Shown here: one piece after another, positions 1 through 64,000 of the stretch | Layout of the letters: every line of letters starts with the position of its first letter | Position numbering within the stretch: position 1 is the first letter of the stretch | DNA from: Streptomyces sp. NBC_00442 | Lineage (GTDB): Bacteria > Actinomycetota > Actinomycetes > Streptomycetales > Streptomycetaceae | Length of the DNA: 64,000 bases | Assembly: GCF_036014195.1 (NCBI RefSeq) | Contig: NZ_CP107918.1 | Span: 2,232,001-2,296,000, forward strand | Reading direction: 5' to 3' | Notes under the pieces: generated by a model | What the model was told of the DNA's origin: nothing | Database searches by the model: none | What the model saw: the letters and a program-made list of their open reading frames with translations, nothing else | Position numbers and translations under genes: made by a program

Positions 1-193
1 CCTGGTATACCGCAGCTCGTGAGGTCACTTCAGCGTTTTGTCGACATGCCCACAGAGAGACACACCAAACCCCGTGTACCCCAACTCCCCCCGACAAGAC
101 AAGATTTCACGCCATCGGGTTCCAGCCACCGGTTGTCGGACGCCGAACAACGAACAAACGTCGGACTTCCTGGGCGGCACGGGGCCCGGACGC

Positions 194-233
194 GACGAGG
201 GCCCGGATCCTTGAAAGGATCCGGGCCCTCGTC
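194..233 (-). terminator. Strong hairpin terminator downstream of tRNA-fMet
   Basis: A perfect 17-bp inverted repeat (arms 194-210 and 217-233) with a TTGAAA loop lies 6 nt beyond the 3' end of the tRNA on the minus strand. There is no clear T-tract, as is common for high-GC actinomycete terminators. Confidence 0.75.
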
Positions 234-239
234 AGTGAG

Positions 240-313
240 TAGCGGGGACAGGATTTGAACCTGCGACCTCTGGGTTATGAGCCCAGCGAGCTACCGAGCT
301 GCTCCACCCCGCG
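240..313 (-). tRNA. tRNA-fMet (initiator, anticodon CAT)
   Basis: The minus strand folds as a full cloverleaf. The acceptor arm is CGCGGGG with CCCCGC, leaving an unpaired C1:U72, and the discriminator is A. The anticodon CAT sits on a stem with three consecutive G:C pairs (GGG/CCC), and the T-arm loop is TTCAAAT. The mismatched first acceptor pair and the three G:C anticodon pairs are the hallmarks of initiator rather than elongator tRNA-Met. The 3' CCA is not encoded. A possible -10 (TAGCGT, 331-326) lies just upstream, without a clear -35. Confidence 0.93.
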
Positions 314-353
314 TCGGTAAACACCACGCTACCACGGGGGCGGGGCCGCTCCC

Positions 354-392
354 GACCGGAGCCGACCTCGTCTGCGCAGGTCAGCTCCGGTC
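354..392 (-). terminator. Hairpin terminator of the UPF0182 gene
   Basis: Nested inverted repeats, 354-362 with 384-392 (9 bp) and 364-368 with 378-382 (5 bp), lie just past the stop codon of the UPF0182 gene on the minus strand. The structure also separates it from the tRNA. Confidence 0.6.
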
Positions 393-400
393 CGGCCGGG

Positions 401-3286
401 TCAGCTCGCGGGCTTGGCCGCGTCGGCCGCCTTCTGCAGGGCGTCCTGGAGCGCCTTCTGGCTGTCGCCGTAGGCCTTCCAGTCGCCCTTGGCGAGCGCC
501 TTCTGGCCGTCCTCGTACGCCTTCTGGGCGTCCTGGATGGCCTGGTCGACCGTGGCGTTGCCGGTGGGCGGTGGCGTGGTCGGCGGGTTCGTCGTCGGCG
601 GGGTGGTCGTGGACGGTGGTGTCGCCCCGTCCGCCCCGAAGACCGCGTTCAGCGCGTCCGCCAGGTTGTTCTTGAAGTAGGTGTTGTCCCCGTAGGAGAC
701 GCCGACCTTCTTCAGGAGCGGATAGTTGGCGCTGCCGCCGCGCGCGTACACCGGCTCGATGTAGAGGAAGCCCCCGCCGAGCGGCACCGTCAGCAGGTTG
801 CCGTAGTCGATCTCGGAGTCGGTGCCTCTCAGGTTCCGTACGAACTCGGCGACTTCCGGCGAGCCGTTCAGCTTGCTCTGCACCTGTTGCGGGCCCTGCA
901 CGTTGTCCGTGACCCGCAGCAGTCTGATCTTGCCGTAGTCCGGGCTCGCGGCATCGGCGTCTACCGCCATGAACCCGCCCAGGTTGGGCCGGCCGTTGGG
1001 CGTGAACGTCGTCGTCAGCGAGAACTTCGCGCCCTCCTTCTCGGCGCCCGGCACCTTCAGGGACAGGTAGTACGGCGGAACCGCGCTGTTGTCCTTGTTG
1101 GTCGGGTCGTCCGGCACCTGCCAGGCGTCACTGCCGCTGTAGAACTGCGCGGGGCTGGTGACGTGGTAGCGGGTGAGCAGCTCGCGCTGGACCTTGAACA
1201 TGTCCTGCGGGTACCGCAGGTGGGCGAGCAGGTCCTTCGGGATCGACGCCTTGGTTTTCACCGTGCCGGGGAACGCCTTCATCCACGTCTTGAGGACGGG
1301 GTCCTTGTCGTCCCACTGGTACAGCGTGACCGTGCCGTCGTACGCGTCGACGGTCGCCTTCACCGAGTTGCGGATGTAGTTGACCTGGTTCTGCTGGGCC
1401 ACCACCGCGCGCTGTTTGTCGGTCAGCGAGTCCGTGGTGGTCTCGCCGAGCGTGGTGCGCGAGGCGTAGGGATAGCCGTTGGTCGTCGTGTACGCGTCGA
1501 CGACCCACTGGATGCGCTTGCCGACGACCGCCGGGTAGGCGTCGCCGTCGATGGTCAGCCAGGGGGCGACCGCCTCGACGCGCTCCTTCGGCGTGCGGTT
1601 GTAGAGGATCTTCGATCCCTTGCCGATGGCACCCGAGTACAGGATCTGCGGCTCGTTGAGGGTGACGGCGTACGCGGCCCGGTTGAAGGGGTTGGACAGG
1701 CTCACGCCGCCCTTGCCCTTGAAGCTCGTGGTGACCTGGGCCTTGCCGTCGCTCTCGTAGTCGAGCTCCTTCTGGGGCCCGCCGACGATCGAGTACTGGT
1801 CGGTCTTCTCGCCGTAGTAGACGCGCTGCTCGTAGTCCGAGGGGAGCTGGCCGGTGGTGGGCAGCCCCGACTCGGTGAAGTCCGGCGCGCCGTTGGCGTC
1901 CACGCTGGTGCCCTTGGCCGCGATCGCGCCGAAGCCGTGGGTGTAGGTGAAGTGGTCGTTGATCCAGTTGCGCTTGTCGATGCCCTTGAGGTCGAGCTCG
2001 CGCAGACCGATGACGGTGTCCTGCTCCTTGCCGTCCTTGTCCTGGTAGCGGTCCACGTCGAGGGTCGAGGGGAACTGGTAGTACTTGCGCTCCTGCTGGA
2101 GCTGCTGGAACGCGGGCGAGACGACGTTGGGGTCGATGATGCGGTAGCTGGCCGCCGAGTCTGCGTCCGCGCGGAGCTTCGCGTTGTCCTTGGTGTCGGC
2201 CGTGCCCTTGTAGTTGGTCACGGCCGCGTCGTCGATGCCGTACGCCTTGCGGGTGGCGTCGATGTTCTTCTGGATGTACGGCGCTTCCTTGGCCTGCTCG
2301 TTGGGCTGGACCTGGAACTTCTGCACGATCGCCGGGTAGAGCCCGCCGATCAGGATCGCCGAGAGCACCATCAGGCCGAAGCCGATGACGGGCAACTGCC
2401 AGGTGCGGCGCCACAGCGTCGCGAAGAACAGCACGGCGCAGATGACCGCGATGCAGAACAGGATCGTCTTGGCCGGCAGATACGCGTTGGCGTCGACGTA
2501 GCGAAGGCCCGTCCAGTTGTTGGTCGCCTTGAAGTCGCTGGACTTCACCGCCAGGCCGTACCGGTCGAGCCAGTACGCCACGGCCTTCAGGACCACGAAG
2601 ACGCCGAGCAGCACCGAGAGGTGTCCGGTGGCGGCTCCCGTGGCGCGCGCGCCGGGGCTCGTGATGCGCAGCCCGCCGTACAGGTAGTGCGTGAGCGCGG
2701 CGGCGATGAGCGAGAGGACGGCCGCGGCGAAGCCGAAGCCGAGCAGGAAGCGGTACCAGGGCAGGTCGAAGGCGTAGAACGACACGTCCAGCTTGAACTG
2801 CGGGTCCTTCTGGCCGAACGGCACCCCGTTGACCCACATCAGCCAGGTGCGCCACTGGCCGGAGGCGGAGGCGCCGGCGATGAGGCCGATGAGCGCGGTG
2901 ATCCCGAGCAGCATCCACTTCTTGTACGGCGCGATGCCCATCCGGTAGCGGTCGAGGCTCTGCTGCTCCAGGGACATCGCGCTGAGCGGCGGCCTGAGCC
3001 GGTGCGCCAGCCAGATGTTGAGGCCGACGGCGAGGGCCATCAGGAGCCCGAACACGAGGAAGAGTCCGACCTTCGTCCACAGCTGGGTGGTGAAGACCGA
3101 CGAGTAGTGGACCGAGCGGTACCACAGCCAGTCGGTCCAGAACCCCGCGAACATGACGAAGGCCATGGCGAGCACGGCCAGAATGCCCAGTGTCATCAGC
3201 AGGGTCCGGACCCGGCGGGACGGCCGGCCGACTCTGATCCGTGGCCCGGACGGGCCTGAGCCGCGGTCCGGCATCTGGAAAGCCAA
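401..3286 (-). CDS. UPF0182 family large membrane protein
   Basis: A protein of about 961 residues. The N-terminal ~330 residues contain about seven hydrophobic segments (for example around [20 protein letters not shown]). A long extracytoplasmic domain follows, then a Pro/Thr-rich spacer and a helical, Ala/Lys/Gln-rich tail with repeated [17 protein letters not shown] units. This architecture and length are those of the UPF0182 (PF03699) family of unknown function; Rv3193c is the mycobacterial counterpart. A TTG start at 3286 is preferred because GAGG lies 8 nt upstream. The in-frame ATG at 3274 (MPDRGSG) is the alternative. A longer reading to 3343 lacks a ribosome-binding site. Function is unknown, and the family assignment is firm. 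Confidence 0.9.
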
Positions 3287-3354
3287 GGTGCGCACCTCGA
3301 AGTTCGCTGTCGTATGGGCGGGCCCAGCGATCGTAGAGCCCACTCATGCAACTT

Positions 3355-3372
3355 ACTGAGGCTTTACTCAGT
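3355..3372. promoter_or_regulatory. Palindrome in the divergent UPF0182 / PPA1309 intergenic region
   Basis: ACTGAG and CTCAGT form perfect 6-bp arms around GCTTTA. The element lies about 70 nt from the UPF0182 start and about 40 nt from the divergent gene. It could be an operator, but no regulator is suggested by the sequence. Confidence 0.3.
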
Positions 3373-3409
3373 TCCCGATCGGGGGGTGAAAGAGGGCAGG
3401 ATGTTGTCC

Positions 3410-3955
3410 ATGTCCAACGTTTCTCCCTCAGGCCCCCCGATGGCCGCGAGCCCGCTCACCCGCGCGGTGCTCGAAATCGACGAGTACGCATCCGGTCTCG
3501 GCTGGGACAAGCCGGCCCGGCTCTTCGCCCTCGTCGACACCGCCAAGCTCCGTGCCCAGGCCCCGAACCTGGTCTCCGCCGACGACGACGCGCCGGTCTC
3601 CGGGCTGACCCCGATCGAGCAGGAGGAGATTCCGCGCAACAAGCCGCTGGACAAATTCCTCGGCACCATCGAGTGGCCCGACACGGTCGCCGGCTGCGCG
3701 CTCACGGTCGAGCGCCTGATGCTGCCGCCGTCCGCCGAGACGTCCGTGCCGGAAGGGCTCAGCGACAAGGAGCTCGCCACGTGGGTGGCCGCCCACCCCG
3801 ACCGCCAGGAGGTGCGGATGACGGTGGCGGTCCTGCGCGGCGGTGCCCGCGAGTCGGCGATCCGGCTGCGCGAGAAGGACTCCGCCACGGAGGTCCTGAC
3901 CGGCCCCGACCTGGTGCCGGGCCTCGCCGAGGCGCTGGCCGCGACCTTCGCCTAG
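3410..3955 (+). CDS. PPA1309-family conserved protein
   Basis: A cytoplasmic protein of about 181 residues beginning MSNVSPSG and containing LTRAVLEIDEYASGLGWDKPARLFALVDT. It resembles the actinobacterial PPA1309 family of unknown function, which commonly sits next to UPF0182 genes. No catalytic motif is visible. The ATG at 3410 is chosen by resemblance to family members starting MSN. An in-frame ATG at 3401 sits closer to the GAGGG site and is equally possible. It is divergent from the UPF0182 gene and convergent with the PDZ protease gene. Confidence 0.8.
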   Translation: MSNVSPSGPPMAASPLTRAVLEIDEYASGLGWDKPARLFALVDTAKLRAQAPNLVSADDDAPVSGLTPIEQEEIPRNKPLDKFLGTIEWPDTVAGCALTVERLMLPPSAETSVPEGLSDKELATWVAAHPDRQEVRMTVAVLRGGARESAIRLREKDSATEVLTGPDLVPGLAEALAATFA

Positions 3956-4007
3956 GCCGGACAGAAGGACGGGCGGGGCGCGGGCGGGGGCGCGGGCGCG
4001 GGCGGCG

Positions 4008-5096
4008 TCAGTTGGCCGAGCAGCTCGGCAGGCCGGCCGTGTCCCCCGTACGGATCTTGTCGAGCGCCTGCCGGGCGTCGTGAATGGTGTCGACCTTCAC
4101 CAGGGTGAGGCCCGAGGGGATGTCGCTCGCGGCGGCCGCACAGTTGTCCTTGGGCGTCAGGAAGTAGCGGGCGCCCGCCTGGCGGGCGCCGATCAGCTTC
4201 ATCTCGATGCCGCCGATCGGGCCGACCGCGCCGGTGTCGTCGATCGTGCCGGTGCCGGCGACGAACTTTCCGCCGGTCAGGTCCTCGGGCGTCAGCTTGT
4301 CGACGATGCCGAGCGAGAACATCAGGCCGGCGCTGGGTCCGCCGACGTCGGCGAGCTTGATGTCGACCGTGAACGGGAACGCGTGGTCGCTCCCGGCCTG
4401 GATGCCGACGATGGCGCGGTCGCTGTCCGGTGCCTTCTCCGTGGTGATGGTGATCTTCTCGCCGCCCTCGGGCGCCTTGCCCGCCTTCTTGGCGGTCTCG
4501 GCCTCCTTGGCGGGCGCGATCGTGAAGACGACGTTCTGGCCGGGCTTGTGCTTGGTGACGAGCGTCGCGACATCGGCCGCCTTGGTGACCTTGGTGCCGT
4601 CGACGGCCTGGATGGCGTCACCGGCGTGCAGCTTGCCCTCGGCGGGGCTGCCCTTGACCACGGAGGAGACGACGACCCAGCTCTTCACCGGGATCTTCAG
4701 CTCGTTCAGGGCCGCCACCTTGGCGCTCTCCTGCGACTGGCTGAACTCCTCGGCGTTCTCCTGGTTCGACTGCTCGTCGGTCTTGCCGTCCGGGTAGAGC
4801 GTGTCGTGCGGGACGACCACGTTGTCGTGTGCCAGCCAGCCGTAGACCGCCTCGAAGAGGTTCATCCGGTAGTCCGCACCGGTGACCCTGACCGTCGTCA
4901 TGTTGAGGTGCCCGGTCGTCGGGTACGTCTGGTGGCCGGAGATCTGGAGCACCGGCTCGCCGCCGGCGTCGCCGAGCGTGTTCACGGTGGGCCCGGGAGA
5001 CATCTCCGCGTACGGCACTTTGATGAGTACCCCGGCGCAGAGCAGCGCGATCAGCACGAGGGTGGAGGCGAGCATCGTCGCGGTGCGGCGTGGCAT
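4008..5096 (-). CDS. PDZ domain-containing Lon-type serine protease, YlbL family
   Basis: A protein of 362 residues. A single N-terminal membrane anchor (about residues 8-28) is followed by a PDZ region (around VVKGSPAEGKLHAGDAIQAVDG) and a C-terminal Lon-type S16 protease domain. The nucleophile is the Ser of VGGPSAGLMFSLGIVDKL. The partner Lys is in GGIEMKLIGARQAGA. Known relatives are Bacillus YlbL and Rv3194c, envelope-anchored proteases with the catalytic domain outside the membrane. The ATG at 5096 begins with a basic stretch and a hydrophobic helix typical of a signal anchor. Confidence 0.9.
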   Translation of the reverse strand: MPRRTATMLASTLVLIALLCAGVLIKVPYAEMSPGPTVNTLGDAGGEPVLQISGHQTYPTTGHLNMTTVRVTGADYRMNLFEAVYGWLAHDNVVVPHDTLYPDGKTDEQSNQENAEEFSQSQESAKVAALNELKIPVKSWVVVSSVVKGSPAEGKLHAGDAIQAVDGTKVTKAADVATLVTKHKPGQNVVFTIAPAKEAETAKKAGKAPEGGEKITITTEKAPDSDRAIVGIQAGSDHAFPFTVDIKLADVGGPSAGLMFSLGIVDKLTPEDLTGGKFVAGTGTIDDTGAVGPIGGIEMKLIGARQAGARYFLTPKDNCAAAASDIPSGLTLVKVDTIHDARQALDKIRTGDTAGLPSCSAN

Positions 5097-5168
5097 GGAA
5101 CGACAGTACGGGACCGTCCTGTGCGCCCACCCCTGGGGCCGGTCCGTACGGGGCCCTCGCAGGGCCTG

Positions 5169-5390
5169 CTACGAACGGACGGCGGTGTGTTGCGCGGGGG
5201 CGCACTCGGGGGGCGTCGCCGTGTCGGCGTCGGCTCCCACGTGGGACCGCTCCATCGCTTCACGGAACCGGCTGTAGCCGGCGAGTTCGGACACATCTCC
5301 GCTGGTGCGGTTACGGGCTGCCCAACGCGCCCATATCGCCGCACCGACAGCAGCGAAAAGCGGAATCAGCAGCCATGCGAGTGCAGCCAT
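5169..5390 (-). CDS. Small single-pass membrane protein, unknown function
   Basis: 73 residues starting MAALAWLLIPLFAAVGAAIW, one clear transmembrane segment at the very N-terminus, then a hydrophilic tail rich in Ala, Glu and Ser. The ATG at 5390 is chosen because GGAGG lies 5 nt upstream. An in-frame start at 5423 is less likely. It lies between moaE and the PDZ protease on the same strand. No function can be inferred. Confidence 0.75.
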   Translation of the reverse strand: MAALAWLLIPLFAAVGAAIWARWAARNRTSGDVSELAGYSRFREAMERSHVGADADTATPPECAPAQHTAVRS

Positions 5391-5550
5391 TCCGTCCTCC
5401 CGTCCCCTCATAGGCGACCGCAAACCGGCAGACCGCGAACCGACAGATCAGCGGACTGGTCATCCGCCGGTTCAACGCTCGTGCCCGGGGGGCGGTTACG
5501 CAAATCGGGGCGCATGCATCCGACGGGGTTTCAGATTTCGCGGGCCCCGG

Positions 5551-6015
5551 TCAGCAGGCGCCGACCCACTCCTCCGTACCGTCCGAGAACCGCTGGTGTT
5601 TCCAGATGGGAACCTCGTGCTTGAGGTCGTCGATCAGCTTGCGGCAGGCCTCGAAGGCCTCCGCCCGGTGCGGGCAGGACACCGCGACGACGACCGCGAC
5701 ATCTCCCACCGCGAGATCACCCACACGGTGGACGGCGGCGAGCGCCCGGACCGGATGGTCGGCGACGACCTTCTCGGCCACTCGGCGCATCTCGGCCTCG
5801 GCGCTCGGATGGCAGGAGTATCCGAGCGTGTCGACGTCGGCGCCGCCGTCGTGGTTGCGCACGGTGCCGACGAAGAGCGTGGTGCCGCCCGCCGCGAAGT
5901 CCCCCGACGCCGCGAGGACCTCGTCGACGGAGAGCGGGGTGTCACGGATCGCGAGGAGACGGATCGGGTCGTGCGCCGCCTGCTCGCCGGGATGGTCGGG
6001 ATACGTGCGTGCCAT
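5551..6015 (-). CDS. moaE: Molybdopterin synthase catalytic subunit MoaE
   Basis: About 154 residues. MoaE transfers sulfur from thiocarboxylated MoaD to cyclic pyranopterin monophosphate to make molybdopterin. Visible family features are GGTTLFVGTVRNHDGG near the N-terminus, VHRVGDLAVGDVAVVVAVSCPHRAEAF in the middle and the C-terminal active-site segment KHEVPIWKHQ, whose lysines line the pterin pocket. The start MARTYP (6015) is preferred over an in-frame ATG 18 nt upstream; neither has a convincing ribosome site. It is an orphan here, without moaD or moaC beside it. It could serve the molybdoenzyme NarG encoded 30 kb away together with MoeB. Confidence 0.9.
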   Translation of the reverse strand: MARTYPDHPGEQAAHDPIRLLAIRDTPLSVDEVLAASGDFAAGGTTLFVGTVRNHDGGADVDTLGYSCHPSAEAEMRRVAEKVVADHPVRALAAVHRVGDLAVGDVAVVVAVSCPHRAEAFEACRKLIDDLKHEVPIWKHQRFSDGTEEWVGAC

Positions 6016-6093
6016 GGTTCCATCGTGCCGCACGGGAGTGACATCCCGGAATAGCTCTTTCGACCGGGTGGCCGCGACCGTCGTAGGAGGGTT

Positions 6094-7200
6094 CTACAGG
6101 CCCCGCCGTTTGCGGGCCCTGCGCACCACGGCGGCCGCGCCGAGCAGGGCGACGGTGGCGCCCGCGGCTCCCGCGGCGGTGGCGTCCTTGCGGCCGAGCC
6201 TGCGTCCTGCGACGGTGTGCCGTCCCGCGACCTCTTCGAGGAGTTCGGCGAGGACCTCCTCGTTGGTCCACTGCGGCCGCCAGCCCGCGTCGTGCAGCCG
6301 CCCGACACTGACCACCCACGGGTGCATCGTGTACGCGAGGTCACCGGCGGGCGAGGGGGTGAGCCCGATCCGGTGCAGCCGGGCCGCGGCGCCGAGGGCG
6401 ACGGCCGAGGGCAGTTCCATGCGGCGGATGCCGCTGAGCTCCTCGACCTCCTCCTGTTCGAGCCAGCCGTCGCAGCCGACCGCGAACTCCCCCTCGGCCT
6501 TCTCCAGAGCGGCGTACTCCAGGGCGCTGCACAGGTCGTCGACGTGACAGAACTGCCAGGTCGGCCGGGATCCGGCGACGACCAGGAGGCGCGGCGACTC
6601 GAAGTACCGGGTGAGCGCGGTGTCGGTGCCGCCGACCAGGACGGCGGGGCGCACCACGGTCACGTTGAGCCCGGGGTGGGCCCGCGGGGCCCGCCGTCCC
6701 AGGCGTTCGATCTCCAGGAGGTCGCCGACGCCGGTCGCCTCCGCGGTGGCCCGCAGCTCGGCGTCCTCGGACAGCGGGATGTCGTTGTCGGGCAGCGCCC
6801 CGTAGACCATCGCCGAGGTGCAGAGCACCACCCGGTGCACGCCGGCGGCGGCCGCGGCCGTCAGGACGGTCTGGGTGCCGCGCACGTTGTAGGCGGAGCG
6901 GGCCGCCGGGTCCGTCTCCAGGTCGAGGTCGAGCGCGAGGTGCACGACGACGTCGGCGCCGCGCAGCTTCTCGGCGATCGCCGGGTCCCGTACGTCCAGG
7001 ATGTGCCAGGTCGCCTCGGACACGTCACCTCGCCGCTCGTCGATGGCGACGACCTGCTTGACCTCCTCGGACGCGGCGAGGCGCGCGGTCAGCAGGGCGC
7101 CGATCCCGGAGGCGGCACCGGTCACGGCGACGACGGGGCCGCGCGATGTTGAGGCGGAGAGGTTTCGCGCTGCGCGAACCTTCGGATCTGGGGAACTCAC
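6094..7200 (-). CDS. NAD-dependent epimerase/dehydratase (extended SDR)
   Basis: About 368 residues. The N-terminal Rossmann motif VAVTGAASGIGALL (TGxxxGxG type) is followed by an extended-SDR fold with VHRVVLCTSAMVYGAL. The usual YxxxK catalytic pair is not obvious at the expected place, so activity is uncertain. The C-terminus ends with a hydrophobic segment (AAGAAGATVALLGAAAVV) and basic residues, suggesting membrane association. The GTG start at 7200 has GGAG 7 nt upstream. The substrate cannot be predicted. It is divergent from the zincin-like gene. Confidence 0.8.
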   Translation of the reverse strand: MSSPDPKVRAARNLSASTSRGPVVAVTGAASGIGALLTARLAASEEVKQVVAIDERRGDVSEATWHILDVRDPAIAEKLRGADVVVHLALDLDLETDPAARSAYNVRGTQTVLTAAAAAGVHRVVLCTSAMVYGALPDNDIPLSEDAELRATAEATGVGDLLEIERLGRRAPRAHPGLNVTVVRPAVLVGGTDTALTRYFESPRLLVVAGSRPTWQFCHVDDLCSALEYAALEKAEGEFAVGCDGWLEQEEVEELSGIRRMELPSAVALGAAARLHRIGLTPSPAGDLAYTMHPWVVSVGRLHDAGWRPQWTNEEVLAELLEEVAGRHTVAGRRLGRKDATAAGAAGATVALLGAAAVVRRARKRRGL

Positions 7201-7389
7201 CGGGCGTCTCCAGCGGTTGTCTTCAGTACGTACGTTAATGACGCGTACGTACCAGGTGGCGTCCATCCTGCCGCAGGCCGCGAGGCAGCGGAGCACCGAG
7301 CCCCAATCCCGTTCGGATGTCTACGCTGGTGGTGTTGTGGGCCAGCCGCCGTCGGCACGAGCCGGCGGCCTAACGAGCCGAGGAAACCC

Positions 7390-8856
7390 GTGAGTGACAC
7401 CCCATTCGGATTCGGCCTTCCGCCGGAGGAGCCGGAAGACGGCGACGGCAAGAAGAAGGACCCTGCCGGAGGCGGTCAGGGTGCCGGTGGCCAGGGCGGC
7501 AATCCCCTCGGCTTCGGCGGCCAGGGCGGCGCGGACAATCCGTTCGCCGCGATGTTCGGTTCGATGAACCCGAACGACCTGGGTGCCGCCTTCCAGCAGC
7601 TCGGGCAGATGCTCAGCTACGAGGGCGGTCCCGTGAACTGGGACATGGCCAAGCAGATCGCGCGCCAGACGGTCGCCCAGGGCACCGCCGACGGCACCAA
7701 GGACGAGAGCATCGGCCCGGCCGAGCGCGCCGCGGTCCAGGAAGCCGTGCGCCTGGCCGACCTGTGGCTCGACGACGCGACGTCGCTGCCTTCGGGCTCC
7801 ACCACCGCGGTGGCCTGGAGCCGCGCGGAGTGGGTCGAGGCGACCCAGCCGGCCTGGAAGGAGCTGGTCGACCCGGTCGCCGAGCGTGTCGGCGCGGCCA
7901 TGGGCGGCGTGCTGCCCGAGGAGATGCAGGCCATGGCGGGCCCGCTGCTCGGCATGATGCGCTCCATGGGCGGCGCCATGTTCGGCCAGCAGATCGGTCA
8001 GGCCATCGGTGTGCTGGCGGGCGAGGTGGTCGGTTCGACCGACATCGGGCTGCCGCTCGGCCCGGCGGGCAAGGCCGCGCTGCTCCCGCTGAACATCGCG
8101 GCCTTCAGCAAGGACCTGGGCGTCCCGCAGGACGAGATCCGGCTCTACCTGGCGCTGCGCGAGGCCGCCCACCAGCGGCTCTTCGCCCATGTGCCGTGGC
8201 TGCGCTCGCATCTGTTCGGCGCGGTCGAGGGCTATGCGCGCGGCATCACGGTCGACACGGCCAAGCTGGAGGACGCCGTCGGCCAGCTCGACATGTCCAA
8301 CCCCGAACAGCTTCAGGAGGCTCTTCAGCAGGGCATGTTCCAGCCGGAGGACACCCCGCAGCAGAAGGTCGCCCTGGCGCGTCTGGAGACGGCCCTCGCG
8401 CTGGTCGAGGGCTGGGTCGACGCGGTGGTCCACGCGGCCGCCAAGCCCCGGCTCACCTCGGCCGACGCGCTGCGCGAGACACTCCGCAGGCGCCGGGCCA
8501 CCGGTGGCCCGGCCGAGCAGACCTTCGCCACCCTGATCGGCCTTGAGCTCCGCCCGCGCCGGCTGCGCGACGCCTCCCGCCTGTGGGCCTCGCTCACCGA
8601 CGCCCGCGGCGTGGACGGCAGGGACGACCTGTGGGAGCACCCGGACATGCTGCCGACCGCGTCCGACCTCGACGACCCGGACGGTTTCGTGCACCGCGAG
8701 CACCTGGACTTCTCGGAGCTGGACAAGATGCTGGGCGAGGCCGCCGAGCAGAACGGGCCCTCCCTGAAGAAGGACGAGCCGAAGGACGAGCCCAAGGCCG
8801 AGCCGAAGGACGGTAAGGGCGACGACAGCGACACCGAGGGCGAGTCCGGCAAGTGA
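7390..8856 (+). CDS. Zincin-2 family protein (PF10103), putative zinc-dependent hydrolase
   Basis: 488 residues. A Gly-rich N-terminal tail (GQGAGGQGGNPLGFGGQGG) is followed by the conserved core with REAAHQRLFAHVPWLRSHL, and a charged C-terminal tail of Lys/Asp/Glu/Pro repeats (KDEPKDEPKAEPKD). The family is called zinc-dependent metalloprotease or F420-biosynthesis-associated, but its biochemical role is not established; Rv3195 is the mycobacterial member. The canonical HExxH is not present: the closest string is EAAHQRLFAH. The GTG start at 7390 overlaps no other gene, and its stop overlaps the next start (GTGA), so the two are translationally coupled. Confidence 0.8.
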   Translation: MSDTPFGFGLPPEEPEDGDGKKKDPAGGGQGAGGQGGNPLGFGGQGGADNPFAAMFGSMNPNDLGAAFQQLGQMLSYEGGPVNWDMAKQIARQTVAQGTADGTKDESIGPAERAAVQEAVRLADLWLDDATSLPSGSTTAVAWSRAEWVEATQPAWKELVDPVAERVGAAMGGVLPEEMQAMAGPLLGMMRSMGGAMFGQQIGQAIGVLAGEVVGSTDIGLPLGPAGKAALLPLNIAAFSKDLGVPQDEIRLYLALREAAHQRLFAHVPWLRSHLFGAVEGYARGITVDTAKLEDAVGQLDMSNPEQLQEALQQGMFQPEDTPQQKVALARLETALALVEGWVDAVVHAAAKPRLTSADALRETLRRRRATGGPAEQTFATLIGLELRPRRLRDASRLWASLTDARGVDGRDDLWEHPDMLPTASDLDDPDGFVHREHLDFSELDKMLGEAAEQNGPSLKKDEPKDEPKAEPKDGKGDDSDTEGESGK

Positions 8857-9374
8857 CCCTGCACGATGACGCGGTCCTCGTCCTGAAGGCGTACGAGGAC
8901 CAGCCGGAGCTGCGCCAGGCCTACCTGGACCATCTCTCGCTGCACCCCGACGGGATGTGGAAGGCCTGTGAGGCGGGGCATCTGACGGCGAGCGCGCTCG
9001 TCATCGACCCCACGCACGGCCGTGTCCTGCTCACGCTGCACAAGAAGCTCGGCATGTGGCTCCAGATGGGCGGCCACTGCGAGCCGGGCGACGCCACGGT
9101 GGCGGCCGCCGCGCTGCGCGAGGCCGAGGAGGAGTCCGGGGTGGCCGGTCTCAGCCTGCTGCCCGGCGGTCCTGTGCGGCTCGACCGGCATCCGATCCCG
9201 GCGCCCTGCCACTGGCACCTGGACGTCCAGTACGCGGCGCTGGCCCCGCCCGGCGCCGTGGAGGCGATCAGCGACGAGTCGCTGGACCTGCGCTGGTTCG
9301 GCTACGACGAGGTGGCCGCGGTCGCCGACACGTCGGTGGTCCGGCTGGTCGAAGCGACGCGCGCGCGGTTGTAG
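8853..9374 (+). CDS. NUDIX hydrolase
   Basis: 173 residues with a Nudix box GGHCEPGDATVAAAALREAEEESGV. The helix residues REAEEESG carry the metal-binding glutamates, while the first conserved Glu of the box is Asp. The substrate, a nucleoside diphosphate linked to another moiety, cannot be told from sequence. The GTG start at 8853 shares 4 nt with the preceding stop, so it forms a two-gene operon with the zincin-like gene. A strong hairpin follows. Confidence 0.87.
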   Translation: MTLHDDAVLVLKAYEDQPELRQAYLDHLSLHPDGMWKACEAGHLTASALVIDPTHGRVLLTLHKKLGMWLQMGGHCEPGDATVAAAALREAEEESGVAGLSLLPGGPVRLDRHPIPAPCHWHLDVQYAALAPPGAVEAISDESLDLRWFGYDEVAAVADTSVVRLVEATRARL

Positions 9375-9404
9375 CGGGAGGCGGCCAGGCTCCAACTGGC
9401 ATAC

Positions 9405-9442
9405 GGGTGAGGGGCGTTCGCCACGGCGAACGCCCCTCACCC
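9405..9442. terminator. Bidirectional hairpin terminator between convergent genes
   Basis: A perfect inverted repeat of 18-nt arms (9405-9422 and 9425-9442) lies between the NUDIX gene and the convergent AIM24 operon. It can terminate both transcripts. Confidence 0.8.
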
Positions 9443-9559
9443 ATGTCCCGGACGTACCCATGTCCCGGACGTACCCATGTCCCGGACGTTACCGATGTCC
9501 CGGACGTTACCGATGTCCCGGACGTTACCGATGTCCCGGACGTTACCGATGTCCTGAAG
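9443..9559. repeat. Tandem repeat, 17/18-bp units
   Basis: Six head-to-tail copies of ATGTCCCGGACGT(T)ACC(C/G): two of 17 bp followed by four of 18 bp, plus a truncated seventh. The array begins immediately after the terminator hairpin and ends just before the AIM24 stop codon. The copies are nearly identical, which points to recent slippage. No gene uses it. Confidence 0.9.
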
Positions 9560-9572
9560 CCCAGCGGAGCGC

Positions 9573-10328
9573 CTAGCTCCAGGCGTTGCCCTGGTTCTGC
9601 GCGTGGACGCCCTGCTGGCCCATGCCGTACTGGCCCCGAAGGCCCTGGGCGATCACCGCGTTCTGCGGCGGCAGCACCTCGCTGGGCTGCACGAGGGCGA
9701 AGCCCTGGCCCAGGAAGCTCAGCTCCCAGCCCTCGCCGGTGTTGCCACGGCGCCGCCACACGCCCGTGGAGTGCGTCTGCGCCTGCATCTGGACCCGGAG
9801 CGAGGTCGACCAGGCGACGATCGCGTCCGCGTCCGCGTTGACGTACTTGTCGGGCGTGACCTGGAGCATCAGCGGCTGGCCCGAGGTCATCAGGACGACC
9901 TTGCCGGTGCCGGTGATGTTGAGCTGGTACTTGCCGGTGCCGGACACCCCGTACTGGCTGTCCACGGCGATGACCTCGTGGTGCAGCGAGGAGTCCATCG
10001 CGAGGACGTAGCCGCTGTCCACGGTCAGCCCGTCCCGGTCGACGTCCACCACGTGGACGTGCTGGGCCAGGTTGGCGAGGTAGACCGTGCCCTGGCCCGA
10101 GACGCGCATCAGGTCGAGGCCCTCGCCGGTGCGGGCGCGGGCGTTGCGCTGCCCGTTCGACTGGTACTCCCCGTCGAACTCCAGCAGGCCCTGGTAGGCG
10201 ACCATCGACCCCTTGCGGGCCAGCAGGTCGTCGTGGCCGGTGAGCACGGCACGCAGCAGCTGCGCGTTCTGCGGCGTGTAGCGCTCCTGGGACTGCTGCT
10301 CGGTGTAGCTGAAAAGCGGGCTCTGCAT
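9573..10328 (-). CDS. AIM24 family protein (third gene of the operon)
   Basis: 251 residues beginning MQSPLFSYTEQQSQERYT. It is a full-length AIM24 (PF01987) beta-rich domain, with the repeated LARKGSMVAYQGLLEFDG and GEGLDLMRVSGQGTVYLAN segments typical of the family. The molecular function of AIM24 is not established; the eukaryotic member is a mitochondrial inner-membrane protein. GGGGGAG lies upstream of the ATG. It lies 14 nt after the preceding AIM24 gene, so the two are surely cotranscribed. A Gln/Asn-rich C-terminal tail is visible. Confidence 0.88.
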   Translation of the reverse strand: MQSPLFSYTEQQSQERYTPQNAQLLRAVLTGHDDLLARKGSMVAYQGLLEFDGEYQSNGQRNARARTGEGLDLMRVSGQGTVYLANLAQHVHVVDVDRDGLTVDSGYVLAMDSSLHHEVIAVDSQYGVSGTGKYQLNITGTGKVVLMTSGQPLMLQVTPDKYVNADADAIVAWSTSLRVQMQAQTHSTGVWRRRGNTGEGWELSFLGQGFALVQPSEVLPPQNAVIAQGLRGQYGMGQQGVHAQNQGNAWS

Positions 10329-10342
10329 GATGTCTCTCCCCC

Positions 10343-11023
10343 TCAGCCCCGGGCCCGCAGGCGGTCCGTGCTGTCCTCACTCGGCTGTACGACGACGATG
10401 CCCTTGCCCGAGAAGGCCATCTGGTAGGCCTCTCCGCTGCCCCGGCCGATCAGCGAGGACGCCTTGAAGCTGCGCTTGCCCTTCACCTTCAGGTTCGGGG
10501 ACCAGGCGACCAGCGCGTCGGGGTCGACGTACGTCTCGTCCTCGCCGCTTCCGCAGTCGACGACGACCGGGGTGCCGCGCGAGGTCAGGGCGACCCAGCC
10601 GGTGCCGGAGATCTTCACGTTGAACAGGCCCTGGCCCGCGAACTTGGCGAGGCCCTTGACCCGCTCGACACCCCATTGGAGGCTCGCGTCGAAGGCGAGC
10701 ACATTGGTGCCGTTGACCGAGAGAGCGTCGTTGTCGAGGTTGACGATCACGACGTTGGCCCCGTAGTCGGCGAGGTAGAGCAGGCCGTCGCCGGTGCACT
10801 TCATGAGGGGCGCGCCCTCGCCGGTGATCCAGTCCCGCGCCATCTGGCGCACGGCGGGCGGGTTGGGCTCGTACTGGATGAAGCCCTCGTAGGCGACCAT
10901 CGAGCCGACCCGGGCGAACAGGTCCTGCCCGGTGGCCATGGCGACCTTGAGCATGGCGCTGCCGTGGTTCTCCATGCGGGCCGCGACGGGGGTCGGGGCA
11001 TAGCCCGCGAGTTGCTGATTCAT
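10343..11023 (-). CDS. AIM24 family protein (second gene of the operon)
   Basis: 226 residues, MNQQLAGYAPTPVAARMEN at the start, then an AIM24 domain (LFARVGSMVAYEGFIQYEP, GEGAPLMKCTGDGLLYLADYG). It is a diverged paralogue of its two neighbours, consistent with duplication followed by specialisation. It follows the TerD-AIM24 gene after 14 nt. No enzymatic residue set is recognisable. The role is presumably in a complex with its paralogues (inference from operon structure). Confidence 0.88.
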   Translation of the reverse strand: MNQQLAGYAPTPVAARMENHGSAMLKVAMATGQDLFARVGSMVAYEGFIQYEPNPPAVRQMARDWITGEGAPLMKCTGDGLLYLADYGANVVIVNLDNDALSVNGTNVLAFDASLQWGVERVKGLAKFAGQGLFNVKISGTGWVALTSRGTPVVVDCGSGEDETYVDPDALVAWSPNLKVKGKRSFKASSLIGRGSGEAYQMAFSGKGIVVVQPSEDSTDRLRARG

Positions 11024-11037
11024 GTCTTCGGGCTCCC

Positions 11038-12738
11038 TCAGACCTCGTACGGCTGGACGACGATGAAGTTGCCGGGGGCGCCCCGGAACTGGAGATTGAC
11101 GGACTCGCCGCTGTCTCCCGGATAGGCGTTGCGGCGCAGCCGGACCTGGCTGGAGACGATCACCTGGGACGCGGCGGACCAGGCGACGATCGCGTCGCTG
11201 TCGGCGAACGTGGTCGGGGTGACCGGCAGCACCACCGGGGTGCCGTGCGTCATCACGACGACGGTGCCGGTGCCCTGGAACAGCATCGTGAACAGGGCGC
11301 CGCCGGGGATGCCGTGGCCCTCGATGCGGCGGACCTCGTACTGAAGCGACTCGTCGAAGGCCAGAACGTGCTCCGCGGAGACGCAGATGCCGTCGCCCTG
11401 GAGCTCGATGGGGTGCAGATGGGCGCTGTTCTCGGCGAGGAAGACCTGGCCGCGGCCGGTGCAGCGCATCAGCTGCATTTCCTGGCCGGTGGCGTTGCCG
11501 ACGATACGGCCGGCGAATCCGGCGCCCTTGTAGCCGAAGTCGACCTTGCCCTGGTACATGACCATGCTGCCCTGGCGGGCGAGGACGGGCTGACCGTCGG
11601 CCCCGAGGTCGACGCGGACCAGCTGCTTGTTCTGCGCGGTCCAGCGCTGGCCGGTGGGCACTTCCTTGTACGTCTGGATGGCGGCCTGCAGCCCGCCGCC
11701 CTGGGGCACGCCCTGCATGCCCTGCGGCTGGCCGTACGGCGCGGACTGGCCATAGGCCGCCGGCTGTCCGTAGGGAGCGGGCTGGCCGTACGGAGCGGGG
11801 GCGCCCGGCGGCGGCGTCTGGCCCGGGATATGGCCGGGGCCCTGCCCGAACTGCGGCGGCTGCGGCGGCTGGCCGTACGCGGGCTGCGGCGGCTGCCCGT
11901 ACGGCGCCGGCGCGGGCGGCGGCACGGCGCCCGGGACGAGGTGCATCGGAGCGGCGATGGTGGGCGCCGCGTGGATCTGCGGGCTGGGCGCCGGAGGCGG
12001 CGGCGGTGTCGACCCTTGCGGCGGCGCGTAGTGCTGCGGTGCGGCCGGAGCCGGGGCGGGCGGCGGCACGGGCGCACCGAAGGAGGGCGCGGGCTGCGGC
12101 GCCTGCGCCGGGCCGCCGAACTGCGGGGCGGGCGCGCCGGCTTGGGGCGGCGGAGCGAAACCCGGGGCGGCGCCCTGGGGCTCGGGCTGCTGCGGGGCGG
12201 CGGGCTCCTCGTCGAGGACCTCGCCGCCGAAGTTCTTCAGGAGGGCTTCGAGGCCGCCGTCGAAACCCTGGCCCACCGCGGCGAAGCGCCAGACGTCCTT
12301 CAAGTAGAAGTCGCCGAGCATGACGGCCCGCTCGGTGCTGAACTCCGCGCCGGTGAAGGCATAGCGGACCACTTCCTGACCGCCGGCCACGACCCGGATG
12401 TAGCCGGGGCCCACCTGCGACATCTGGCCCGCGCCGTCGAGGGTCGCGGTGAAGGACAGCTTGTGGATGTGGGGCGGAACGCGGTCCAGGGTGACGCGGA
12501 ACGACTCGCTGTCACCGGACTGGGCGCCGAGGAGCTGGATCGACTCCTCGGGAGACTTCGGCTGGTTGAAGAACACGAAGTAACGGTCGTCGGACAGCTG
12601 CTCGTTGGCGTCGAGCCCGAAGCAGCTGATGTCGAAGGTCAGCCCCGGGCCGGCGATCTGCACACCGACGTACAGATCCGTCCCCGCCGTGAGATCACTG
12701 ACCTTGGCCTTGTGGCCGCGCTGGAATTCCCTGGCCAT
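11038..12738 (-). CDS. TerD-AIM24 fusion protein
   Basis: 566 residues. Residues 1 to ~180 are a TerD-type domain (MAREFQRGHKAKVSDLT, FDISCFGLDANEQLSDDRYFVFFNQ), related to calcium-binding tellurium-resistance and stress proteins. Residues ~180-350 are a Pro/Gln/Ala-rich linker with PYGQPA-like repeats. Residues ~365-566 are an AIM24 domain (LARQGSMVMYQGKVDFG, GQEMQLMRCTGRGQVFLAEN). It is the first gene of a three-gene operon. The two domains are individually well known, but neither has a settled biochemical role. A membrane-linked stress complex is a reasonable guess only. Confidence 0.9.
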   Translation of the reverse strand: MAREFQRGHKAKVSDLTAGTDLYVGVQIAGPGLTFDISCFGLDANEQLSDDRYFVFFNQPKSPEESIQLLGAQSGDSESFRVTLDRVPPHIHKLSFTATLDGAGQMSQVGPGYIRVVAGGQEVVRYAFTGAEFSTERAVMLGDFYLKDVWRFAAVGQGFDGGLEALLKNFGGEVLDEEPAAPQQPEPQGAAPGFAPPPQAGAPAPQFGGPAQAPQPAPSFGAPVPPPAPAPAAPQHYAPPQGSTPPPPPAPSPQIHAAPTIAAPMHLVPGAVPPPAPAPYGQPPQPAYGQPPQPPQFGQGPGHIPGQTPPPGAPAPYGQPAPYGQPAAYGQSAPYGQPQGMQGVPQGGGLQAAIQTYKEVPTGQRWTAQNKQLVRVDLGADGQPVLARQGSMVMYQGKVDFGYKGAGFAGRIVGNATGQEMQLMRCTGRGQVFLAENSAHLHPIELQGDGICVSAEHVLAFDESLQYEVRRIEGHGIPGGALFTMLFQGTGTVVVMTHGTPVVLPVTPTTFADSDAIVAWSAASQVIVSSQVRLRRNAYPGDSGESVNLQFRGAPGNFIVVQPYEV

Positions 12739-12844
12739 GCGTACCGACCGTCCCCCATCCCGAGGTGATTGCGTCGCGCCAGGCTAACGGCTGCCTCGGA
12801 CAATCGACGAAGTCGCTACACATTCGGTACACAACCGTCGAGCC

Positions 12845-13441
12845 CTACTCCTCGCGGGCTCCCGGCAGGTGCGGAAGGCGGTCGGCGGCGACCACGCCCT
12901 CCAGATAGCCCCGGGCCCGCTCGGTGCGCGGATAGGCGTCGAGCAGCCGCCAGAACCGGGGTCCGTGGCCGGGAACCAGCAGGTGCGCCAGCTCGTGCAG
13001 GAGCACGTAGTCGACGACGTACTCGGGCATGCCCTGCAGCCGGTGCGAAAGCCGGATGCTTCCCTCGGCCGGGGTGCAGGAGCCCCAGCGGGTGTTCTGA
13101 TTGGTCACCCAGCGCACCGACGCGGGGCGGGCCCGGCCCGCGAAGTACTGCTCCGAAAGCCGCTCGGCGCGCTCGGTCAGCTCCGCGTCGCCCAGCATCC
13201 GCTTGCTCTCCTGCGCGGCCAGCTTGTCGAGCATCACCGTGACCCACCGCTGCTCCTCGGCCTCGGACATCCGGGCCGGGATCAAAACGATGGTGCGGTC
13301 ACCCTCACGGTAGGCGGAGACCGTTCGGCTGCGCCGGGCGCTGCGGCGCACCTCGACCGCGCTCGTGGCCGGCCCGCGCGGCGGCAGGCCGGTCGGGCGG
13401 CGCGGCGGGCTTCCGGCACTCTGCAGTGGGTCGGCGGGCAC
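12845..13441 (-). CDS. YgjP-like M48-type metallopeptidase
   Basis: 198 residues. It has the zinc-binding motif HELAHLLVPGHGPRFW (HExxH plus a downstream His) and the upstream RWGSC motif, both diagnostic of the YgjP/WLM-like metallopeptidase family (PF01863). The N-terminal ~30 residues are Pro/Arg-rich and disordered-looking, so a later start is possible. The natural substrate of the family is not established. It is divergent from the ThiF-like gene. Confidence 0.85.
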   Translation of the reverse strand: MPADPLQSAGSPPRRPTGLPPRGPATSAVEVRRSARRSRTVSAYREGDRTIVLIPARMSEAEEQRWVTVMLDKLAAQESKRMLGDAELTERAERLSEQYFAGRARPASVRWVTNQNTRWGSCTPAEGSIRLSHRLQGMPEYVVDYVLLHELAHLLVPGHGPRFWRLLDAYPRTERARGYLEGVVAADRLPHLPGAREE

Positions 13442-13666
13442 GCCCCGACGTTACCCGCTGTCAGTGGGGGAAGTCCCGCCTCCGGGGCGGTTGAGCCATG
13501 ATCCATCCGCTGAGGTGCACCATTTGAATGACTAATACCCCCTGCCTGTGGACAACTTTTCACGCCCTCCGCCACGACCGGGCAGGGTTGTCCCACGGCG
13601 CGCGACGGCCCGCGATCGAGCAGCCGCCGCAGGCGCGCGAAGAGACACGACAACAGGGGTGGAACC

Positions 13667-14800
13667 ATGCATCCGATGCTGAAGCCGGCACTGCGCCGGG
13701 CCTGGCGGGACCGTGCGACCGTGCAGTTCGGGATCACTCCCGCACAGGCCGTGGTCCTCGCGCCGGTCGACCCGGCGACGGGCCATTTCCTGGACCTGCT
13801 CGACGGCACCCAGGGCCTGCCGCTCCTGTACGAGCGGGCACGCGCCCTGGACCTGCCGCCGGCTCAGGTCGACGCGCTGTTGACTCGCCTGACGGCGGCC
13901 GGCGTGGTCGACGATCCGACGGCCGGCGGCCCGGAGGCGGAGGCGTTACGGTCCCGGACCGGCGCCCATGAGCGACTACGGCCGGATCTGGCGTCCCTCT
14001 CCCTTCTGCACCCCGGGCCGGGCGACGCGGCGAAGACGCTCGCGGCCCGCAGGGCCATACGGGTCCAGGTGCGCGGAGCCGGCCGGGTGGGCGCGGCGAT
14101 CGCCGCGGTGCTCTCCGGCTCCGGGGTGGGCCGGGTCGACGTCCTGGACGGAGGCGTGACGCAGCCAGGCGATGTAACGCCGGGCGGGCTGCCCGGTCAG
14201 GCCGTCGGCGAGCGTCGGGCCGCGGCGGCCGCCCAGCTGGTGCGGCGCGCGGCGCCCGGGGGCCCGCCGCGCCACCAGCGGGACGGGGAGCAGCCGGGGC
14301 TGTCCCTGATCGTGGTCGCCCCGCGCGAGGCGCTCGACGTGCACGCGCCGAACGCGATGGACGCCGAGGACTGGATCCGTGCCGGAATCCCCCACCTGTA
14401 CGCGGGAGTCGTGGAGACGACGGGGGTGGTGGGACCGCTCGTCCTGCCGGGCGGCACCGGGTGCGCGGGATGCCTGGCACTCGGCCGCACCGAGCGCGAC
14501 CCGGGCTGGCCGCGGCTGCTCGCCCAGTGGCGCTCGGGCCGGCAGCGCACCGCCGTACCGGCCTGCGATCTGTCGCTCGCGACCGCCGTGGCGGGCCTGG
14601 CGGCGGCCCACGCCCTGGCCTTCCTCGACGGCGACCTGCCGACGAGCACCGGCAGCCGCTGGGAAGCGTCACTGCCCCGGCTCGACTGGCGCTCCGCCCC
14701 GATCGAGCCGCACCGTGACTGCTTCTGCGGCGCGGCCGGGAACACTCGGGGGGAGCAGGCCTCGGGGGCCGCGGGGCCACACGACACAATGGTCCGGTAG
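13667..14800 (+). CDS. ThiF/E1-like protein (TOMM-cyclodehydratase-like partner)
   Basis: 377 residues. The N-terminal ~100 residues resemble a small winged or leader-peptide-binding region. A Rossmann-type segment follows (VQVRGAGRVGAAIAAVLSGSGVGRVDVLDGG), with the E1/ThiF glycine motif altered to GAGRVG. A four-Cys set is split between CAGC and DCFCG near the end, a likely structural zinc site. The fold suggests an E1-like ATP-binding protein, but the adenylation arginine and catalytic Cys cannot be assigned. Rv3196 is, from memory, the syntenic mycobacterial gene. It precedes the ABC1 kinase gene by 40 nt. Confidence 0.7.
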   Translation: MHPMLKPALRRAWRDRATVQFGITPAQAVVLAPVDPATGHFLDLLDGTQGLPLLYERARALDLPPAQVDALLTRLTAAGVVDDPTAGGPEAEALRSRTGAHERLRPDLASLSLLHPGPGDAAKTLAARRAIRVQVRGAGRVGAAIAAVLSGSGVGRVDVLDGGVTQPGDVTPGGLPGQAVGERRAAAAAQLVRRAAPGGPPRHQRDGEQPGLSLIVVAPREALDVHAPNAMDAEDWIRAGIPHLYAGVVETTGVVGPLVLPGGTGCAGCLALGRTERDPGWPRLLAQWRSGRQRTAVPACDLSLATAVAGLAAAHALAFLDGDLPTSTGSRWEASLPRLDWRSAPIEPHRDCFCGAAGNTRGEQASGAAGPHDTMVR

Positions 14801-14840
14801 CGCCTGCGAGGGCGTGGCTGTCTGGGAATTGGAGGGGCGC

Positions 14841-16277
14841 ATGTCTGATCTTCCCCGAAAGGCGGTCACCCGGACCGCCAAGCTGGCCGCACTGCCACTT
14901 GGCTTCGCCGGCCGGGCCACGTGGGGCCTGGGCAAGCGGATCGGCGGGAAGTCCGCCGAGCTGGTCGCCCGTGAGCTCCAGCAGCGCACCGCCGAGCAGC
15001 TCTTCAAGGTCCTGGGTGAGCTGAAGGGCGGCGCGATGAAGTTCGGGCAGGCACTGTCCGTCTTCGAGTCGGCCCTGCCGGAGGAGGTCGCGGGGCCCTA
15101 CCGGGCCGCCCTGACCAAGCTCCAGGAGGCGGCGCCCCCGATGCCGAGCCGCACCGTTCACGCCGTATTGGAGGAGCGCATCGGCGCCGACTGGCGCGAG
15201 CTGTTCCTGGAGTTCGAGGAGAAGCCGGCGGCCGCCGCCTCGATCGGGCAGGTGCACCGGGCGGTGTGGCACGACGGGCGCGAGGTGGCCGTCAAGGTGC
15301 AGTACCCCGGAGCCGGGGAGGCGCTGCTCTCGGACCTCACCCAGTTGAGCCGGTTCGCCCGGCTGCTGGGCCCGCTGATTCCGGGCATGGACATCAAGCC
15401 GCTGATAGCCGAGCTGCGCGACCGGGTCTCGGAGGAGTTGGACTACGAGCTGGAGGCTCGGGCGCAGCGGGAGCACGCGGCGGAATTCGCGGGGGACGCC
15501 GATGTCCTGGTGCCCGATGTGGTGCACCAGAGCGAGCAGGTCCTGGTGACCGAGTGGATGGACGGCATACCCCTCTCGGAGGTGATCAAGGACGGGACGC
15601 CCGAACAGCGGGACCGGGCCGGGCAGTTGCTGATGCGCTTCCTCTTCTCGGGCCCGGCGAGGACCGGGCTGCTGCACGCCGATCCGCATCCGGGCAACTT
15701 CCGCCTGCTGCCGCCCGAGCGGGCGGACGGGCCCTGGCGGCTCGGCGTGATGGACTTCGGCACCGTGGACCGGCTGCCAGGCGGGCTGCCCGCGACCATC
15801 GGAGCATCCCTGCGGATGACGTTGGAAGGCGATGCCGAGGCGGTCTACGAGATGCTGCGCGAGGAGGGCTTCGTCAAGGATTCCATCGACCTCGATCCGG
15901 ACGCGGTCCTCGACTACCTGTTGCCGATCATCGAGCCGGCCCAGGCGGACGAGTTCACCTTCAGCCGCGGCTGGATGCGCGGGCAGGCGGCCCGGATCGC
16001 CGACCCCCGCTCGCCCGCCCACCAGTTGGGCAAGCAGCTCAATCTGCCGCCCTCGTACCTCCTGATACATCGGGTGACGCTGTCGACGATCGGGGTGCTC
16101 TGCCAGCTGGAGGCCACCGTGCGCATGCGGGACGAACTGGAGGAGTGGCTCCCGGGATTCGTCCCCGCCAAGCCCGCGGCGACCCCGGCGGAGCAGCTGT
16201 CCGCGAGCGCTGAGGAGGCGAGCGTGGCCGGGGCGACCGCGGAAGCGAGCGTCGCCGCGGCCGCCGAGGAGGCGTAG
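14841..16277 (+). CDS. ABC1/AarF (UbiB-like) atypical kinase
   Basis: 478 residues. Family-specific motifs are all present: KxGQ in GGAMKFGQALS, the Ala-rich loop AAAASIGQVHRA in place of a P-loop, the ATP-site Lys in EVAVKVQYPG, the catalytic HADPHPGNF and the metal-binding MDFGTVDRL. Members act as ATPases in isoprenoid-quinone or lipid homeostasis; the exact actinobacterial role is not settled. The ATG at 14841 is preceded by GGAGG. The C-terminal ~35 residues are an Ala/Glu/Ser-rich low-complexity tail. Rv3197 is the mycobacterial counterpart. Confidence 0.9.
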   Translation: MSDLPRKAVTRTAKLAALPLGFAGRATWGLGKRIGGKSAELVARELQQRTAEQLFKVLGELKGGAMKFGQALSVFESALPEEVAGPYRAALTKLQEAAPPMPSRTVHAVLEERIGADWRELFLEFEEKPAAAASIGQVHRAVWHDGREVAVKVQYPGAGEALLSDLTQLSRFARLLGPLIPGMDIKPLIAELRDRVSEELDYELEARAQREHAAEFAGDADVLVPDVVHQSEQVLVTEWMDGIPLSEVIKDGTPEQRDRAGQLLMRFLFSGPARTGLLHADPHPGNFRLLPPERADGPWRLGVMDFGTVDRLPGGLPATIGASLRMTLEGDAEAVYEMLREEGFVKDSIDLDPDAVLDYLLPIIEPAQADEFTFSRGWMRGQAARIADPRSPAHQLGKQLNLPPSYLLIHRVTLSTIGVLCQLEATVRMRDELEEWLPGFVPAKPAATPAEQLSASAEEASVAGATAEASVAAAAEEA

Positions 16278-16377
16278 GAGCGGGCTCGTGGCGGCGGGCG
16301 GCCAAGGGCCCAGGCCGCCGTGATCGGGGTGCGCGGGACCCGGGGCGGCAGGGCTCTGCGGGCCGGGGGGCGCGGGA

Positions 16378-16470
16378 TTCGGGGGGCGGGGGGGGCGGGG
16401 GGGGCGGGGGCCCGGGGATGAGCCCCCGGGACGGGCCCCCGGCGCTAGGTCCCCCGGGAAGGGCCCCCGG
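16378..16470. repeat. G-rich low-complexity tract downstream of the ABC1 gene
   Basis: Runs of 5-9 G separated by single C between about 16381 and 16415, followed by C/G-run inverted segments to about 16470. It is capable of G-quadruplex formation on the plus strand. It lies between the ABC1 gene and a convergent small gene and may assist termination. Confidence 0.5.
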
Positions 16471-16496
16471 CGGTGAGGTGGGGTGGGGTGGGCCAG

Positions 16497-16667
16497 CTAC
16501 CACCAAGCGGCGTCGAGCCTGCCTTCGATGGCTCTGATGTTGGCTCGGGCGCAGTCGTCGCAGTAGTAGCGGCGGGTGCCGTTCTCGACCGAGTAGATCC
16601 AGGTGGGCGGCGGGCCGTCGGCCGGGGCCGCGGTTCCGCAGTGGGAGCACACGAGGGGCTCGGCCAT
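16497..16667 (-). CDS. Small zinc-ribbon protein
   Basis: 56 residues. Two CxxC pairs (CSHCG and CDDCAR) flank a short beta-rich stretch with ENGTRRYYC, a zinc ribbon. Function is unknown. Translation from ATG 16667 (MAEPLVCSH) is chosen; an in-frame GTG at 16688 is possible. Longer readings would cross the hairpin at 16738-16765 and are rejected. Confidence 0.65.
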   Translation of the reverse strand: MAEPLVCSHCGTAAPADGPPPTWIYSVENGTRRYYCDDCARANIRAIEGRLDAAWW

Positions 16668-16737
16668 CGGCCGATTCTGGTCGTCCACCTCGCGACGATA
16701 CCGCCGCGCCCGCCGCTTTGGGGCCACAACGCACCGC

Positions 16738-16765
16738 GGGGGCCGGTCCGTTCGGACCGGCCCCC
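16738..16765 (-). terminator. Hairpin terminator of the wblC transcription unit
   Basis: A perfect inverted repeat of 13-nt arms (16738-16750 and 16753-16765) with a tight central turn lies about 47 nt beyond the stop of the gene downstream of wblC on the minus strand. Confidence 0.75.
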
Positions 16766-16811
16766 GCAATCGTTCGCTCACTTCACGGCTTTCGCCGTAC
16801 GGCGTCGGCCG

Positions 16812-17075
16812 TCAGTGCATGACGGCCATCGCCAGGGCGCGGCGGGCGCGCATCGAGGCGCGTTCGGCACGCTGCTGCAGTCGCCGGGCGGCCACCAGGC
16901 GACGTGCCTGGCGTTCCGACTCGGCTTCCTGGAGGCGCTGATGCATATGCGCACGCGCCAGGGCTTCTGGCATGAGTTGCATTTCGAGGGTCCTGTTCTG
17001 GCGCGACTTGTTCGCGCCGGTGGTGGTGAAGTCTGGGGTCGCGGAGCCGGTGGGCTCGCTGGCGGACGTCGTCAT
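16812..17075 (-). CDS. Small Arg/Ala-rich helical protein downstream of wblC
   Basis: 87 residues, MTTSASEPTGSATPDF at the start, then a long amphipathic helix dense in Arg, Ala, Gln and Glu (QRLQEAESERQARRLVAARRLQQRAE). There is no recognised domain; a coiled coil or nucleic-acid-binding helix is possible. It lies 56 nt downstream of wblC on the same strand, followed by a strong terminator, so it is probably cotranscribed with wblC. The ATG at 17075 is the only sensible start; no strong ribosome site is visible. Confidence 0.6.
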   Translation of the reverse strand: MTTSASEPTGSATPDFTTTGANKSRQNRTLEMQLMPEALARAHMHQRLQEAESERQARRLVAARRLQQRAERASMRARRALAMAVMH

Positions 17076-17131
17076 CGGGGCCTGTTTCTGGGGGTCGTTC
17101 GTTCGGGGATGGTCGATGGTTCCCGGGCGGT

Positions 17132-17500
17132 TCATGCGGCGACCGGGTTCTTGCGCGGGCGGCCACGCGGCCGCTTGCGGGCAACGACCACACCCTGGAC
17201 GAAGAGCTCTCCGCCCCAGACACCCCACGGCTCGCGCCGCTCTTTGGCACCGGCGAGGCAGGCGGCCATCAGGGGGCAGGTCTGGCAGAGGGACTTGGCG
17301 TACTCGACATCGGCCGGCGACTCGGCGAAGAAGACCTCCGGGTCGAAGGAGCGGCAGGGGACGGGTACGCCCAGGTTCTCGATGGCGTCGTCGAGCGCGG
17401 TGAGCGCGGTGAGGGGAGTCAAGGCGGGGTCCTCCGTGAGACCGGGCGGGGGGAGAGTCGGGGCGGGCGGTACCGACGGGGCGTGCGCTTCGAGTTGCAC
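17132..17500 (-). CDS. wblC: WhiB-family regulator WblC (WhiB7 orthologue)
   Basis: About 122 residues. Four cysteines ligating an Fe-S cluster are visible (PCRSFD, then SLCQTCPLMAAC). The WhiB G[V/I]WGG turn appears as GVWGGELF. The C-terminus carries an AT-hook, KRPRGRPRKNP, the feature that separates WhiB7/WblC from other WhiB proteins. Known role: an antibiotic-inducible activator that binds sigma-A/HrdB and AT-rich DNA just upstream of the -35, turning on intrinsic resistance genes. The GTG start (VQLEAHAPS) matches the usual family N-terminus, with GAGG 11 nt upstream. The reading frame stays open back to 17677. Confidence 0.93.
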   Translation of the reverse strand: MQLEAHAPSVPPAPTLPPPGLTEDPALTPLTALTALDDAIENLGVPVPCRSFDPEVFFAESPADVEYAKSLCQTCPLMAACLAGAKERREPWGVWGGELFVQGVVVARKRPRGRPRKNPVAA

Positions 17501-17619
17501 GGTGTTTTCAACCTCGTCTTGTCGGGTGTGTTCGGCTGTGTCGTTCCGGCCGGTCGGCCGGGTTTCGGCTGGTACCGAGGCCCCCCTTCGCTCCGTCCGT
17601 CCCGTTCGGGACAAACAGA

Positions 17620-17654
17620 AGGGCCGCGGATCCCGGGTGGGGTTCCGCGGCCCT
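17620..17654 (-). promoter_or_regulatory. wblC transcription attenuator hairpin
   Basis: On the minus strand, perfect 11-nt arms (17654-17644 and 17630-17620) are followed by TTCTGTTTG, an intrinsic-terminator layout. It lies between the stop of the 119-codon upstream ORF and the wblC start. WhiB7/WblC leaders are known to be controlled by uORF-coupled termination. A second small hairpin (17665-17682, 7-bp stem) covers the uORF stop codon and could be the alternative fold. Confidence 0.75.
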
Positions 17655-17676
17655 GAAGGCGCCTGCCTGATCTGCA

Positions 17677-18036
17677 TCAGGCTGGATCACTCCAGGGTTC
17701 GAGCCCACGGAAGGCCCACATCGTGTGGTGCTGGTACTTCTTCGTCTGCTGTGCCGCTCCTGCGCCGGTCGCCGCAAAGGCGTGGGCCAGGGCCCGTCCC
17801 TTCGCTACTGCTGCTGCCGGCGCCAGAATCGGTCGCTCATTGCGCTCATCACGCACGGGGATGATCGCCAGGGGGGCCGGAACCGTCGCGCTGAGGCCGA
17901 GCAGACCGGAGACACCGGTGGACAGACCGGTGCCCTGGAACGGAGAGCCGAGCGGGCAGGTGGCGGCGACCGAGTGGACGCTCACTTTGGTGGTGATGGA
18001 GCTGGTGCTGGTGCTGGTCTCGATGTTGCTGGCCAC
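17677..18036 (-). CDS. 119-codon upstream ORF in the wblC leader
   Basis: GTG at 18036 has a strong GGAGG 8 nt upstream. The product begins VASNIETSTSTSSITTK and ends MWAFRGLEPWSDPA. Composition is Ser/Thr/Ala-rich and non-shadow-like. Third-position G+C is high in the first half and lower (GCA, GTA, GGA) in the second. The stop lies 22 nt before the attenuator stem. Ribosome position at its Trp/Pro-containing end could decide whether the attenuator forms when translation is inhibited. A nested ATG at 17721 gives a 14-residue ORF with the same stop and no ribosome site. Whether the full product is functional is unknown. Confidence 0.65.
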   Translation of the reverse strand: MASNIETSTSTSSITTKVSVHSVAATCPLGSPFQGTGLSTGVSGLLGLSATVPAPLAIIPVRDERNERPILAPAAAVAKGRALAHAFAATGAGAAQQTKKYQHHTMWAFRGLEPWSDPA

Positions 18037-18167
18037 TGGTCTCGCCTCCTCTCGGCGTCTCGGGGACTTCGGCCTTGGGGGGCCTGGTCCCATGCGTATG
18101 GGGTTACGTACAGCTAAGTACAGCACGGAGACCCGGCTTCGGAGAAGCTCTCGTTTCCGTGGTTAAG

Positions 18168-18208
18168 AACCTATGGGGATCCCCGGGGCGGGCGCAAACT
18201 ATTTTTTC
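18168..18208 (-). promoter_or_regulatory. Candidate WblC-autoregulated promoter of wblC
   Basis: On the minus strand an A/T run (about 18208-18198) sits directly upstream of a TTGCGC -35 (18197-18192), with TAGGTT as -10 (18173-18168) at 18-bp spacing. An AT-rich block abutting the -35 is the known signature of WhiB7/WblC promoters. It lies between the end of uvrD2 and the uORF. A direct repeat GTACAGC-TAA-GTACAGC (18108-18124) lies in the leader. Confidence 0.55.
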
Positions 18209-18217
18209 GACGAGTTT

Positions 18218-20401
18218 TCAGGAACCTTCCTCGTCGGCTCCTCCAGGCTCGTCACCTGCGCAGATGGCCAGGACATCGGTGCCGAATCGGTCCAGCTTGC
18301 GGGCGCCGACTCCGGAGATCACGGCGAGCTCGTGGCCGTTGGACGGCACGGCCTCCGCGATCGCCATCAGCGTCTTGTCGGTGAAGACGACGTACGGCGG
18401 CATGCCCAGGTCCTTCGCCTGGCGGGAGCGCCATTCGCGCAGCCGCTCGTACAGCGCCTCGTCCATGTCCGACGGGCAGTCCTCGCAGCGCATCAGCTTC
18501 ATCTCGCCGGCTTCGGTGAGTGTTTTCCCGCACACCCTGCACAGCACCGGTCCGCGGCGGGTGCGCTTGCGGGCGGCGGGGCCGCGTTCGACACCCGGGT
18601 TTGCGCCCGCCGTGGCACGGGCCGCGCGGGAGCCGGAGCCGGGTCGCAGCCCGTTCAGGAAGCGGCTGGGGCGGCGCGAGGCGCGGCCGCCCGGAGAGCG
18701 CGAGAGGGACCAGGAGAGCCCGAGGTGGACCCGGGCGCGGGTGACGCCGACGTACAGGAGCCGGCGTTCCTCCTCGATCTGCTCGTCCGTCTTGGCGTAG
18801 GTGATCGGCATCATGCCTTCGGTGAGGCCGACCAGGAACACGGCGTCCCATTCCAGGCCCTTCGCCGCGTGCAGCGATGCCAGCGTGACGCCCTCGACGG
18901 TCGGGGCGTGCTGGGCGGCCTCCCGCTCGCGCAGCTCGGTCACCAGGTCGGAGAGCGTCGCGCCGGGCTTGGCCCGTTCGTAGTCCTCGCCGAGCCTGAC
19001 CAGGGCGGCCAGCGATTCCCATCGGTCGCGCACCGCGCCGGAGCCGGCCGGGGGTGCGGCCGTCCAGCCCTTGGTGCCGAGCACGGCCCGCACCTGGGAC
19101 GGCAGGTCCACCGCGTCGTCGAGCAGCGAGTCGTTGCCGCCGGCGCGGGCCGCGCCGCCGAGGGCCACGACCGCCTCGCGGACCTCGGGGCGCTCGAAGA
19201 ACCGCTCGGCGCCGCGCAGCAGATAGGGCACGCCCGCGTCGGCCAGGGCCTGTTCGTAGATCTCGGACTGGGCGTTGATGCGGTAGAGCACGGCGATTTC
19301 GCCGGCCGAGACTCCGGAGGCGATCAGGTCGCGGATGCGGCGGGCCACGCCCTCGGCTTCGGCGGGTTCGTCGCCGTATTCGGTGTAGACGGGCTCGGGG
19401 CCCGCAGCGCGCTGGGAGACCAGTTCGAGCCGGTGTTCGGCGGCCCGGCCGGTGGCCTGGCCGAGCAGTCCGTTGGCGAGGTGCACGACCTGCGGGGTGG
19501 AGCGGTAGTCGCGGACCAGCTTGACGAGCGTCGCGTTCGGGTGGCGGGTGCGGAAGTTCAGCAGGTGGTCGGGGGTGGCGCCGGTGAAGGAGTAGATGGT
19601 CTGGCTGGCGTCGCCCACCACGCACAGCGTGTCGCGGTCGCCGAGCCACAGGTCGAGGAGACGCTGCTGGAGGGGGCTGACGTCCTGGTATTCGTCGACC
19701 ACGAAGTGCTGGTACTGGCGGCGGACCTGGTCGGCGATGTCGTGCCGGTCCTGGAGCACGCCGACGGTGAGGAGCAGCACGTCCTCGAAGTCGATCACCC
19801 CGCGGTCCTGCTTGAGCTGCTCGTACATGCGGTAGATCTGGGCGATCTCGGCGGTGTCGCGGGGCGCGTCCCGGTGGGACTTGGCGACCGCCGCCGGGTA
19901 GTCGCCGGGGACGGTCTGGGTGACCTTCGCCCACTCGATCTCGCCCGTCACGTCACGCAGTTCGTTGCGGTCGAGCCGCAGCCGGCAGCGGGCGGCCGCT
20001 TCGGCGACGAGCTGGACCTTGCGCTCGACGAGCCGGGGCAGCGGGCCGCCGACCGCCTTGGGCCAGAAGTACTGGAGCTGGCGCAGGGCCGCCGAGTGGA
20101 AGGTGCGGGCCTGGACGCCGCCGGCGCCGAGCTGGCGCAGCCGGCCGCGCATCTCGCCCGCCGCCCGGTTGGTGAAGGTGACGGCGAGGACGCTGGAGGG
20201 CTGGAGGATCCCGGCGCGTACCCCGTAGGCGATCCGGTGGGTGATCGCGCGGGTCTTGCCGGTGCCCGCGCCGGCCAGCACGCACACCGGGCCGTTCAGG
20301 GCCGTCGCGGCCTCGCGCTGCTCGGGGTCGAGCCCGTCGAGCACCGCGTCGGCCGTCTCGGGGACCTGCGGGAAGGGAGTGGAGTGCGTTGCTGCTGTCA
20401 C
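18218..20401 (-). CDS. uvrD2: ATP-dependent DNA helicase UvrD2
   Basis: About 727 residues of superfamily 1A helicase. Walker A is LAGAGTGKTRAI, DExx is VVDEYQDVSPLQ, and motif IV-VI segments follow (YRSTPQVVHLANGL, LYVGVTRARVHLGLSW). A shortened helicase core is followed by a four-Cys segment (CRVCGKTL, RCEDC) and a C-terminal HRDC domain (LMAIAEAVPSNGHELAVISGVGARKLDRFG), the arrangement that defines mycobacterial UvrD2 (Rv3198c). It unwinds DNA 3'-5'. The GTG start at 20401 (VTAATHS) is the best fit though its ribosome site is poor. It is divergent from the mycoredoxin gene. Confidence 0.9.
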   Translation of the reverse strand: MTAATHSTPFPQVPETADAVLDGLDPEQREAATALNGPVCVLAGAGTGKTRAITHRIAYGVRAGILQPSSVLAVTFTNRAAGEMRGRLRQLGAGGVQARTFHSAALRQLQYFWPKAVGGPLPRLVERKVQLVAEAAARCRLRLDRNELRDVTGEIEWAKVTQTVPGDYPAAVAKSHRDAPRDTAEIAQIYRMYEQLKQDRGVIDFEDVLLLTVGVLQDRHDIADQVRRQYQHFVVDEYQDVSPLQQRLLDLWLGDRDTLCVVGDASQTIYSFTGATPDHLLNFRTRHPNATLVKLVRDYRSTPQVVHLANGLLGQATGRAAEHRLELVSQRAAGPEPVYTEYGDEPAEAEGVARRIRDLIASGVSAGEIAVLYRINAQSEIYEQALADAGVPYLLRGAERFFERPEVREAVVALGGAARAGGNDSLLDDAVDLPSQVRAVLGTKGWTAAPPAGSGAVRDRWESLAALVRLGEDYERAKPGATLSDLVTELREREAAQHAPTVEGVTLASLHAAKGLEWDAVFLVGLTEGMMPITYAKTDEQIEEERRLLYVGVTRARVHLGLSWSLSRSPGGRASRRPSRFLNGLRPGSGSRAARATAGANPGVERGPAARKRTRRGPVLCRVCGKTLTEAGEMKLMRCEDCPSDMDEALYERLREWRSRQAKDLGMPPYVVFTDKTLMAIAEAVPSNGHELAVISGVGARKLDRFGTDVLAICAGDEPGGADEEGS

Positions 20402-20511
20402 CCCGCCATGCTGCCAGGTCGCGCGGGGCGGTCGCGCCGCGTTGTCCACAGGGGGCGCCGTTGGTCGTACTGATCCGCCTGATCCGGGCGGTGACGCTTC
20501 GGTCACATGCG

Positions 20512-20537
20512 GGAATGGCGCACGCCTTCCGTACGTT
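20512..20537 (+). promoter_or_regulatory. Sigma-R promoter of the mycoredoxin gene
   Basis: GGAAT (20512-20516), then exactly 18 nt, then GTT (20535-20537). This is the consensus -35/-10 pair of SigR, the thiol-oxidative-stress sigma factor. It lies 70 nt upstream of the mycoredoxin ATG, a known type of SigR target. Confidence 0.8.
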
Positions 20538-20606
20538 CTAGGCCGTGCGGAACCGCATTGGGCGGGGCGCGCACGCCATCGAGCGATACAGAGGAGCGCG
20601 AGAGAC

Positions 20607-20849
20607 ATGTCGGGCACTGTGACGATGTACAGCACCACCTGGTGCGGCTACTGCCAGCGGTTGAAGAAGCAGATGGACCGCGAGGGCATCGCGTACACCG
20701 AGGTCAACATCGAGCACGACCCGGCGTCGGCCGCGTTCGTGGAGAAGGCCAACGGTGGCAATCAGACCGTGCCGACCGTCCTGTTCGACGACGGTTCGAC
20801 GCTGACGAACCCGTCGCTCGCGCAGGTCAAGCAGAAGATCGGCGTCTGA
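20607..20849 (+). CDS. mrx1: Mycoredoxin (glutaredoxin-like)
   Basis: 80 residues of thioredoxin fold with the redox motif WCGYC near residue 12 and the cis-Pro segment TVPTVLF. Mycoredoxin-1 uses mycothiol to reduce mixed disulfides on proteins, and Rv3198A is the syntenic mycobacterial gene. The ATG at 20607 has GAGGAG upstream. Expression is predicted to be SigR-dependent from the promoter at 20512-20537, which fits its thiol-repair role. Confidence 0.92.
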   Translation: MSGTVTMYSTTWCGYCQRLKKQMDREGIAYTEVNIEHDPASAAFVEKANGGNQTVPTVLFDDGSTLTNPSLAQVKQKIGV

Positions 20850-20873
20850 CGCACCGGTCTCGTCCGCGCGGGT

Positions 20874-20920
20874 GGAAGGCCCCCGTCCGAACCCCTCGGG
20901 GTCGTGGGCGGGGGCCTTCC
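20874..20920 (+). terminator. Terminator of the mycoredoxin gene
   Basis: Perfect 12-nt arms (20874-20885 and 20909-20920) enclose a 23-nt loop that itself contains a small CCCC/GGGG hairpin, 25 nt after the stop codon. It probably also serves the convergent nudC side. Confidence 0.75.
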
Positions 20921-20928
20921 GCGTGTCT

Positions 20929-21040
20929 GGACCCGGGTCGGTGGGGTCGAGTCGGTGGACCCGGGTCGGTGGGGTCGAGTCGGTGGACCCGGGTCGGTGG
21001 GGCCAGAACAGTGGACGCGGGTCGGTGGGGCCAGGTCAGT
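20929..21040. repeat. 28-bp tandem repeat, four copies
   Basis: Four head-to-tail units of 28 bp starting GGACCCGGGTCGGTGGGG at 20929, 20957, 20985 and 21013. The first two are identical; the third and fourth diverge in their second half. Each unit contains a CCCGGG core. The array abuts and slightly overlaps the end of nudC. There are no spacers, so it is not a CRISPR array. Confidence 0.9.
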
Positions 21041-22016
21041 GTGTGGGCTTCGGCAGGGGCTCGCCGTACCAGAGCTCGATGAGGCGGGCCGCGATCGAGA
21101 TGCCGTACGGGGGCAGGACCTCGCCGGACGCGAAGGCGGCGGCCAGGTCCTCGCGGGAGAACCAGCGGGCTTCGTGGATCTCCTCGCCGTCGACGTTGAT
21201 CTCGGACGAGATGGCCTTGGCCATGAATCCGAGCATGAGGCTGGACGGGAAGGGCCAGGGCTGGCTCGCCACGTACTCGACCGGGCCGACCGTGACGCCG
21301 GCCTCTTCGAAGACCTCGCGGCGCACGGACTGCTCGATGGACTCGCCGGGCTCCACGAAGCCCGCCAGGGTCGAGAAGCGGCCCTCGGGCCAGTGCACCT
21401 GGCGGCCGAGCAGGGCCCGGTCGTGCTCGTCGGTGACCAGCATGATCACGGCCGGGTCGGTGCGCGGGTAGTGCTCGGCGCCGCAGGCCTGGCAGCGGCG
21501 GATGTGGCCGGCCGCCGCGATCACGGTGCGCTCGCCGCAGCGGGAGCAGAAGCGGTGCAGGCGCTGCCAGTTCTCCAGGGCGACGGCGTGCGTCACCAGG
21601 CTCGCCTCGCGCGGCGAGAGCAGCAGGCCGGCCTCGCGCAGACCCGCGGGCCTGGCCGACTGGTCCATGCGGCCGGGCAGGGCGTCCTTCTGGAGGGCGA
21701 AGTAGCTCACGCCGTCCTCGTCGGTGCCCAGGAAGTAGCGGTGGGTCTCGGTGACCGGGGCTTCGAAGGCGGGCGTCATGACGAGTTCGGTGCGGCCGGG
21801 CTCGCCGTCCGCGGCGTCCGTGGGCTCGTCGATCAGGACCTGCCCGCCGGAGACGACGAAGACGCGGGTCGTGGGGTGGCTCCAGGCCGCCGCGAGCCAG
21901 GCTTCGTCCAGGCGGTGGTGGGCGGCTCGGTCGATGCCGCTCGGCTCGGTCAGGCCGATGGGCGTGGCGAGCCCGCTCGGCCGGTCCGTGAAGACGTCAC
22001 TGCTGGTGGTGCTCAC
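21036..22016 (-). CDS. nudC: NAD+ diphosphatase / NAD-decapping hydrolase NudC
   Basis: About 326 residues. A four-Cys zinc ribbon (CSRCGERT, RRCQACGAEHYPR) precedes a complete Nudix box GFVEPGESIEQSVRREVFEEAGV. Downstream lies SQPWPFPSSLM, the SQPWPFP signature specific to NudC. It cleaves NAD(H) to NMN(H) and AMP, and removes NAD caps from RNA in characterised homologues. The GTG start at 22016 (VSTTSSDVF) has GGAAG 5 nt upstream; a TTG four codons earlier is less likely. Syntenic with Rv3199c. Confidence 0.92.
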   Translation of the reverse strand: MSTTSSDVFTDRPSGLATPIGLTEPSGIDRAAHHRLDEAWLAAAWSHPTTRVFVVSGGQVLIDEPTDAADGEPGRTELVMTPAFEAPVTETHRYFLGTDEDGVSYFALQKDALPGRMDQSARPAGLREAGLLLSPREASLVTHAVALENWQRLHRFCSRCGERTVIAAAGHIRRCQACGAEHYPRTDPAVIMLVTDEHDRALLGRQVHWPEGRFSTLAGFVEPGESIEQSVRREVFEEAGVTVGPVEYVASQPWPFPSSLMLGFMAKAISSEINVDGEEIHEARWFSREDLAAAFASGEVLPPYGISIAARLIELWYGEPLPKPTH

Positions 22017-22115
22017 AGGTGCTTCCAACTCCCCCGGATGGACGGTGTGTTCAGCGATTTCGGTCAGCCGTGGCTCAGGCTGGCGGGGCTCGGGTGGCGA
22101 GCTCGGGTGGCGGGC

Positions 22116-23576
22116 TCAGGTCGTGGACGCGGTGGTGCTGCCTGACGCGGTTGTGCTTGACGCGGTGGTGGTGGCCGCGAGGTCGCTCCACAGGTGGGCC
22201 GCTGTCTCGACGCCCTTGAACAGGAGGTCGAGCTCGACCTTCTCGTTGGGCGCGTGCCAGCCGTCCGAAGGGACCGAGATCCCGAGGAACAGGACGGGCG
22301 CCTCCAGGACGTCCTGGAGGTCGGCGGCGGGGCCCGAGCCGCCCTCGCGGGTGAAGCGGACCTTCGTGCCGAAGGCGGTGCTCATGGCCCGCACGACGGC
22401 CTGGAGCGCCGGGTGGCCGAGGGGGGTCAGGCAGGGACGGGTGCCCGCGCTCCAGGTGATCTTGTGCCGGATCCCGGCGGGGACCTGTCCGGCGGCCCAG
22501 TCCGTGACGAGCTTCTCGATGTGCTTCGGGTCCTGGCCGGCGACCAGGCGGAACGACAGCTTCACCGTCGCCGACGACGGGATGATCGTCTTCCCGCCGG
22601 GGCCCTGGTAGCCGCCGCCGATGCCGTTGACCTCGGCGGTAGGCCGGGCCCAGATCCGCTCCAGGGTGGAGAAGCCGGCCTCGCCGTGGACCGCCCGCGA
22701 CTTGGCGGTGCGCAGCCACTCGGCCTCGTCGAAGGGCAGCTCCGCGAAGAGTTCGCGCTCGGCGTCGGACAGCTCGGCGATTCCGTCGTAGAAGCCGGGG
22801 ACGGTGACGTGTCCGTCCGCGTCGTGCAGGGCGGCGACCAGGCGGGCCGCGGCCGTCGCCGGGTTGGGGACGGCGCCGCCGAAGGAGCCGGAGTGGATGT
22901 CCTGGCCGGGTCCGTACAGCTGGATCTCGCACTCGGCGAGGCCGCGCATGCCGGTGCACACGGTGGGGGTGTCCTCGGACCACATGCCGGTGTCGGAGAC
23001 GATCACGGCGTCCGCCGAGAGGCGCTCGGCGTGCTGCTCGACCAGGGCCCGGAAGTGCGGCGAACCGGACTCCTCCTCGCCCTCGATGAGGAGCTTCAGG
23101 TTGACGGCGGGCGCGGTGCGGCCGGTGGCGGCGAGGTGCGCGCGGACGCCGAGGGTGTGGAAGAACACCTGGCCCTTGTCGTCTGCGGCGCCGCGCCCGT
23201 ACATCCGCCCGTCGGCGATCACCGGCTCGAACGGGTCGGTGTCCCAGCCGTCTTCGCGGGCGGCGGGCTGTACGTCGTGGTGGCCGTAGACCAGGACGGT
23301 CGGCGCGCCCGCGTCGCCCGAGGGCCACTCGGCGCAGACGGCGGGGGCGCCCGGGGTGTCGAGGATCTCGACGGTCGGGAAGCCGGTCTCGCGGAGCTTG
23401 GCGGCGAGCCAGTCGGCGCTGCGGCGCACGTCGGCGTCGTGGTCGGGCTGGGCCGACACCGACGGGATGCGCAGCCACTGCGCGAGGTCGTCGAGGAACG
23501 CGGCGCGGTGCTGCTCGATGTACGTGCGCACCGTGGCGGTGGCGGTCTGGACGGCGCTGTCCGGGGTCTCGCTCAT
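22116..23576 (-). CDS. M20-family dipeptidase
   Basis: About 486 residues. The metal-site motifs are GHHDVQP (His and Asp ligands) and EGEEESGS (catalytic and bridging Glu). The length and order fit the M20 dipeptidase/carnosinase-like family, dizinc enzymes that hydrolyse dipeptides in the cytoplasm. The ATG at 23576 (MSETPDS) is chosen; the ribosome site is weak. The C-terminal end is a Thr/Ser/Ala low-complexity tail (TTTASSTTASGSTTASTT), unusual for the family. It starts 10 nt after adnB stops, so it is likely in the same transcript. Confidence 0.88.
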   Translation of the reverse strand: MSETPDSAVQTATATVRTYIEQHRAAFLDDLAQWLRIPSVSAQPDHDADVRRSADWLAAKLRETGFPTVEILDTPGAPAVCAEWPSGDAGAPTVLVYGHHDVQPAAREDGWDTDPFEPVIADGRMYGRGAADDKGQVFFHTLGVRAHLAATGRTAPAVNLKLLIEGEEESGSPHFRALVEQHAERLSADAVIVSDTGMWSEDTPTVCTGMRGLAECEIQLYGPGQDIHSGSFGGAVPNPATAAARLVAALHDADGHVTVPGFYDGIAELSDAERELFAELPFDEAEWLRTAKSRAVHGEAGFSTLERIWARPTAEVNGIGGGYQGPGGKTIIPSSATVKLSFRLVAGQDPKHIEKLVTDWAAGQVPAGIRHKITWSAGTRPCLTPLGHPALQAVVRAMSTAFGTKVRFTREGGSGPAADLQDVLEAPVLFLGISVPSDGWHAPNEKVELDLLFKGVETAAHLWSDLAATTTASSTTASGSTTASTT

Positions 23577-23586
23577 GGTCTCGACC

Positions 23587-26500
23587 CTATCCGGCCGGGG
23601 GCGGTGACCCGTCCCCCGGTCCGCCCTGGGGACGGGGGCCGAGGAGGATCGCCTCCAGCTCGGCGCGGCCCGGCAGACGGGCGGGGCGCACCGTCTCACC
23701 TGTGCGTACGTAGACGAACGCGGCCTGGACCGACTCCGCGGGCACGCCCATCTGCTCGGCCCAGGCGACCCGGTAGACCGCCAGCTGGAGGGGGTCGGCG
23801 GTGGCCTGCCGGCCGGTCTTCCAGTCGACGATCTCGTATGTGGCGAGCGCGCCCTCGCCCTCCTTGTAGACGGCGTCGATCCGGCCCCTGATCACCCGGC
23901 CGGCCAGGGTCAGCTGGATCGGGGCCTCGGTGCGGAACGGGGTGCGCGTCGCGTACGGGGTGCGCTCGAAGGCCTCTTTGAGTGCGGCCAGGTCGTGCTC
24001 GTCCTCGATGTCGGCTTCGCTGTCGTCGGCCCCGGGCAGCTCGTCGGGGCCGAGCATGGGCAGCGGGAGCTCTTCGTAGCGGGACTCCACCCAGGCGTGG
24101 AACCGGGTGCCCCTGCGGGCGGCCGGCTGGGGGCGGCTCGGCATGGGCCGGGCCAGGTCGCGCGCGAAGCCCTCCGGGTCGGCGGCCAGTCTCAGCAGCT
24201 CGGAGGCGGTGAGCGAGGCCGGCACCGCGACGTCGCGGGTGGTGGCGCGGGCCCGGCGCAGTTCGGTGGTGAGCGCCTCCAGGTCGCGGTCCCAGGAGTG
24301 CAGGGCGCGGCGGTCCTCGGGGGTGAGGCGGGGGCCGGGGATGGCGACGGGCGGCTGGGGCGGGGTGTGGTCACGGGCGCCGGAGTCGGTGTCGGTGCCG
24401 GTGCCGGTGGGGGGTGCCGTGCGGGTGTGTTCGGCGGGGGGTACGGAGAGGGCCGGGCGCTCGGTGGGGAGGAGGTCCCAGTCGTCGTCGGCCAGGTCCT
24501 CGGGAACGCCGAACTCCTCCGCTGTGTAGGGCTCGTCCTCGTAGGGCTCGTCCCCATAAGAGGAGGGCGTTACGCCGGGAGGGGCCGGCATCACGTCGTC
24601 GTGCGGCGGCGTTGCCGCCATGTGGGCCAGGACCCGTTCCGCGGCGGCGCGGCGGCGCGCGAGGGAGGCGGGGTCGAGCGGCAGCGGCCAGGCGTGGGAG
24701 GCCGCGGATTCGTGGAGCGCGGGGTTCTCCGCGTCCTCGGCCGGTTCGTCCGCCCATGCCTCGATCTCGCCGTGGCCCGCCGCGCAGTGCTCGTACAGCG
24801 CGTGCAGGAAGGCCGAGGGCCCCCGGGGCTTCTTCTGGCTGGGGCCCCACCAGTGGCCCGAGCCGAGCAGCAGCGTCCGGGGGCGGGTGAACGTGACGTA
24901 TCCCAGGCGCAGTTCCTCCGTGTGCTGATGGTCCTTCATGGCTTCCTTGAAGGACTTGAGCCCCTTGGCGTCCCACTGTTCGACGGCCGGCAGGGTCGGG
25001 GCGTCGCCGCGCAGCGCGTGCGGGAGGACCTTGGCCTGGGCGGTCCACGCCTCCCTCGCCTTGGTCGAAGGGAACGTGCCGGTGACCAGGCCGGGCACGG
25101 CCACGACGTCCCATTCCAGGCCCTTGGACTTGTGCGCGGTGAGGACCTTGACGGTGTTCTCGCCGCCGGGCAGCGCGTTGTCCAGGCCCTTCTCGTACTG
25201 GGCGGCGGTCCGCAGGAAGCCGAGGAACGCGAGCAGCGAGGCTTCGCCGTCGAGGGCGGCGAAGCTCGCCGCCGTGTCGAGGAAGCCGGAGAGCGTCTCG
25301 CGGCGTCGGGCCGCCAACGCGTGTGGGGACGCGGAGAGTTCGACTTCGAGGCCTGTGACGGTCAGGACGCGGTGCAGCACGTCCATGAGCGGATCGGCGA
25401 GCGAGCGGCGCAGGTCGCGCAGCTCGGCGGCGAGGCGGGCGAAGCGGATGCGGGCCTCGGCGGAGAAGGGCAGGCCGTCGTCCTCAGCGCCTTCGAGGAA
25501 GGTGTCGAGGGCGTCGGCGAGGGAGATCACCTCGGCGGGGTCGACGCCTTCCACGGCGTCGGCGAGACGCTGGTCGGGGTCGTCGGAACCGGTCGCGGCG
25601 CGCCGTACGAGATGGCGGGCGCGGCGGCCGAGCAGCGCCAGGTCGCGCGCGCCGATGCGCCAGCGCGGGCCGGTCAGGATCCGTACCAGGGAGGCGTTGG
25701 CGCCCGGGTCCTGGAGGACTTCGCAGACCGCGACGAGGTCGGCGACCTCGGGCAGGTGGAGCAGCCCGGAGAGCCCGACCACTTCGACGGGGATGTCGCG
25801 CGCCACGAGGGCGCCCTGGATCTGACCGAAGTCGCCGGCGGTGCGGCACAGGACCGCGATCTCACCGGGCGCCTTGCCGGTGCGCACCAGGTGGCCGATC
25901 GAGTCGGCGAGCCACTCGATCTCCTCCTCGTGGGTGTCGAGCAGGGCGATGCGCACGCCGCCGTCCCGCTCGGCGCCGGGCGCGGGGCGCAGCGCTTCCA
26001 CTCCCTCGTGCATCGAACGCAGGGGCGCGGCAAGGGAGTTGGCGAGGTCGAGGAGACGGCCGCCGCTGCGGCGGTTCTCGGAGAGCGCGTAGCGGGTGGC
26101 GGGCCGGCCGTCGGCGTACGGGAAGTGGCGGGGGAAGTCGTCGAGGTTGGCGACCGAGGCGCCGCGCCAGCCGTAGATGGCCTGGCAGGGGTCGCCCACG
26201 GCGGTCACGGCGTGTCCTGTGCCGGCGCCGAAGAGCGCGGCGAGCAGGCGCCGCTGGGCGACGGAGGTGTCCTGGTACTCGTCGAGGAGCACCACCGTGA
26301 ACTCCTCGCGCAGGATCCGGCCGACCTCGGGGTGGGTGAGGGCGAGCTCGGCGGACAGCGCGATCTGGTCGCCGAAGTCGAGCAGGTCGCGGCTCTTCTT
26401 GGCGGCGCGGTAGCGGGTGGTGAGGTCGAGCAGTTCGAGCCGGGCCGAGGCTGCCTCGGGCACCTTGCGCAGCTCGGCGTTGCTGAGCTTGGCGCCCTCC

Positions 26501-27087
26501 AGGGTGCGCAGCAGCTCGTGGTCGTACGCGGCCAGGCGCTCCGGGCGTACGAGGTGCTCGGCGAGCTCGGCGTCGAGCGCGAGCAGGTCGCTGACCAGGG
26601 AGGCGAACGACTTGGTCAGGGTCGGGTAGGGGCCCGGTGCCGCGCGCAGCACCCGGGCGGCGAGCTGAAAGCGGGTGGCGTCGGCGAGGAGGCGGGAGGT
26701 GGGCTCGAGACCTATGCGCAGGCCGTGATCGGTCAGGAGGCGGCCCGCGAAGGCGTGGTACGTGGAGATGCCGGGCTCGCCCTGCTCCGGCTCGGGGGCG
26801 TCGGGGTCGGTGATGCCGGCCCTGATCAGCGCCGTGCGTACGCGCTCGGCGAGCTCGCCGGCGGCCTTGTTGGTGAAGGTCAGGCCCAGGACCTGCTCGG
26901 GCGCGACCTGGCCGGTGCCCACCAGCCAGACGACCCTGGCCGCCATGACGGTCGTCTTGCCCGAGCCGGCTCCGGCCACGATGACCTGCGGGGCGGGCGG
27001 GGCGGTGATGCAGGCCGTCTGCTCCGGGGTGAAGGGGATGCCGAGCAGCTCTTTGAGCTGGTCGGGGTCGGTGAGGTGGGTGGGCAC
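23587..27087 (-). CDS. adnB: AdnB-like ATP-dependent helicase-nuclease subunit
   Basis: About 1166 residues. The N-terminal UvrD-like motor has Walker A VAGAGSGKTTVM, DExx VLLDEYQDTSVAQ and motif VI LRLGYVTFTRPRTLLL. A Pro/Thr-rich linker follows at about residues 870-960, then a C-terminal PD-(D/E)xK nuclease (GRIDAVYKEG, YEIVDWKTGRQA). With the adjacent AdnA it would form the AdnAB double-strand-break resection complex known from mycobacteria (Rv3201c here). The GTG at 27087 (VPTHLTDP) is supported by a promoter whose -10 ends 7 nt before it, implying a leaderless mRNA. Confidence 0.85.
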   Translation of the reverse strand: MPTHLTDPDQLKELLGIPFTPEQTACITAPPAPQVIVAGAGSGKTTVMAARVVWLVGTGQVAPEQVLGLTFTNKAAGELAERVRTALIRAGITDPDAPEPEQGEPGISTYHAFAGRLLTDHGLRIGLEPTSRLLADATRFQLAARVLRAAPGPYPTLTKSFASLVSDLLALDAELAEHLVRPERLAAYDHELLRTLEGAKLSNAELRKVPEAASARLELLDLTTRYRAAKKSRDLLDFGDQIALSAELALTHPEVGRILREEFTVVLLDEYQDTSVAQRRLLAALFGAGTGHAVTAVGDPCQAIYGWRGASVANLDDFPRHFPYADGRPATRYALSENRRSGGRLLDLANSLAAPLRSMHEGVEALRPAPGAERDGGVRIALLDTHEEEIEWLADSIGHLVRTGKAPGEIAVLCRTAGDFGQIQGALVARDIPVEVVGLSGLLHLPEVADLVAVCEVLQDPGANASLVRILTGPRWRIGARDLALLGRRARHLVRRAATGSDDPDQRLADAVEGVDPAEVISLADALDTFLEGAEDDGLPFSAEARIRFARLAAELRDLRRSLADPLMDVLHRVLTVTGLEVELSASPHALAARRRETLSGFLDTAASFAALDGEASLLAFLGFLRTAAQYEKGLDNALPGGENTVKVLTAHKSKGLEWDVVAVPGLVTGTFPSTKAREAWTAQAKVLPHALRGDAPTLPAVEQWDAKGLKSFKEAMKDHQHTEELRLGYVTFTRPRTLLLGSGHWWGPSQKKPRGPSAFLHALYEHCAAGHGEIEAWADEPAEDAENPALHESAASHAWPLPLDPASLARRRAAAERVLAHMAATPPHDDVMPAPPGVTPSSYGDEPYEDEPYTAEEFGVPEDLADDDWDLLPTERPALSVPPAEHTRTAPPTGTGTDTDSGARDHTPPQPPVAIPGPRLTPEDRRALHSWDRDLEALTTELRRARATTRDVAVPASLTASELLRLAADPEGFARDLARPMPSRPQPAARRGTRFHAWVESRYEELPLPMLGPDELPGADDSEADIEDEHDLAALKEAFERTPYATRTPFRTEAPIQLTLAGRVIRGRIDAVYKEGEGALATYEIVDWKTGRQATADPLQLAVYRVAWAEQMGVPAESVQAAFVYVRTGETVRPARLPGRAELEAILLGPRPQGGPGDGSPPPAG

Positions 27088-27094
27088 GTCTGGA

Positions 27095-27117
27095 AGGGTA
27101 GTGGGGGGTGCTGACAA
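27095..27117 (-). promoter_or_regulatory. RecA-independent DNA-damage (PafBC-type) promoter of adnB
   Basis: On the minus strand TTGTCAGCA (27117-27109), 8 nt, TACCCT (27100-27095). This fits the mycobacterial RecA-NDp/PafBC pattern tTGTCRGTG-N8-TAnnnT except at two -35 positions. Seven nt then lead to the GTG start, so the transcript would be leaderless. Confidence 0.6.
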
Positions 27118-27360
27118 TGGGGGGTTTGTGCAGGTGGGGGGCGTCTGCGGCGGGCTTGACCCCCACCCCGCCCCTCCCCGAACCCCTCCGGGGGGGAAGG
27201 GGGAAGGGGGAAGGGGGTTCTCGGGGCACAGCCCCGGCCCCCACCGGGGCTGTGCCCCGGACCCCCCCCTACGGGGGCTCCGCCCCGGACCCCGCCCGGG
27301 GGCTGCGCCCCTCCACCCCCGGGGAGGCCGGCTCCCGGCTCTCCCGGACCCCGCCTTTCA

Positions 27361-27518
27361 GGGGCGCGGGGAACTGCGCGAGAAGCGGGCACGGTCCGCA
27401 GGCGGAAGGCGGTTTTGGGGGCGCGGGGAACTGCGCGAGAAGCGGGCACGGTCCGCACGTGAAGTCGGGGGTTTTCAAGGGGCGCGGGGAACTGCGCGAG
27501 AAGCGGGCACGGTCCGCG
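27361..27518. repeat. Three copies of an interspersed ~40-bp element between adnB and adnA
   Basis: Nearly identical units of GGGGCGCGGGGAACTGCGCG followed by AGAAGCGGGCACGGTCCG start at 27361, 27418 and 27479. The whole 27088-27555 gap otherwise holds the adnB promoter and C/G-rich low-complexity sequence (27150-27350) with no credible gene. The same element recurs at 34.7-35.1, 47.04 and 54.2 kb. Confidence 0.85.
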
Positions 27519-27555
27519 GCCGCAAGCGGGGGGGCCGTCGGCGGAGGGGGCCCGC

Positions 27556-30500
27556 TTACTCCACCACCTGCCGCCCCTCCGGCTGGGCCGTGCACGAGGC
27601 GCGGAACGTGCAGTGGGTGCAGTGGGTTCCCGGGGTCGGGGTGAAGTGTTCGTCCAGGACCTTTCCCGCCGCCGTGGCCAGCAGGTCGCCCACCCACTCC
27701 CCGGCAAGGGGTTCCTGTGTCTGCACCTTGGGGTAGGCATCGCCGCCCTCGCGCTGGGGGGCGGCCTGGCGCAGGTGGACGAGTTCGGCGCCTGCGGGGT
27801 CGGGGCGGCGGCCGTCGAAGGCCTCGTCCAGGGCGCCCTCCCTGACGGCCAGCTGGTAGACCGCCAGTTGGGGGTGGGCGGCGACCTCGGCCGCGGTGGG
27901 GGCCTGCTTGCCGGTCTTGAAGTCGACCACGTAGGCGCGGCCTTCGACGTCCTGCTCGACGCGGTCCATGGATCCCCGGATGCGGACTTCGTACTCGCCC
28001 GCCTCCAGGGTCACGTCGAAGCCGTGTTCCGTGGCGACGGGGGTGCGGCCCGCGCGGTCGAGGGTGTGCCACTGGAGGAAGCGTTCCAGGGCGGCGCGCG
28101 CGTTCTGCTTCTCCTGGAGCGACTTCCAGGGCGCGTCGAAGGCGAGCGCGTCCCAGACCGAGTCCAGGCGTTCCATCAGCACGGCCAGGTCGGCCGGCGT
28201 GCGGCCGGATGCCACCTCGTCGGCGAGTACGTGGACGACGTTGCCGAAGCCCTGGGCCGCCGTCGCGGGCGCGTCGGCCTTGACCTCGCGGCCGAGGAAC
28301 CATTGCAGGGCGCAGGTGTTGGCGAGCTGGTCGAGGGCGCTGCCGGACAGGGCGAGGGGCAGGTCGCGGTCGCGCAGCGGCACGTCGGAGCGGGTGGGCT
28401 CGTACAGGCCCCACCAGCGGTGCGGGTGCGCCGCGGGGACGAGCGGCTGGCCCTCGTCGTCGCTGAGCGCGGCGAGGCGGCCCAGGCGTTCGGCGGCGGC
28501 TTCGCGCAGCGCGTCGGACGCGGCCGGGTCGACCGTGGTGGCGCGCAGCTCGGCGACGAGCGCCGCCACCGCGAGGGGGCGGCGGGGGCGGCCGGTGGTG
28601 TCGCGGGGCTCGACGCCCAGCTCGGTGAGGAAGCGGGACGGCTGGTCGCCGTCGTCGGCCGGCGCCTTCACGGCGGTCACGACGAGGCGGTCGCGGGCGC
28701 GGGTGGCCGCCACGTAGAACAGGCGCCGTTCCTCGGTGAGGAGCGCGCCGGGCGTGAGGGGTTCGGCGAGACCGTCGCGTCCGATCCGGTCGGCTTCCAG
28801 GAGCGAGCCGCGGCGGCGCAGATCGGGCCAGAGCCCTTCCTGGACTCCGGCGACCACCACCAGGCTCCACTCCAGGCCCTTGGAGCGGTGGGCGGTCATG
28901 ACGCGTACCGCGTCCGGGCGGGCGGCCCCGCGGGTGAGGGTGTCGGCCGCTATGTCCTGCGCGTCGACCTCGTCCAGGAAGTTGAGGGCGCCCCGGCCGC
29001 CGGTGCGCTCCTCGGCGCGGGCCGCGGTGTCGAACAGGGCGCAGACGGCGTCGAGGTCGCGGTCGGCGGCGCGGCCGCCGGGCCCGCCGCGCAGCGCCGC
29101 GCGTTCGAGGCGGCCCGGCCAGGGGGTGCCGTTCCACAGTTCCCACAGCGCCTCGGCCGCGGTGCCGCCGCCTTCGAGGAGTTCGCGTGCCGTGCGCAGC
29201 AGCCCGGCCAGGCGCTGGGCGCCGCGGGCGTAGGCGGGGTCGTGCGCGACGAGTCGTCCGGGTTCGGCGAGGGCGCGGGCGAGCAGCACGTCCGAGGGGG
29301 CGGGGACGCGGTTGCCCGCGGCCCGCTCCTCGTCGCGCAGGGCCCGGCCGAGGCGCCGCAGGTCCGCGGTGTCCATGCCGCCGAGCGGCGAGGTGAGCAG
29401 GGTGTGCGCGGTCTCGGCGTCGAGCGGGGCGGGGGGTTGCGCGGGCTCGGCCGGCGGCGTGCGGCGCGGGTGGACGAGGCTGACCGGCGGGGGTGCGGAG
29501 CCCGCGCGGGCCTGTCCGGCGCGGGCGAGCGCCGCCTCGGCGACCACGCGCAGCGCCGTCAGAAGGGACGCCACGGCGGGCTCGTCGCGCAGCGCGGTGT
29601 CGGCGCCCGAGGTGTCCACGGGGACGCCCGCGATGGTCAGGGCGCGGCGCAGCGCGGGGATGGCGCGGGTGCCGGCGCGGACCAGGACCGCCATGTCGTG
29701 CCAGGGGACGCCCTCTTCGAGGTGGGCGCGGCGCAGGAGGTCCGCGATGTTGTCCAGCTCGGTGGAGGCCGTCGGGTAGGTGTAGGTCTCCACGCGGCCG
29801 CCGGTGCGGGTGGGCCGCAGGTCGCGGTGGGCGCGGACGTGTTGGGCGGGCAGGCGCGGCAGCGGCATGCGGCGGGTCAGCAGCCGGGTCGCGTCCAGGA
29901 GGGCGGTGCCCGAGCGGCGCGAGGTGGTGAGGACTTCGACGGGCGCCGGGCTCTTGTCGCCGCGGGGGAAGGTGTCGGGGAAGTCGAGGATGCCGTTGAT
30001 GTCGGCGCCGCGGAAGGTGTAGATCGACTGGTCGGGGTCGCCGAAGGCCACCAGGGTGCGCCCGCCGCCCGCGAGCGCCTTGAGGAGGCGTACCTGCGCG
30101 GGGTCGGTGTCCTGGTACTCGTCGACGAACACCGCGTCGTAGGAGGGCAGCGGGGTGCGGTCGGCGAGCAGCACCGCGCGGTGCACGAGTTCCGCGTAGT
30201 CCAGGACGCCCTGGAGGTCGAGCACGTCGAGGTATTCGGCGAGGAAGCCCGCGGCGGCCGTCCAGTCGGGGCGCCCGGCCCGTTCGGCGAAGCGGGCGAG
30301 TTCGCGGGGGCCGAGGCCCAGTTCGCGGCTGCGGGCGAGGACCGCGCGGACTTCGTCGGCGAAGCCGCGGGTGGTGAGGCAGGCGCGCAGTTCGTCGGGC
30401 CAGCTCACGTGGGCGAGGCCGGCGCGCCGGAGGTCGATCTGGCCGGCCAGGAGGTCGCGTACGGCCACGTCCTGTTCGGGTCCCGACAGCAGGCGCAACG

Positions 30501-30909
30501 GCTCACGGAACAGCTCGGCGTCCTGGTGGGCTCTGACCAGGGCGTAGCAGTACGAGTGGAAGGTGGTGGCCTGCGGGCTCTTCGTGCCGGCGCCGAGCCG
30601 CAGCGCCATGCGGTCGCGGAGTTCGACGGCGGCCTTGCGGCTGAAGGTGAGCACCAGGATCCGCTCGGGGTCGGCGCCGGCCGCCACCTTGGCCGCGACG
30701 GCCTCGACGAGGGTGGTGGTCTTGCCCGTGCCGGGTCCCGCGAGCACCAGAAGAGGACCCGAGCGGTGGTCAACCACCCTGCGCTGGGGTGCGTCAAGGA
30801 GAGGGGGCTCCACCGGGTCCGGCGGTGTGCGCACCAGCCGGTACGCGCCGGGAGCCGCCCGGCGCACCTGCTGGTACGCCGTGTGCCCGGTGGAGGAGGA
30901 GGAACTCAC
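27556..30909 (-). CDS. adnA: AdnA-like ATP-dependent helicase-nuclease subunit with Fe-S site
   Basis: About 1117 residues. UvrD-like motor motifs are LAGPGTGKTTTLV, VFVDEYQDTDPAQ and LFYVAATRARDRL. The C-terminal nuclease has GSMDRVEQDVEG and YVVDFKTGKQAP. Four cysteines, one in LANTCALQW and three in HCTHCTFRASC (CxxC-x5-C), bracket the nuclease core as in the Fe-S nucleases of the AddB/AdnA type. It lies upstream of adnB, as Rv3202c lies upstream of Rv3201c. The GTG start (VSSSSSTGH) at 30909 has AGGA 12 nt upstream. Which subunit is A or B rests on order and resemblance, not measurement. Confidence 0.83.
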   Translation of the reverse strand: MSSSSSTGHTAYQQVRRAAPGAYRLVRTPPDPVEPPLLDAPQRRVVDHRSGPLLVLAGPGTGKTTTLVEAVAAKVAAGADPERILVLTFSRKAAVELRDRMALRLGAGTKSPQATTFHSYCYALVRAHQDAELFREPLRLLSGPEQDVAVRDLLAGQIDLRRAGLAHVSWPDELRACLTTRGFADEVRAVLARSRELGLGPRELARFAERAGRPDWTAAAGFLAEYLDVLDLQGVLDYAELVHRAVLLADRTPLPSYDAVFVDEYQDTDPAQVRLLKALAGGGRTLVAFGDPDQSIYTFRGADINGILDFPDTFPRGDKSPAPVEVLTTSRRSGTALLDATRLLTRRMPLPRLPAQHVRAHRDLRPTRTGGRVETYTYPTASTELDNIADLLRRAHLEEGVPWHDMAVLVRAGTRAIPALRRALTIAGVPVDTSGADTALRDEPAVASLLTALRVVAEAALARAGQARAGSAPPPVSLVHPRRTPPAEPAQPPAPLDAETAHTLLTSPLGGMDTADLRRLGRALRDEERAAGNRVPAPSDVLLARALAEPGRLVAHDPAYARGAQRLAGLLRTARELLEGGGTAAEALWELWNGTPWPGRLERAALRGGPGGRAADRDLDAVCALFDTAARAEERTGGRGALNFLDEVDAQDIAADTLTRGAARPDAVRVMTAHRSKGLEWSLVVVAGVQEGLWPDLRRRGSLLEADRIGRDGLAEPLTPGALLTEERRLFYVAATRARDRLVVTAVKAPADDGDQPSRFLTELGVEPRDTTGRPRRPLAVAALVAELRATTVDPAASDALREAAAERLGRLAALSDDEGQPLVPAAHPHRWWGLYEPTRSDVPLRDRDLPLALSGSALDQLANTCALQWFLGREVKADAPATAAQGFGNVVHVLADEVASGRTPADLAVLMERLDSVWDALAFDAPWKSLQEKQNARAALERFLQWHTLDRAGRTPVATEHGFDVTLEAGEYEVRIRGSMDRVEQDVEGRAYVVDFKTGKQAPTAAEVAAHPQLAVYQLAVREGALDEAFDGRRPDPAGAELVHLRQAAPQREGGDAYPKVQTQEPLAGEWVGDLLATAAGKVLDEHFTPTPGTHCTHCTFRASCTAQPEGRQVVE

Positions 30910-31070
30910 GTGGATCGCCGGTCCTGGTGGGTGTGCTGGTCGTGATGGTGATGACGGGGCCCGCGCGTTCGGCGCGGACCCTCGACGGTACGCCCAACCG
31001 TGCCCGTGCCGCGGCGGGTCATCCGTACGGTCCTCAGGCCGCCCGGGGCGACGCGGGATGGCACAAGCTG

Positions 31071-31475
31071 TCAGGTATGAGCCGCCTCGCCGCCGAGCCC
31101 GCCGACCGCGCCGCCGCCGTGGCCGTCCCAGCGTGCCCGCTTCATGTCGAGCCGCGGCAGGTGCCCCTCGGCGGAGCGGCCGGCCTCGCGCAGCGGTGTG
31201 GCCTCGTCCCGGTAGTGGCCGAGGGCGCGCAGTTCGTGGCCGGGCAGCAGCGCGCCGTCCGAGCGCACCACGCGCCACCAGGGCACCGCGGCGCCGTAGA
31301 GCGACATGACCCGGCCGACCTGGCGCGGGCCTCCCTCGCCGAGCCATTCGGCGACGTCCCCGTACGTCATCACCCGGCCGGGCGGAATGCGCTCGGCCAC
31401 GTCGAGCACCCGTTCCGCGTACTCGGGAACCTCGGGCAGCGGCTCGCCCGCCCGGTCCCTTCGCTGCTCGCTCAT
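31071..31475 (-). CDS. Alkyltransferase-like (ATL) protein, MGMT family
   Basis: 134 residues with the MGMT DNA-binding fold (RIPPGRVMTYGDVAEWLGEGG, ARxVG-like PRQVGRVMS). The PCHR alkyl-acceptor motif is replaced by PWWRVV, so the nucleophilic Cys is absent. Such ATL proteins bind alkylated guanine and hand it to nucleotide excision repair instead of transferring the alkyl group. ATG 31475 is chosen because a damage-type -10 ends 7 nt upstream, giving a leaderless mRNA. An ATG 9 nt upstream is an alternative. Confidence 0.88.
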   Translation of the reverse strand: MSEQRRDRAGEPLPEVPEYAERVLDVAERIPPGRVMTYGDVAEWLGEGGPRQVGRVMSLYGAAVPWWRVVRSDGALLPGHELRALGHYRDEATPLREAGRSAEGHLPRLDMKRARWDGHGGGAVGGLGGEAAHT

Positions 31476-31482
31476 CCGCTCC

Positions 31483-31505
31483 ATCCTGCCGTACGCCACC
31501 GACAG
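31483..31505 (-). promoter_or_regulatory. RecA-independent DNA-damage (PafBC-type) promoter of the ATL gene
   Basis: On the minus strand CTGTCGGTG, then GCGTACGG (8 nt), then CAGGAT as -10, followed by 7 nt to the ATG. The -35 core TGTCGGTG matches TGTCRGTG exactly and the spacing is exact. The -10 starts with C instead of T. Confidence 0.6.
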
Positions 31506-31693
31506 TGGCCCGGGGCCCGTCCCCGTCCGGTGGCCGGGTCGCGGAGCGGCAAAGGGGCGCAAGTCACACCACGCACGCCCGCGCAATACACCCTGCTGCC
31601 CCTCCGGGATCTCTGGACATGCCACCATCATGCGGGCGGTGAGCGGTGATACGAGACAGAGACAAGTCGGACGAGTCGGCGAAGGAGCGGGGC

Positions 31694-34600
31694 GTGCAGC
31701 CACCCGAGGCGGCGGCGAGCAGCAGCCCCGAAGCGGGGCGGCAGGCCGCCGCGTCCCAGGATCCGGCGTCCGCGGGCGAGGACGGACGGACCGCCGGCAC
31801 GAGCGGAACCGCCGGCTCCGAGCACCCCGCGGGCCCGGGGGGCGACGACGGTCCGGAGCACCCGGCGGGCTCCGAGGACACCGAAGGTCTTGAGCACCCC
31901 GCGCGCTCCGAAGGAGCCGAGAACCCCGAGCACTCCGCGGGTTCCGGCGGCACCGCAGGTACTGAGCACCCCGAAGGCGCCGCTGGTCCCGCGCACCCCG
32001 CGCGCACCCCAGGCACCGAGCACCCCGAGCACCTCGACGGCGCCGCGAAGGCCGACGGCGGTGGCGTGTGCGAGGACTCGGGGTCCATCGAGCGCGTCTC
32101 CGTGGACGAACCGCTGCTGCCCGCACGCGTGCACCGTCCGTCCGATCTGCTCCGGCTGCTCACCGGTGTGCTGGCGATCGCCGTCGTCCTGGCCATCGCC
32201 GCGTTCGCGCACGGCACGACGTCCGGCCTGGAAGACGACATCACCAAGGGCACGACCGGCACCCCCGACGTCCTGATCCGTCTCGCCGGGCTCGCGTCCA
32301 GCATCGCGGTGCTCGTGCTGCCCGTCGCCTTCGCGATCGAACGGCTGATCAAACGTGACGGGCTGCGGATCGCGGACGGTGTGCTCGCCGCCGTGCTCGC
32401 GCACGGGGTGGCGCTCGCCACCGACCTGTGGGTCGCCAAGACCGCGCCCGGCTCGATCACCGAGGCGCTGACCCAGCAGTCCGCGGCCGGCACGCTCACC
32501 GACCCCGTGCACGGCTATCTCGCCCCCGTCATCGCCTACATGACGGCCGTCGGCATGGCCCGCAGGCCGCGATGGCGGGTGGCGCTGTGGGCGGTGCTGC
32601 TGCTCAACTCGTTCGCGGTCCTGGTCGGCGGCCAGACCACCCCGTTCTCGATCATCGTGACGATCCTCATCGGCTGGACCGTCGCGTACGGCACGCTCTA
32701 CGCGGTCGGCTCGCCCAATGTGCGGCCCACCGGGCAGACCCTGCTCGCGGGCCTGCGCCACGTCGGCTTCAACCCGGTGACCGCGCTGCGCGCCGAGGAC
32801 GTACCGGACTCGATGGATCAGGGCGAGCGGGGCCGGCGCTACCTGGTCACCCTGGAGGACGGCCCGCCGCTCGACGTCACGGTCGTCGACCGTGAACAGC
32901 AGGCGCAGGGCTTCTTCTACCGGGTGTGGCGCCGGCTCACGCTGCGTTCCATCACCACCCGCCGCTCGATCCAGTCGCTGAGGCAGGCCCTGGAGCAGGA
33001 GGCGCTCCTCGCGTACGCGGCCATCGCGGCCGGGGCGAACGCGCCCAAGCTGATCGCCACCTCCGAACTCGGCCCGGACGCCGTGATGCTGGTGTACGAG
33101 CACACCGGCGGCCGCTCCCTCGACTCCCTCGACGACCAGGAGATCACCGACGACCTGCTGCGCGAGACGTGGCGGCAGGTCGAGGCGCTCCAGTCGCGGC
33201 GGATCGCCCACCGCAGGCTGGCCGGCGACGCGATTCTGGTGGATCGTTCCGGCGGGGTGATCGTGACGGACCTGCGCGGCGGTGAGATCGCGGCCGGCGA
33301 CATCGTGCTCAGGATGGACATCGCCCAGCTGCTCACCACGCTCGGCCTGCGCGTCGGCGCCGAGCGTTCGGTCGCCTCGGCCCTCGATGTGCTGGGCCCC
33401 GACGCGGTCGCCGACAGCCTGCCGCTGCTCCAGCCCATCGCGCTGAGCCGCTCCACCCGCGCGACGCTGCGCAGGCTCGGGCGCGAGCAGGCGCAGCGCG
33501 AGCGCGAGGCGGTGCTCGAGGCGTCGGACGCGGCGCGGGAGGCGAAGGCCGCGGAGGCGGCCGCCGCGAAGGAGGCCGCGGCGCACCCCGAGGCCGTGGC
33601 CGCGGACGGGGTGGTCGCCGCCGCGGACGACCGCAAGGCCGTGAAGGCCGAGAAGAAGGCCGAGAAGGTCGCCATCGACGAGGCCCTGGAGGAGGCGCAC
33701 GAGGACGATCTGCTCACCCAGATCCGCCACCAGGTGCTGCTGATCCGGCCGCTGGCCCCGGTGGAGCCGGTGCGTCTCGAACGCATCAAGGTGAAGACGC
33801 TGATCAGTTTCGTGGCGGGTGCCTTCGCCGCGTACTTCCTGCTGGTCCAGCTCACCAACATCAAGTTCGGCGATCTGGTCGCGAACGCCCAGTGGGGCTG
33901 GGTCGCGGCGGCCGCGCTGTTCTCGGCGCTGTCCTATCCGGCCGCGGCGGCCAGCCTGCTCGGTTTCGTCCCCGAACGGGTGCCGTTCTGGCGGGCGGTG
34001 GTCGCCCAGGTAGCGGGCTCCTTCGTCAAGCTGGTGGCGCCCGCCGCGGTCGGCGGGGTCGCCCTCAACACGCGATTCCTCCAGCGCGCCGGGGTGCGGC
34101 CGGGGCTTGCGGTGGCGAGTGTGGGCGCGTCGCAGCTGTTCGGGCTCGCCTCGCACATCTCGCTGCTGCTGATCTTCGGCTATGTGACCGGCACCGAGCA
34201 GACGTCGGAGCTGTCGCCGTCCCGCACGGTGATCGCGGGGCTGCTGACGGCGGCCGTCCTGATCCTGGTCGTCACCGCGGTGCCGTTCCTGCGCAAGTTC
34301 GTGGTCAGCCGGGTCCGGTCGCTGTTCGCGGGGGTGGTGCCGCGCATGCTGGACGTCCTCCAGCGGCCGCAGAAGCTGGTCACGGGGATCGGCGGCATGC
34401 TGCTGCTGACCGGCGTGTTCGTGATGTGCCTCGACGCGTCGATCCGGGCGTTCGGCACGGGCAGTGACCACACGTTGAGCTACGCGAGCGTGGCGGTGGT
34501 CTTCCTGACGGCCAACGCGCTCGGCTCCGCGGCGCCGACGCCGGGTGGTGTGGGTGCGGTTGAGCTGGCGCTGTCCACGGCGCTGACGATCGCCGGCATG

Positions 34601-34714
34601 ACGGCCGAGACCGCGACGTCGGCGGTGCTGCTGTATCGCTTGCTGACGTTCTGGCTGCCTGTCCTGCCGGGGTGGCTGTGCTTCAACTACCTGACCCGAA
34701 AGGGCCAGTTGTAG
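31694..34714 (+). CDS. Pseudokinase-flippase fusion (lysylphosphatidylglycerol-synthase-like membrane domain)
   Basis: About 1006 residues. Residues 1-130 are low complexity with EHPAGS-like repeats. A block of about six transmembrane segments follows. Residues ~390-560 form a cytoplasmic kinase-like domain whose catalytic loop reads HRRLAGDAILVD and whose DFG is DLRGG, so it is probably inactive. A charged Ala/Lys/Glu helix follows, and then a C-terminal multi-pass domain of the MprF/AglD flippase type (PF03706), ending in SAAPTPGGVGAVE. The GTG at 31694 has GGAG 6 nt upstream, better than GTG 31646. The likely role is lipid or polyprenyl-linked glycan movement; the substrate is unknown. Confidence 0.8.
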   Translation: MQPPEAAASSSPEAGRQAAASQDPASAGEDGRTAGTSGTAGSEHPAGPGGDDGPEHPAGSEDTEGLEHPARSEGAENPEHSAGSGGTAGTEHPEGAAGPAHPARTPGTEHPEHLDGAAKADGGGVCEDSGSIERVSVDEPLLPARVHRPSDLLRLLTGVLAIAVVLAIAAFAHGTTSGLEDDITKGTTGTPDVLIRLAGLASSIAVLVLPVAFAIERLIKRDGLRIADGVLAAVLAHGVALATDLWVAKTAPGSITEALTQQSAAGTLTDPVHGYLAPVIAYMTAVGMARRPRWRVALWAVLLLNSFAVLVGGQTTPFSIIVTILIGWTVAYGTLYAVGSPNVRPTGQTLLAGLRHVGFNPVTALRAEDVPDSMDQGERGRRYLVTLEDGPPLDVTVVDREQQAQGFFYRVWRRLTLRSITTRRSIQSLRQALEQEALLAYAAIAAGANAPKLIATSELGPDAVMLVYEHTGGRSLDSLDDQEITDDLLRETWRQVEALQSRRIAHRRLAGDAILVDRSGGVIVTDLRGGEIAAGDIVLRMDIAQLLTTLGLRVGAERSVASALDVLGPDAVADSLPLLQPIALSRSTRATLRRLGREQAQREREAVLEASDAAREAKAAEAAAAKEAAAHPEAVAADGVVAAADDRKAVKAEKKAEKVAIDEALEEAHEDDLLTQIRHQVLLIRPLAPVEPVRLERIKVKTLISFVAGAFAAYFLLVQLTNIKFGDLVANAQWGWVAAAALFSALSYPAAAASLLGFVPERVPFWRAVVAQVAGSFVKLVAPAAVGGVALNTRFLQRAGVRPGLAVASVGASQLFGLASHISLLLIFGYVTGTEQTSELSPSRTVIAGLLTAAVLILVVTAVPFLRKFVVSRVRSLFAGVVPRMLDVLQRPQKLVTGIGGMLLLTGVFVMCLDASIRAFGTGSDHTLSYASVAVVFLTANALGSAAPTPGGVGAVELALSTALTIAGMTAETATSAVLLYRLLTFWLPVLPGWLCFNYLTRKGQL

Positions 34715-34744
34715 CTACCCACCACCCCCGGACGCCCCGGTCCG

Positions 34745-35090
34745 CTTCGCGCGGTTCCCCGCGCCCCTGAACCCGCTTTCGTCCGTCCACCGTGCGTGGC
34801 CGCTCGCGCAGTTCCCCGCGCCCCTGTAGGTGAGCCCCGCGCCCCTTGCAGGCGCCCCGGCGCCAACCCGTCGCCCCCACCGCGGCCAGGCCGCCCCGCC
34901 GGAAGGCCGACCGGCGCCACACCCAGCCCCTCGCCCGACCGGGCGCCCCCCAGGGGCGCGGGGAACTGCGCGCTCAGCCCACCGCAAGGGGCAGACCCCC
35001 CCAGGGGCGCGAGGAACTGCGCGACAAGCACCACCGCCCCGCACCGGGAGGCGGACCCAGGGCCGCGGGGAACTGCGCGACCAGCCAGCA
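34745..35090. repeat. Five copies of the interspersed element, both orientations
   Basis: Copies at about 34745-34770 and 34803-34831 are on the minus strand; those at about 34953-34975, 35003-35026 and 35060-35082 are on the plus strand. Each contains the core CGCGGGGAACTGCGCG or a one-base variant. They fill the roughly 400-bp gap between the flippase gene and the convergent YwiC-like gene, which holds no credible gene. The intervening 34850-34950 is Pro/Arg-coding-looking C-rich sequence without start signals. Confidence 0.8.
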
Positions 35091-35112
35091 CCAACCCGCA
35101 CACGACGGCCCC

Positions 35113-35847
35113 CTAGAACACCCCCACCACCACCCCCAGCAACACCACCGACCCCACCACCTCCACCGCACCCACAACCCCTACCCGAAGTCCCCGCCCC
35201 GGCAGGACAACCGCTCGCGTCAGGTACAGCGCGAACGGGATCGCCAGCCACGGGCTGAGCAGAGGCACCAGGGCCAGCGCCAGCGCGTGGTACGCGACCG
35301 AACCCCGGTAGTACGCCCGCGAGTTCCGCTCCCTGATCATCGTCTTCACGTACGGCACCGTCCCCGCGAAGTACAACAGGCAGGCGAGCGCGGGCGCCAC
35401 GCCCGAGGCCCACGACCCGCCTCCCAGCCGCAGCGCGACCGGCACCATCGCGCACGCCGGCACGACCGCCGCAAGCCCGTTCCACAGGGCCCGCTCCCGA
35501 TTGCGGTACGCATAAAGGGAGTTGACCGCGACGAACGGCACCGCGCACGCCGCCGCGAGCAGCAGCCAGGGGCGAGGGGCCGCGAGCGGAAGCCCGCACG
35601 CCAGGGCGCCCGCACCGAAAGTCAGCGCCGGGCGGACATGGCGGCGCGGTGCCTTCGGGTTCCGGGAGACGCGGGTCAGCCGCAGCCACTGCTGGCCGTG
35701 GTGCACCGCGAGGTAGCCGAGGAGCCAGGCCGCGAGCAGGGGCAGATGCGCCAAGCCCGGGTGGCCGAGGAACGTCCCCGCGAGGAACGGCACGGCGAGC
35801 ATCGCCCATGCCCCGTGCTGGTTCGGCAGCCACCGGCTCCGGCTCAC
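35113..35847 (-). CDS. YwiC-like multi-pass membrane protein
   Basis: About 244 residues with seven or eight hydrophobic segments. The N-terminal WLPNQHGAWAMLAVPFLAG signature is that of the YwiC-like family (PF14256). In Bacillus subtilis ywiC lies in the narK-fnr-narGHJI region, and here the gene is divergent from narG, so a link to nitrate respiration is repeated. Biochemical function is unknown. GTG 35847 is chosen because the Arg/Gly-rich sequence upstream looks non-coding. Confidence 0.82.
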   Translation of the reverse strand: MSRSRWLPNQHGAWAMLAVPFLAGTFLGHPGLAHLPLLAAWLLGYLAVHHGQQWLRLTRVSRNPKAPRRHVRPALTFGAGALACGLPLAAPRPWLLLAAACAVPFVAVNSLYAYRNRERALWNGLAAVVPACAMVPVALRLGGGSWASGVAPALACLLYFAGTVPYVKTMIRERNSRAYYRGSVAYHALALALVPLLSPWLAIPFALYLTRAVVLPGRGLRVGVVGAVEVVGSVVLLGVVVGVF

Positions 35848-36014
35848 GCGCCCACCCCGTCCACCACGACGCCGCCGCCCACCACGTCCACGACGGCCCG
35901 CCTTTCCGTTTCCCCGAAAATGTCCAAAAGTACTAGACGCCCCGCGCATCCGGCGCCGTAATCAGTTTCTCAGCCCCGCCCCGGGACATTTGCGGGATTA
36001 GGTCACCGCCGGGT

Positions 36015-36029
36015 GGGACCAAAGACCCC
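36015..36029. promoter_or_regulatory. DosR/OsdR-like box upstream of the nar operon
   Basis: GGGACCAAAGACCCC closely matches the dormancy-regulator half-palindrome GGGACTWWAGTCCC. It is about 130 nt before the narG start and about 170 nt before the ywiC-like start. The rest of the 313-bp divergent region (35848-36160) is comparatively A/T-rich and holds no gene. Confidence 0.45.
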
Positions 36030-36120
36030 GAGTTCCAAGAAACCCCGGGCGTAGTGTCGTTGGTGGCCGTCCGGAGGCGTCCGATTGTCCCGACAGACCG
36101 TCCGGAAAGGCCCGCTCACA

Positions 36121-36145
36121 TTCTTTATCCGGTTCCTTTATCCGG
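36121..36145 (+). repeat. Direct repeat in the narG leader
   Basis: TTCTTTATCCGG (36121-36132) is followed at once by TTCCTTTATCCGG (36133-36145), 15 nt before the narG start. It could be a regulator site or a remnant of slippage. Confidence 0.5.
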
Positions 36146-36160
36146 GCCACAGGAGTTTCC

Positions 36161-39100
36161 GTGCAACAGGAAGCGCAGCAGAACGCGCAGAACAAAGCGC
36201 AGCAGAAGGCGCAGCACCGGCGCGACGCCGCCGACGCACTGGTGCGCGCGGGCAGCTTCTTCACCCGCGCCGAGGTCTCCGAGGATCTGCGGACCGTGCA
36301 CCGCACGGGTGGCCGGCAGGCGGAATCCTTCTACCGGGACCGCTGGAGCCACGACAAGGTCGTGTACTCGACGCACGGCGTGAACTGCACCGGTTCGTGC
36401 CGGTGGAAGGTGTACGTCAAGGACGGGATCATCACCTGGGAGACCCAGGCCACCGACTACCCCTCCGTCGGCCCCGACCGCCCGGAGTACGAGCCGCGCG
36501 GCTGCCCCCGTGGCGCCTCCTTCTCCTGGTACAGCTACTCGCCGACCCGCGTCCGGTACCCGCACGTGCGCGGCGAACTCCTGACGATGTACCGCGAGGC
36601 CAAGGCGCGCCTGGGTGATCCCGTCCTGGCGTGGGCCGACATCCAGGGTGACCCCGAGCGGCGCCGCCGGTATCAGAAGGCGCGCGGCAAGGGCGGTCTG
36701 GTCCGGGCGAGCTGGGAGGAGGCCGTCGAGATCGTCGCGGCGGCCCACGTCCACACCATCAAGGAGCACGGCCCCGACCGGGTCGCCGGCTTCTCCCCCA
36801 TCCCCGCGATGTCGATGGCCTCGCACGCGGCCGGCGCCCGCTTCCACTCGCTCATCGGCGCGCCGATGCTCTCCTTCTACGACTGGTACGCGGACCTGCC
36901 CGTCGCGTCCCCGCAGGTCTTCGGCGACCAGACGGACGTCCCGGAGTCCGGCGACTGGTGGGACGCGGCCTATCTGATGATGTGGGGCTCCAACGTTCCC
37001 GTGACCCGCACGCCCGACGCGCACTGGATGACCGAGGCGCGCTATCGCGGCCAGAAGGTCGTCACCGTGTCCCCGGACTACGCGGACAACACCAAATTCG
37101 CCGACGAGTGGATGCATCCGCATCCCGGAACGGACGGTGCGCTCGCCCTCGCGATGGGCCATGTCGTCCTCAAGGAATTCTTCGTCGACCGGCAGACGCC
37201 GTTCTTCACGGACTACGTGCGCAAGTACACCGATCTTCCTTTTCTGGTGTCCCTCAGGGAAACCGAGGAAGGGCTCGTTCCGCACAAGTTCGTGACCGCG
37301 GCCGACCTCGGCGAGGACACGGAGAACGCCCAGTGGAAGACCGTCCTCATCGACGACGTCACGGGTGAACCGACCGTCCCCAACGGCACGTTGGGCCACC
37401 GCTGGGGCACGACGCCCGAGTGGAACCTGGACCTGGGTGACACGGTGCCCCGGCTCACCCTCCTGGAGGAGAGCGGCGGCGAGAGCGCCGAGGTGGTCCT
37501 GCCCCGGTTCGAGGAGACCGCCGAGGGCGCCGAGGGCGTCGTACGCCGGGGCGTCCCGGTCCGGCGCATCGGCGGCCGGGCCGTCACCACCGTGTACGAC
37601 CTGATGCTGGCGCAGTACGGGGTGGGCCGCGCGGGCCTGCCCGGCGCCTGGCCCACGTCGTACGAGGACACCACGACGCCCGGCACCCCCGGCTGGCAGG
37701 AGACCCTCACCTCCGTACCGGCAGCCCAAGTGACGCGCGTGGCACGGGAGTTCGCCGACACGGCCGAGAGGTCCGGCGGCCGCTGCATGATCCTCATGGG
37801 GGCCGGCACCAACCACTGGTTCCACTCCGAGACCATCTACCGCGCCTTCCTGGCCCTGCTCACCCTGACCGGCTGCCAGGGCCGCAACGGCGGCGGCTGG
37901 GGGCACTACGTCGGGCAGGAGAAGTGCCGCCCGGTCACCGGCTGGGCGACGCTCGCGAGCGCCTCCGACTGGGCCCGGCCGCCCCGGCACATGATCGGCG
38001 CGGGCTGGTTCTATCTGCACACCGACCAGTGGCGTTACGACACGCTGCCCGCCGAGGCGCTGGCATCGCCGCTCGGCGACGGCCGGTTCGAGGGGATGAC
38101 CGGCGCCGACTGCCTGGCCGCATCCGCCCGCATGGGCTGGATGCCGTCGTATCCGACCTTCGACCGCAACCCCCTGGACCTCGGCGAGGCCGACGACCCC
38201 GTCCAGCACGTGGTGGACGAACTCAAGGCGGGGCGGCTCGGCTTCGCCGGCGAGGACCCGGACGCGCCGCACAACTGGCCGCGCGTCCTGAACGTGTGGC
38301 GTGCCAACCTGCTCGGCTCCAGCTCCAAGGGCAACGAGTACTTCCTCAAGCATCTGCTCGGCACGCACTCCAACCTGCCCGACGACGGCCCGCGGTGCGC
38401 CCCGCGCGATGTGACCTGGCACCAGGAGGACGTCGAGGGCAAGCTCGACCTGCTGCTCGCGATGGACTTCCGGATGACGTCCACGACGCTGCTCAGCGAT
38501 GTCGTGCTGCCGGCCGCCACCTGGTACGAGAAGCACGATCTGTCCTCGACCGACATGCATCCCTTCCTGCACGCCTTCACCCCGGCCGTGGACCCGCCGT
38601 GGCAGGCCCGCTCGGACTACGACGCCTTCCACGCGATCGCCGGCCGCTTCGGTGAGCTGGCCAAGGAGCATCTCGGGGTGCGCAGGGACGTCGTCGCGAG
38701 CGCGCTCCAGCACGACACCCCGGGCGGCGAGATGGCACAGCCGGGCGGCGTGGCGCTCGACTGGTCGAAGGGCGAGTGCGAGCCCGTGCCGGGCAGGACG
38801 ATGTACAACCTGACCGTCGTGGAGCGGGACTACGGCGCTGTCGGTGAGAAGTTCGCGGCGCTCGGACCCCTCGTCGACCGGCTCGGCGTCACCACCAAGG
38901 CGATCACCTTCGACGTCGCCGAGGAGATCGCGTATCTGGGTGAGAAGAACGGACTGGTGCGCTCGGGCGTGGCCGAGGGGCGGCCGCGTCTGGACACCGC
39001 TCAGCGGGCCTGCGAGGCGATCCTGTCGCTGTCCGGCACCTCCAACGGGCGCCTGGCGACCCAGGGTTTCGAGACCCTGGAGAAGAAGACCGGGCAGCAC

Positions 39101-39859
39101 ATGGCCCACCTGGCCGCCGAGGCCGAGGGCAAGCGCATCACGTTCGCGGACACCCAGGCCCGCCCCGTTCCGGTGATCACCTCGCCGGAGTGGTCGGGCA
39201 GCGAGTCCGGCGGGCGGCGCTACACCGCCTTCACCGTCAACACCGAACACCTCAAGCCCTGGCACACCTTGACGGGCCGTCAGCACTTCTTCCTGGACCA
39301 CGACTGGATCCACGAGGTCGGCGAGGCACTGCCCGTCTACAAACCGCCGCTCGACATGCACCGCCTGTACGGGGAGCCCGAGTTGGGCGCCACCGACGGC
39401 AAGCAGGTGGCGGTCCGCTACCTCACCCCGCACAACAAGTGGGCGATCCACAGCCAGTACCAGGACAACCTGTACATGATGACGCTCGGCCGGGGCGGCC
39501 AGACGATCTGGATGTCGCCGCAGGACGCCGACGCGATCGGCGTGCGCGACAACGACTGGATCGAGGCGGTCAACCGCAACGGCGTGGTCACGGCCCGCGC
39601 GATCGTCTCGCACAAGATGCCCGCCGGCACCGTCTACATGAACCACGCGCAGGAGCGCACGGTCGGTGTGCCGAGGACCGAGAAGACCGGCAAGCGCGGC
39701 GGCATCCACAACTCGCTGACCCGGATCATGCTCAAGCCCACCCATCTCGTGGGCGGTTACGCCCAGTTGACGTGGGCGTTCAACTACCTCGGGCCGACCG
39801 GAAACCAGCGTGACGAGGTCACCGTCATCCGCCGCCGCGACCAGAAGGTGGAGTACTGA
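36161..39859 (+). CDS. narG: Respiratory nitrate reductase alpha subunit
   Basis: 1232 residues. The N-terminal Fe-S cluster signature has His in place of the first Cys (HGVNCTGSC, later RGCPRG), typical of NarG. The Asp ligand region of the Mo-bis-MGD centre is YADLPVASPQVFGDQTDVPES. It reduces nitrate to nitrite on the cytoplasmic face of the membrane. The first ~20 residues are Gln/Ala-rich. The GTG start has AGGAG 5 nt upstream. It is the first gene of a tightly packed narGHJI operon; narH follows after 1 nt. Confidence 0.97.
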   Translation: MQQEAQQNAQNKAQQKAQHRRDAADALVRAGSFFTRAEVSEDLRTVHRTGGRQAESFYRDRWSHDKVVYSTHGVNCTGSCRWKVYVKDGIITWETQATDYPSVGPDRPEYEPRGCPRGASFSWYSYSPTRVRYPHVRGELLTMYREAKARLGDPVLAWADIQGDPERRRRYQKARGKGGLVRASWEEAVEIVAAAHVHTIKEHGPDRVAGFSPIPAMSMASHAAGARFHSLIGAPMLSFYDWYADLPVASPQVFGDQTDVPESGDWWDAAYLMMWGSNVPVTRTPDAHWMTEARYRGQKVVTVSPDYADNTKFADEWMHPHPGTDGALALAMGHVVLKEFFVDRQTPFFTDYVRKYTDLPFLVSLRETEEGLVPHKFVTAADLGEDTENAQWKTVLIDDVTGEPTVPNGTLGHRWGTTPEWNLDLGDTVPRLTLLEESGGESAEVVLPRFEETAEGAEGVVRRGVPVRRIGGRAVTTVYDLMLAQYGVGRAGLPGAWPTSYEDTTTPGTPGWQETLTSVPAAQVTRVAREFADTAERSGGRCMILMGAGTNHWFHSETIYRAFLALLTLTGCQGRNGGGWGHYVGQEKCRPVTGWATLASASDWARPPRHMIGAGWFYLHTDQWRYDTLPAEALASPLGDGRFEGMTGADCLAASARMGWMPSYPTFDRNPLDLGEADDPVQHVVDELKAGRLGFAGEDPDAPHNWPRVLNVWRANLLGSSSKGNEYFLKHLLGTHSNLPDDGPRCAPRDVTWHQEDVEGKLDLLLAMDFRMTSTTLLSDVVLPAATWYEKHDLSSTDMHPFLHAFTPAVDPPWQARSDYDAFHAIAGRFGELAKEHLGVRRDVVASALQHDTPGGEMAQPGGVALDWSKGECEPVPGRTMYNLTVVERDYGAVGEKFAALGPLVDRLGVTTKAITFDVAEEIAYLGEKNGLVRSGVAEGRPRLDTAQRACEAILSLSGTSNGRLATQGFETLEKKTGQHMAHLAAEAEGKRITFADTQARPVPVITSPEWSGSESGGRRYTAFTVNTEHLKPWHTLTGRQHFFLDHDWIHEVGEALPVYKPPLDMHRLYGEPELGATDGKQVAVRYLTPHNKWAIHSQYQDNLYMMTLGRGGQTIWMSPQDADAIGVRDNDWIEAVNRNGVVTARAIVSHKMPAGTVYMNHAQERTVGVPRTEKTGKRGGIHNSLTRIMLKPTHLVGGYAQLTWAFNYLGPTGNQRDEVTVIRRRDQKVEY

Positions 39860-39860
39860 G

Positions 39861-41381
39861 ATGCGCGTGATGGCCCAGATAGCCATGGTCATGAACCTCG
39901 ACAAGTGCATCGGCTGCCACACCTGCTCGGTCACCTGCAAGCAGGCGTGGACCAACCGGCAGGGCACCGAGTACGTCTGGTTCAACAACGTCGAGACCCT
40001 CCCCGGCCAGGGATATCCGCGCCGCTGGGAGGACCAGGAGAAGTGGAAGGGCGGCTGGGAGCGCACCCGCTCCGGCAAGCTGCGCCTGCGCGCGGGCAGC
40101 CGCCTCAAGCGCCTCGGCACCATCTTCGCCAACCCCGAACTCCCCGGCATCGACGACTACTACCAGCCGTGGACGTACGAGTACAAGAACCTGATCGACG
40201 CCCCGGCCGGCAACGACCTGCCCGTCGCGCGGCCCGTGTCCAGCCTCACCGGTGAGCCCGTCGACACGATCGAGTGGGGCCCCAACTGGGACGACAACCT
40301 GGGCGGCGCCCCCCAGAACGCTCCGCTCGACCCCATCGTGGAGAAGATCCGCGACGAGGTCGGCGAGAAGATCCGCTTCGAGTTCGAGCAGAGCTTCATG
40401 TTCTATCTGCCGCGGGTGTGCGAGCACTGTCTCAACCCGGCGTGCGTCTCCTCGTGCCCGTCGGGCGCGATGTACAAGCGCGAGGAGGACGGCATCGTCC
40501 TGGTCGACCAGGACCAGTGCCGCGGCTGGCGCATGTGTGTGACGGGCTGCCCGTACAAGAAGGTCTACTTCAACCACGCCACCGGCAAGGCCGAGAAGTG
40601 CACGTTCTGCTTCCCCCGCATCGAGGTGGGCCTGCCGACCGTCTGCTCGGAGACCTGCGTCGGGCGGATGCGCTACCTCGGCGTGATGCTGTACGACGCC
40701 GACAAGGTGGCCCAGGCGGCCTCGGTCGAGGACGAACACGACCTGTATCCAAGCCAGTTGGAGTGCTTCCTCGACCCCACCGACCCGGCGGTCATCGCCG
40801 CGGCGCAGGCCTCGGGCATCACCCGCGAGTGGGTCGAGGCGGCCCGCCGCTCCCCCGTGTACGACCTGATCGCCACCTACCAGGTCGCGCTTCCGCTGCA
40901 CCCGGAGTACCGCACGATGCCGATGGTCTGGTACGTGCCGCCGCTCTCCCCGGTCGTCGAGGCGGTCGCCGCGAGCGGCCACGACGGCGAGGACGCCGGG
41001 AACCTGTTCGGCGCGATCGACGCGATGCGGATCCCCGTGGAATACCTGGCCGAGCTCCTCACCGCGGGCGACCCCTACCCCGTGGAGGCGGTGCTGCGGC
41101 GGATGGCCGCGATGCGCGCCCACATGCGCCGCGTCAACCTCGGCGAGGAGCGCGACGAGTCCGTCGCCGCGGCCGTGGGGCTCACCGGCACCGAGATGGA
41201 GGACCTGTTCCGGCTCCTGGCGATCGCCAAGTACGAGGACCGGTACGTGGTGCCCAGCGCGGCCCGCGCCGACGCCGAGGCCCTGGCCGACGCCCATCCC
41301 CTGGACGCCGCGTGCCCGGTCGGCGACGTCGGCAAGGAACGCGTCCTGTTGAACCTCTCCCCCACCCGGAGAATCGCATGA
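39861..41381 (+). CDS. narH: Respiratory nitrate reductase beta subunit
   Basis: 506 residues. Four Cys groups ligate the Fe-S clusters that carry electrons from NarI to NarG: CIGCHTCSVTC, CEHCLNPACVSSC, CRGWRMCVTGC and CTFC with CSETC. The third group has Trp replacing one Cys, as expected for the [3Fe-4S] cluster. The start MRVMAQIAMVMNLDKC at 39861 is one nt beyond the narG stop. The stop overlaps the narJ start (ATGA). Confidence 0.97.
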   Translation: MRVMAQIAMVMNLDKCIGCHTCSVTCKQAWTNRQGTEYVWFNNVETLPGQGYPRRWEDQEKWKGGWERTRSGKLRLRAGSRLKRLGTIFANPELPGIDDYYQPWTYEYKNLIDAPAGNDLPVARPVSSLTGEPVDTIEWGPNWDDNLGGAPQNAPLDPIVEKIRDEVGEKIRFEFEQSFMFYLPRVCEHCLNPACVSSCPSGAMYKREEDGIVLVDQDQCRGWRMCVTGCPYKKVYFNHATGKAEKCTFCFPRIEVGLPTVCSETCVGRMRYLGVMLYDADKVAQAASVEDEHDLYPSQLECFLDPTDPAVIAAAQASGITREWVEAARRSPVYDLIATYQVALPLHPEYRTMPMVWYVPPLSPVVEAVAASGHDGEDAGNLFGAIDAMRIPVEYLAELLTAGDPYPVEAVLRRMAAMRAHMRRVNLGEERDESVAAAVGLTGTEMEDLFRLLAIAKYEDRYVVPSAARADAEALADAHPLDAACPVGDVGKERVLLNLSPTRRIA

Positions 41382-42019
41382 ACCCCGAGAGCTCAGCCGT
41401 CCTGCGCCTGGTCGCGGCCCGCTGCCTGCGCTACCCCGACTCCCTGTTCTTCGCCCAACTCCCCTTGTTGCGCGAGGCGTTGCGGCGCACACCCGGGTCG
41501 GCCGCCGAGCGGCTCCAGGCGTTCGTGGACACGGCGGCGGCCACCGACCCGTTGGACCTGGCGGCGCACTACACCTCCACGTTCGACACCCGTAACCGGC
41601 GCTGTCTGTATCTGACGTGGTGGACCGACGGCGACACCCGCCGCCGCGGCCTCTCGCTGGTGCGGATCAAGCGGATCTACCGCGACCACGGCCTGGAGTT
41701 CAGCCACGAGGAACTTCCCGACTTCCTGCCGGCCGCCCTGGAGTTCGCCGGGCGCCACGAGGAGTCCGGCACCCTGCTGCTCCAGGAGCACCGGGCGGGG
41801 CTCGAACTGCTGCGTCTCGCCCTGACCGAGACCGGCACCCCGTACGCCGACGTGCTCGAAGCGGTCTGCGCGACCCTGCCGGGCGCCTCGCCGACGACGA
41901 AGGCGGAAGCGAAGGCGCTGGCCAAGGCGGGACCGCCGCAGGAAACCGTGGGCCTCGAACCCTTCGGGCCCGGCGTCGAGCTGCCGTGGCCCGGCTTCCC
42001 CGAGAGGAAGGCATCCTGA
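41378..42019 (+). CDS. narJ: Nitrate reductase assembly chaperone (delta)
   Basis: 213 residues of the NarJ/TorD-type helical chaperone family, with YTSTFDTRNRRCLYLTWWTDGDTR and a C-terminal PGFPERKAS tail. NarJ holds apo-NarGH until the molybdenum cofactor and haem groups are inserted; it is not part of the final enzyme. ATGA overlap with narH and TGATG overlap with narI indicate coupled translation. Confidence 0.95.
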   Translation: MNPESSAVLRLVAARCLRYPDSLFFAQLPLLREALRRTPGSAAERLQAFVDTAAATDPLDLAAHYTSTFDTRNRRCLYLTWWTDGDTRRRGLSLVRIKRIYRDHGLEFSHEELPDFLPAALEFAGRHEESGTLLLQEHRAGLELLRLALTETGTPYADVLEAVCATLPGASPTTKAEAKALAKAGPPQETVGLEPFGPGVELPWPGFPERKAS

Positions 42020-42744
42020 TGGATCTGCTCCTGTGGGGCGTGCTGCCCTACGTGTCGATCGCGCTGCTGATCGCGGGCACCTTCTGGCGGGCCCGCTACG
42101 ACCGGTTCGGCTGGACCACGCACTCCACCCAGGTCCACGAGTCGAGGCTGCTGCGCATCGGCTCGCCGCTGTTCCACTTCGGGATGGCCTTCGTGGTCCT
42201 CGGCCACGTGGTGGGCCTGGTGGTCCCGCAGAGCTGGACGGACGCGGTGGGCGTGAGCGACCACACCTACCACCTGCTCGCCGTGTCGACGGGCGCCGTC
42301 GCGGGCGTCGCGGCGGCGGCCGGCATCGGCATCCTGGTGTTCCGCCGCTTCCGGGTCGCCGCGGTGCGCAGGGCGACCCTGCGCAGCGACCACCTGATGT
42401 ACACGTTCCTGCTGGGCGCGATGGTGCTCGGCCTGACCGCGACCATCCTCAACTCGACCGGGGCGACCGGGGATTACAACTACCGCGAGGGCATCTCGAT
42501 CTGGTTCCGCTCGCTGTTCACCTTCCAGCCCGACTACCACCTGATGGGCGCGGCGCCGCTCGCCTTCCAGCTGCACATCCTGTTCGGCTTCACGCTGTTC
42601 GCGCTGATCCCGTACTCGCGCCTGGTGCACATGTTCAGCGCGCCGGTGCAGTACCTGTTCCGCCCGTACGTCGTCTACCGGAGCCGCGACCCGAAGCTGA
42701 CGGCCAACCGGGCGGAGCGGCGCGGCTGGGAGAAGGTCCGGTGA
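42019..42744 (+). CDS. narI: Respiratory nitrate reductase gamma subunit (cytochrome b)
   Basis: 241 residues and five transmembrane helices. Histidines in HFGMAFVVLGHVVGL and FQLHILFGFTLF...SRLVHMF are the probable axial ligands of the two b haems that accept electrons from menaquinol. It begins within the narJ stop codon (TGATG) and ends overlapping the radical SAM gene start (GTGA). Confidence 0.96.
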   Translation: MDLLLWGVLPYVSIALLIAGTFWRARYDRFGWTTHSTQVHESRLLRIGSPLFHFGMAFVVLGHVVGLVVPQSWTDAVGVSDHTYHLLAVSTGAVAGVAAAAGIGILVFRRFRVAAVRRATLRSDHLMYTFLLGAMVLGLTATILNSTGATGDYNYREGISIWFRSLFTFQPDYHLMGAAPLAFQLHILFGFTLFALIPYSRLVHMFSAPVQYLFRPYVVYRSRDPKLTANRAERRGWEKVR

Positions 42745-43919
42745 GCGGGCGCACCCTGGTGCGCAGGCCCCGGCACGCGATGGCGGAGCGGCCGTTCATC
42801 GTCATCTGGGAGGCCACCCGGGCCTGCCCGCTGGCCTGTCTGCACTGCCGGGCCGAAGCGCAGCCGGACCGGGATCCGGGCGAGCTGGACGGGATGGACG
42901 CCCGGCTGCTGATGGACCAGATCGCCGCGTTCGGGAAGCCGAGCCCGCTGTTCGTCATCACCGGCGGCGATCCCTTCCAGCGACCCGACCTCAACGACCT
43001 CGTCGCCTACGGCACTTCGCTGGGGCTCAGGGTCGCGGTGTCGCCGTCCGGCACGCCGACCCTGAACCGGGCCAATCTGACGGCGGTGCGGGACGCGGGC
43101 GCGGTGGCACTGTCGCTGTCGCTCGACGGGTCGACGGCGGAGCGCCACGACGCCTTCCGGGGCGTCGACGGCGTCTTCGACTGGACCCTGGACGGCTGGC
43201 GCACCGCTCGCGAGCTCGGCCTCAAGGTGCAGATCAACACCACCGTCACCCGCGCCGCCCTGCCCGACCTCGCCGACATCGCGGCCCTGGTGCGGCGCGA
43301 GGGCGCGATGCTGTGGTCCGGTTTCGTCCTGGTGCCGACCGGGCGCGGCGCGGACCTGGCGGCACTGACCCCGCACGAGATCGAGGACGTCCTGCACTTC
43401 CTGTACGACTGCGGCTCGGTCATCGCCACGAAGACGACCGAAGGCCACCACTTCCGGCGCGTCGCCCTCCAGCGCGCGATCCTGGCCCGCCACGGCGAAC
43501 AGCCCGCCCTCGGCCCCCTGCATCGCCAACTGACGAGAAGAGCGAACGAGTTGGGATTCTTCGAGGGCGAGGGACGCGCGGTGCGCAGGCCGCCGATGGA
43601 CGTGTCGTCCGGGCGGGGCTTCGTCTTCGTCTCGCACACCGGCGAGGTCCACCCGAGCGGCTTCCTGCCCGTCACCGCGGGCAATGTGAAGCACCATCCG
43701 CTGGCCGAGATCTACCGGGGTTCGGCCCTGTTCACGACGCTCCGCGACCCCGCCCTGCTGCGCGGTGCGTGCGGGCGCTGCGAGTTCAACACCGTGTGCG
43801 GCGGCTCGCGTTCACGGGCGTACGGGCTCACCGGCGACGTGCTCGCCGCCGACCCGTGGTGCGCGTACGAGCCCGGCACCTTCCCCTACGGGGACGACCT
43901 CCGAGAGCTGGTTCCATGA
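42741..43919 (+). CDS. Radical SAM/SPASM protein linked to nar
   Basis: 392 residues. The radical SAM motif CPLACLHC (CxxxCxxC) lies near residue 30 and the SAM-binding GGDP soon after. A C-terminal SPASM-type Cys set (CGRCEFNTVCGG, then a Cys in DPWCAYEP) would hold an auxiliary Fe-S cluster. It resembles the haem-associated radical SAM group (TIGR04053 or AhbD/NirJ-like), but the exact reaction is not known. It is translationally coupled to narI and to the next gene, so it belongs to the nar operon. GTG 42741 is used; ATG 42780 (MAERPF) is an alternative. Confidence 0.82.
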   Translation: MSGRTLVRRPRHAMAERPFIVIWEATRACPLACLHCRAEAQPDRDPGELDGMDARLLMDQIAAFGKPSPLFVITGGDPFQRPDLNDLVAYGTSLGLRVAVSPSGTPTLNRANLTAVRDAGAVALSLSLDGSTAERHDAFRGVDGVFDWTLDGWRTARELGLKVQINTTVTRAALPDLADIAALVRREGAMLWSGFVLVPTGRGADLAALTPHEIEDVLHFLYDCGSVIATKTTEGHHFRRVALQRAILARHGEQPALGPLHRQLTRRANELGFFEGEGRAVRRPPMDVSSGRGFVFVSHTGEVHPSGFLPVTAGNVKHHPLAEIYRGSALFTTLRDPALLRGACGRCEFNTVCGGSRSRAYGLTGDVLAADPWCAYEPGTFPYGDDLRELVP

Positions 43920-45292
43920 GATCGACACGATCGGTCATCGTCATCGGCGGGGGCATCAGCGGCCTCGCCGCCGCCTGGCAGTTGCGCGGCCGCGCCGACG
44001 TCACGGTCCTGGAGAGCGAGACGCGCGTCGGCGGCAAGCTCCGCACCGGCACGCTCGCCGGGGTGCCCGTCGACGAGGGCGCCGAATCGGTGATGGCGCT
44101 GCGGCCCGAGGCCGTCGACCTCGCCACCGCGGTCGGGCTCGGGCCCGCCCTTGCCGACCCGGCGCCCGCGCCCGTGACGGTGTGGACGCGGGGCGCGCTG
44201 CGTGCGATGCCCGCGGGACACGTGCTCGGTATCCCCTCCGACCCGGCGGCGCTCGCCGGCACGGGGCTCCTGTCGGACGGGGGCCTCGCGCGGCTGCGCG
44301 AAGAGCCGTCGCGGCCGGCCGCCCCCGTCACCGAGGACGTCCCGATCTCCGCCTACCTCACCGAACGCATCGGCCGTGAGGCGGTGGACCGCCTGGTGGA
44401 GCCGCTGCTCGGCGGTGTGTACGCGGGCAGCACCGACCGGCTGTCGCTGCGCTCGGCGATGCCGGGCGTGGCACGGATCGCCGAGCGCGGCGAACCGCTG
44501 CTTCCCGCCCTGCGCGGCCGCCCCCGCCCCCGCGGATCCTTCGTGCGGGGCATCGAGGGCGGCACCGGGCGGCTGCCGCTCGCCGTCGCCGGGGCGAGCG
44601 GGGCCCGTGTCCTGACCGGCACGACCGTACGGGGCATCGAGCGCACCGCGGCCGGCCTCTGGCGGGTCCAGGCGGCGACCGCGGACGGCCCCCTGCTGCT
44701 CTGCGCCGACGCGGTGATCCTCGCGGTACCCGCCTTCGCGGCGGCCGCGCTGCTCCGCCCGCACGCGCCGGGCGCCCACCGCGAGCTCTCGGCGATCCCG
44801 TACGCGAGCACGGCCGTCGTGACGATGGCCTTCGCGCGCGAGCGGGCCGGGTTCGCGGCGCTGCCCGCGGGCAACGGCTTCCTCGTGCCGCCCGTGGACG
44901 GCCACACCGTGAAGGCCGCCACCTTCCTGTCCACCAAGTGGGGATGGCAGACGAAGGCGGCACCGGACCGCTTCCTGCTGCGCGCCTCGGTGGGCCGCGC
45001 CGGCGAGGACCACCTCCTGGAACGCTCCGACCGCCACCTCGTGCGGGCCGCCCTGAACGACCTGCACCACGCGGCCGGCCCGATCGGCGATCCGGTCGCG
45101 GCCCGCGTCACCCGCTGGGAGCGCGGCCTGCCGCAGTACACGGTGGGCCACGCCGAGCGCCTGTCCCGGGTCCACGACGACATCGCGCGCCTGCCCGGCC
45201 TCGCCGTGTGCGGCGCCGCCTACGAGGGCGTCGGCATCGCGGCGTGCGTGGCGACGGGGCTCGCGGCGGCGCTGCGGGTGGCCGAGGGGTAG
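43916..45292 (+). CDS. Protoporphyrinogen/coproporphyrinogen oxidase-like flavoprotein
   Basis: 458 residues. N-terminal FAD-binding VIVIGGGISGLAAAWQL is followed by ESETRVGGKLRT and DEGAESVMA, and the C-terminal FAD site GLAVCGAAYEGVGIAACVATG, as in HemY/HemG oxidases. It would oxidise porphyrinogen in haem synthesis. Its ATGA overlap with the radical SAM gene makes it the last gene of the nar operon. It may supply extra haem for NarI, or make a variant tetrapyrrole. It is probably a second copy besides the housekeeping enzyme (inference). Confidence 0.85.
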   Translation: MRSTRSVIVIGGGISGLAAAWQLRGRADVTVLESETRVGGKLRTGTLAGVPVDEGAESVMALRPEAVDLATAVGLGPALADPAPAPVTVWTRGALRAMPAGHVLGIPSDPAALAGTGLLSDGGLARLREEPSRPAAPVTEDVPISAYLTERIGREAVDRLVEPLLGGVYAGSTDRLSLRSAMPGVARIAERGEPLLPALRGRPRPRGSFVRGIEGGTGRLPLAVAGASGARVLTGTTVRGIERTAAGLWRVQAATADGPLLLCADAVILAVPAFAAAALLRPHAPGAHRELSAIPYASTAVVTMAFARERAGFAALPAGNGFLVPPVDGHTVKAATFLSTKWGWQTKAAPDRFLLRASVGRAGEDHLLERSDRHLVRAALNDLHHAAGPIGDPVAARVTRWERGLPQYTVGHAERLSRVHDDIARLPGLAVCGAAYEGVGIAACVATGLAAALRVAEG

Positions 45293-45372
45293 CCGGGGGC
45301 CCGGCCGGGGCGGCGCCACCCGCATGGCGCCCCGCTCGCGCAGCCCCGGTGCCCGCGCCGCAGGATGGGGGG

Positions 45373-46959
45373 ATGGATCACCACCGTGCCCCTCGCAAGC
45401 GGACGCGCGCGACCGCGTTCGGCGCCGCCGCCCTCCTGCTCGCCGCCGCCGGCTGTTCCGGCGGAGGCAAGGACGACAACGGGCTCGGCTCCGGTGCCGC
45501 CGACCCGGCGAAGCTCGCCACGCAGAAGCTGAGCTGGAAGCCGTGCGCGGCGCCCACCGCGGCGGAAGGCACGGGCGCGGCGCCCTCGGCGCCACCCGGC
45601 GGCGGCCAGTGGAAGTGCGCCACGATGAAGGTGCCGCTCGACTACGCCGATCCCAAGGCCGGCACTCTCGATCTGGCCCTCATCCGCGCCGAGGCCACCG
45701 ACAAGGCCCGGCGCATCGGCTCGCTCGTCTTCAACTTCGGCGGCCCCGGTGGCTCCGGCGTGACGACCCTGCCCGCCGCCGCGAGCGACTACAAGGCGCT
45801 GCGGGGCCGCTACGACCTGGTCAGTTTCGACCCGCGCGGGGTCGGCGCGAGCGCCCCCGTGCGCTGCGAGAACGACTCCCAGCTCGACACCTATTTCGCA
45901 CAGGACGCCACCCCCGACACCCCGGCCCGGGAAAAGTCGTACGTCGACAGCCTGAAGTCGTTCGCCACGGCCTGCCAGGACAACTCCGGCACCGTCCTTC
46001 CGCACGTCGGCACCATCAACGCGGCCCGCGACATGGACCTGCTGCGCCAGGTGCTCGGCGACCAGAAGCTGAACTACATGGGGATCTCGTACGGGACCGA
46101 GCTCGGCGGCGTCTACGCCCACCTGTTCCCCAAGAACGTCGGGCGGGCCGTCTTCGACGGCGTCGTCGACCCCACGAACGACGTCGAGCAGGGCGCGCTC
46201 GGCCAGGCCAAGGGCTTCCAGCTCGCCCTCGACAACTTCGCCCAGGACTGTGTGAACCGCGGCGACAAGTGCCTGCTGCGCGGCTCCGACGTCAAGGAGG
46301 TCGAGGACGTCATCGTCGACCTCCTCGCCCAGCTCGGCAAGAAGCCCATCCCGGCCGGCAACAGCGGCCGGCAGCTCACCCAGACCCAGGCCACCAACGG
46401 CATCGCACAGGCCCTGTACTCCAAGGAGTACTGGCGGCTGCTCGAACAGGGCGTGGACGATGCGGAGGGCGGCGACGGGGCGCTGCTCCTCGTCCTGTCG
46501 GACGCCATGAACGGGCGCGCCAAGGATGGCTCGTACAGCAACATCCAGGCGGCCAACGCGGCCATCAACTGCGTTGATTTCAAGCAGCGTTACACGGTGG
46601 AGCAGGCCAAGGCGAAGCTGCCGGAGTTCCGCGGGGCGTCACGCGTCTTCGGCGACTTCATGGCCTGGGGTCTGCTCGGCTGCTCGCAGTGGCCGGTCGC
46701 CGGCCAGTGGACGACGCCCGACGTGAGCGCGCCGGGCTCGGCGCCGATCGTGGTCGTGGGCAACACCGGCGACCCCGCGACGCCGTACGCGGGCGCCAAG
46801 AACATGGTGGACAAGCTGGGTCCGGGGGTCGGCGTGGAACTCACGTACAAGGGCCAGGGGCACGGGGCGTACGACAGCGGTGACAAGTGCGTGCAGAACG
46901 CGGTGAACGCGTATCTGCTGGACGGGAAGGTGCCGGGTGCCGGCGCGGTGTGCCAATAG
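45373..46959 (+). CDS. Secreted alpha/beta hydrolase (tripeptidyl aminopeptidase-like)
   Basis: 528 residues. A lipoprotein signal peptide ends in LLAAAGCSGG. The catalytic domain shows the oxyanion segment FNFGGPGGSG, the nucleophile elbow GISYGTELGG and a C-terminal TAP-like part with VVGNTGDPATPYAGAK and GHGAY supplying the His. It resembles the extracellular SlpD/SlpE and Tap peptidases that remove N-terminal tripeptides. ATG 45373 follows a G-run. It stands alone between two operons. Confidence 0.9.
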   Translation: MDHHRAPRKRTRATAFGAAALLLAAAGCSGGGKDDNGLGSGAADPAKLATQKLSWKPCAAPTAAEGTGAAPSAPPGGGQWKCATMKVPLDYADPKAGTLDLALIRAEATDKARRIGSLVFNFGGPGGSGVTTLPAAASDYKALRGRYDLVSFDPRGVGASAPVRCENDSQLDTYFAQDATPDTPAREKSYVDSLKSFATACQDNSGTVLPHVGTINAARDMDLLRQVLGDQKLNYMGISYGTELGGVYAHLFPKNVGRAVFDGVVDPTNDVEQGALGQAKGFQLALDNFAQDCVNRGDKCLLRGSDVKEVEDVIVDLLAQLGKKPIPAGNSGRQLTQTQATNGIAQALYSKEYWRLLEQGVDDAEGGDGALLLVLSDAMNGRAKDGSYSNIQAANAAINCVDFKQRYTVEQAKAKLPEFRGASRVFGDFMAWGLLGCSQWPVAGQWTTPDVSAPGSAPIVVVGNTGDPATPYAGAKNMVDKLGPGVGVELTYKGQGHGAYDSGDKCVQNAVNAYLLDGKVPGAGAVCQ

Positions 46960-47042
46960 CGGGGTTGTTCCTCGACTGCGGGCCGTCCGTGGCTGGTCGC
47001 GCCCACGCGGCGGAGCCGCACATGTCAGTCCCCGCGCCCGCT

Positions 47043-47067
47043 AAGGGGCGCGGGGAACTGCGCGAAC
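47043..47067 (+). repeat. Interspersed element copy before moeB
   Basis: AAGGGGCGCGGGGAACTGCG continues into CGAACGG, in the 143-bp gap between the hydrolase gene and the convergent moeB. It carries the same core as the copies at 27.4 and 35 kb. Confidence 0.75.
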
Positions 47068-47102
47068 GGCCCCCACCGGTCCGCAGCCGAAGAACCCGGC
47101 GC

Positions 47103-48281
47103 CTAGTAGATCGGCTTCTCCGGCTCGATCTGGTTGACCCAGCCGATCACGCCGCCGCCCACGTGGACCGCGTCGGCGAACCCAGCGGCCTTGAGGACCG
47201 CGAGGACCTCCGCCGAGCGGACGCCCGTCTTGCAGTGCAGGACGATGCGCTTGTCCTGGGGCAGGGATTCGAGGGCCGAGCCCATCAGGAACTCGTTCTT
47301 CGGGATCAGCTTCGCGCCGGGGATGGAGACGATCTCGTACTCGTTCGGCTCGCGGACGTCGATGATCTCGATCTTCTCGTCCGCGTCGATCCACTCCTTG
47401 AGCTGCCGGGGAGTGATCGTGGAGCCCATGGCCGCTTCCTGGGCCTCCTCGGACACGACGCCGCAGAAGGCCTCGTAGTCGATGAGCTCGGTGACGGTCG
47501 GATTCTCGCCGCAGACCGCGCAGTTCGGATCCTTGCGGACCTTGACCTGGCGGTACTGCATCTCCAGGGCGTCGTAGATCATCAGGCGGCCGACGAGCGG
47601 CTCACCGATGCCCGCGAGGAGCTTGATGGCCTCGTTGACCTGGATGGACCCGATGGACGCGCACAGCACGCCGAGCACGCCGCCCTCGGCGCAGCTGGGG
47701 ACCATGCCCGGCGGCGGGGGCTCCGGGTAGAGGCAGCGGTAGCAGGGGCCGTGCTCCGACCAGAACACCGAGGCCTGGCCGTCGAAGCGGTAGATCGAGC
47801 CCCACACGTACGGCTTGTTCAGGAGCACGCACGCGTCGTTGACCAGGTAGCGGGTCGCGAAGTTGTCCGTGCCGTCGACGATCAGGTCGTACTGGCTGAA
47901 GATGTCCATCACGTTCTCGGCTTCGAGCCGCTCTTCGTGCAGGACCACGTTCACGTACGGGTTGATGCCGAGGACGGAGTCGCGCGCGGACTCCGCCTTG
48001 GAGCGGCCGATGTCGGCCTGGCTGTGGATGATCTGGCGCTGGAGGTTCGACTCGTCGACCTCGTCGAACTCCACGATGCCGAGCGTGCCGACACCGGCCG
48101 CCGCCAGGTACATCAGGGCAGGCGAGCCGAGACCGCCGGCGCCCACGGCGAGCACCTTCGCGTTCTTCAGCCGCTTCTGCCCGTCCATCCCGACGTCGGG
48201 AATGATCAGGTGACGCGAATACCTGCGGACCTCGTCTACGGTGAGCTCAGCTGCTGGCTCGACCAGGGGTGGCAGCGACAC
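47103..48281 (-). CDS. moeB: Adenylyltransferase/sulfurtransferase MoeB/MoeZ
   Basis: 392 residues. The N-terminal E1-like domain has the ATP-binding VGAGGLGSPALMYLAAAGVG, the R finger region NLQRQIIH and a zinc site made by CYRC and CAVCG. The C-terminal rhodanese domain has the persulfide Cys in HCKTGVRS. It activates MoaD-type and other ubiquitin-like sulfur carriers and loads sulfur on them, serving molybdopterin synthesis with MoaE. GTG 48281 has GGAG 5 nt upstream. An exact sigma-R promoter lies 45-70 nt upstream. Confidence 0.93.
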   Translation of the reverse strand: MSLPPLVEPAAELTVDEVRRYSRHLIIPDVGMDGQKRLKNAKVLAVGAGGLGSPALMYLAAAGVGTLGIVEFDEVDESNLQRQIIHSQADIGRSKAESARDSVLGINPYVNVVLHEERLEAENVMDIFSQYDLIVDGTDNFATRYLVNDACVLLNKPYVWGSIYRFDGQASVFWSEHGPCYRCLYPEPPPPGMVPSCAEGGVLGVLCASIGSIQVNEAIKLLAGIGEPLVGRLMIYDALEMQYRQVKVRKDPNCAVCGENPTVTELIDYEAFCGVVSEEAQEAAMGSTITPRQLKEWIDADEKIEIIDVREPNEYEIVSIPGAKLIPKNEFLMGSALESLPQDKRIVLHCKTGVRSAEVLAVLKAAGFADAVHVGGGVIGWVNQIEPEKPIY

Positions 48282-48325
48282 GGAAACTCCGTTGGTCGGT
48301 ATGTCAGTACGGTTGTTCTCTCCGT

Positions 48326-48351
48326 AACACTGCCACGCTCCCCCTCATTCC
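48326..48351 (-). promoter_or_regulatory. Sigma-R promoter of moeB
   Basis: On the minus strand GGAAT (48351-48347), exactly 18 nt, GTT (48328-48326), the SigR consensus. It overlaps the last codons of the upstream spherulin-4 gene, so moeB can be induced independently of that cluster. Confidence 0.75.
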
Positions 48352-49121
48352 GAGATACCGGGTCCGATCCGCGAGACGATTTCGTCCCAGTAACCGGGCA
48401 GTGTCTCGAATGGGTCGATGTGTCCTTTTCCGCGCGGGGCCCGGTCGGGGCGGTCCGTGAAGTAGATCGTCCCCGCGCCCTGCCAGCGGGCGATCCGCAG
48501 CGCCTCTTCCAGATGGGTCCTCGGCACGCCGTGCACCAGGTGGCAGAAGCGCTCCTGCGGGTGGTCCGCGGTCCACTCGGCCACCTGCGACCAGCGGTAT
48601 TCGCTCCACGGACCGGTGAAGGTGACCAGCTGGTCGGCCAGCTCGGCATAACCGGGACAGGGATGCGTGCCGTGCCCGAAGACCAGGTGGGCCCGCTCGC
48701 GCAGGGCCCGCAGGGCTTCCGCCGTGCGCCGCATGTCGAGAAGGTCGTCTCGTTCCGTGGGACATCGGTCCAGGTAGAAGCCGTCGACCCGGTACCAGTC
48801 GAGGTAGCGCTGGGCCTCGGAGATCTGCTCGCCGAAGGACCGGGTGCCGTGCGCCGCGTCGAGGTGGCCGAGCACCCGGATCCCGGCGTTGCGGAGTTTC
48901 CCGGCCGCTTCGAGACAGTGCGGGTCGGGCCGGCTTCCGGGACCGCCCGGGGTGCCGCCCGCGACATTGAGCACGGCCCAGTGCAACGGCGTTCCCGGGC
49001 GCGTCAGTTCGGCCCACTCGACGGGGGCGACGAGCGGATGGGCGTAGCCGGGGACCCCGAGGCCGAGCCGGCCGGCGCCGGTCGCCGCGCGCGGCCCGGC
49101 GGTCCGGGTCAGATTCGGCAT
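48345..49121 (-). CDS. Spherulin-4 family protein (GH135-like)
   Basis: 258 residues, no signal peptide. Motifs GLGVPGYAHPL, HWAVLNVAGGTPGG, VLGHLDAAHGTRS and VDGFYLDRCP follow the spherulation-specific family 4 (PF12138) TIM-barrel pattern, with the Asp in VDGFYLDRC where the family has its conserved acidic residue. Fungal Sph3 of this family (GH135) hydrolyses galactosamine-containing polymers. The gene overlaps the epimerase stop by 13 nt, marking it as part of the same operon. Substrate assignment is inference. Confidence 0.8.
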   Translation of the reverse strand: MPNLTRTAGPRAATGAGRLGLGVPGYAHPLVAPVEWAELTRPGTPLHWAVLNVAGGTPGGPGSRPDPHCLEAAGKLRNAGIRVLGHLDAAHGTRSFGEQISEAQRYLDWYRVDGFYLDRCPTERDDLLDMRRTAEALRALRERAHLVFGHGTHPCPGYAELADQLVTFTGPWSEYRWSQVAEWTADHPQERFCHLVHGVPRTHLEEALRIARWQGAGTIYFTDRPDRAPRGKGHIDPFETLPGYWDEIVSRIGPGISE

Positions 49122-50074
49122 GCCGCCTCCATCCAGATGTCGGCGAGTGACTCCTCCAGGTTGATCCGGGGCCGCCAGCCGAGGCGGTCGCGTGCGGTGC
49201 GCACATCGGCCTGCTGCCAGCTGCCGCAGCCGTCGGGGTACGGCGAGGGCGCGGCGAGGTGGTCGAGCGCGGCGTCGCCGGAGCGCGGGGATCCGATGAG
49301 GCCGGGGCGCATCACGGGCGGGCCGTCCAGTTCGTGCAGGGCGCCCGCGTAGCCGGCGACCCTGGCGAGGACGGCGGCCGCGTCGCGGAGCTTCACCGAG
49401 CGGCCGGTGCCGATGTTGACCACGCCCTGGGCCGCGGAGAGCGAGGCGGCGTGTACGGCTCGCGCCACATCGCGCACGTCCACGAAGTCCCGCTGCACTC
49501 CGAGCCCGCCGAGCTTCAGCTCGCCGTCCCCGGACTGCATGGCGCGGCGCATCGCCTCGGCGAGCCGGCCGAGCGGCGAACCGGCGGGGGTGCCGGGGCC
49601 GACGGGCGAGAAGACGCGGAGCACGATCGCGTCGAGCCCCGAGCCGAGGACGAGTTCGGTCGCGGCGAGCTTGGAGACGCCGTACGGTCCGCCGGGGCGC
49701 GGCACCGCGTCCTCGGCGGTCGACGAGCCGGGCTGCGAGGGCCCGTACTCGGAGGCGCAGCCGATCTGGACCAGGCGGGCGCCGCAGCCGCTGCGCCGCA
49801 GGGCCTCGCAGACGGTGGCGACGGCGACGGTGTTGTGCCGGGTCAGCTCGCGGGCGCCGCCGCGGATCGCTCCGGCGCAGTTGACGACGACTCCGGGGTG
49901 TACGGCGTCCAGGAAGCGGGTGAGGGCTCCCGGGCTGCCGGTGGCGAGGTCGAACCGTACGTCGGCGTCGTCGCCGCGCCCGAGGGCGGTGAGCTGGACG
50001 GCGGGGTCGGCGAGCAGCCGGTCGGCGACGAACCGGCCGAGGTATCCGTTGGCTCCGAGCAGCAGCACCCTCAT
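49109..50074 (-). CDS. NAD-dependent sugar epimerase/dehydratase
   Basis: 321 residues. The Rossmann motif is LLLGANGYLGRFVA (GxxGxxG) and the catalytic YGVSK supplies the YxxxK pair after a conserved Ser/Glu region (CASEYGPSQPG). It is of the extended SDR type acting on nucleotide sugars, such as UDP-hexose 4-epimerase or dTDP-sugar reductase. The start overlaps the stop of a 17-codon ORF (ATGA), which suggests coupled translation. It lies between a membrane-protein gene and the spherulin-4 gene. Confidence 0.87.
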   Translation of the reverse strand: MRVLLLGANGYLGRFVADRLLADPAVQLTALGRGDDADVRFDLATGSPGALTRFLDAVHPGVVVNCAGAIRGGARELTRHNTVAVATVCEALRRSGCGARLVQIGCASEYGPSQPGSSTAEDAVPRPGGPYGVSKLAATELVLGSGLDAIVLRVFSPVGPGTPAGSPLGRLAEAMRRAMQSGDGELKLGGLGVQRDFVDVRDVARAVHAASLSAAQGVVNIGTGRSVKLRDAAAVLARVAGYAGALHELDGPPVMRPGLIGSPRSGDAALDHLAAPSPYPDGCGSWQQADVRTARDRLGWRPRINLEESLADIWMEAACRI

Positions 50075-50124
50075 CGCGCGGTCCTTCCGTGCGTGCGGCG
50101 GGAGGCCGGTGGCAGGGCGGTCAT
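50071..50124 (-). CDS. 17-residue ORF coupled to the epimerase start
   Basis: The ATG at 50124 has a near-perfect AAGGAG 8 nt upstream, the best ribosome site in this cluster. The product MTALPPASRRTHGRTAR ends in a TGA that overlaps the epimerase ATG. The epimerase itself has no good ribosome site, so this mini-ORF probably recruits ribosomes for it. A functional peptide is not implied. Confidence 0.5.
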   Translation of the reverse strand: MTALPPASRRTHGRTAR

Positions 50125-50219
50125 GTGTCTTTCTCCTTCAATGCCTTGTCGCCTGCTCCGTGACGCGGTCAGGCGGGTTCGGCGCTTCGGTGGGGTGGGC
50201 GCGTCGGTCGACGGGCGCC

Positions 50220-51389
50220 TCACTGGTCGCAGTGGGCCGAGGCGCGGGCGAGTACCGCGGCGGCCCTGACTAGCAGGGCGAGGGCGGCGGCGCCGCACAC
50301 GGCGGCGGGCAGCGCCCCGGCGCCCCAGTTCTGGACGGCGGCCGCGACGGGCCGGCCGATGAGGGACAGACCGGGCAGGCGCCCGGCGAACACGCAGCAC
50401 AGGGCGAGGAGTTCGGCGCCCGCCGCGGCAGCCAGCACTTTGGCCGCGGCGCGGGCGAACCCGTGCGCGGCGAGCAGCCGGGCGAGCCAGAGCAGCATGC
50501 CGAGCGCGACGGCGCCGCCCAACGGCTGTGCGGCCCAAGCGAACTGACAGAGGGACAGGCAGGCGGTCAGTGCGACGGCGAACAGCGCCGCGGTCGCCAG
50601 GAGCAGCGGTCTGGACCGTCCCGAGAAGTCGGCGAAGCCCCGGCTCGACGCGAGCCTTCGGCGGGTGCGCACCGAGAAGAGGTGCGCGCACCAGATGCCG
50701 GGCGCGACCGCCAGGGCGAGGCCGGTGGCCGCCGCCGGGTTCCATGACCAGCCCCCGTCGGGGCCGCCCCGCACCGCGTCGGCGAGCAGCCCGTCGCCGC
50801 CGATCGCGTACGCCGTCAGCCAGCCGGCGCAGAGCCGGACGGCCAGGCCGGCGCGGGGGACGGCGCGCAGGGGGACACGGTGCAGGACCAGGGTGAGGGC
50901 CGCGACGAAGGCCGCGGCGCCGAGAATGCCGACGGCCGGGCCGAGCCCCGCGGGGGTGGCCTCCACTCCGGTGACGGCGAGGACGCCGACGGCGCCGGGC
51001 AGCAGCGCCCACAGCGCCCACCCTGCGGGCGTGGTCTTCACCTCAGCTGCGGGCGTTGCTGGTTCGGTGTCGCGCGGTACGCGGGCGTAGAGCTCTTCGG
51101 CGAGCGAGAAGACGTCGCGGTGTCTGAAGCGGGCGGCGGTGCGGTCGGTGACGCCGTGCGCTTCGAGGCCGGCCGCGATCTCCAGCGGGTCGACGGCCCG
51201 CTCGCAGAGTTCGCGATGGCGGTGCATGAGCGCTTTGACGGGGTCGGCGGGTCCGCGCCGCTTGGTGATGCCGTGTCCTGTACCGCTCGGGGCGGGTGCG
51301 GCGGCGCGGGTCTCCTTGGCGGCGAGGGCGTCGTGCGAGCGGCCGTCCCAGGCAGTGCCGGCGGCCGGGGTGGAGGGGAGGTCGTTCAC
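50220..51389 (-). CDS. Multi-pass membrane protein of the polysaccharide cluster
   Basis: 389 residues. The first ~140 are soluble and charged (MHRHRELCERAVDPLEIAAGLEAHGVTDRTAARFRHRDVF region). About nine transmembrane segments follow. No Pfam family is recognised. It overlaps the glycosyltransferase stop by 4 nt (GTGA) and has GGAGG just upstream. Its place next to a PelF-like enzyme suggests a role in export or as a membrane platform, but it does not resemble the PelG flippase at sequence level that I can see. Confidence 0.7.
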   Translation of the reverse strand: MNDLPSTPAAGTAWDGRSHDALAAKETRAAAPAPSGTGHGITKRRGPADPVKALMHRHRELCERAVDPLEIAAGLEAHGVTDRTAARFRHRDVFSLAEELYARVPRDTEPATPAAEVKTTPAGWALWALLPGAVGVLAVTGVEATPAGLGPAVGILGAAAFVAALTLVLHRVPLRAVPRAGLAVRLCAGWLTAYAIGGDGLLADAVRGGPDGGWSWNPAAATGLALAVAPGIWCAHLFSVRTRRRLASSRGFADFSGRSRPLLLATAALFAVALTACLSLCQFAWAAQPLGGAVALGMLLWLARLLAAHGFARAAAKVLAAAAGAELLALCCVFAGRLPGLSLIGRPVAAAVQNWGAGALPAAVCGAAALALLVRAAAVLARASAHCDQ

Positions 51390-53152
51390 GCGCCCTCCCC
51401 TTCCGCCGCGGCGTCGCGTTCCCTCGCGGTGTCGAGACGTTCCTGCATCAGGACGGCGACCGGGCCGTCCGCCCGGCCGGGCCCGTGCTTGCCTTGCGCG
51501 GCCCGGCCGCGAGCCGCGGTCGGCGCCACCCAGCGTCCGGGCACATGGGCCTCGGCCGGGTGCGCGAAGGGCTGGGGCGCGACCGCCTCGTCGGCGCTGT
51601 CGCGGTGGACCGGATTGTGGGACATGAGCTCCAGGTAAATGCCGCGAAATGCCGCGAGGTTCTGCTCGACGGTGAACAGTTCGAGCGCGCGGGCGCGGGC
51701 GGCGGCGCCGAGGCGCGAGCGCCGCTCGGGGTCGCGCAGCAGCGCGAGGCAGGCGTCGGCGAGCGCGCGGGGGTTGCGCGGGGGCACGACGAGGCCGGTC
51801 CCGCCGATGACTTCGACGACCGCGCCGGTGTCGGTGGAGACGGTGGCCCGGCCGCAGAACATCGCTTCGACGAGGCTGAGCGGGAAGCCTTCGACGACGC
51901 TGGACAGGACGACGACGCTTCCCGCGGCGTACGCGTCGGCGAGCTCGGGTGCCTCGGGGCCGCCGATCTCCTCGAACGACACGGGGTTGTCGCCGATCGC
52001 GTGCGCGTCGGCGGCCTCGTCGGGGAAGAGCTGGGCGGCCAGCGCACGGCACTGGGCGAGGTAGCCGGCGGCCTCGGCGTCGTGCGCGGGCGCCGAGAAC
52101 AGCCGTAGCCGGGCGTCCGGTTCGGCCTTGCGGACCTCGGCGAAGGCGTGCAGCAGCGCGATGAGGTCCTTGGCCGGTTCGATCCGCCCGACCCACACCA
52201 GGGTGTGCGGTTCCCCGCCGTACGCGCCCTCGCCCACCGCGTGGAACCGGTCCGCCGACATGCCGGGGTAGACGGTCCGCAGCTTGGCCCGGTCGGCTCC
52301 GCAGCGCTCCTGCCAGCGCCGGGCATGGGTGTTGCCGGGGGTGATCAGCTCGGCCCGCGCGTACACCTCGGCGGCGAGGCGACGCTGGAATCCTGCCTCC
52401 AACGCCCGTACGGAGGCGGAGAGTTGTGCGTTGGCGAGGTACTGGGCGCGCAGCTGGACCCCGTACTCGGTGACCAGGAGCGGGACTCCGCAGAAGCGTT
52501 TGGCCAGGAGGCCGGGAAGCGCCGCCCGGCCGCCGGACACGGCATGGCTGAGGTCGACCGAGGCGAGGGCGTCGTCGCCGTACCAGTCGAGCGAGAGGGG
52601 GCGCAGGGTGCGGTCCAGGAGGGCCGCGAAGGCGAGGTGGTCGGGCACCCGGGCGGCCCGTACGGCCCGGTTCGCGCCGGGCGCGCGGCAGGCGGCCTCC
52701 AGGATGCGGACGGCCGTCTCGGAGCGCAGTTCACCGCCGAGCCCGCCGTGCTCGCGGGCGAGGGCGGCGAGCCCGTAGAGCCCCTCGGCGAAGCCGTCGG
52801 CGCCTTCGGCGGACCCCGTGCCGCCCGCGCCGTCGGCCCCGTCGGTACACAGGGCGGTGGCGAGGCGCCCGAACTGGGCCGCGAATTCACGGCGTTCGCG
52901 CCGCCCGTAGCCGCGCTCGGCGCGCCTGCGGCCGGCGCGGGTCTCGGGCGCGGCCCACAGTGGGGCGGTCCGCACCCGGCGCACGTGGGGCGGCAGCGCG
53001 ACCAGGCCGCGCGCCTCCTGTTCACGGCTCCGACTCAGCGCGAATATGTCGAACTCGTGCCGCGCGAGCCCGCGCACGAGCCGGTCGCACCACAGTCCGG
53101 ACTCGCCGGCCGTGTACGGATATCCGCCGTCCGTGAGCAGTCCGATCCGCAT
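51386..53152 (-). CDS. PelF-like GT4 glycosyltransferase (DUF3492 N-terminus)
   Basis: 588 residues. The N-terminus MRIGLLTDGGYPYTAGESG is the DUF3492 signature seen in PelF, the cytosolic polymerase of the Pel exopolysaccharide. The C-terminal half is a GT-B family 4 fold: LVWVGRIEPAKDLIALLHAF, SSVVEGFPLSLVEAMFCGRATVSTDTGAVVEVIGGTG (EX7E nucleotide-sugar site). An Ala/Gly/Asp insertion (CTDGADGAGGTGSAEGADG) near residue 120 is unusual. It is the first gene of the cluster. ATG 53152 is chosen on homology; a GGAG lies 15 nt upstream. Confidence 0.85.
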   Translation of the reverse strand: MRIGLLTDGGYPYTAGESGLWCDRLVRGLARHEFDIFALSRSREQEARGLVALPPHVRRVRTAPLWAAPETRAGRRRAERGYGRRERREFAAQFGRLATALCTDGADGAGGTGSAEGADGFAEGLYGLAALAREHGGLGGELRSETAVRILEAACRAPGANRAVRAARVPDHLAFAALLDRTLRPLSLDWYGDDALASVDLSHAVSGGRAALPGLLAKRFCGVPLLVTEYGVQLRAQYLANAQLSASVRALEAGFQRRLAAEVYARAELITPGNTHARRWQERCGADRAKLRTVYPGMSADRFHAVGEGAYGGEPHTLVWVGRIEPAKDLIALLHAFAEVRKAEPDARLRLFSAPAHDAEAAGYLAQCRALAAQLFPDEAADAHAIGDNPVSFEEIGGPEAPELADAYAAGSVVVLSSVVEGFPLSLVEAMFCGRATVSTDTGAVVEVIGGTGLVVPPRNPRALADACLALLRDPERRSRLGAAARARALELFTVEQNLAAFRGIYLELMSHNPVHRDSADEAVAPQPFAHPAEAHVPGRWVAPTAARGRAAQGKHGPGRADGPVAVLMQERLDTARERDAAAEGEGA

Positions 53153-53235
53153 GTGCGCACCCCCGATCTCCTTTGTGGGCGGCCACCGTTGACCACGGCG
53201 ACTCGCAGCGGGAAGAACGTATGCGGATATGCCGA

Positions 53236-53265
53236 TGGCGCGACGGACGGTTGTCCATCGCGCCA
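53236..53265. terminator. Inverted repeat between the ABC importer operon and the polysaccharide cluster
   Basis: 12-nt arms (53236-53247 and 53254-53265) with one mismatch, in the 191-bp gap between the ABC ATPase stop and the glycosyltransferase start, both minus strand. It may be the terminator of the importer operon or an operator of the cluster. Confidence 0.45.
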
Positions 53266-53343
53266 CCAGAAGGGGTGAATGCACGTAACTTTCCCGACCC
53301 GGTGGCGTTCGGTGGCGCTACGGGTCGTGCCGGTCACTCTGGG

Positions 53344-55032
53344 CTACGCCACGGGCGCACCCTCGCGCAGCGGGGCGCGGCGCGCGGCGCGCCGGGCCGC
53401 GGCCTCTGCGGGGTCCAGCGAGGGCACGGCCGCGAGCAGCTGCCGGGTGTAGGGGTCCCGCGGCGCCCCGTACACCACGTCGGCCTCGCCCTCCTCCACG
53501 ATCCGGCCCCGGTGCATGACCGCCACCCGGTCGCTGACCTGCCGCACCACGGCGAGGTCGTGCGCGACGAAGACCAGCGCGAGGCCCAGCTCGCGCTGCA
53601 ACTCCGCCAGCAGCGCGGTGACTTGGGCCTGGGTGGTGACGTCGAGGGCCGATACGGGTTCGTCGCACACGATCAGCTGCGGCCGGGCGGCCAGGGCCCG
53701 TGCGATGCCGATGCGTTGGCGCTGTCCGCCGCTGAACTCGTGCGGGTATCCGTCGTACCGGTCCGGGTCGAGTCCGACGCGGGTCAGGAGCTCGGCGACG
53801 CGGGTGCGGATCCGGGAGCCGTCACGTTCGCCCGCGGCGCGCAGCGGGTCGGCCACGGATTCGCCGATGGAGCGCCGGGGGTTGAGGGAGGAGACGGGGT
53901 CCTGGAAGACCATCTGCACGGAGCCGGTGCGGGTGATGTGCCCGGCGGTCGGCTCCAGGAGGCCCACCAGCATGCGGCCCAGGGTGGTCTTGCCGCTTCC
54001 GCTCTCCCCGACGATCCCCAGGGTTTCGCCCCGCCGGACCTGGAGCGAGACCCCGTCCACGGCGGTGAACGCGGCGCGCCCCCGCCCGAAGGCCTTGCGC
54101 AGCCCGACGGCCTCGACGACGAGGTCTCTTCCTCCGGCGGAGGTGCCCCCCGCACCGCCCCTTCCCGAAGCCCTCAAGGGGGACGGAACGGCTGCGGACC
54201 GGGCCCGCTCCGCGCGCGGTTCCCCGCGCCCCTTACGGGGCTCGGCCCCAGGAGGGGCGAGTCTCGGGACCGCGGACAGGAGGGTCTTCGTGTAGGGCTC
54301 TCCCGGGGAGGTCAGGACCGTGCCCACCGGGCCCCGCTCCACCTCCCTGCCCCGCCGCATCACCAGCACCTCGTCCACGCTCTCCGCCGCGACCCCCACG
54401 TCATGGGTGACCAGGAGCAGGCCGAGGCCCGTCTCGCGGCGCAGGTCGTGCAGGAGGTCCAGGATCTGCGCCTGGACGGTCACGTCGAGCGCCGTCGTCG
54501 GCTCGTCCGCGATCAGCAGGCGCGGCTCGCACGCCAGCGCCATCGCGATCAGGGCCCGCTGCCGCATTCCGCCGCTGAACTCGTGCGGACGGGACCGGGA
54601 CTTGCGGGCCGCGTCCGGGATGCCGACCCGGTCGAGGACGGAGACCGCCCGCGCCCGCGCGGCCCGCCGCGAGCCGCCCTTGTGCACCCGGTACACCTCG
54701 GCGATCTGGTCCCCGATCGTGTAGTACGGGTCGAGGGAGGACAGCGGGTCCTGGAAGACCATCGCCGCCGAACCGCCCCGAAGGGCGCGGAGTTCGGCGT
54801 CGGAGGCCGCCAGTACGTCCACTCCGGCGACCCGGACCGAGCCGGTGACCCGCGCCCCCGTGCCCCGGTGGAGACCGAGCAGCGCGTACGCCGACGCGCT
54901 CTTGCCCGAGCCGGATTCGCCGACGACGCCGAGCGCCGCGCCCGGCCGGAGTGTGAAGGAGAGCCCGTCCACGGCCCGTACGTCGCCGAAGGAGATGCCG
55001 AGGTCGGCCACTTCCACCAGGGGCTCGGTCAT
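53344..55032 (-). CDS. Fused dual ATPase of a peptide ABC importer (DppD-DppF type)
   Basis: 562 residues containing two complete ABC domains. Domain 1 (about 1-250) has VGESGSGKSASA, Q-loop FQDP, signature FSGGMRQRA and ADEPT. Domain 2 (about 300-545) has VGESGSGKTTLG, FQDP, FSGGQRQRI and CDEPV. Usual importers have two separate ATPases, so this is a gene fusion. The linker (residues ~264-280, KGRGEPRAERARS) is encoded by a copy of the interspersed element found elsewhere in non-coding gaps. It overlaps the permease stop (ATGA). Confidence 0.92.
   Translation of the reverse strand: MTEPLVEVADLGISFGDVRAVDGLSFTLRPGAALGVVGESGSGKSASAYALLGLHRGTGARVTGSVRVAGVDVLAASDAELRALRGGSAAMVFQDPLSSLDPYYTIGDQIAEVYRVHKGGSRRAARARAVSVLDRVGIPDAARKSRSRPHEFSGGMRQRALIAMALACEPRLLIADEPTTALDVTVQAQILDLLHDLRRETGLGLLLVTHDVGVAAESVDEVLVMRRGREVERGPVGTVLTSPGEPYTKTLLSAVPRLAPPGAEPRKGRGEPRAERARSAAVPSPLRASGRGGAGGTSAGGRDLVVEAVGLRKAFGRGRAAFTAVDGVSLQVRRGETLGIVGESGSGKTTLGRMLVGLLEPTAGHITRTGSVQMVFQDPVSSLNPRRSIGESVADPLRAAGERDGSRIRTRVAELLTRVGLDPDRYDGYPHEFSGGQRQRIGIARALAARPQLIVCDEPVSALDVTTQAQVTALLAELQRELGLALVFVAHDLAVVRQVSDRVAVMHRGRIVEEGEADVVYGAPRDPYTRQLLAAVPSLDPAEAAARRAARRAPLREGAPVA
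54191..54240 (-). repeat. Interspersed element inside the ABC ATPase gene
   Basis: Minus-strand GGGGCGCGGGGAACCGCGCG followed by CGGAGCGGGCCCGGTCCGCA aligns over ~40 nt with the copies at 27.4 kb, with few differences, and is read in frame as the interdomain linker. Confidence 0.7.
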
Positions 55033-56036
55033 GACAGCACCACCCGTCGGTCCGCCATCGCGTACAGGACGTCCGCGACCGCATTGGCAAGCACCACGAA
55101 GAATCCGGTGGTCAGGACCACGCCGACCACCACGGGCAGGTCGACCGTGCGCACCGACTCCACCAGCTGGCGCCCGATGCCGGGGATGCCGAACAGCGTT
55201 TCGGTGAGCACCGCGCTGCCGAACATCGTGCCCACGTCGAGCGCGCTGAGCGCGATGACCGGGGCGACGGCGCCGCGCAGCGCGTGGCGTCCGACGATCG
55301 CCCGCTCGGTCAGCCCGTACGCCCGGAACGTCCGTACATGGTCCTCGGCGAGCGTCTCCAGCATGGAACTACGCGTCAGGCGGGCGTACTTGGCCGATTC
55401 GATGAGGGCGAGCGAGAACCAGGGAAGGAGCAGGCCCCAGAACCACTGCTCGGGGTTGTCGGTGAACGGCACGTACTGCGGGAACGGCAGCCACTGCAAG
55501 GTGGAGCAGAGGACGATGATCAGCAGCAGGCCGATGACGAAGACAGGAGTGGAGGTGCCGGCCAGGGTGAGCCAGGTGAGGATCCGCTCGACGGCTCCCC
55601 CGCGCTTCCACGCGGAGAGGACACCCGTGCCGACCCCGATGAGCAGCCACAGCGCGAACGCGCCGACCACGAGCGAGCCGGTGACCGGCAGCTTGGCGAG
55701 GAGGAGGTGGGTGACCTGATCGTCGGTCCGGTAGGACTGGCCGAGGCAGGGCGCGGAGCAGTGCACCACTCCCGTGCCGGAGGAGAAGTCGCGGCCGGCG
55801 ACGATGCCCCGGACGAAGTGGGCGTACTGGAGGTACAGCGGATCGTCGAGCCCCAGCTTGTCGTGGACCAAGGCCACTTGCTGCGGTGAGCAGCGTTCGC
55901 CGCAGACGATCTGGGCGACGTTGCCGGGAGCCACGTAGAAGACCGCGTACACGATGACCGAGAGGGCCAGGAGCACGAAGACGGCCCCCGCGATCCGCTT
56001 GAGGAGGAAGACGGTGAATCCGGTGGAGTTCCTCAA
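55029..56036 (-). CDS. Peptide ABC transporter permease (DppB-like)
   Basis: 335 residues, six transmembrane helices with the long external loop after helix 1 that marks DppB/OppB (LGLDDPLYLQYAHFVRGIVAGRDFSSG). A BPD-transport EAA-like region is ALRGAVAPVIALSALDVG. The loop contains three cysteines (VCGERC, HCSAPC), unusual for a DppB and possibly an external disulfide. The TTG start overlaps the upstream stop (TTGA), with GGAG 8 nt away. Confidence 0.9.
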   Translation of the reverse strand: MRNSTGFTVFLLKRIAGAVFVLLALSVIVYAVFYVAPGNVAQIVCGERCSPQQVALVHDKLGLDDPLYLQYAHFVRGIVAGRDFSSGTGVVHCSAPCLGQSYRTDDQVTHLLLAKLPVTGSLVVGAFALWLLIGVGTGVLSAWKRGGAVERILTWLTLAGTSTPVFVIGLLLIIVLCSTLQWLPFPQYVPFTDNPEQWFWGLLLPWFSLALIESAKYARLTRSSMLETLAEDHVRTFRAYGLTERAIVGRHALRGAVAPVIALSALDVGTMFGSAVLTETLFGIPGIGRQLVESVRTVDLPVVVGVVLTTGFFVVLANAVADVLYAMADRRVVLS

Positions 56037-57016
56037 CTCACCTTCTCCTTCCGGGCTTTGGCCGTGCCGACGCGCAGGCGCGACGCCGCTCTGGGGTCCA
56101 GGGCCGTGCGCACTCCCTCACCGATCATCGTCAGGGAGAGGACGGTGACGAAGAGGAGCCCGGCCGGCAGGAGCAGATAGGTCGGGGCCGCCTGGTACCA
56201 GGTGTTGGCATCGGTGAGCATCTGCCCCCAGGACGGGGTGGGCGGCTTGATGCCGACGCCGAGGAAGGACAGGGCCGCCTCGGTCACCACATTGGTGGGG
56301 ACGAGGAGGACCGCGTACGTGATCACGGGTGCGGCGAGCGCGGGAAGCAGCTCGCGGCGGGCGATCGCCCAGGTGCCCCAGCCGCTGAGCCGGGCCGCCG
56401 AGACGTGGTCCAGGGTCTTGAGCGACAGGGCTCCGGCCCGCACGATCTTCGAGGTGCCGAACCAGCCGAGCCCGGCGATGATCAGCGTGATCAGGACCGG
56501 ACGCGGGACCGAGGCGGGCGCCACCGCGAGCAGGCCGAGGGTGATGACGAGCATGGGCAGGGCGGCCGCGACATCGGTGACGCGGCTGACGATCTGATCG
56601 GCCCAGCGGCCGCCGAGCGCGGCGAACAGGCCGAGCCCGACGCCGAGCGCGACCTGGATGAGGGTCGCGACGAAGGCGACGCCGAGCGAGACGCGGGCGC
56701 CGTAGACGATCCGGGCGAACAGGTCGCGGCCGGTCTGCGGTTCGACACCGAGCCAGTGCGATCCGCTGATCCCGCCGAACGAGCCGATGGGCACACCGCC
56801 GCTCGCGGAGTCGACGAGGGCGGGGTGGTAGGCGTTGGGGTCCTGGCCTTCGAGCGCGGTGAGCAGCGGGGCCGCGATCGCGACGAGGACGAGCAGGGCG
56901 AAGACGGCCACGGCGGCGGTGACCGCGCGCTGGGCGCGCAGCCGCCGCCAGAAGAGACGGCCGCCGGGGGCGGGCGCGACGACGCCCGCCCCGGTGGTCA
57001 ACAGGGCTTCGGACAT
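56033..57016 (-). CDS. Peptide ABC transporter permease (DppC-like)
   Basis: 327 residues. An N-terminal cytoplasmic segment and a first helix (AVTAAVAVFALLVLVAIAAPL) precede the DppC-type external loop HWLGVEPQTGRDLFARIVYGARVSL, the hallmark of this subunit. Four or five more helices follow, with the EAA-like loop in RRELLPALAAPVITYAVLL. The ATG lies 2 nt past the stop of the binding-protein gene, and its stop overlaps the DppB-like start. It pairs with DppB to form the membrane channel. Confidence 0.92.
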   Translation of the reverse strand: MSEALLTTGAGVVAPAPGGRLFWRRLRAQRAVTAAVAVFALLVLVAIAAPLLTALEGQDPNAYHPALVDSASGGVPIGSFGGISGSHWLGVEPQTGRDLFARIVYGARVSLGVAFVATLIQVALGVGLGLFAALGGRWADQIVSRVTDVAAALPMLVITLGLLAVAPASVPRPVLITLIIAGLGWFGTSKIVRAGALSLKTLDHVSAARLSGWGTWAIARRELLPALAAPVITYAVLLVPTNVVTEAALSFLGVGIKPPTPSWGQMLTDANTWYQAAPTYLLLPAGLLFVTVLSLTMIGEGVRTALDPRAASRLRVGTAKARKEKVS

Positions 57017-57018
57017 GG

Positions 57019-58749
57019 CTACTTGACCGCGACCTGCGCGATGTCGAGCACGCCGGTCCAGTCGCTGATGACGACGTTCTTGACGTCCTTGCCGACGAGC
57101 CGCTTGTAGACGGGGTGGAACAGCGGCACGACCACGGCCTGCTCGCCGATCTTCTTGTCGAGCGCGCCCCAGCGCGGGGCGGCGGCGGTCAGGTCGGTCA
57201 GCTTGTTGATCTCGTCGATCTCGCTGTTGACGGAAGGGTCGTTCAGGAAGCCGGTGTTGAAGTTGGCGCCGTCCTGGACGATCTGGCGGCCGTCGAAGAT
57301 CGGCGCGAGGAACGGGCCGCCCGAGGGCCAGTCCGCTCCCCAGCCGCGCAGGAAGAACCCGGGCTCCTTCTTGGCGCTGGCGACGGTGTCGTTGTAGTCG
57401 TTGCCTTCGAGACCCTGGAGCTTGACGGTGATGCCCGCCTTCTTCAGGGCGTCCTGGAGGGCGGTGGCGACCTCGGGCCCCTTGGGGCCGCCCTTGGCGT
57501 TGGAGTGGGTGAGCGTGACGGTCAGACCGTCGGCGTAGCCCGCCTCCTTCAGGAGCTCCCTGGCCTTGTCGGCGTTGCCGGACGCGCCCGCCGGGAACGG
57601 GTCGTACGGGGTGTACCCGAAGGCCTTCTGGTTCGGCAGGAAGGTGGTGGCGGGCTCGGCGAGCGAGGAACCGCCCACGGCGTTGACGGCCGAGGTGCGG
57701 TCGACGGCGTACGCGATGGCCTGGCGGACCTTGGGGTTGTCGAACGGCTTCACGTTCGGGTTGAACGCGATGTAGTTGGTGTAGCCGAAGTGCCCGGTGC
57801 CGACGCGCGCGGCGAGCTGCTTGTCGCTGCTGACCTTGGCCAGCTCGGCCGGGCCCAGGTTGGTGTCGGTGGTGACGGCGGCGGCGTCCGGGCCCTGTGA
57901 CGCGGAGAGCCGCTGGTTGATGACGGCCTGGTCGAGCCCGGAGCGTACGTCGATGGTGTCCGGATAGGCCTTGCGCTCGCTGTCGGTGGCTTCGGACCAG
58001 TGGGGGTTGCGCGCCAGGACGAGGTGCTCGCCGTCGTTCTCGTTCTTGACGACCTTGTACGGGCCCGAGGAGACGGGGTGCTCCTCGTACTTGGTGCCGT
58101 TGTCCTTGGCCTTGGGGACGGGCGCGAACTGCGTCTGGGTCGCCAGGAAGGGGAACTCGCCCTCGGGCTTGTTCAGGTGGAACACGATGGTCTTCGCGTC
58201 GGGCGTCTCGATCGAGTCGAGCCCCTTGCCGCCGTCCTTGTACGGGCCCGCGTACTTCGCCCCGCCGACCAGCCAGTCCCTCAAGTACGGTGCGCCGCCG
58301 GAGAGTTCGGCCGCGAAGGAGCGCTCGATGCCGTACTTGATGTCGGCGGTGGTGATCGGACTGCCGTCCTCGTACGTGAGGCCGTCCTTGAGGGTGTACG
58401 TCCACACGGTGGCGTCCGCGTTGGGCCGGCCGGTGTCGGTGGCGAGGTCGGGCACGACCTTGGTGCCCTCGGCGCCGCTCGCGCGCTTGCGGGTGGTCAG
58501 GGTGCGGAAGACGAGCGAGGGGACGTTGCCGCCGCCGGAGGTGTAGAGCCGGGCGGGGTCGAAGTCGGTCTGCGCCTCGTTGTTGAGGACGCTGAGCGCG
58601 CCGCCCTTGTGGGGCGTGCCGGAGGCGGCGGACCCGGCGCTCTTGGCACCGCCGTCCTCGGGGCCGCAGGCGACGGCGCCCACGGCCAGAACCACGGCTA
58701 TGGCGGCCGCTCTTGCGACGTTCCTCGACGAAATGGACGTGTGACGCAT
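57019..58749 (-). CDS. Peptide ABC transporter substrate-binding lipoprotein
   Basis: 576 residues of SBP family 5 (DppA/OppA). The signal peptide ends in a lipobox VGAVACGPE, so it is anchored at the outer face of the membrane. Family landmarks are DGLTYEDGSPITTADIKYGIERSF and VRQAIAYAVDRTSAV. ATG 58749 (MRHTSISSRN) is preferred over longer readings because it gives a proper signal peptide, with GAGAGG 10 nt upstream. It is the first structural gene after the leader peptide. Peptide specificity is unknown. Confidence 0.93.
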   Translation of the reverse strand: MRHTSISSRNVARAAAIAVVLAVGAVACGPEDGGAKSAGSAASGTPHKGGALSVLNNEAQTDFDPARLYTSGGGNVPSLVFRTLTTRKRASGAEGTKVVPDLATDTGRPNADATVWTYTLKDGLTYEDGSPITTADIKYGIERSFAAELSGGAPYLRDWLVGGAKYAGPYKDGGKGLDSIETPDAKTIVFHLNKPEGEFPFLATQTQFAPVPKAKDNGTKYEEHPVSSGPYKVVKNENDGEHLVLARNPHWSEATDSERKAYPDTIDVRSGLDQAVINQRLSASQGPDAAAVTTDTNLGPAELAKVSSDKQLAARVGTGHFGYTNYIAFNPNVKPFDNPKVRQAIAYAVDRTSAVNAVGGSSLAEPATTFLPNQKAFGYTPYDPFPAGASGNADKARELLKEAGYADGLTVTLTHSNAKGGPKGPEVATALQDALKKAGITVKLQGLEGNDYNDTVASAKKEPGFFLRGWGADWPSGGPFLAPIFDGRQIVQDGANFNTGFLNDPSVNSEIDEINKLTDLTAAAPRWGALDKKIGEQAVVVPLFHPVYKRLVGKDVKNVVISDWTGVLDIAQVAVK

Positions 58750-58871
58750 CGGAAGGAGACCTCTCGGTGACTGCTGGGCAGGCGGCGCACACGGCGCCCG
58801 CAGCACCGGCCCCGTACCGGATGAGGAATCCGTACCGGAGGGGGAGGGAGTGGCTGCGCCCGTGTGCGGAG

Positions 58872-58889
58872 GCCGTGCGGAAGCACGGC
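58872..58889 (-). promoter_or_regulatory. Hairpin between the leader peptide and the importer genes
   Basis: A perfect 7-bp stem (58872-58878 with 58883-58889) and 4-nt loop lie in the ~190-nt gap between the leader-peptide stop and the binding-protein start. It is a candidate attenuator part, but no T-tract follows. Confidence 0.35.
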
Positions 58890-58942
58890 GATACCCGGGC
58901 GCAAAAGGGAAAAGGGAAGAGTCGAACGCGCTCGGGACTGCG

Positions 58943-59038
58943 TCAGCTACAGAGAACGTCGGCCACGCTGTGCCCGGTCACGCCGATGAGCGCCAGCTCG
59001 ATGGCGGCGCGTTCGGTGGTGGCGTGACGGTGCGACAT
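58943..59038 (-). CDS. Leaderless 31-residue leader peptide ending ...DVLCS
   Basis: The product starts MSHRHATTERAAIELALIG and ends VADVLCS. It has no ribosome site, but a strong promoter places the transcript start at or within a base of the ATG. Short leaderless peptides with Cys near the C-terminus are known in actinobacteria upstream of sulfur or cysteine genes, where they act as cysteine-sensing attenuators. By analogy this one may tune the peptide importer that follows. It is too short and too well placed to be a shadow ORF, but expression is not proven. Confidence 0.6.
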   Translation of the reverse strand: MSHRHATTERAAIELALIGVTGHSVADVLCS

Positions 59039-59045
59039 GCCGAGA

Positions 59046-59074
59046 AATATGAACGAACGGCTGTCCACTGTCAA
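59046..59074 (-). promoter_or_regulatory. Promoter of the leader peptide and peptide importer
   Basis: Minus strand TTGACA (59074-59069), 17-nt spacer, CATATT (59051-59046), then 7 nt to the ATG. The consensus -35 and canonical spacing make it the best housekeeping-type promoter in the window. Confidence 0.75.
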
Positions 59075-59126
59075 TCGAGAACGAGACGGCCGTCCCACAT
59101 GGCGGGACGGTCGCATCGCGTCGGCG

Positions 59127-60494
59127 TCAACTCTGGGGATACACCCAGGGGTTGGGCCGGCACTGGATCCCGTCGATGTCGAGGGACTTGGTCTGCTGCT
59201 GCATCACCGGCGCGAGCGCACCGGGAGTGCGGCAGCTCACATGGTTGTGCCCGAGGCGGTGGCCGACCTCGTGATTGATGAGCATCTGCCGGTAGGTGAG
59301 CATCGCCTTGCCCCAGCCGAACGTCACCGAGCCCTGCGCCCAGCGGAACGCGTTGATCATCACGCGGTCGGTGGCGGCGGAGTCGCAGGAGACGTTGTCC
59401 TCCGTGGTGTCGAGGCCCGACTTGGCGCACCACACGCCGGTGGTCCCGGGGCTGGCCAGAGTGATCACGAAGTCCGGCTTGCCCGACGAGACCCGCTCGA
59501 AGGTCATCGCCCCGCCGTGCGCCCAGCTCCGGTCGTCGTTGAGCGTCTTCTGCACGGCCTCGGCGAACAGATCGCCGTCCAGGCCGAGGCCCTTCTCCAG
59601 GTCGACCCGGTAGCGGTACTTGTGCCCCTTGCCGGGCGCGGCGGCCGCGCCCGGCACCGTCTCGAAGTCGCCGGAGCCCTTGAGCTTGGCGTCGAGCGGG
59701 AACTGCTGGGCCATCTTCTGGTCGTACGTCAGGACCGCGGGGGCGATCTGCGGGGTGGAGCGCCCGCTGCCCCGCGACGCGGAACCGTCCTCGTCCCGCG
59801 CCTTGTCGGCCGCCGATTTGCCGGCGGCGTCGTGCTTGGCGCCGTCCGATGTGACCTGTCCGGCGACGACGACCGCGAGCACGGTCGTCACCGCGGCGGC
59901 CGCGATCCCGGTGAACGTCCGCCCCTTGGAGGCCTTGGAGGCCTTGGGACTCCGAGAACCCTTGGGGTCCTTGAGGTCCTTGGGGTCCTTGGGGTCCTTG
60001 GGGTCCTTCGGGTCCTTGGGGTCCCGGGAACCTTTGGGGCCCTTGGGGTCCTTCGCCTTCTTGTTCTTGTTCGTGCTGTTCGTTGCGTCGGGGCCGGTCG
60101 TCCCGTCGCGCAGCGGCACGGGGACCGTGTGCGAGGTCGCCGTGGACCGGGTGTCGGGCCCGTCGAAGGCCTCGGTGTAGGAGCGGCGCGGGCCCGGGAT
60201 GCGCGGGGCGCCGCCGTCGCGCGGGGCGCGCTCGGCCGGCCGCGGCCTGCCCTGCCGGTCGCCGTAACGGGCCGGGCCGTCCTCGTGGTGCTGGGGATGG
60301 CCGCCGCGCACTCGCGGGGTGCCGGAGGCCGGGGTGCCCGCGGACTCGTGGTGTCCTCCGTGGGCGGCGTCCCTGCCCTGCCGTCTGCGCCGGCCGCTGC
60401 CGGAGGCGACGGTCGGCTCGGCCTCGGGGGCCGGGGGCGCCTGGGGTATCGGCGCCGCGTCGCCGGATTCCTCGGGTCGGCTGTGTCGTCCCAC
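59127..60494 (-). CDS. DUF3152 protein with zincin motif
   Basis: 455 residues. A long disordered N-terminal half contains a DPK repeat tract, then one transmembrane segment (GIAAAAVTTVLAVVVAG). The exported C-terminal domain contains HEVGHRLGHNH, an HExxHxxGH zinc-binding motif of metzincin type, and paired cysteines (VWCAKSG, NVSCDS, HVSCRTP, IQCRP). It is probably a membrane-anchored extracellular metallopeptidase, not biochemically characterised. Rv3207c is the mycobacterial relative. The GTG start has AGGAG 12 nt upstream. Confidence 0.85.
   Translation of the reverse strand: MGRHSRPEESGDAAPIPQAPPAPEAEPTVASGSGRRRRQGRDAAHGGHHESAGTPASGTPRVRGGHPQHHEDGPARYGDRQGRPRPAERAPRDGGAPRIPGPRRSYTEAFDGPDTRSTATSHTVPVPLRDGTTGPDATNSTNKNKKAKDPKGPKGSRDPKDPKDPKDPKDPKDLKDPKGSRSPKASKASKGRTFTGIAAAAVTTVLAVVVAGQVTSDGAKHDAAGKSAADKARDEDGSASRGSGRSTPQIAPAVLTYDQKMAQQFPLDAKLKGSGDFETVPGAAAAPGKGHKYRYRVDLEKGLGLDGDLFAEAVQKTLNDDRSWAHGGAMTFERVSSGKPDFVITLASPGTTGVWCAKSGLDTTEDNVSCDSAATDRVMINAFRWAQGSVTFGWGKAMLTYRQMLINHEVGHRLGHNHVSCRTPGALAPVMQQQTKSLDIDGIQCRPNPWVYPQS
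59961..60056. repeat. 9-bp repeat tract coding for DPK units
   Basis: About ten degenerate copies of GGGGTCCTT within the DUF3152 gene. On the coding strand they give repeated K-D-P, a highly charged spacer before the transmembrane segment. It is likely length-variable between strains. Confidence 0.85.
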
Positions 60495-60502
60495 GCCCCG
60501 GA

Positions 60503-61495
60503 TCAGCTCCTGTTTCCTCGGTCGTCGCGGCGTCCGCCGCCGCTGTTGTCGTCGATCAGCTCCCGCACGGCCCGTGCGACCGCCTCGGGGTACTCCATCA
60601 TCGCCACGTGCCCGGCGTCGGGCAGGGTCAGCAGCCGCGAGTCACGGAAGGCGGCCGCCGCGCGGCGCGCCATCCGGTACGAGACGAGCTGGTCACGCGC
60701 CCCGTACACGAGCAGCGTCGGCGCGAGCACCCGCTCCGCCTGCCGCCACAGGCCGTGCTGGCCGCCCAGGGTGTACGCGTCCACGATGCCACGGGCCGAG
60801 CGCGCCATCGCGTCCCAGAAGTACGGCAGTTGGAGGCGCCGCTCCATCTCCCTGACGGCCGCGTCGAACCCCTCGGGGCTCACCCTGCCCGGGTCGCCGT
60901 AACAGAGGGCCAGCACCCCGCGGGTGCGGTCCTCGGCGGTCCAGTCCCGGCTCAGCTTCGCGAACAGGGAGGCCACTCCGGGCAGCGCCACCAGAACCGT
61001 CGGCCAGGCGGTGCGCTGGACGCGGAGCTCCGGCAGCGCGGGCGAGACGAGCGTCAGGGTGCGCACCAGGTCGGGCCGGACGGCCGCGACGCGGGTGGAG
61101 ACGGCGCCGCCGAGCGAGTTGCCGATCAGATGGACGGGCCCGCGGCCGGAGGATTCGAGCAGACGGATCACGGTGCGGGCATGGGCGGAGAGCGAGTAGT
61201 CACCGTTGTCCGGCGGCGGGGAGTCCCCGAAGCCGGGCAGATCCACGGCCTCGCCGTCGAGCCGGTCCGCGAGCAGCGGCATCAGCGCCGACCAGTTCTG
61301 CGAGGAGCCGCCGAGCCCGTGGACGTACAGCGCGGGTTCGCGGCCGGCGCCGGTGCCGGGCCGTGAGCGGACGGTCAGCGTGAGGCCGGACAGGCTCACG
61401 GAGCGCAGCTCCTCGCCCTCGGCGACCCCGACCGCGCTCACCCGTGGCGCCAGGGCGGCAGCGGCGGGGGTTTCCGGCAGCTCGGTCGAAGACAT
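60503..61495 (-). CDS. Alpha/beta hydrolase (LipV-like)
   Basis: 330 residues. The oxyanion segment is YVHGLGGSSQNW, the nucleophile elbow is IGNSLGGAVS (Ser), the Asp is in LLVYGARDQLVS and the His is in PDAGHVAMME. All catalytic residues are in place. An esterase or lipase acting on small lipids is likely; the syntenic mycobacterial gene is lipV (Rv3203). It ends 8 nt before the DUF3152 gene, so the two are cotranscribed. The ATG at 61495 is used. Confidence 0.88.
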   Translation of the reverse strand: MSSTELPETPAAAALAPRVSAVGVAEGEELRSVSLSGLTLTVRSRPGTGAGREPALYVHGLGGSSQNWSALMPLLADRLDGEAVDLPGFGDSPPPDNGDYSLSAHARTVIRLLESSGRGPVHLIGNSLGGAVSTRVAAVRPDLVRTLTLVSPALPELRVQRTAWPTVLVALPGVASLFAKLSRDWTAEDRTRGVLALCYGDPGRVSPEGFDAAVREMERRLQLPYFWDAMARSARGIVDAYTLGGQHGLWRQAERVLAPTLLVYGARDQLVSYRMARRAAAAFRDSRLLTLPDAGHVAMMEYPEAVARAVRELIDDNSGGGRRDDRGNRS

Positions 61496-61631
61496 GCGGG
61501 CAATGTTACGAGACGATCACACCGTGGTTCGTGTGTTCGCGGTCACAAGCCGTATAGCGATGCGTCCGGGGAACTCCTAGGCTCGTAAGGAAGCCCCCGA
61601 ATCACTCGAAGTGGACGAAAAGGGAGCAGTC

Positions 61632-61853
61632 ATGTCCGTCGATCCCAGCGATCCGGAAACCTTCCGGGAAGAAGCCGACGACACCGCGGAGCTCTCCGAG
61701 GAGACTCCGGAGGCGGACGCCGCCGAGCAGCACACGGACGTACGGCAGAGCCACGACGACCCGCCGACCCGCCTCGACGCCGATGCCGCCAATGAGGCGG
61801 ACGCGGTCGAACAGGCGCGCGTGGTCGCCCTCGACGAGGACGACTACCGGTGA
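61632..61853 (+). CDS. Small acidic protein, unknown function
   Basis: 73 residues, MSVDPSDPETFREEADD at the start, over a third Asp/Glu and almost no hydrophobic core, so probably disordered. ATG 61632 has GGGAG 6-7 nt upstream. It is divergent from the alpha/beta hydrolase gene and upstream of the TetR gene. No family is recognised. Confidence 0.65.
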   Translation: MSVDPSDPETFREEADDTAELSEETPEADAAEQHTDVRQSHDDPPTRLDADAANEADAVEQARVVALDEDDYR

Positions 61854-61999
61854 TATCGCCGGGTTCCTCCCGTTACCTCCGGCTACCCAGTGCGTCCGGT
61901 CCGTGAAATTCTGCGTTCGCACCGCGCACAGCCGGGTTACCCAAAAGTACGATGGCGGCGCGCGTGCATCGCGCAGCAGCAACAACTTTGGGAGGCGGC

Positions 62000-62641
62000 G
62001 TGACAGCCATCGAGCAGACCGAGGCGGCGCGCCCGCGAGGCACGCGCCTGCCGCGCCGGGCCCGCCGCAATCAGCTCCTGGGCGCGGCCCAGGAAGTCTT
62101 CGTCGCGCAGGGTTACCACGCGGCCGCCATGGATGACATCGCGGAGCGCGCCGGCGTCTCCAAGCCGGTGCTCTACCAGCACTTCCCGGGCAAGCTGGAG
62201 CTGTACCTGGCCCTCCTCGACCAGCACTGCGAGTCGCTGCTCCACGCGGTGCGCACCGCCCTCGCGTCGACCTCGGACAACAAGCTCCGTGTCGCCGCGA
62301 CGATGGACGCCTACTTCGCGTACGTGGAGGACGAGGGCGGCGCCTTCCGGCTGGTCTTCGAGTCGGACCTGACCAACGAACCGGCCGTGCGCGAGCGCGT
62401 GGACCGGGTCAGCCTCCAGTGCGCGGAGGCCATCTCCGACGTCATCGCCGAGGACACCGGCCTCTCCAAGGACGAGTCGATGCTGCTCGCCGTGGGCCTG
62501 GGCGGCGTCTCCCAGGTGGTGGCGCGCTACTGGCTCTCCAGCGAGTCGACGATCCCCCGCGACAAGGCGGTCACGCTCCTCACCTCGCTCGCCTGGCGCG
62601 GTATCGCGGGCTTCCCGCTGCACGGCACCGAGGGCCACTGA
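62000..62641 (+). CDS. TetR-family transcriptional regulator
   Basis: 213 residues. An N-terminal helix-turn-helix reads AAQEVFVAQGYHAAAMDDIAERAGVSKPVLYQHFPGKLELY, the classic TetR pattern. The C-terminal ligand-binding domain has AYFAYVEDEGGAFRLVFESDLTNEP. The GTG at 62000 has GGGAGG 5 nt upstream. Syntenic with Rv3208, which sits next to the DUF3107 gene as here. The ligand and targets are unknown. Confidence 0.92.
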   Translation: MTAIEQTEAARPRGTRLPRRARRNQLLGAAQEVFVAQGYHAAAMDDIAERAGVSKPVLYQHFPGKLELYLALLDQHCESLLHAVRTALASTSDNKLRVAATMDAYFAYVEDEGGAFRLVFESDLTNEPAVRERVDRVSLQCAEAISDVIAEDTGLSKDESMLLAVGLGGVSQVVARYWLSSESTIPRDKAVTLLTSLAWRGIAGFPLHGTEGH

Positions 62642-62783
62642 ACCGGCCGCGGCGCGATCATTCCTGAAGTGTGTTCGCTCCTGGCGTTCAGGGGCGGGCC
62701 ATTTCAGGACCCGTCGCCGGGCTAATGTGTGCAGCGTACGGCGCGGCTGACCGCGCACCGCACGAGGTCGGAGGGACATAGCC

Positions 62784-63011
62784 GTGGAGGTCAAGATCGG
62801 CGTGCAGCACGCACCCCGGGAGATCGTTCTGGAGAGCGGGCAGTCCGCCGAAGAGGTCGAGAGCGCGGTTGCCGACGCCCTCGCCGGCAAGGCGCAGCTG
62901 CTCAGCCTCGCGGACGACAAGGGCCGCAGGGTCCTGGTGCCTGCCGACAAGATCGCTTACGTGGAGATCGGCGAGCCGGCGGTCCGCCGGGTGGGCTTCG
63001 GCGCGCTGTAG
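62784..63011 (+). CDS. DUF3107 family protein
   Basis: 75 residues. MEVKIGVQHAPREIVLESGQ at the start and DDKGRRVLVPADKIAYVEIGE near the end match the DUF3107 family (Rv3208A/TB9.4), a short beta-alpha protein of unknown function confined to actinobacteria. The GTG start has GGAGGG upstream. It is probably read from its own promoter 142 nt downstream of the TetR stop. Confidence 0.9.
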   Translation: MEVKIGVQHAPREIVLESGQSAEEVESAVADALAGKAQLLSLADDKGRRVLVPADKIAYVEIGEPAVRRVGFGAL

Positions 63012-63030
63012 TACACACCGGACACCACGG

Positions 63031-63069
63031 AAGGGGTGCCGTCGGTCGAGGAGACCAGCGGCACCCCTT
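63031..63069 (+). terminator. Terminator of the DUF3107 gene
   Basis: Perfect 11-nt arms (63031-63041, 63059-63069) are followed by a short T-containing stretch, 20 nt after the stop. Confidence 0.75.
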
Positions 63070-63249
63070 TCGCATGCGCGCGCGAGGCCACCGGCGCCGC
63101 TTCCTCCCGTGGCCTCCTCCGTCGCTCCCCCGTCGCTCCCCGTTGCTCCCCGTTGCTTCCTCCCGGTGAGGGGAGGGTTGCGTTCCGCGAGCGTCGGGTA
63201 GGACGGGTGTGACCGGTTCCGCCCTGGCCACCCCTGGGAGGCGACGCAC

Positions 63250-63513
63250 ATGCTTCTGGAAGCTCTCGGCTCCGCACTGCTGGGATTCGCACTCGCGTGG
63301 GCCGCCGCGGCCCGCCTCGCCCACCGGCTGCCCGACCGCCGCACGGTCCTGGGCGTCGGCCCGCTCGCCGGTCTCTTCGGCGCCTTCCTGACCCACTCCG
63401 CGATCGGACCCGGCCACGCGGTGACCACCGTGCTCGGTGCCGTCTTCGTCGCGGCCGTCCTGCTGTCGCTCCTGCTGCGCCCCACGCGCCGCCTGCGCCG
63501 CTCGGCGGCGTAG
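63250..63513 (+). CDS. Small membrane protein
   Basis: 87 residues with two to three hydrophobic segments (LLEALGSALLGFALAWAAAA, VLGVGPLAGLFGAFLTHSAIG, VTTVLGAVFVAAVLLSLLL) and a basic C-terminus. It resembles GlsB/YeaQ-like small transmembrane proteins in size and glycine pattern only. The ATG at 63250 has GGGAGG upstream. Confidence 0.7.
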   Translation: MLLEALGSALLGFALAWAAAARLAHRLPDRRTVLGVGPLAGLFGAFLTHSAIGPGHAVTTVLGAVFVAAVLLSLLLRPTRRLRRSAA

Positions 63514-63560
63514 GCGGCCCCGCGGCCCCGCCGGACGAACCGACGGGGCGTCAACGCCCC

Positions 63561-64000
63561 CTAGGCGGCGAGCCCCAGGGCCGCCATCCGCTTGGTGTGG
63601 GCCTTGGTGATCCGCGTGAACATCTCGCCCACCGCCGCGAGGTCGAAGCCCGCGGCCACCCCGTCCACGCCGCCGACCAGCATCGTGGAGAGCGCGTCAC
63701 GTTCGGCCACCACCCGCTGGGCCTGCGAAAGCGCCTCGCCCATCAGGCGGCGCGCCCACAGCGCGAGCCGGCCGCCGACCCTCGGGTCCGCCTCGATCGC
63801 GGCCCGCACCTTCTCCACGGCGAAGTTGCCGTGCCCGGTGTCGTCGAGCACCGCGAGCACCAGGGAGCGGGTGTCGGAGTCCAGGTGGTTGGCGACCTCG
63901 CGGTAGAAGTCGCTCGCGATCGAGTCGCCCACGTACGCCTTGACCAGACCCTCCAGCCAGTCCGACGGGGCGGTCTGCTGGTGGAAGTCGTCGAGCGCCT
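63561..64000 (-). CDS. Ferritin-like (MiaE_2-type) protein, 5' end outside window
   Basis: The minus-strand reading frame is open to the window edge; the visible 145 C-terminal residues include LDDFHQQTAPSDWLEGLVKAY and AVLDDTGHGNFAVEK. The all-helical pattern fits the actinobacterial ferritin-like domain family (PF13794), often annotated as tRNA hydroxylase-like. Its conserved Glu/His ligands cannot be fully checked because the N-terminus is missing. It is convergent with the small membrane protein. Confidence 0.8.
   Translation of the reverse strand, partial: ALDDFHQQTAPSDWLEGLVKAYVGDSIASDFYREVANHLDSDTRSLVLAVLDDTGHGNFAVEKVRAAIEADPRVGGRLALWARRLMGEALSQAQRVVAERDALSTMLVGGVDGVAAGFDLAAVGEMFTRITKAHTKRMAALGLAA

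Follow-up and report, generated by a model that had tools for sequence, protein, structure and literature searches.

The window, by which we mean the whole stretch of 64,000 nucleotides of Streptomyces DNA analysed here, carries on its minus strand a short open reading frame (ORF) for a leader peptide, preceded by promoter-like elements and followed by an operon for a peptide-type importer. In the direction of transcription the features are:

59069..59074, minus strand: -35 element TTGACA (window sequence and consensus promoter scan)
59046..59051, minus strand: -10 element CATATT, 7 nt ahead of the leader ATG
58943..59038, minus strand: leader ORF, MSHRHATTERAAIELALIGVTGHSVADVLCS followed by TGA, a match to NF042937 and predicted to be leaderless
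58949..58996, minus strand: conserved core of the peptide (L-A-L-I-G-V-x4-V-A-D-x2-C), at a constant distance from the sensor cysteine
58949..58951, minus strand: sensor cysteine codon TGT, codon 30 of 31 and the sole Cys codon of the window leader
58897..58921, minus strand: tract downstream of the leader, rich in pyrimidines (92% in the window) and poor in G
58765..58808, minus strand: predicted hairpin of the window's clade, directly ahead of the Shine-Dalgarno sequence (RNAalifold centroid, 8 sequences)
58760..58765, minus strand: Shine-Dalgarno sequence GAGAGG of the gene for the substrate-binding lipoprotein (window sequence)
57019..58749, minus strand: substrate-binding lipoprotein (SBP), SBP_bac_5, DppA/OppA type (PF00496, E 1e-75)
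56033..57022, minus strand: OppC-type permease (profile matches)
55029..56036, minus strand: OppB-type permease with four conserved Cys at 45, 49, 93 and 97 (profile matches, orthologues)
53344..55032, minus strand: ATP-binding protein with two ABC domains (profile matches)

The leader ORF was identified by a match to the NCBIfam model NF042937, 'Ms4533A family Cys-rich leader peptide', with 49.6 bits (E 3e-13; curated cut-off 31 bits), the only NCBIfam model that it matched at E <= 1. We take 'Ms4533A' to be a Mycobacterium smegmatis name. In the host genome of 7.7 Mb the window leader is the one strong NF042937 match, the sole other match having an E of 3. A search of its family, a term used here in the sense of the search tool's own grouping, found the leader in at least 120 of 297 genomes, 106 of them over the cut-off, with 26 of about 90 first candidates scored per genome so that misses are possible. 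At class level, with 20 first candidates scored per genome and misses again possible, it was found in at least 40 of 394 genomes and in 5 of 137 genera; 18 of these 40 are own-genus genomes also contained in the family-level set, and 19 of the 22 matches outside the genus were examined. The window leader is a real member of a known leader family, in a new setting, and the evidence for its conservation from sequence comparison is strong.

The leader stop is separated by 193 nt from the ATG of the SBP gene at 58749, in agreement with an earlier note on this DNA that had claimed a DppA-type operon about 190 nt downstream; the operon encodes SBP_bac_5, OppC, OppB and a single protein that carries two ATPase domains. 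Loci were fetched by the SBP alone, and 80/80 (the best 80 of 258 relatives, among which the nearest named loci are from Streptomyces, with 94–97% identity) had an intact leader behind TTGACA, as recognised by a strict pattern in 75 and by eye in 5, each of the latter being one core residue off the pattern. Frame-disrupting changes, which the note had set against its own claim, were seen in none of the leaders at these 80 loci (best 80 of 258). The claim itself, a Cys leader peptide before a peptide importer, is upheld by membership of the NF042937 family and by the leader at 80/80 orthologous loci.

Presence of the leader was also compared with presence of the SBP gene, which had a match at E <= 1e-150 in 137 of the 297 family genomes. 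Both were found in 115 genomes, the leader alone in 5, the SBP alone in 22 and neither in 155, giving a Fisher p of 3e-52 for co-occurrence in the 297 genomes, a value that ignores relatedness. Nineteen of the 22 SBP-only genomes were inspected; 12 had a related or eroded Cys-ended leader and 7 had no recognisable leader. Among the 19 were four with a closely similar leader that the family-level search had missed, four with a '...LLAMCAHS...C' leader (for example VALLAMCAHSVSDNLCCR), three with a '...CRCR' leader and one with an eroded leader. At four loci (L201, L202, L203 and L204) more distant SBP relatives are preceded by leaders that have diverged (VALLAMCAHSVSDNLCCR is one such ending) and keep the core spacing; these leaders were absent from the output of the NF042937 search. 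The leader-only genomes, without an SBP match, are those of L057, L026, L111, L162 and L165. Within this group an ATPase-like stretch lies downstream in G182, and in G253 an ORF that, as judged by eye, resembles the second half of the ATPase.

The promoter claimed previously, TTGACA-17-CATATT ending 7 nt before an ATG, was seen on the minus strand with the ATG at 59038; the claimed 31-codon ORF ending in DVLCS is present, with a TGA stop at 58945-58943. The elements are separated by a 17-nt spacer and agree with the consensus at 10 of 12 bases. This was the sole promoter found by the consensus scan within 58600-59300, where the chance expectation for such sites was 0.0 ± 0.2 (50 shuffles of that region). 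TTGACA precedes 103 of the 120 leaders of the window's family and is present at 80/80 named loci, where [CG]ATATT occupies the -10 position in 74 and TTGACA together with a -10-like hexamer was found ahead of the leader in all 80. The gap from the -10 element to the start codon is 7 nt in 90/120 family leaders, a count for which 5–8 nt were allowed and the start was picked by promoter score, which favours a 7-nt outcome. The leader transcript is predicted to start at 59038 and to be leaderless. The absence of a ribosome site, also noted previously, would follow, since transcription from the ATG at 59038 leaves no space for one ahead of the leader ORF. Immediately ahead of the leader, and in the same orientation (59127-60494), lies a gene for a DUF3152 protein with an HEVGH motif, and the C-terminal part of this protein is found at that place in 75/80 named and 95/120 family loci; this possible metalloprotease and the adjoining peptide importer may form a functional pair.

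Codons were compared in leaders aligned from the right (118 of the 120, 109 of them unique, two with an extended C-terminus being omitted). The sensor Cys, two codons ahead of the stop, was TGT in 109/109 unique family leaders and at the aligned place in 19/19 leaders from other families. A second Cys six codons before the sensor, where present, was TGC in 75/77 family leaders. TGT makes up 12/132 Cys codons (9%) in the called genes of the window, 35/384 (9%) at 24 related loci and 28/185 (15%) in genes of a second family (15 loci), figures that derive from mechanical gene calls filtered for high GC3, a step that by itself makes TGT somewhat rarer. The core L-A-L-I-G/A-V-x4-V-A-D-x2-C has identical spacing across families. 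Within the window's family pN/pS was 0.57 in the core and 1.16 in the N-terminal part, and against other families 0.51 and 1.27; synonymous variation was low in the core as well (pS 0.23 vs 0.39). As judged from these sequence comparisons the leader core is under purifying selection, and low pN/pS together with low pS argues that both peptide and RNA are constrained. One locus (L186) retains the promoter, the ORF and the Cys end with an eroded core and constitutes a natural test of the importance of the core.

Downstream genes were checked at 3 of the 18 fetched loci of the second family, which by gene content is probably that of the mycobacteria. At two of them (L079 and L084) the leader stands ahead of a gene for a sulfate-binding protein (TIGR00971, over cut-off), and at L080 the sequence downstream of it scores over cut-off with CysW- and CysA-type models. 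In a third family, represented by one genome and locus, the leader precedes an ORF with a sulfatase domain. Beyond the family label, what is new is that the window leader heads a peptide-type importer, with sulfate importers in the three second-family loci. One leader before different importers in two bacterial families would mean that the regulatory module is kept while its target differs.

The earlier note had also pointed to cysteines in the DppB-like subunit, and four are indeed present in OppB: residues 45, 49, 93 and 97 are retained in 22/22 orthologues compared, the window itself forming a 23rd row. They make up two CxxxC pairs, which is suggestive of disulfides. With regard to the scavenging of cysteine- or glutathione-like peptides that the note had suggested, the SBP scored 93 bits against a glutathione-binding model, far under the cut-off of 594 bits; its closest solved relative by sequence was 2wok, an oligopeptide-binding protein of the clavulanate cluster (E 1e-82). 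The Shine-Dalgarno sequence of the SBP gene was GAGAGG in 63 and GAAAGG in 48 of the 113 orthologous sequences in which one could be recognised.

In most of the other Streptomyces loci the RNA from the UGU codon through the leader stop forms the 5' arm of a predicted hairpin by pairing with RNA about 30 nt further on. Here 88.4% of cells were paired, and 14 two-sided changes were counted compared with 2.7 ± 1.5 when shuffled, the shuffles ignoring relatedness, and at most 7 when slid; this set held 78 of the 80 loci (2 identical ones omitted) and included the window's clade. The hairpin was not evident in the window's own clade. Nucleotides 31–40 past the leader stop were 88% pyrimidine and 7% G in 81 sequences, and the best 25-nt pyrimidine tract was modestly above shuffles (0.84 vs 0.81; higher in 60/81); this tract is a candidate Rho-loading or pausing site. 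The hairpin predicted at 58765..58808 was absent from the consensus minimum-energy structure of the same 8 sequences. A consensus scan of 58600-59300 returned no terminator-like site, and the intrinsic terminator of a trpL-type attenuator was not found there; an Rfam search gave no match. By eye, the stop region UGACGCA was noticed to be complementary to the SBP start UGCGUCA.

Release of the Shine-Dalgarno sequence by a stalled ribosome was considered, and folding showed no clear effect. Its mean accessibility in 113 sequences was 0.234 when the RNA folded freely and 0.244 with a masked ribosome footprint; it rose by >0.05 in 24/111 and fell in 13. In a sample of every fourth sequence the real values (0.200 free, 0.214 stalled) were near those of shuffled-IGR sequences (0.229 and 0.239). 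Sequestration by upstream RNA fared no better: among the 75 loci that remained after 5 of the 80 were dropped for want of a recognised Shine-Dalgarno sequence, pairing did not exceed that of shuffled sequences (mean z -0.22; z < -1.5 in 1/75). Duplexes between a GACGACC arm present in 37 relatives and GGUCGUC past the Shine-Dalgarno sequence were not above chance. Since neither folding with a masked ribosome nor duplex energies lent support, Shine-Dalgarno release is not claimed.

The host genome also encodes seven leaders over the cut-off of a sequence-distinct family, NF042934. The genes that follow them include those for a sulfatase at L205, a cysteine synthase at L206 (over cut-off with TIGR01136) and a nitrite/sulfite reductase-type protein at L208; at L209, L210 and L211 this place is taken by a luciferase-like monooxygenase, an ABC permease and a rhodanese-type protein. 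Three weaker leaders in the same genome, below the cut-off (L213, L214 and L215), precede a dicarboxylate-type symporter, a 2OG-Fe(II) oxygenase and a flavin reductase, a hint of further cysteine-controlled genes. The sensor Cys was TGT in 36/36 NF042934 leaders from the own and related genomes, with varying flanking codons, and in 30 of the 36 UGC was predicted to fold more stably than UGU. This set was drawn from 39 of 40 loci (L216 omitted); two duplicates were set aside, as was L212, whose sensor position lacks a Cys, and L213-L215, under the family cut-off, are counted among the 36. The single Cys codon fixed as UGU is the other point that is new with respect to the NF042937 label. UGU is a rare codon and would be read by wobble by tRNA-Cys(GCA). 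Its presence in both leader families, with UGC often the stabler choice in NF042934, makes decoding a possible shared reason, and slow wobble reading of UGU by this tRNA is the explanation that we prefer for the fixed codon.

These observations suggest, with a probability of roughly three in four, that the NF042937 leader behind its predicted leaderless promoter is a cysteine-responsive attenuator of the SBP-OppC-OppB-ATPase operon that works by ribosome stalling. When cysteinyl-tRNA is scarce, a ribosome would halt at the one UGU, two codons ahead of the stop, cover the stop region and block folding or termination of the RNA beyond the leader, allowing the importer to be made. With plentiful cysteine the ribosome would read through and depart, and the RNA downstream of the leader would then shut the operon off; our guess is that this happens either through loss of transcription, at the pyrimidine tract, or through loss of translation, where the SBP gene begins. 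We infer the start of the transcript, the stall, the off-switch and the role of cysteine as signal, and the level of control may be Rho-dependent, structure-dependent or translational. The proposal draws on the conserved ORF, the promoter, the UGU, the core, the tie to the operon and the covarying hairpin of other Streptomyces, as well as on the sulfur-related genes behind NF042934 leaders of the same genome, the sulfate importer and sulfatase-domain genes behind NF042937 leaders in other families, and the precedent of M. smegmatis described below. Counting against it are the flat results on Shine-Dalgarno accessibility and pairing, the hairpin not evident in the window's clade, the missing pair of the small hairpin there, the lack of a terminator-like site in 58600-59300 and of an Rfam match, the five leader-only genomes and the seven SBP-only genomes in which no leader was recognised; the window leader, moreover, has one Cys and not a run.

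Apart from the small size of the ORF there is nothing to recommend chance as its origin, and that idea is refuted by the conservation of the leader, which is intact at 80/80 orthologous loci (best 80 of 258), matches a family HMM and co-occurs with the operon. Purifying selection on the peptide core would also be expected of a small protein acting in trans, without any attenuation in cis; this is highly improbable, because action in cis is indicated by the operon tie, the spacing of the leaderless promoter, the invariant UGU close to the stop, the stop-codon hairpin of other Streptomyces and the fast-changing N-terminus alike. A role for the peptide itself deserves more weight, in that nascent LALIGV-x4-VAD-x2-C might arrest the ribosome from within the exit tunnel on sensing a ligand, for example a thiol, beyond the charging of tRNA-Cys. 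Bacterial families that differ in the operon behind the leader share the distance from the 16-residue core to the sensor Cys; all 109 of 109 leaders have V at -7 and L at -15, encoded by varying codons, and pN/pS falls in the core only. The low core pS (0.23 vs 0.39) means, however, that RNA constraint accounts for part of this, and one relative (G124) retains the Cys end with most of the core gone; we consider such an arrest peptide unlikely.

The fixed UGU could alternatively be due to pairing alone, with a small hairpin at the leader end (CGACR-loop-YGUCG), which overlaps the sensor codon, and not decoding speed serving as the sensor. It is complete in 101 of the same 109 unique leaders, where 5% would be expected from synonymous codons and 55% with TGT held fixed. 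In NF042937 leaders the sensor U has a pairing probability of 0.92, and a change to UGC costs 1.4 kcal/mol on average, yet gives the more stable fold in 14/78. Against this, NF042934 has UGU in 36/36 although UGC is the stabler in 30 of them, and in the window's clade, with its TGT-AGC end, the hairpin has only 4 of its 5 pairs. Restriction of the UGU to a structural role seems quite improbable to us, and stalling at UGU for want of cysteinyl-tRNA is retained as the preferred reading.

If cysteine-dependent attenuation is correct, the peptide-type importer of many Streptomyces would be under cysteine control, a first clue to its cargo. The occurrence of UGU in two leader families also raises a testable question, namely whether attenuators choose, of the synonymous codons read by one tRNA, the slower to tune their sensitivity to starvation. 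As a tentative generalisation, with the odds against it, actinobacterial Cys leaders may use a single wobble-read UGU as the sensor in distinct families, with the NF042937 peptide aiding arrest, one codon thereby doing the work of a cysteine run elsewhere, and the sensor serving sulfate import in one family and peptide import in another.

Like the polycysteine sORFs of mycobacteria, the window leader is a leaderless short ORF with Cys coding before the stop and an operon downstream; those sORFs have contiguous Cys codons, whereas the window leader has a single one. The mycobacterial sORFs are reported (Canestrari 2020) to be attenuators in which a stall frees the ribosome-binding site, a release that the folding tests on the window's relatives did not support. 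According to a review (PMC9031893), the genes behind leaderless ORFs with Cys codons in M. smegmatis are regulated by those ORFs in response to cysteine, and Cys leaders in mycobacteria and other bacteria are described in two further papers (Shell 2015, PMC4633059; Seliverstov 2005, PMC1262725). The leaders described in extracts of the latter (PMC1262725) for acnes and for cbs in Bifidobacterium share with the window leader Cys codons near the stop and the lack of a terminator; they differ in having runs of Cys codons where the window has one. The same extracts propose polypyrimidine motifs as weak candidates for Rho sites; the study took in S. coelicolor and S. avermitilis, and the extracts report no Cys leader for either. 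The S. lividans re-annotation (PMC8079986) has eight leader peptides in its Table 4, none of the NF042937-like kind. Within the open-access literature, as represented by partial texts, no report was found of an NF042937 leader before a peptide importer, nor of a fixed UGU. Ribosome-mediated Cys attenuation has also been proposed, according to sections of PMC8632094, for uORFC-8-2, the cysS attenuator of Rhodobacterales, which differs in its two tandem Cys codons, mostly UGC, and in a U-run consistent with an intrinsic terminator. Closer to hand, the NF042934 cis_reg_atten leaders resemble the window leader in being present in its own genome, several of them before sulfur-related genes, and in their UGU sensor; their peptide is of the HVDLxRVASAIC type, and the window leader has no NF042934 match at E <= 1. 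With the NF042937 family it shares a score over the cut-off, leaderless spacing, a Cys right before the stop, the core spacing and the UGU, and it is set apart by its one Cys and its peptide-type importer, where the three second-family loci have sulfate ABC transporter genes.
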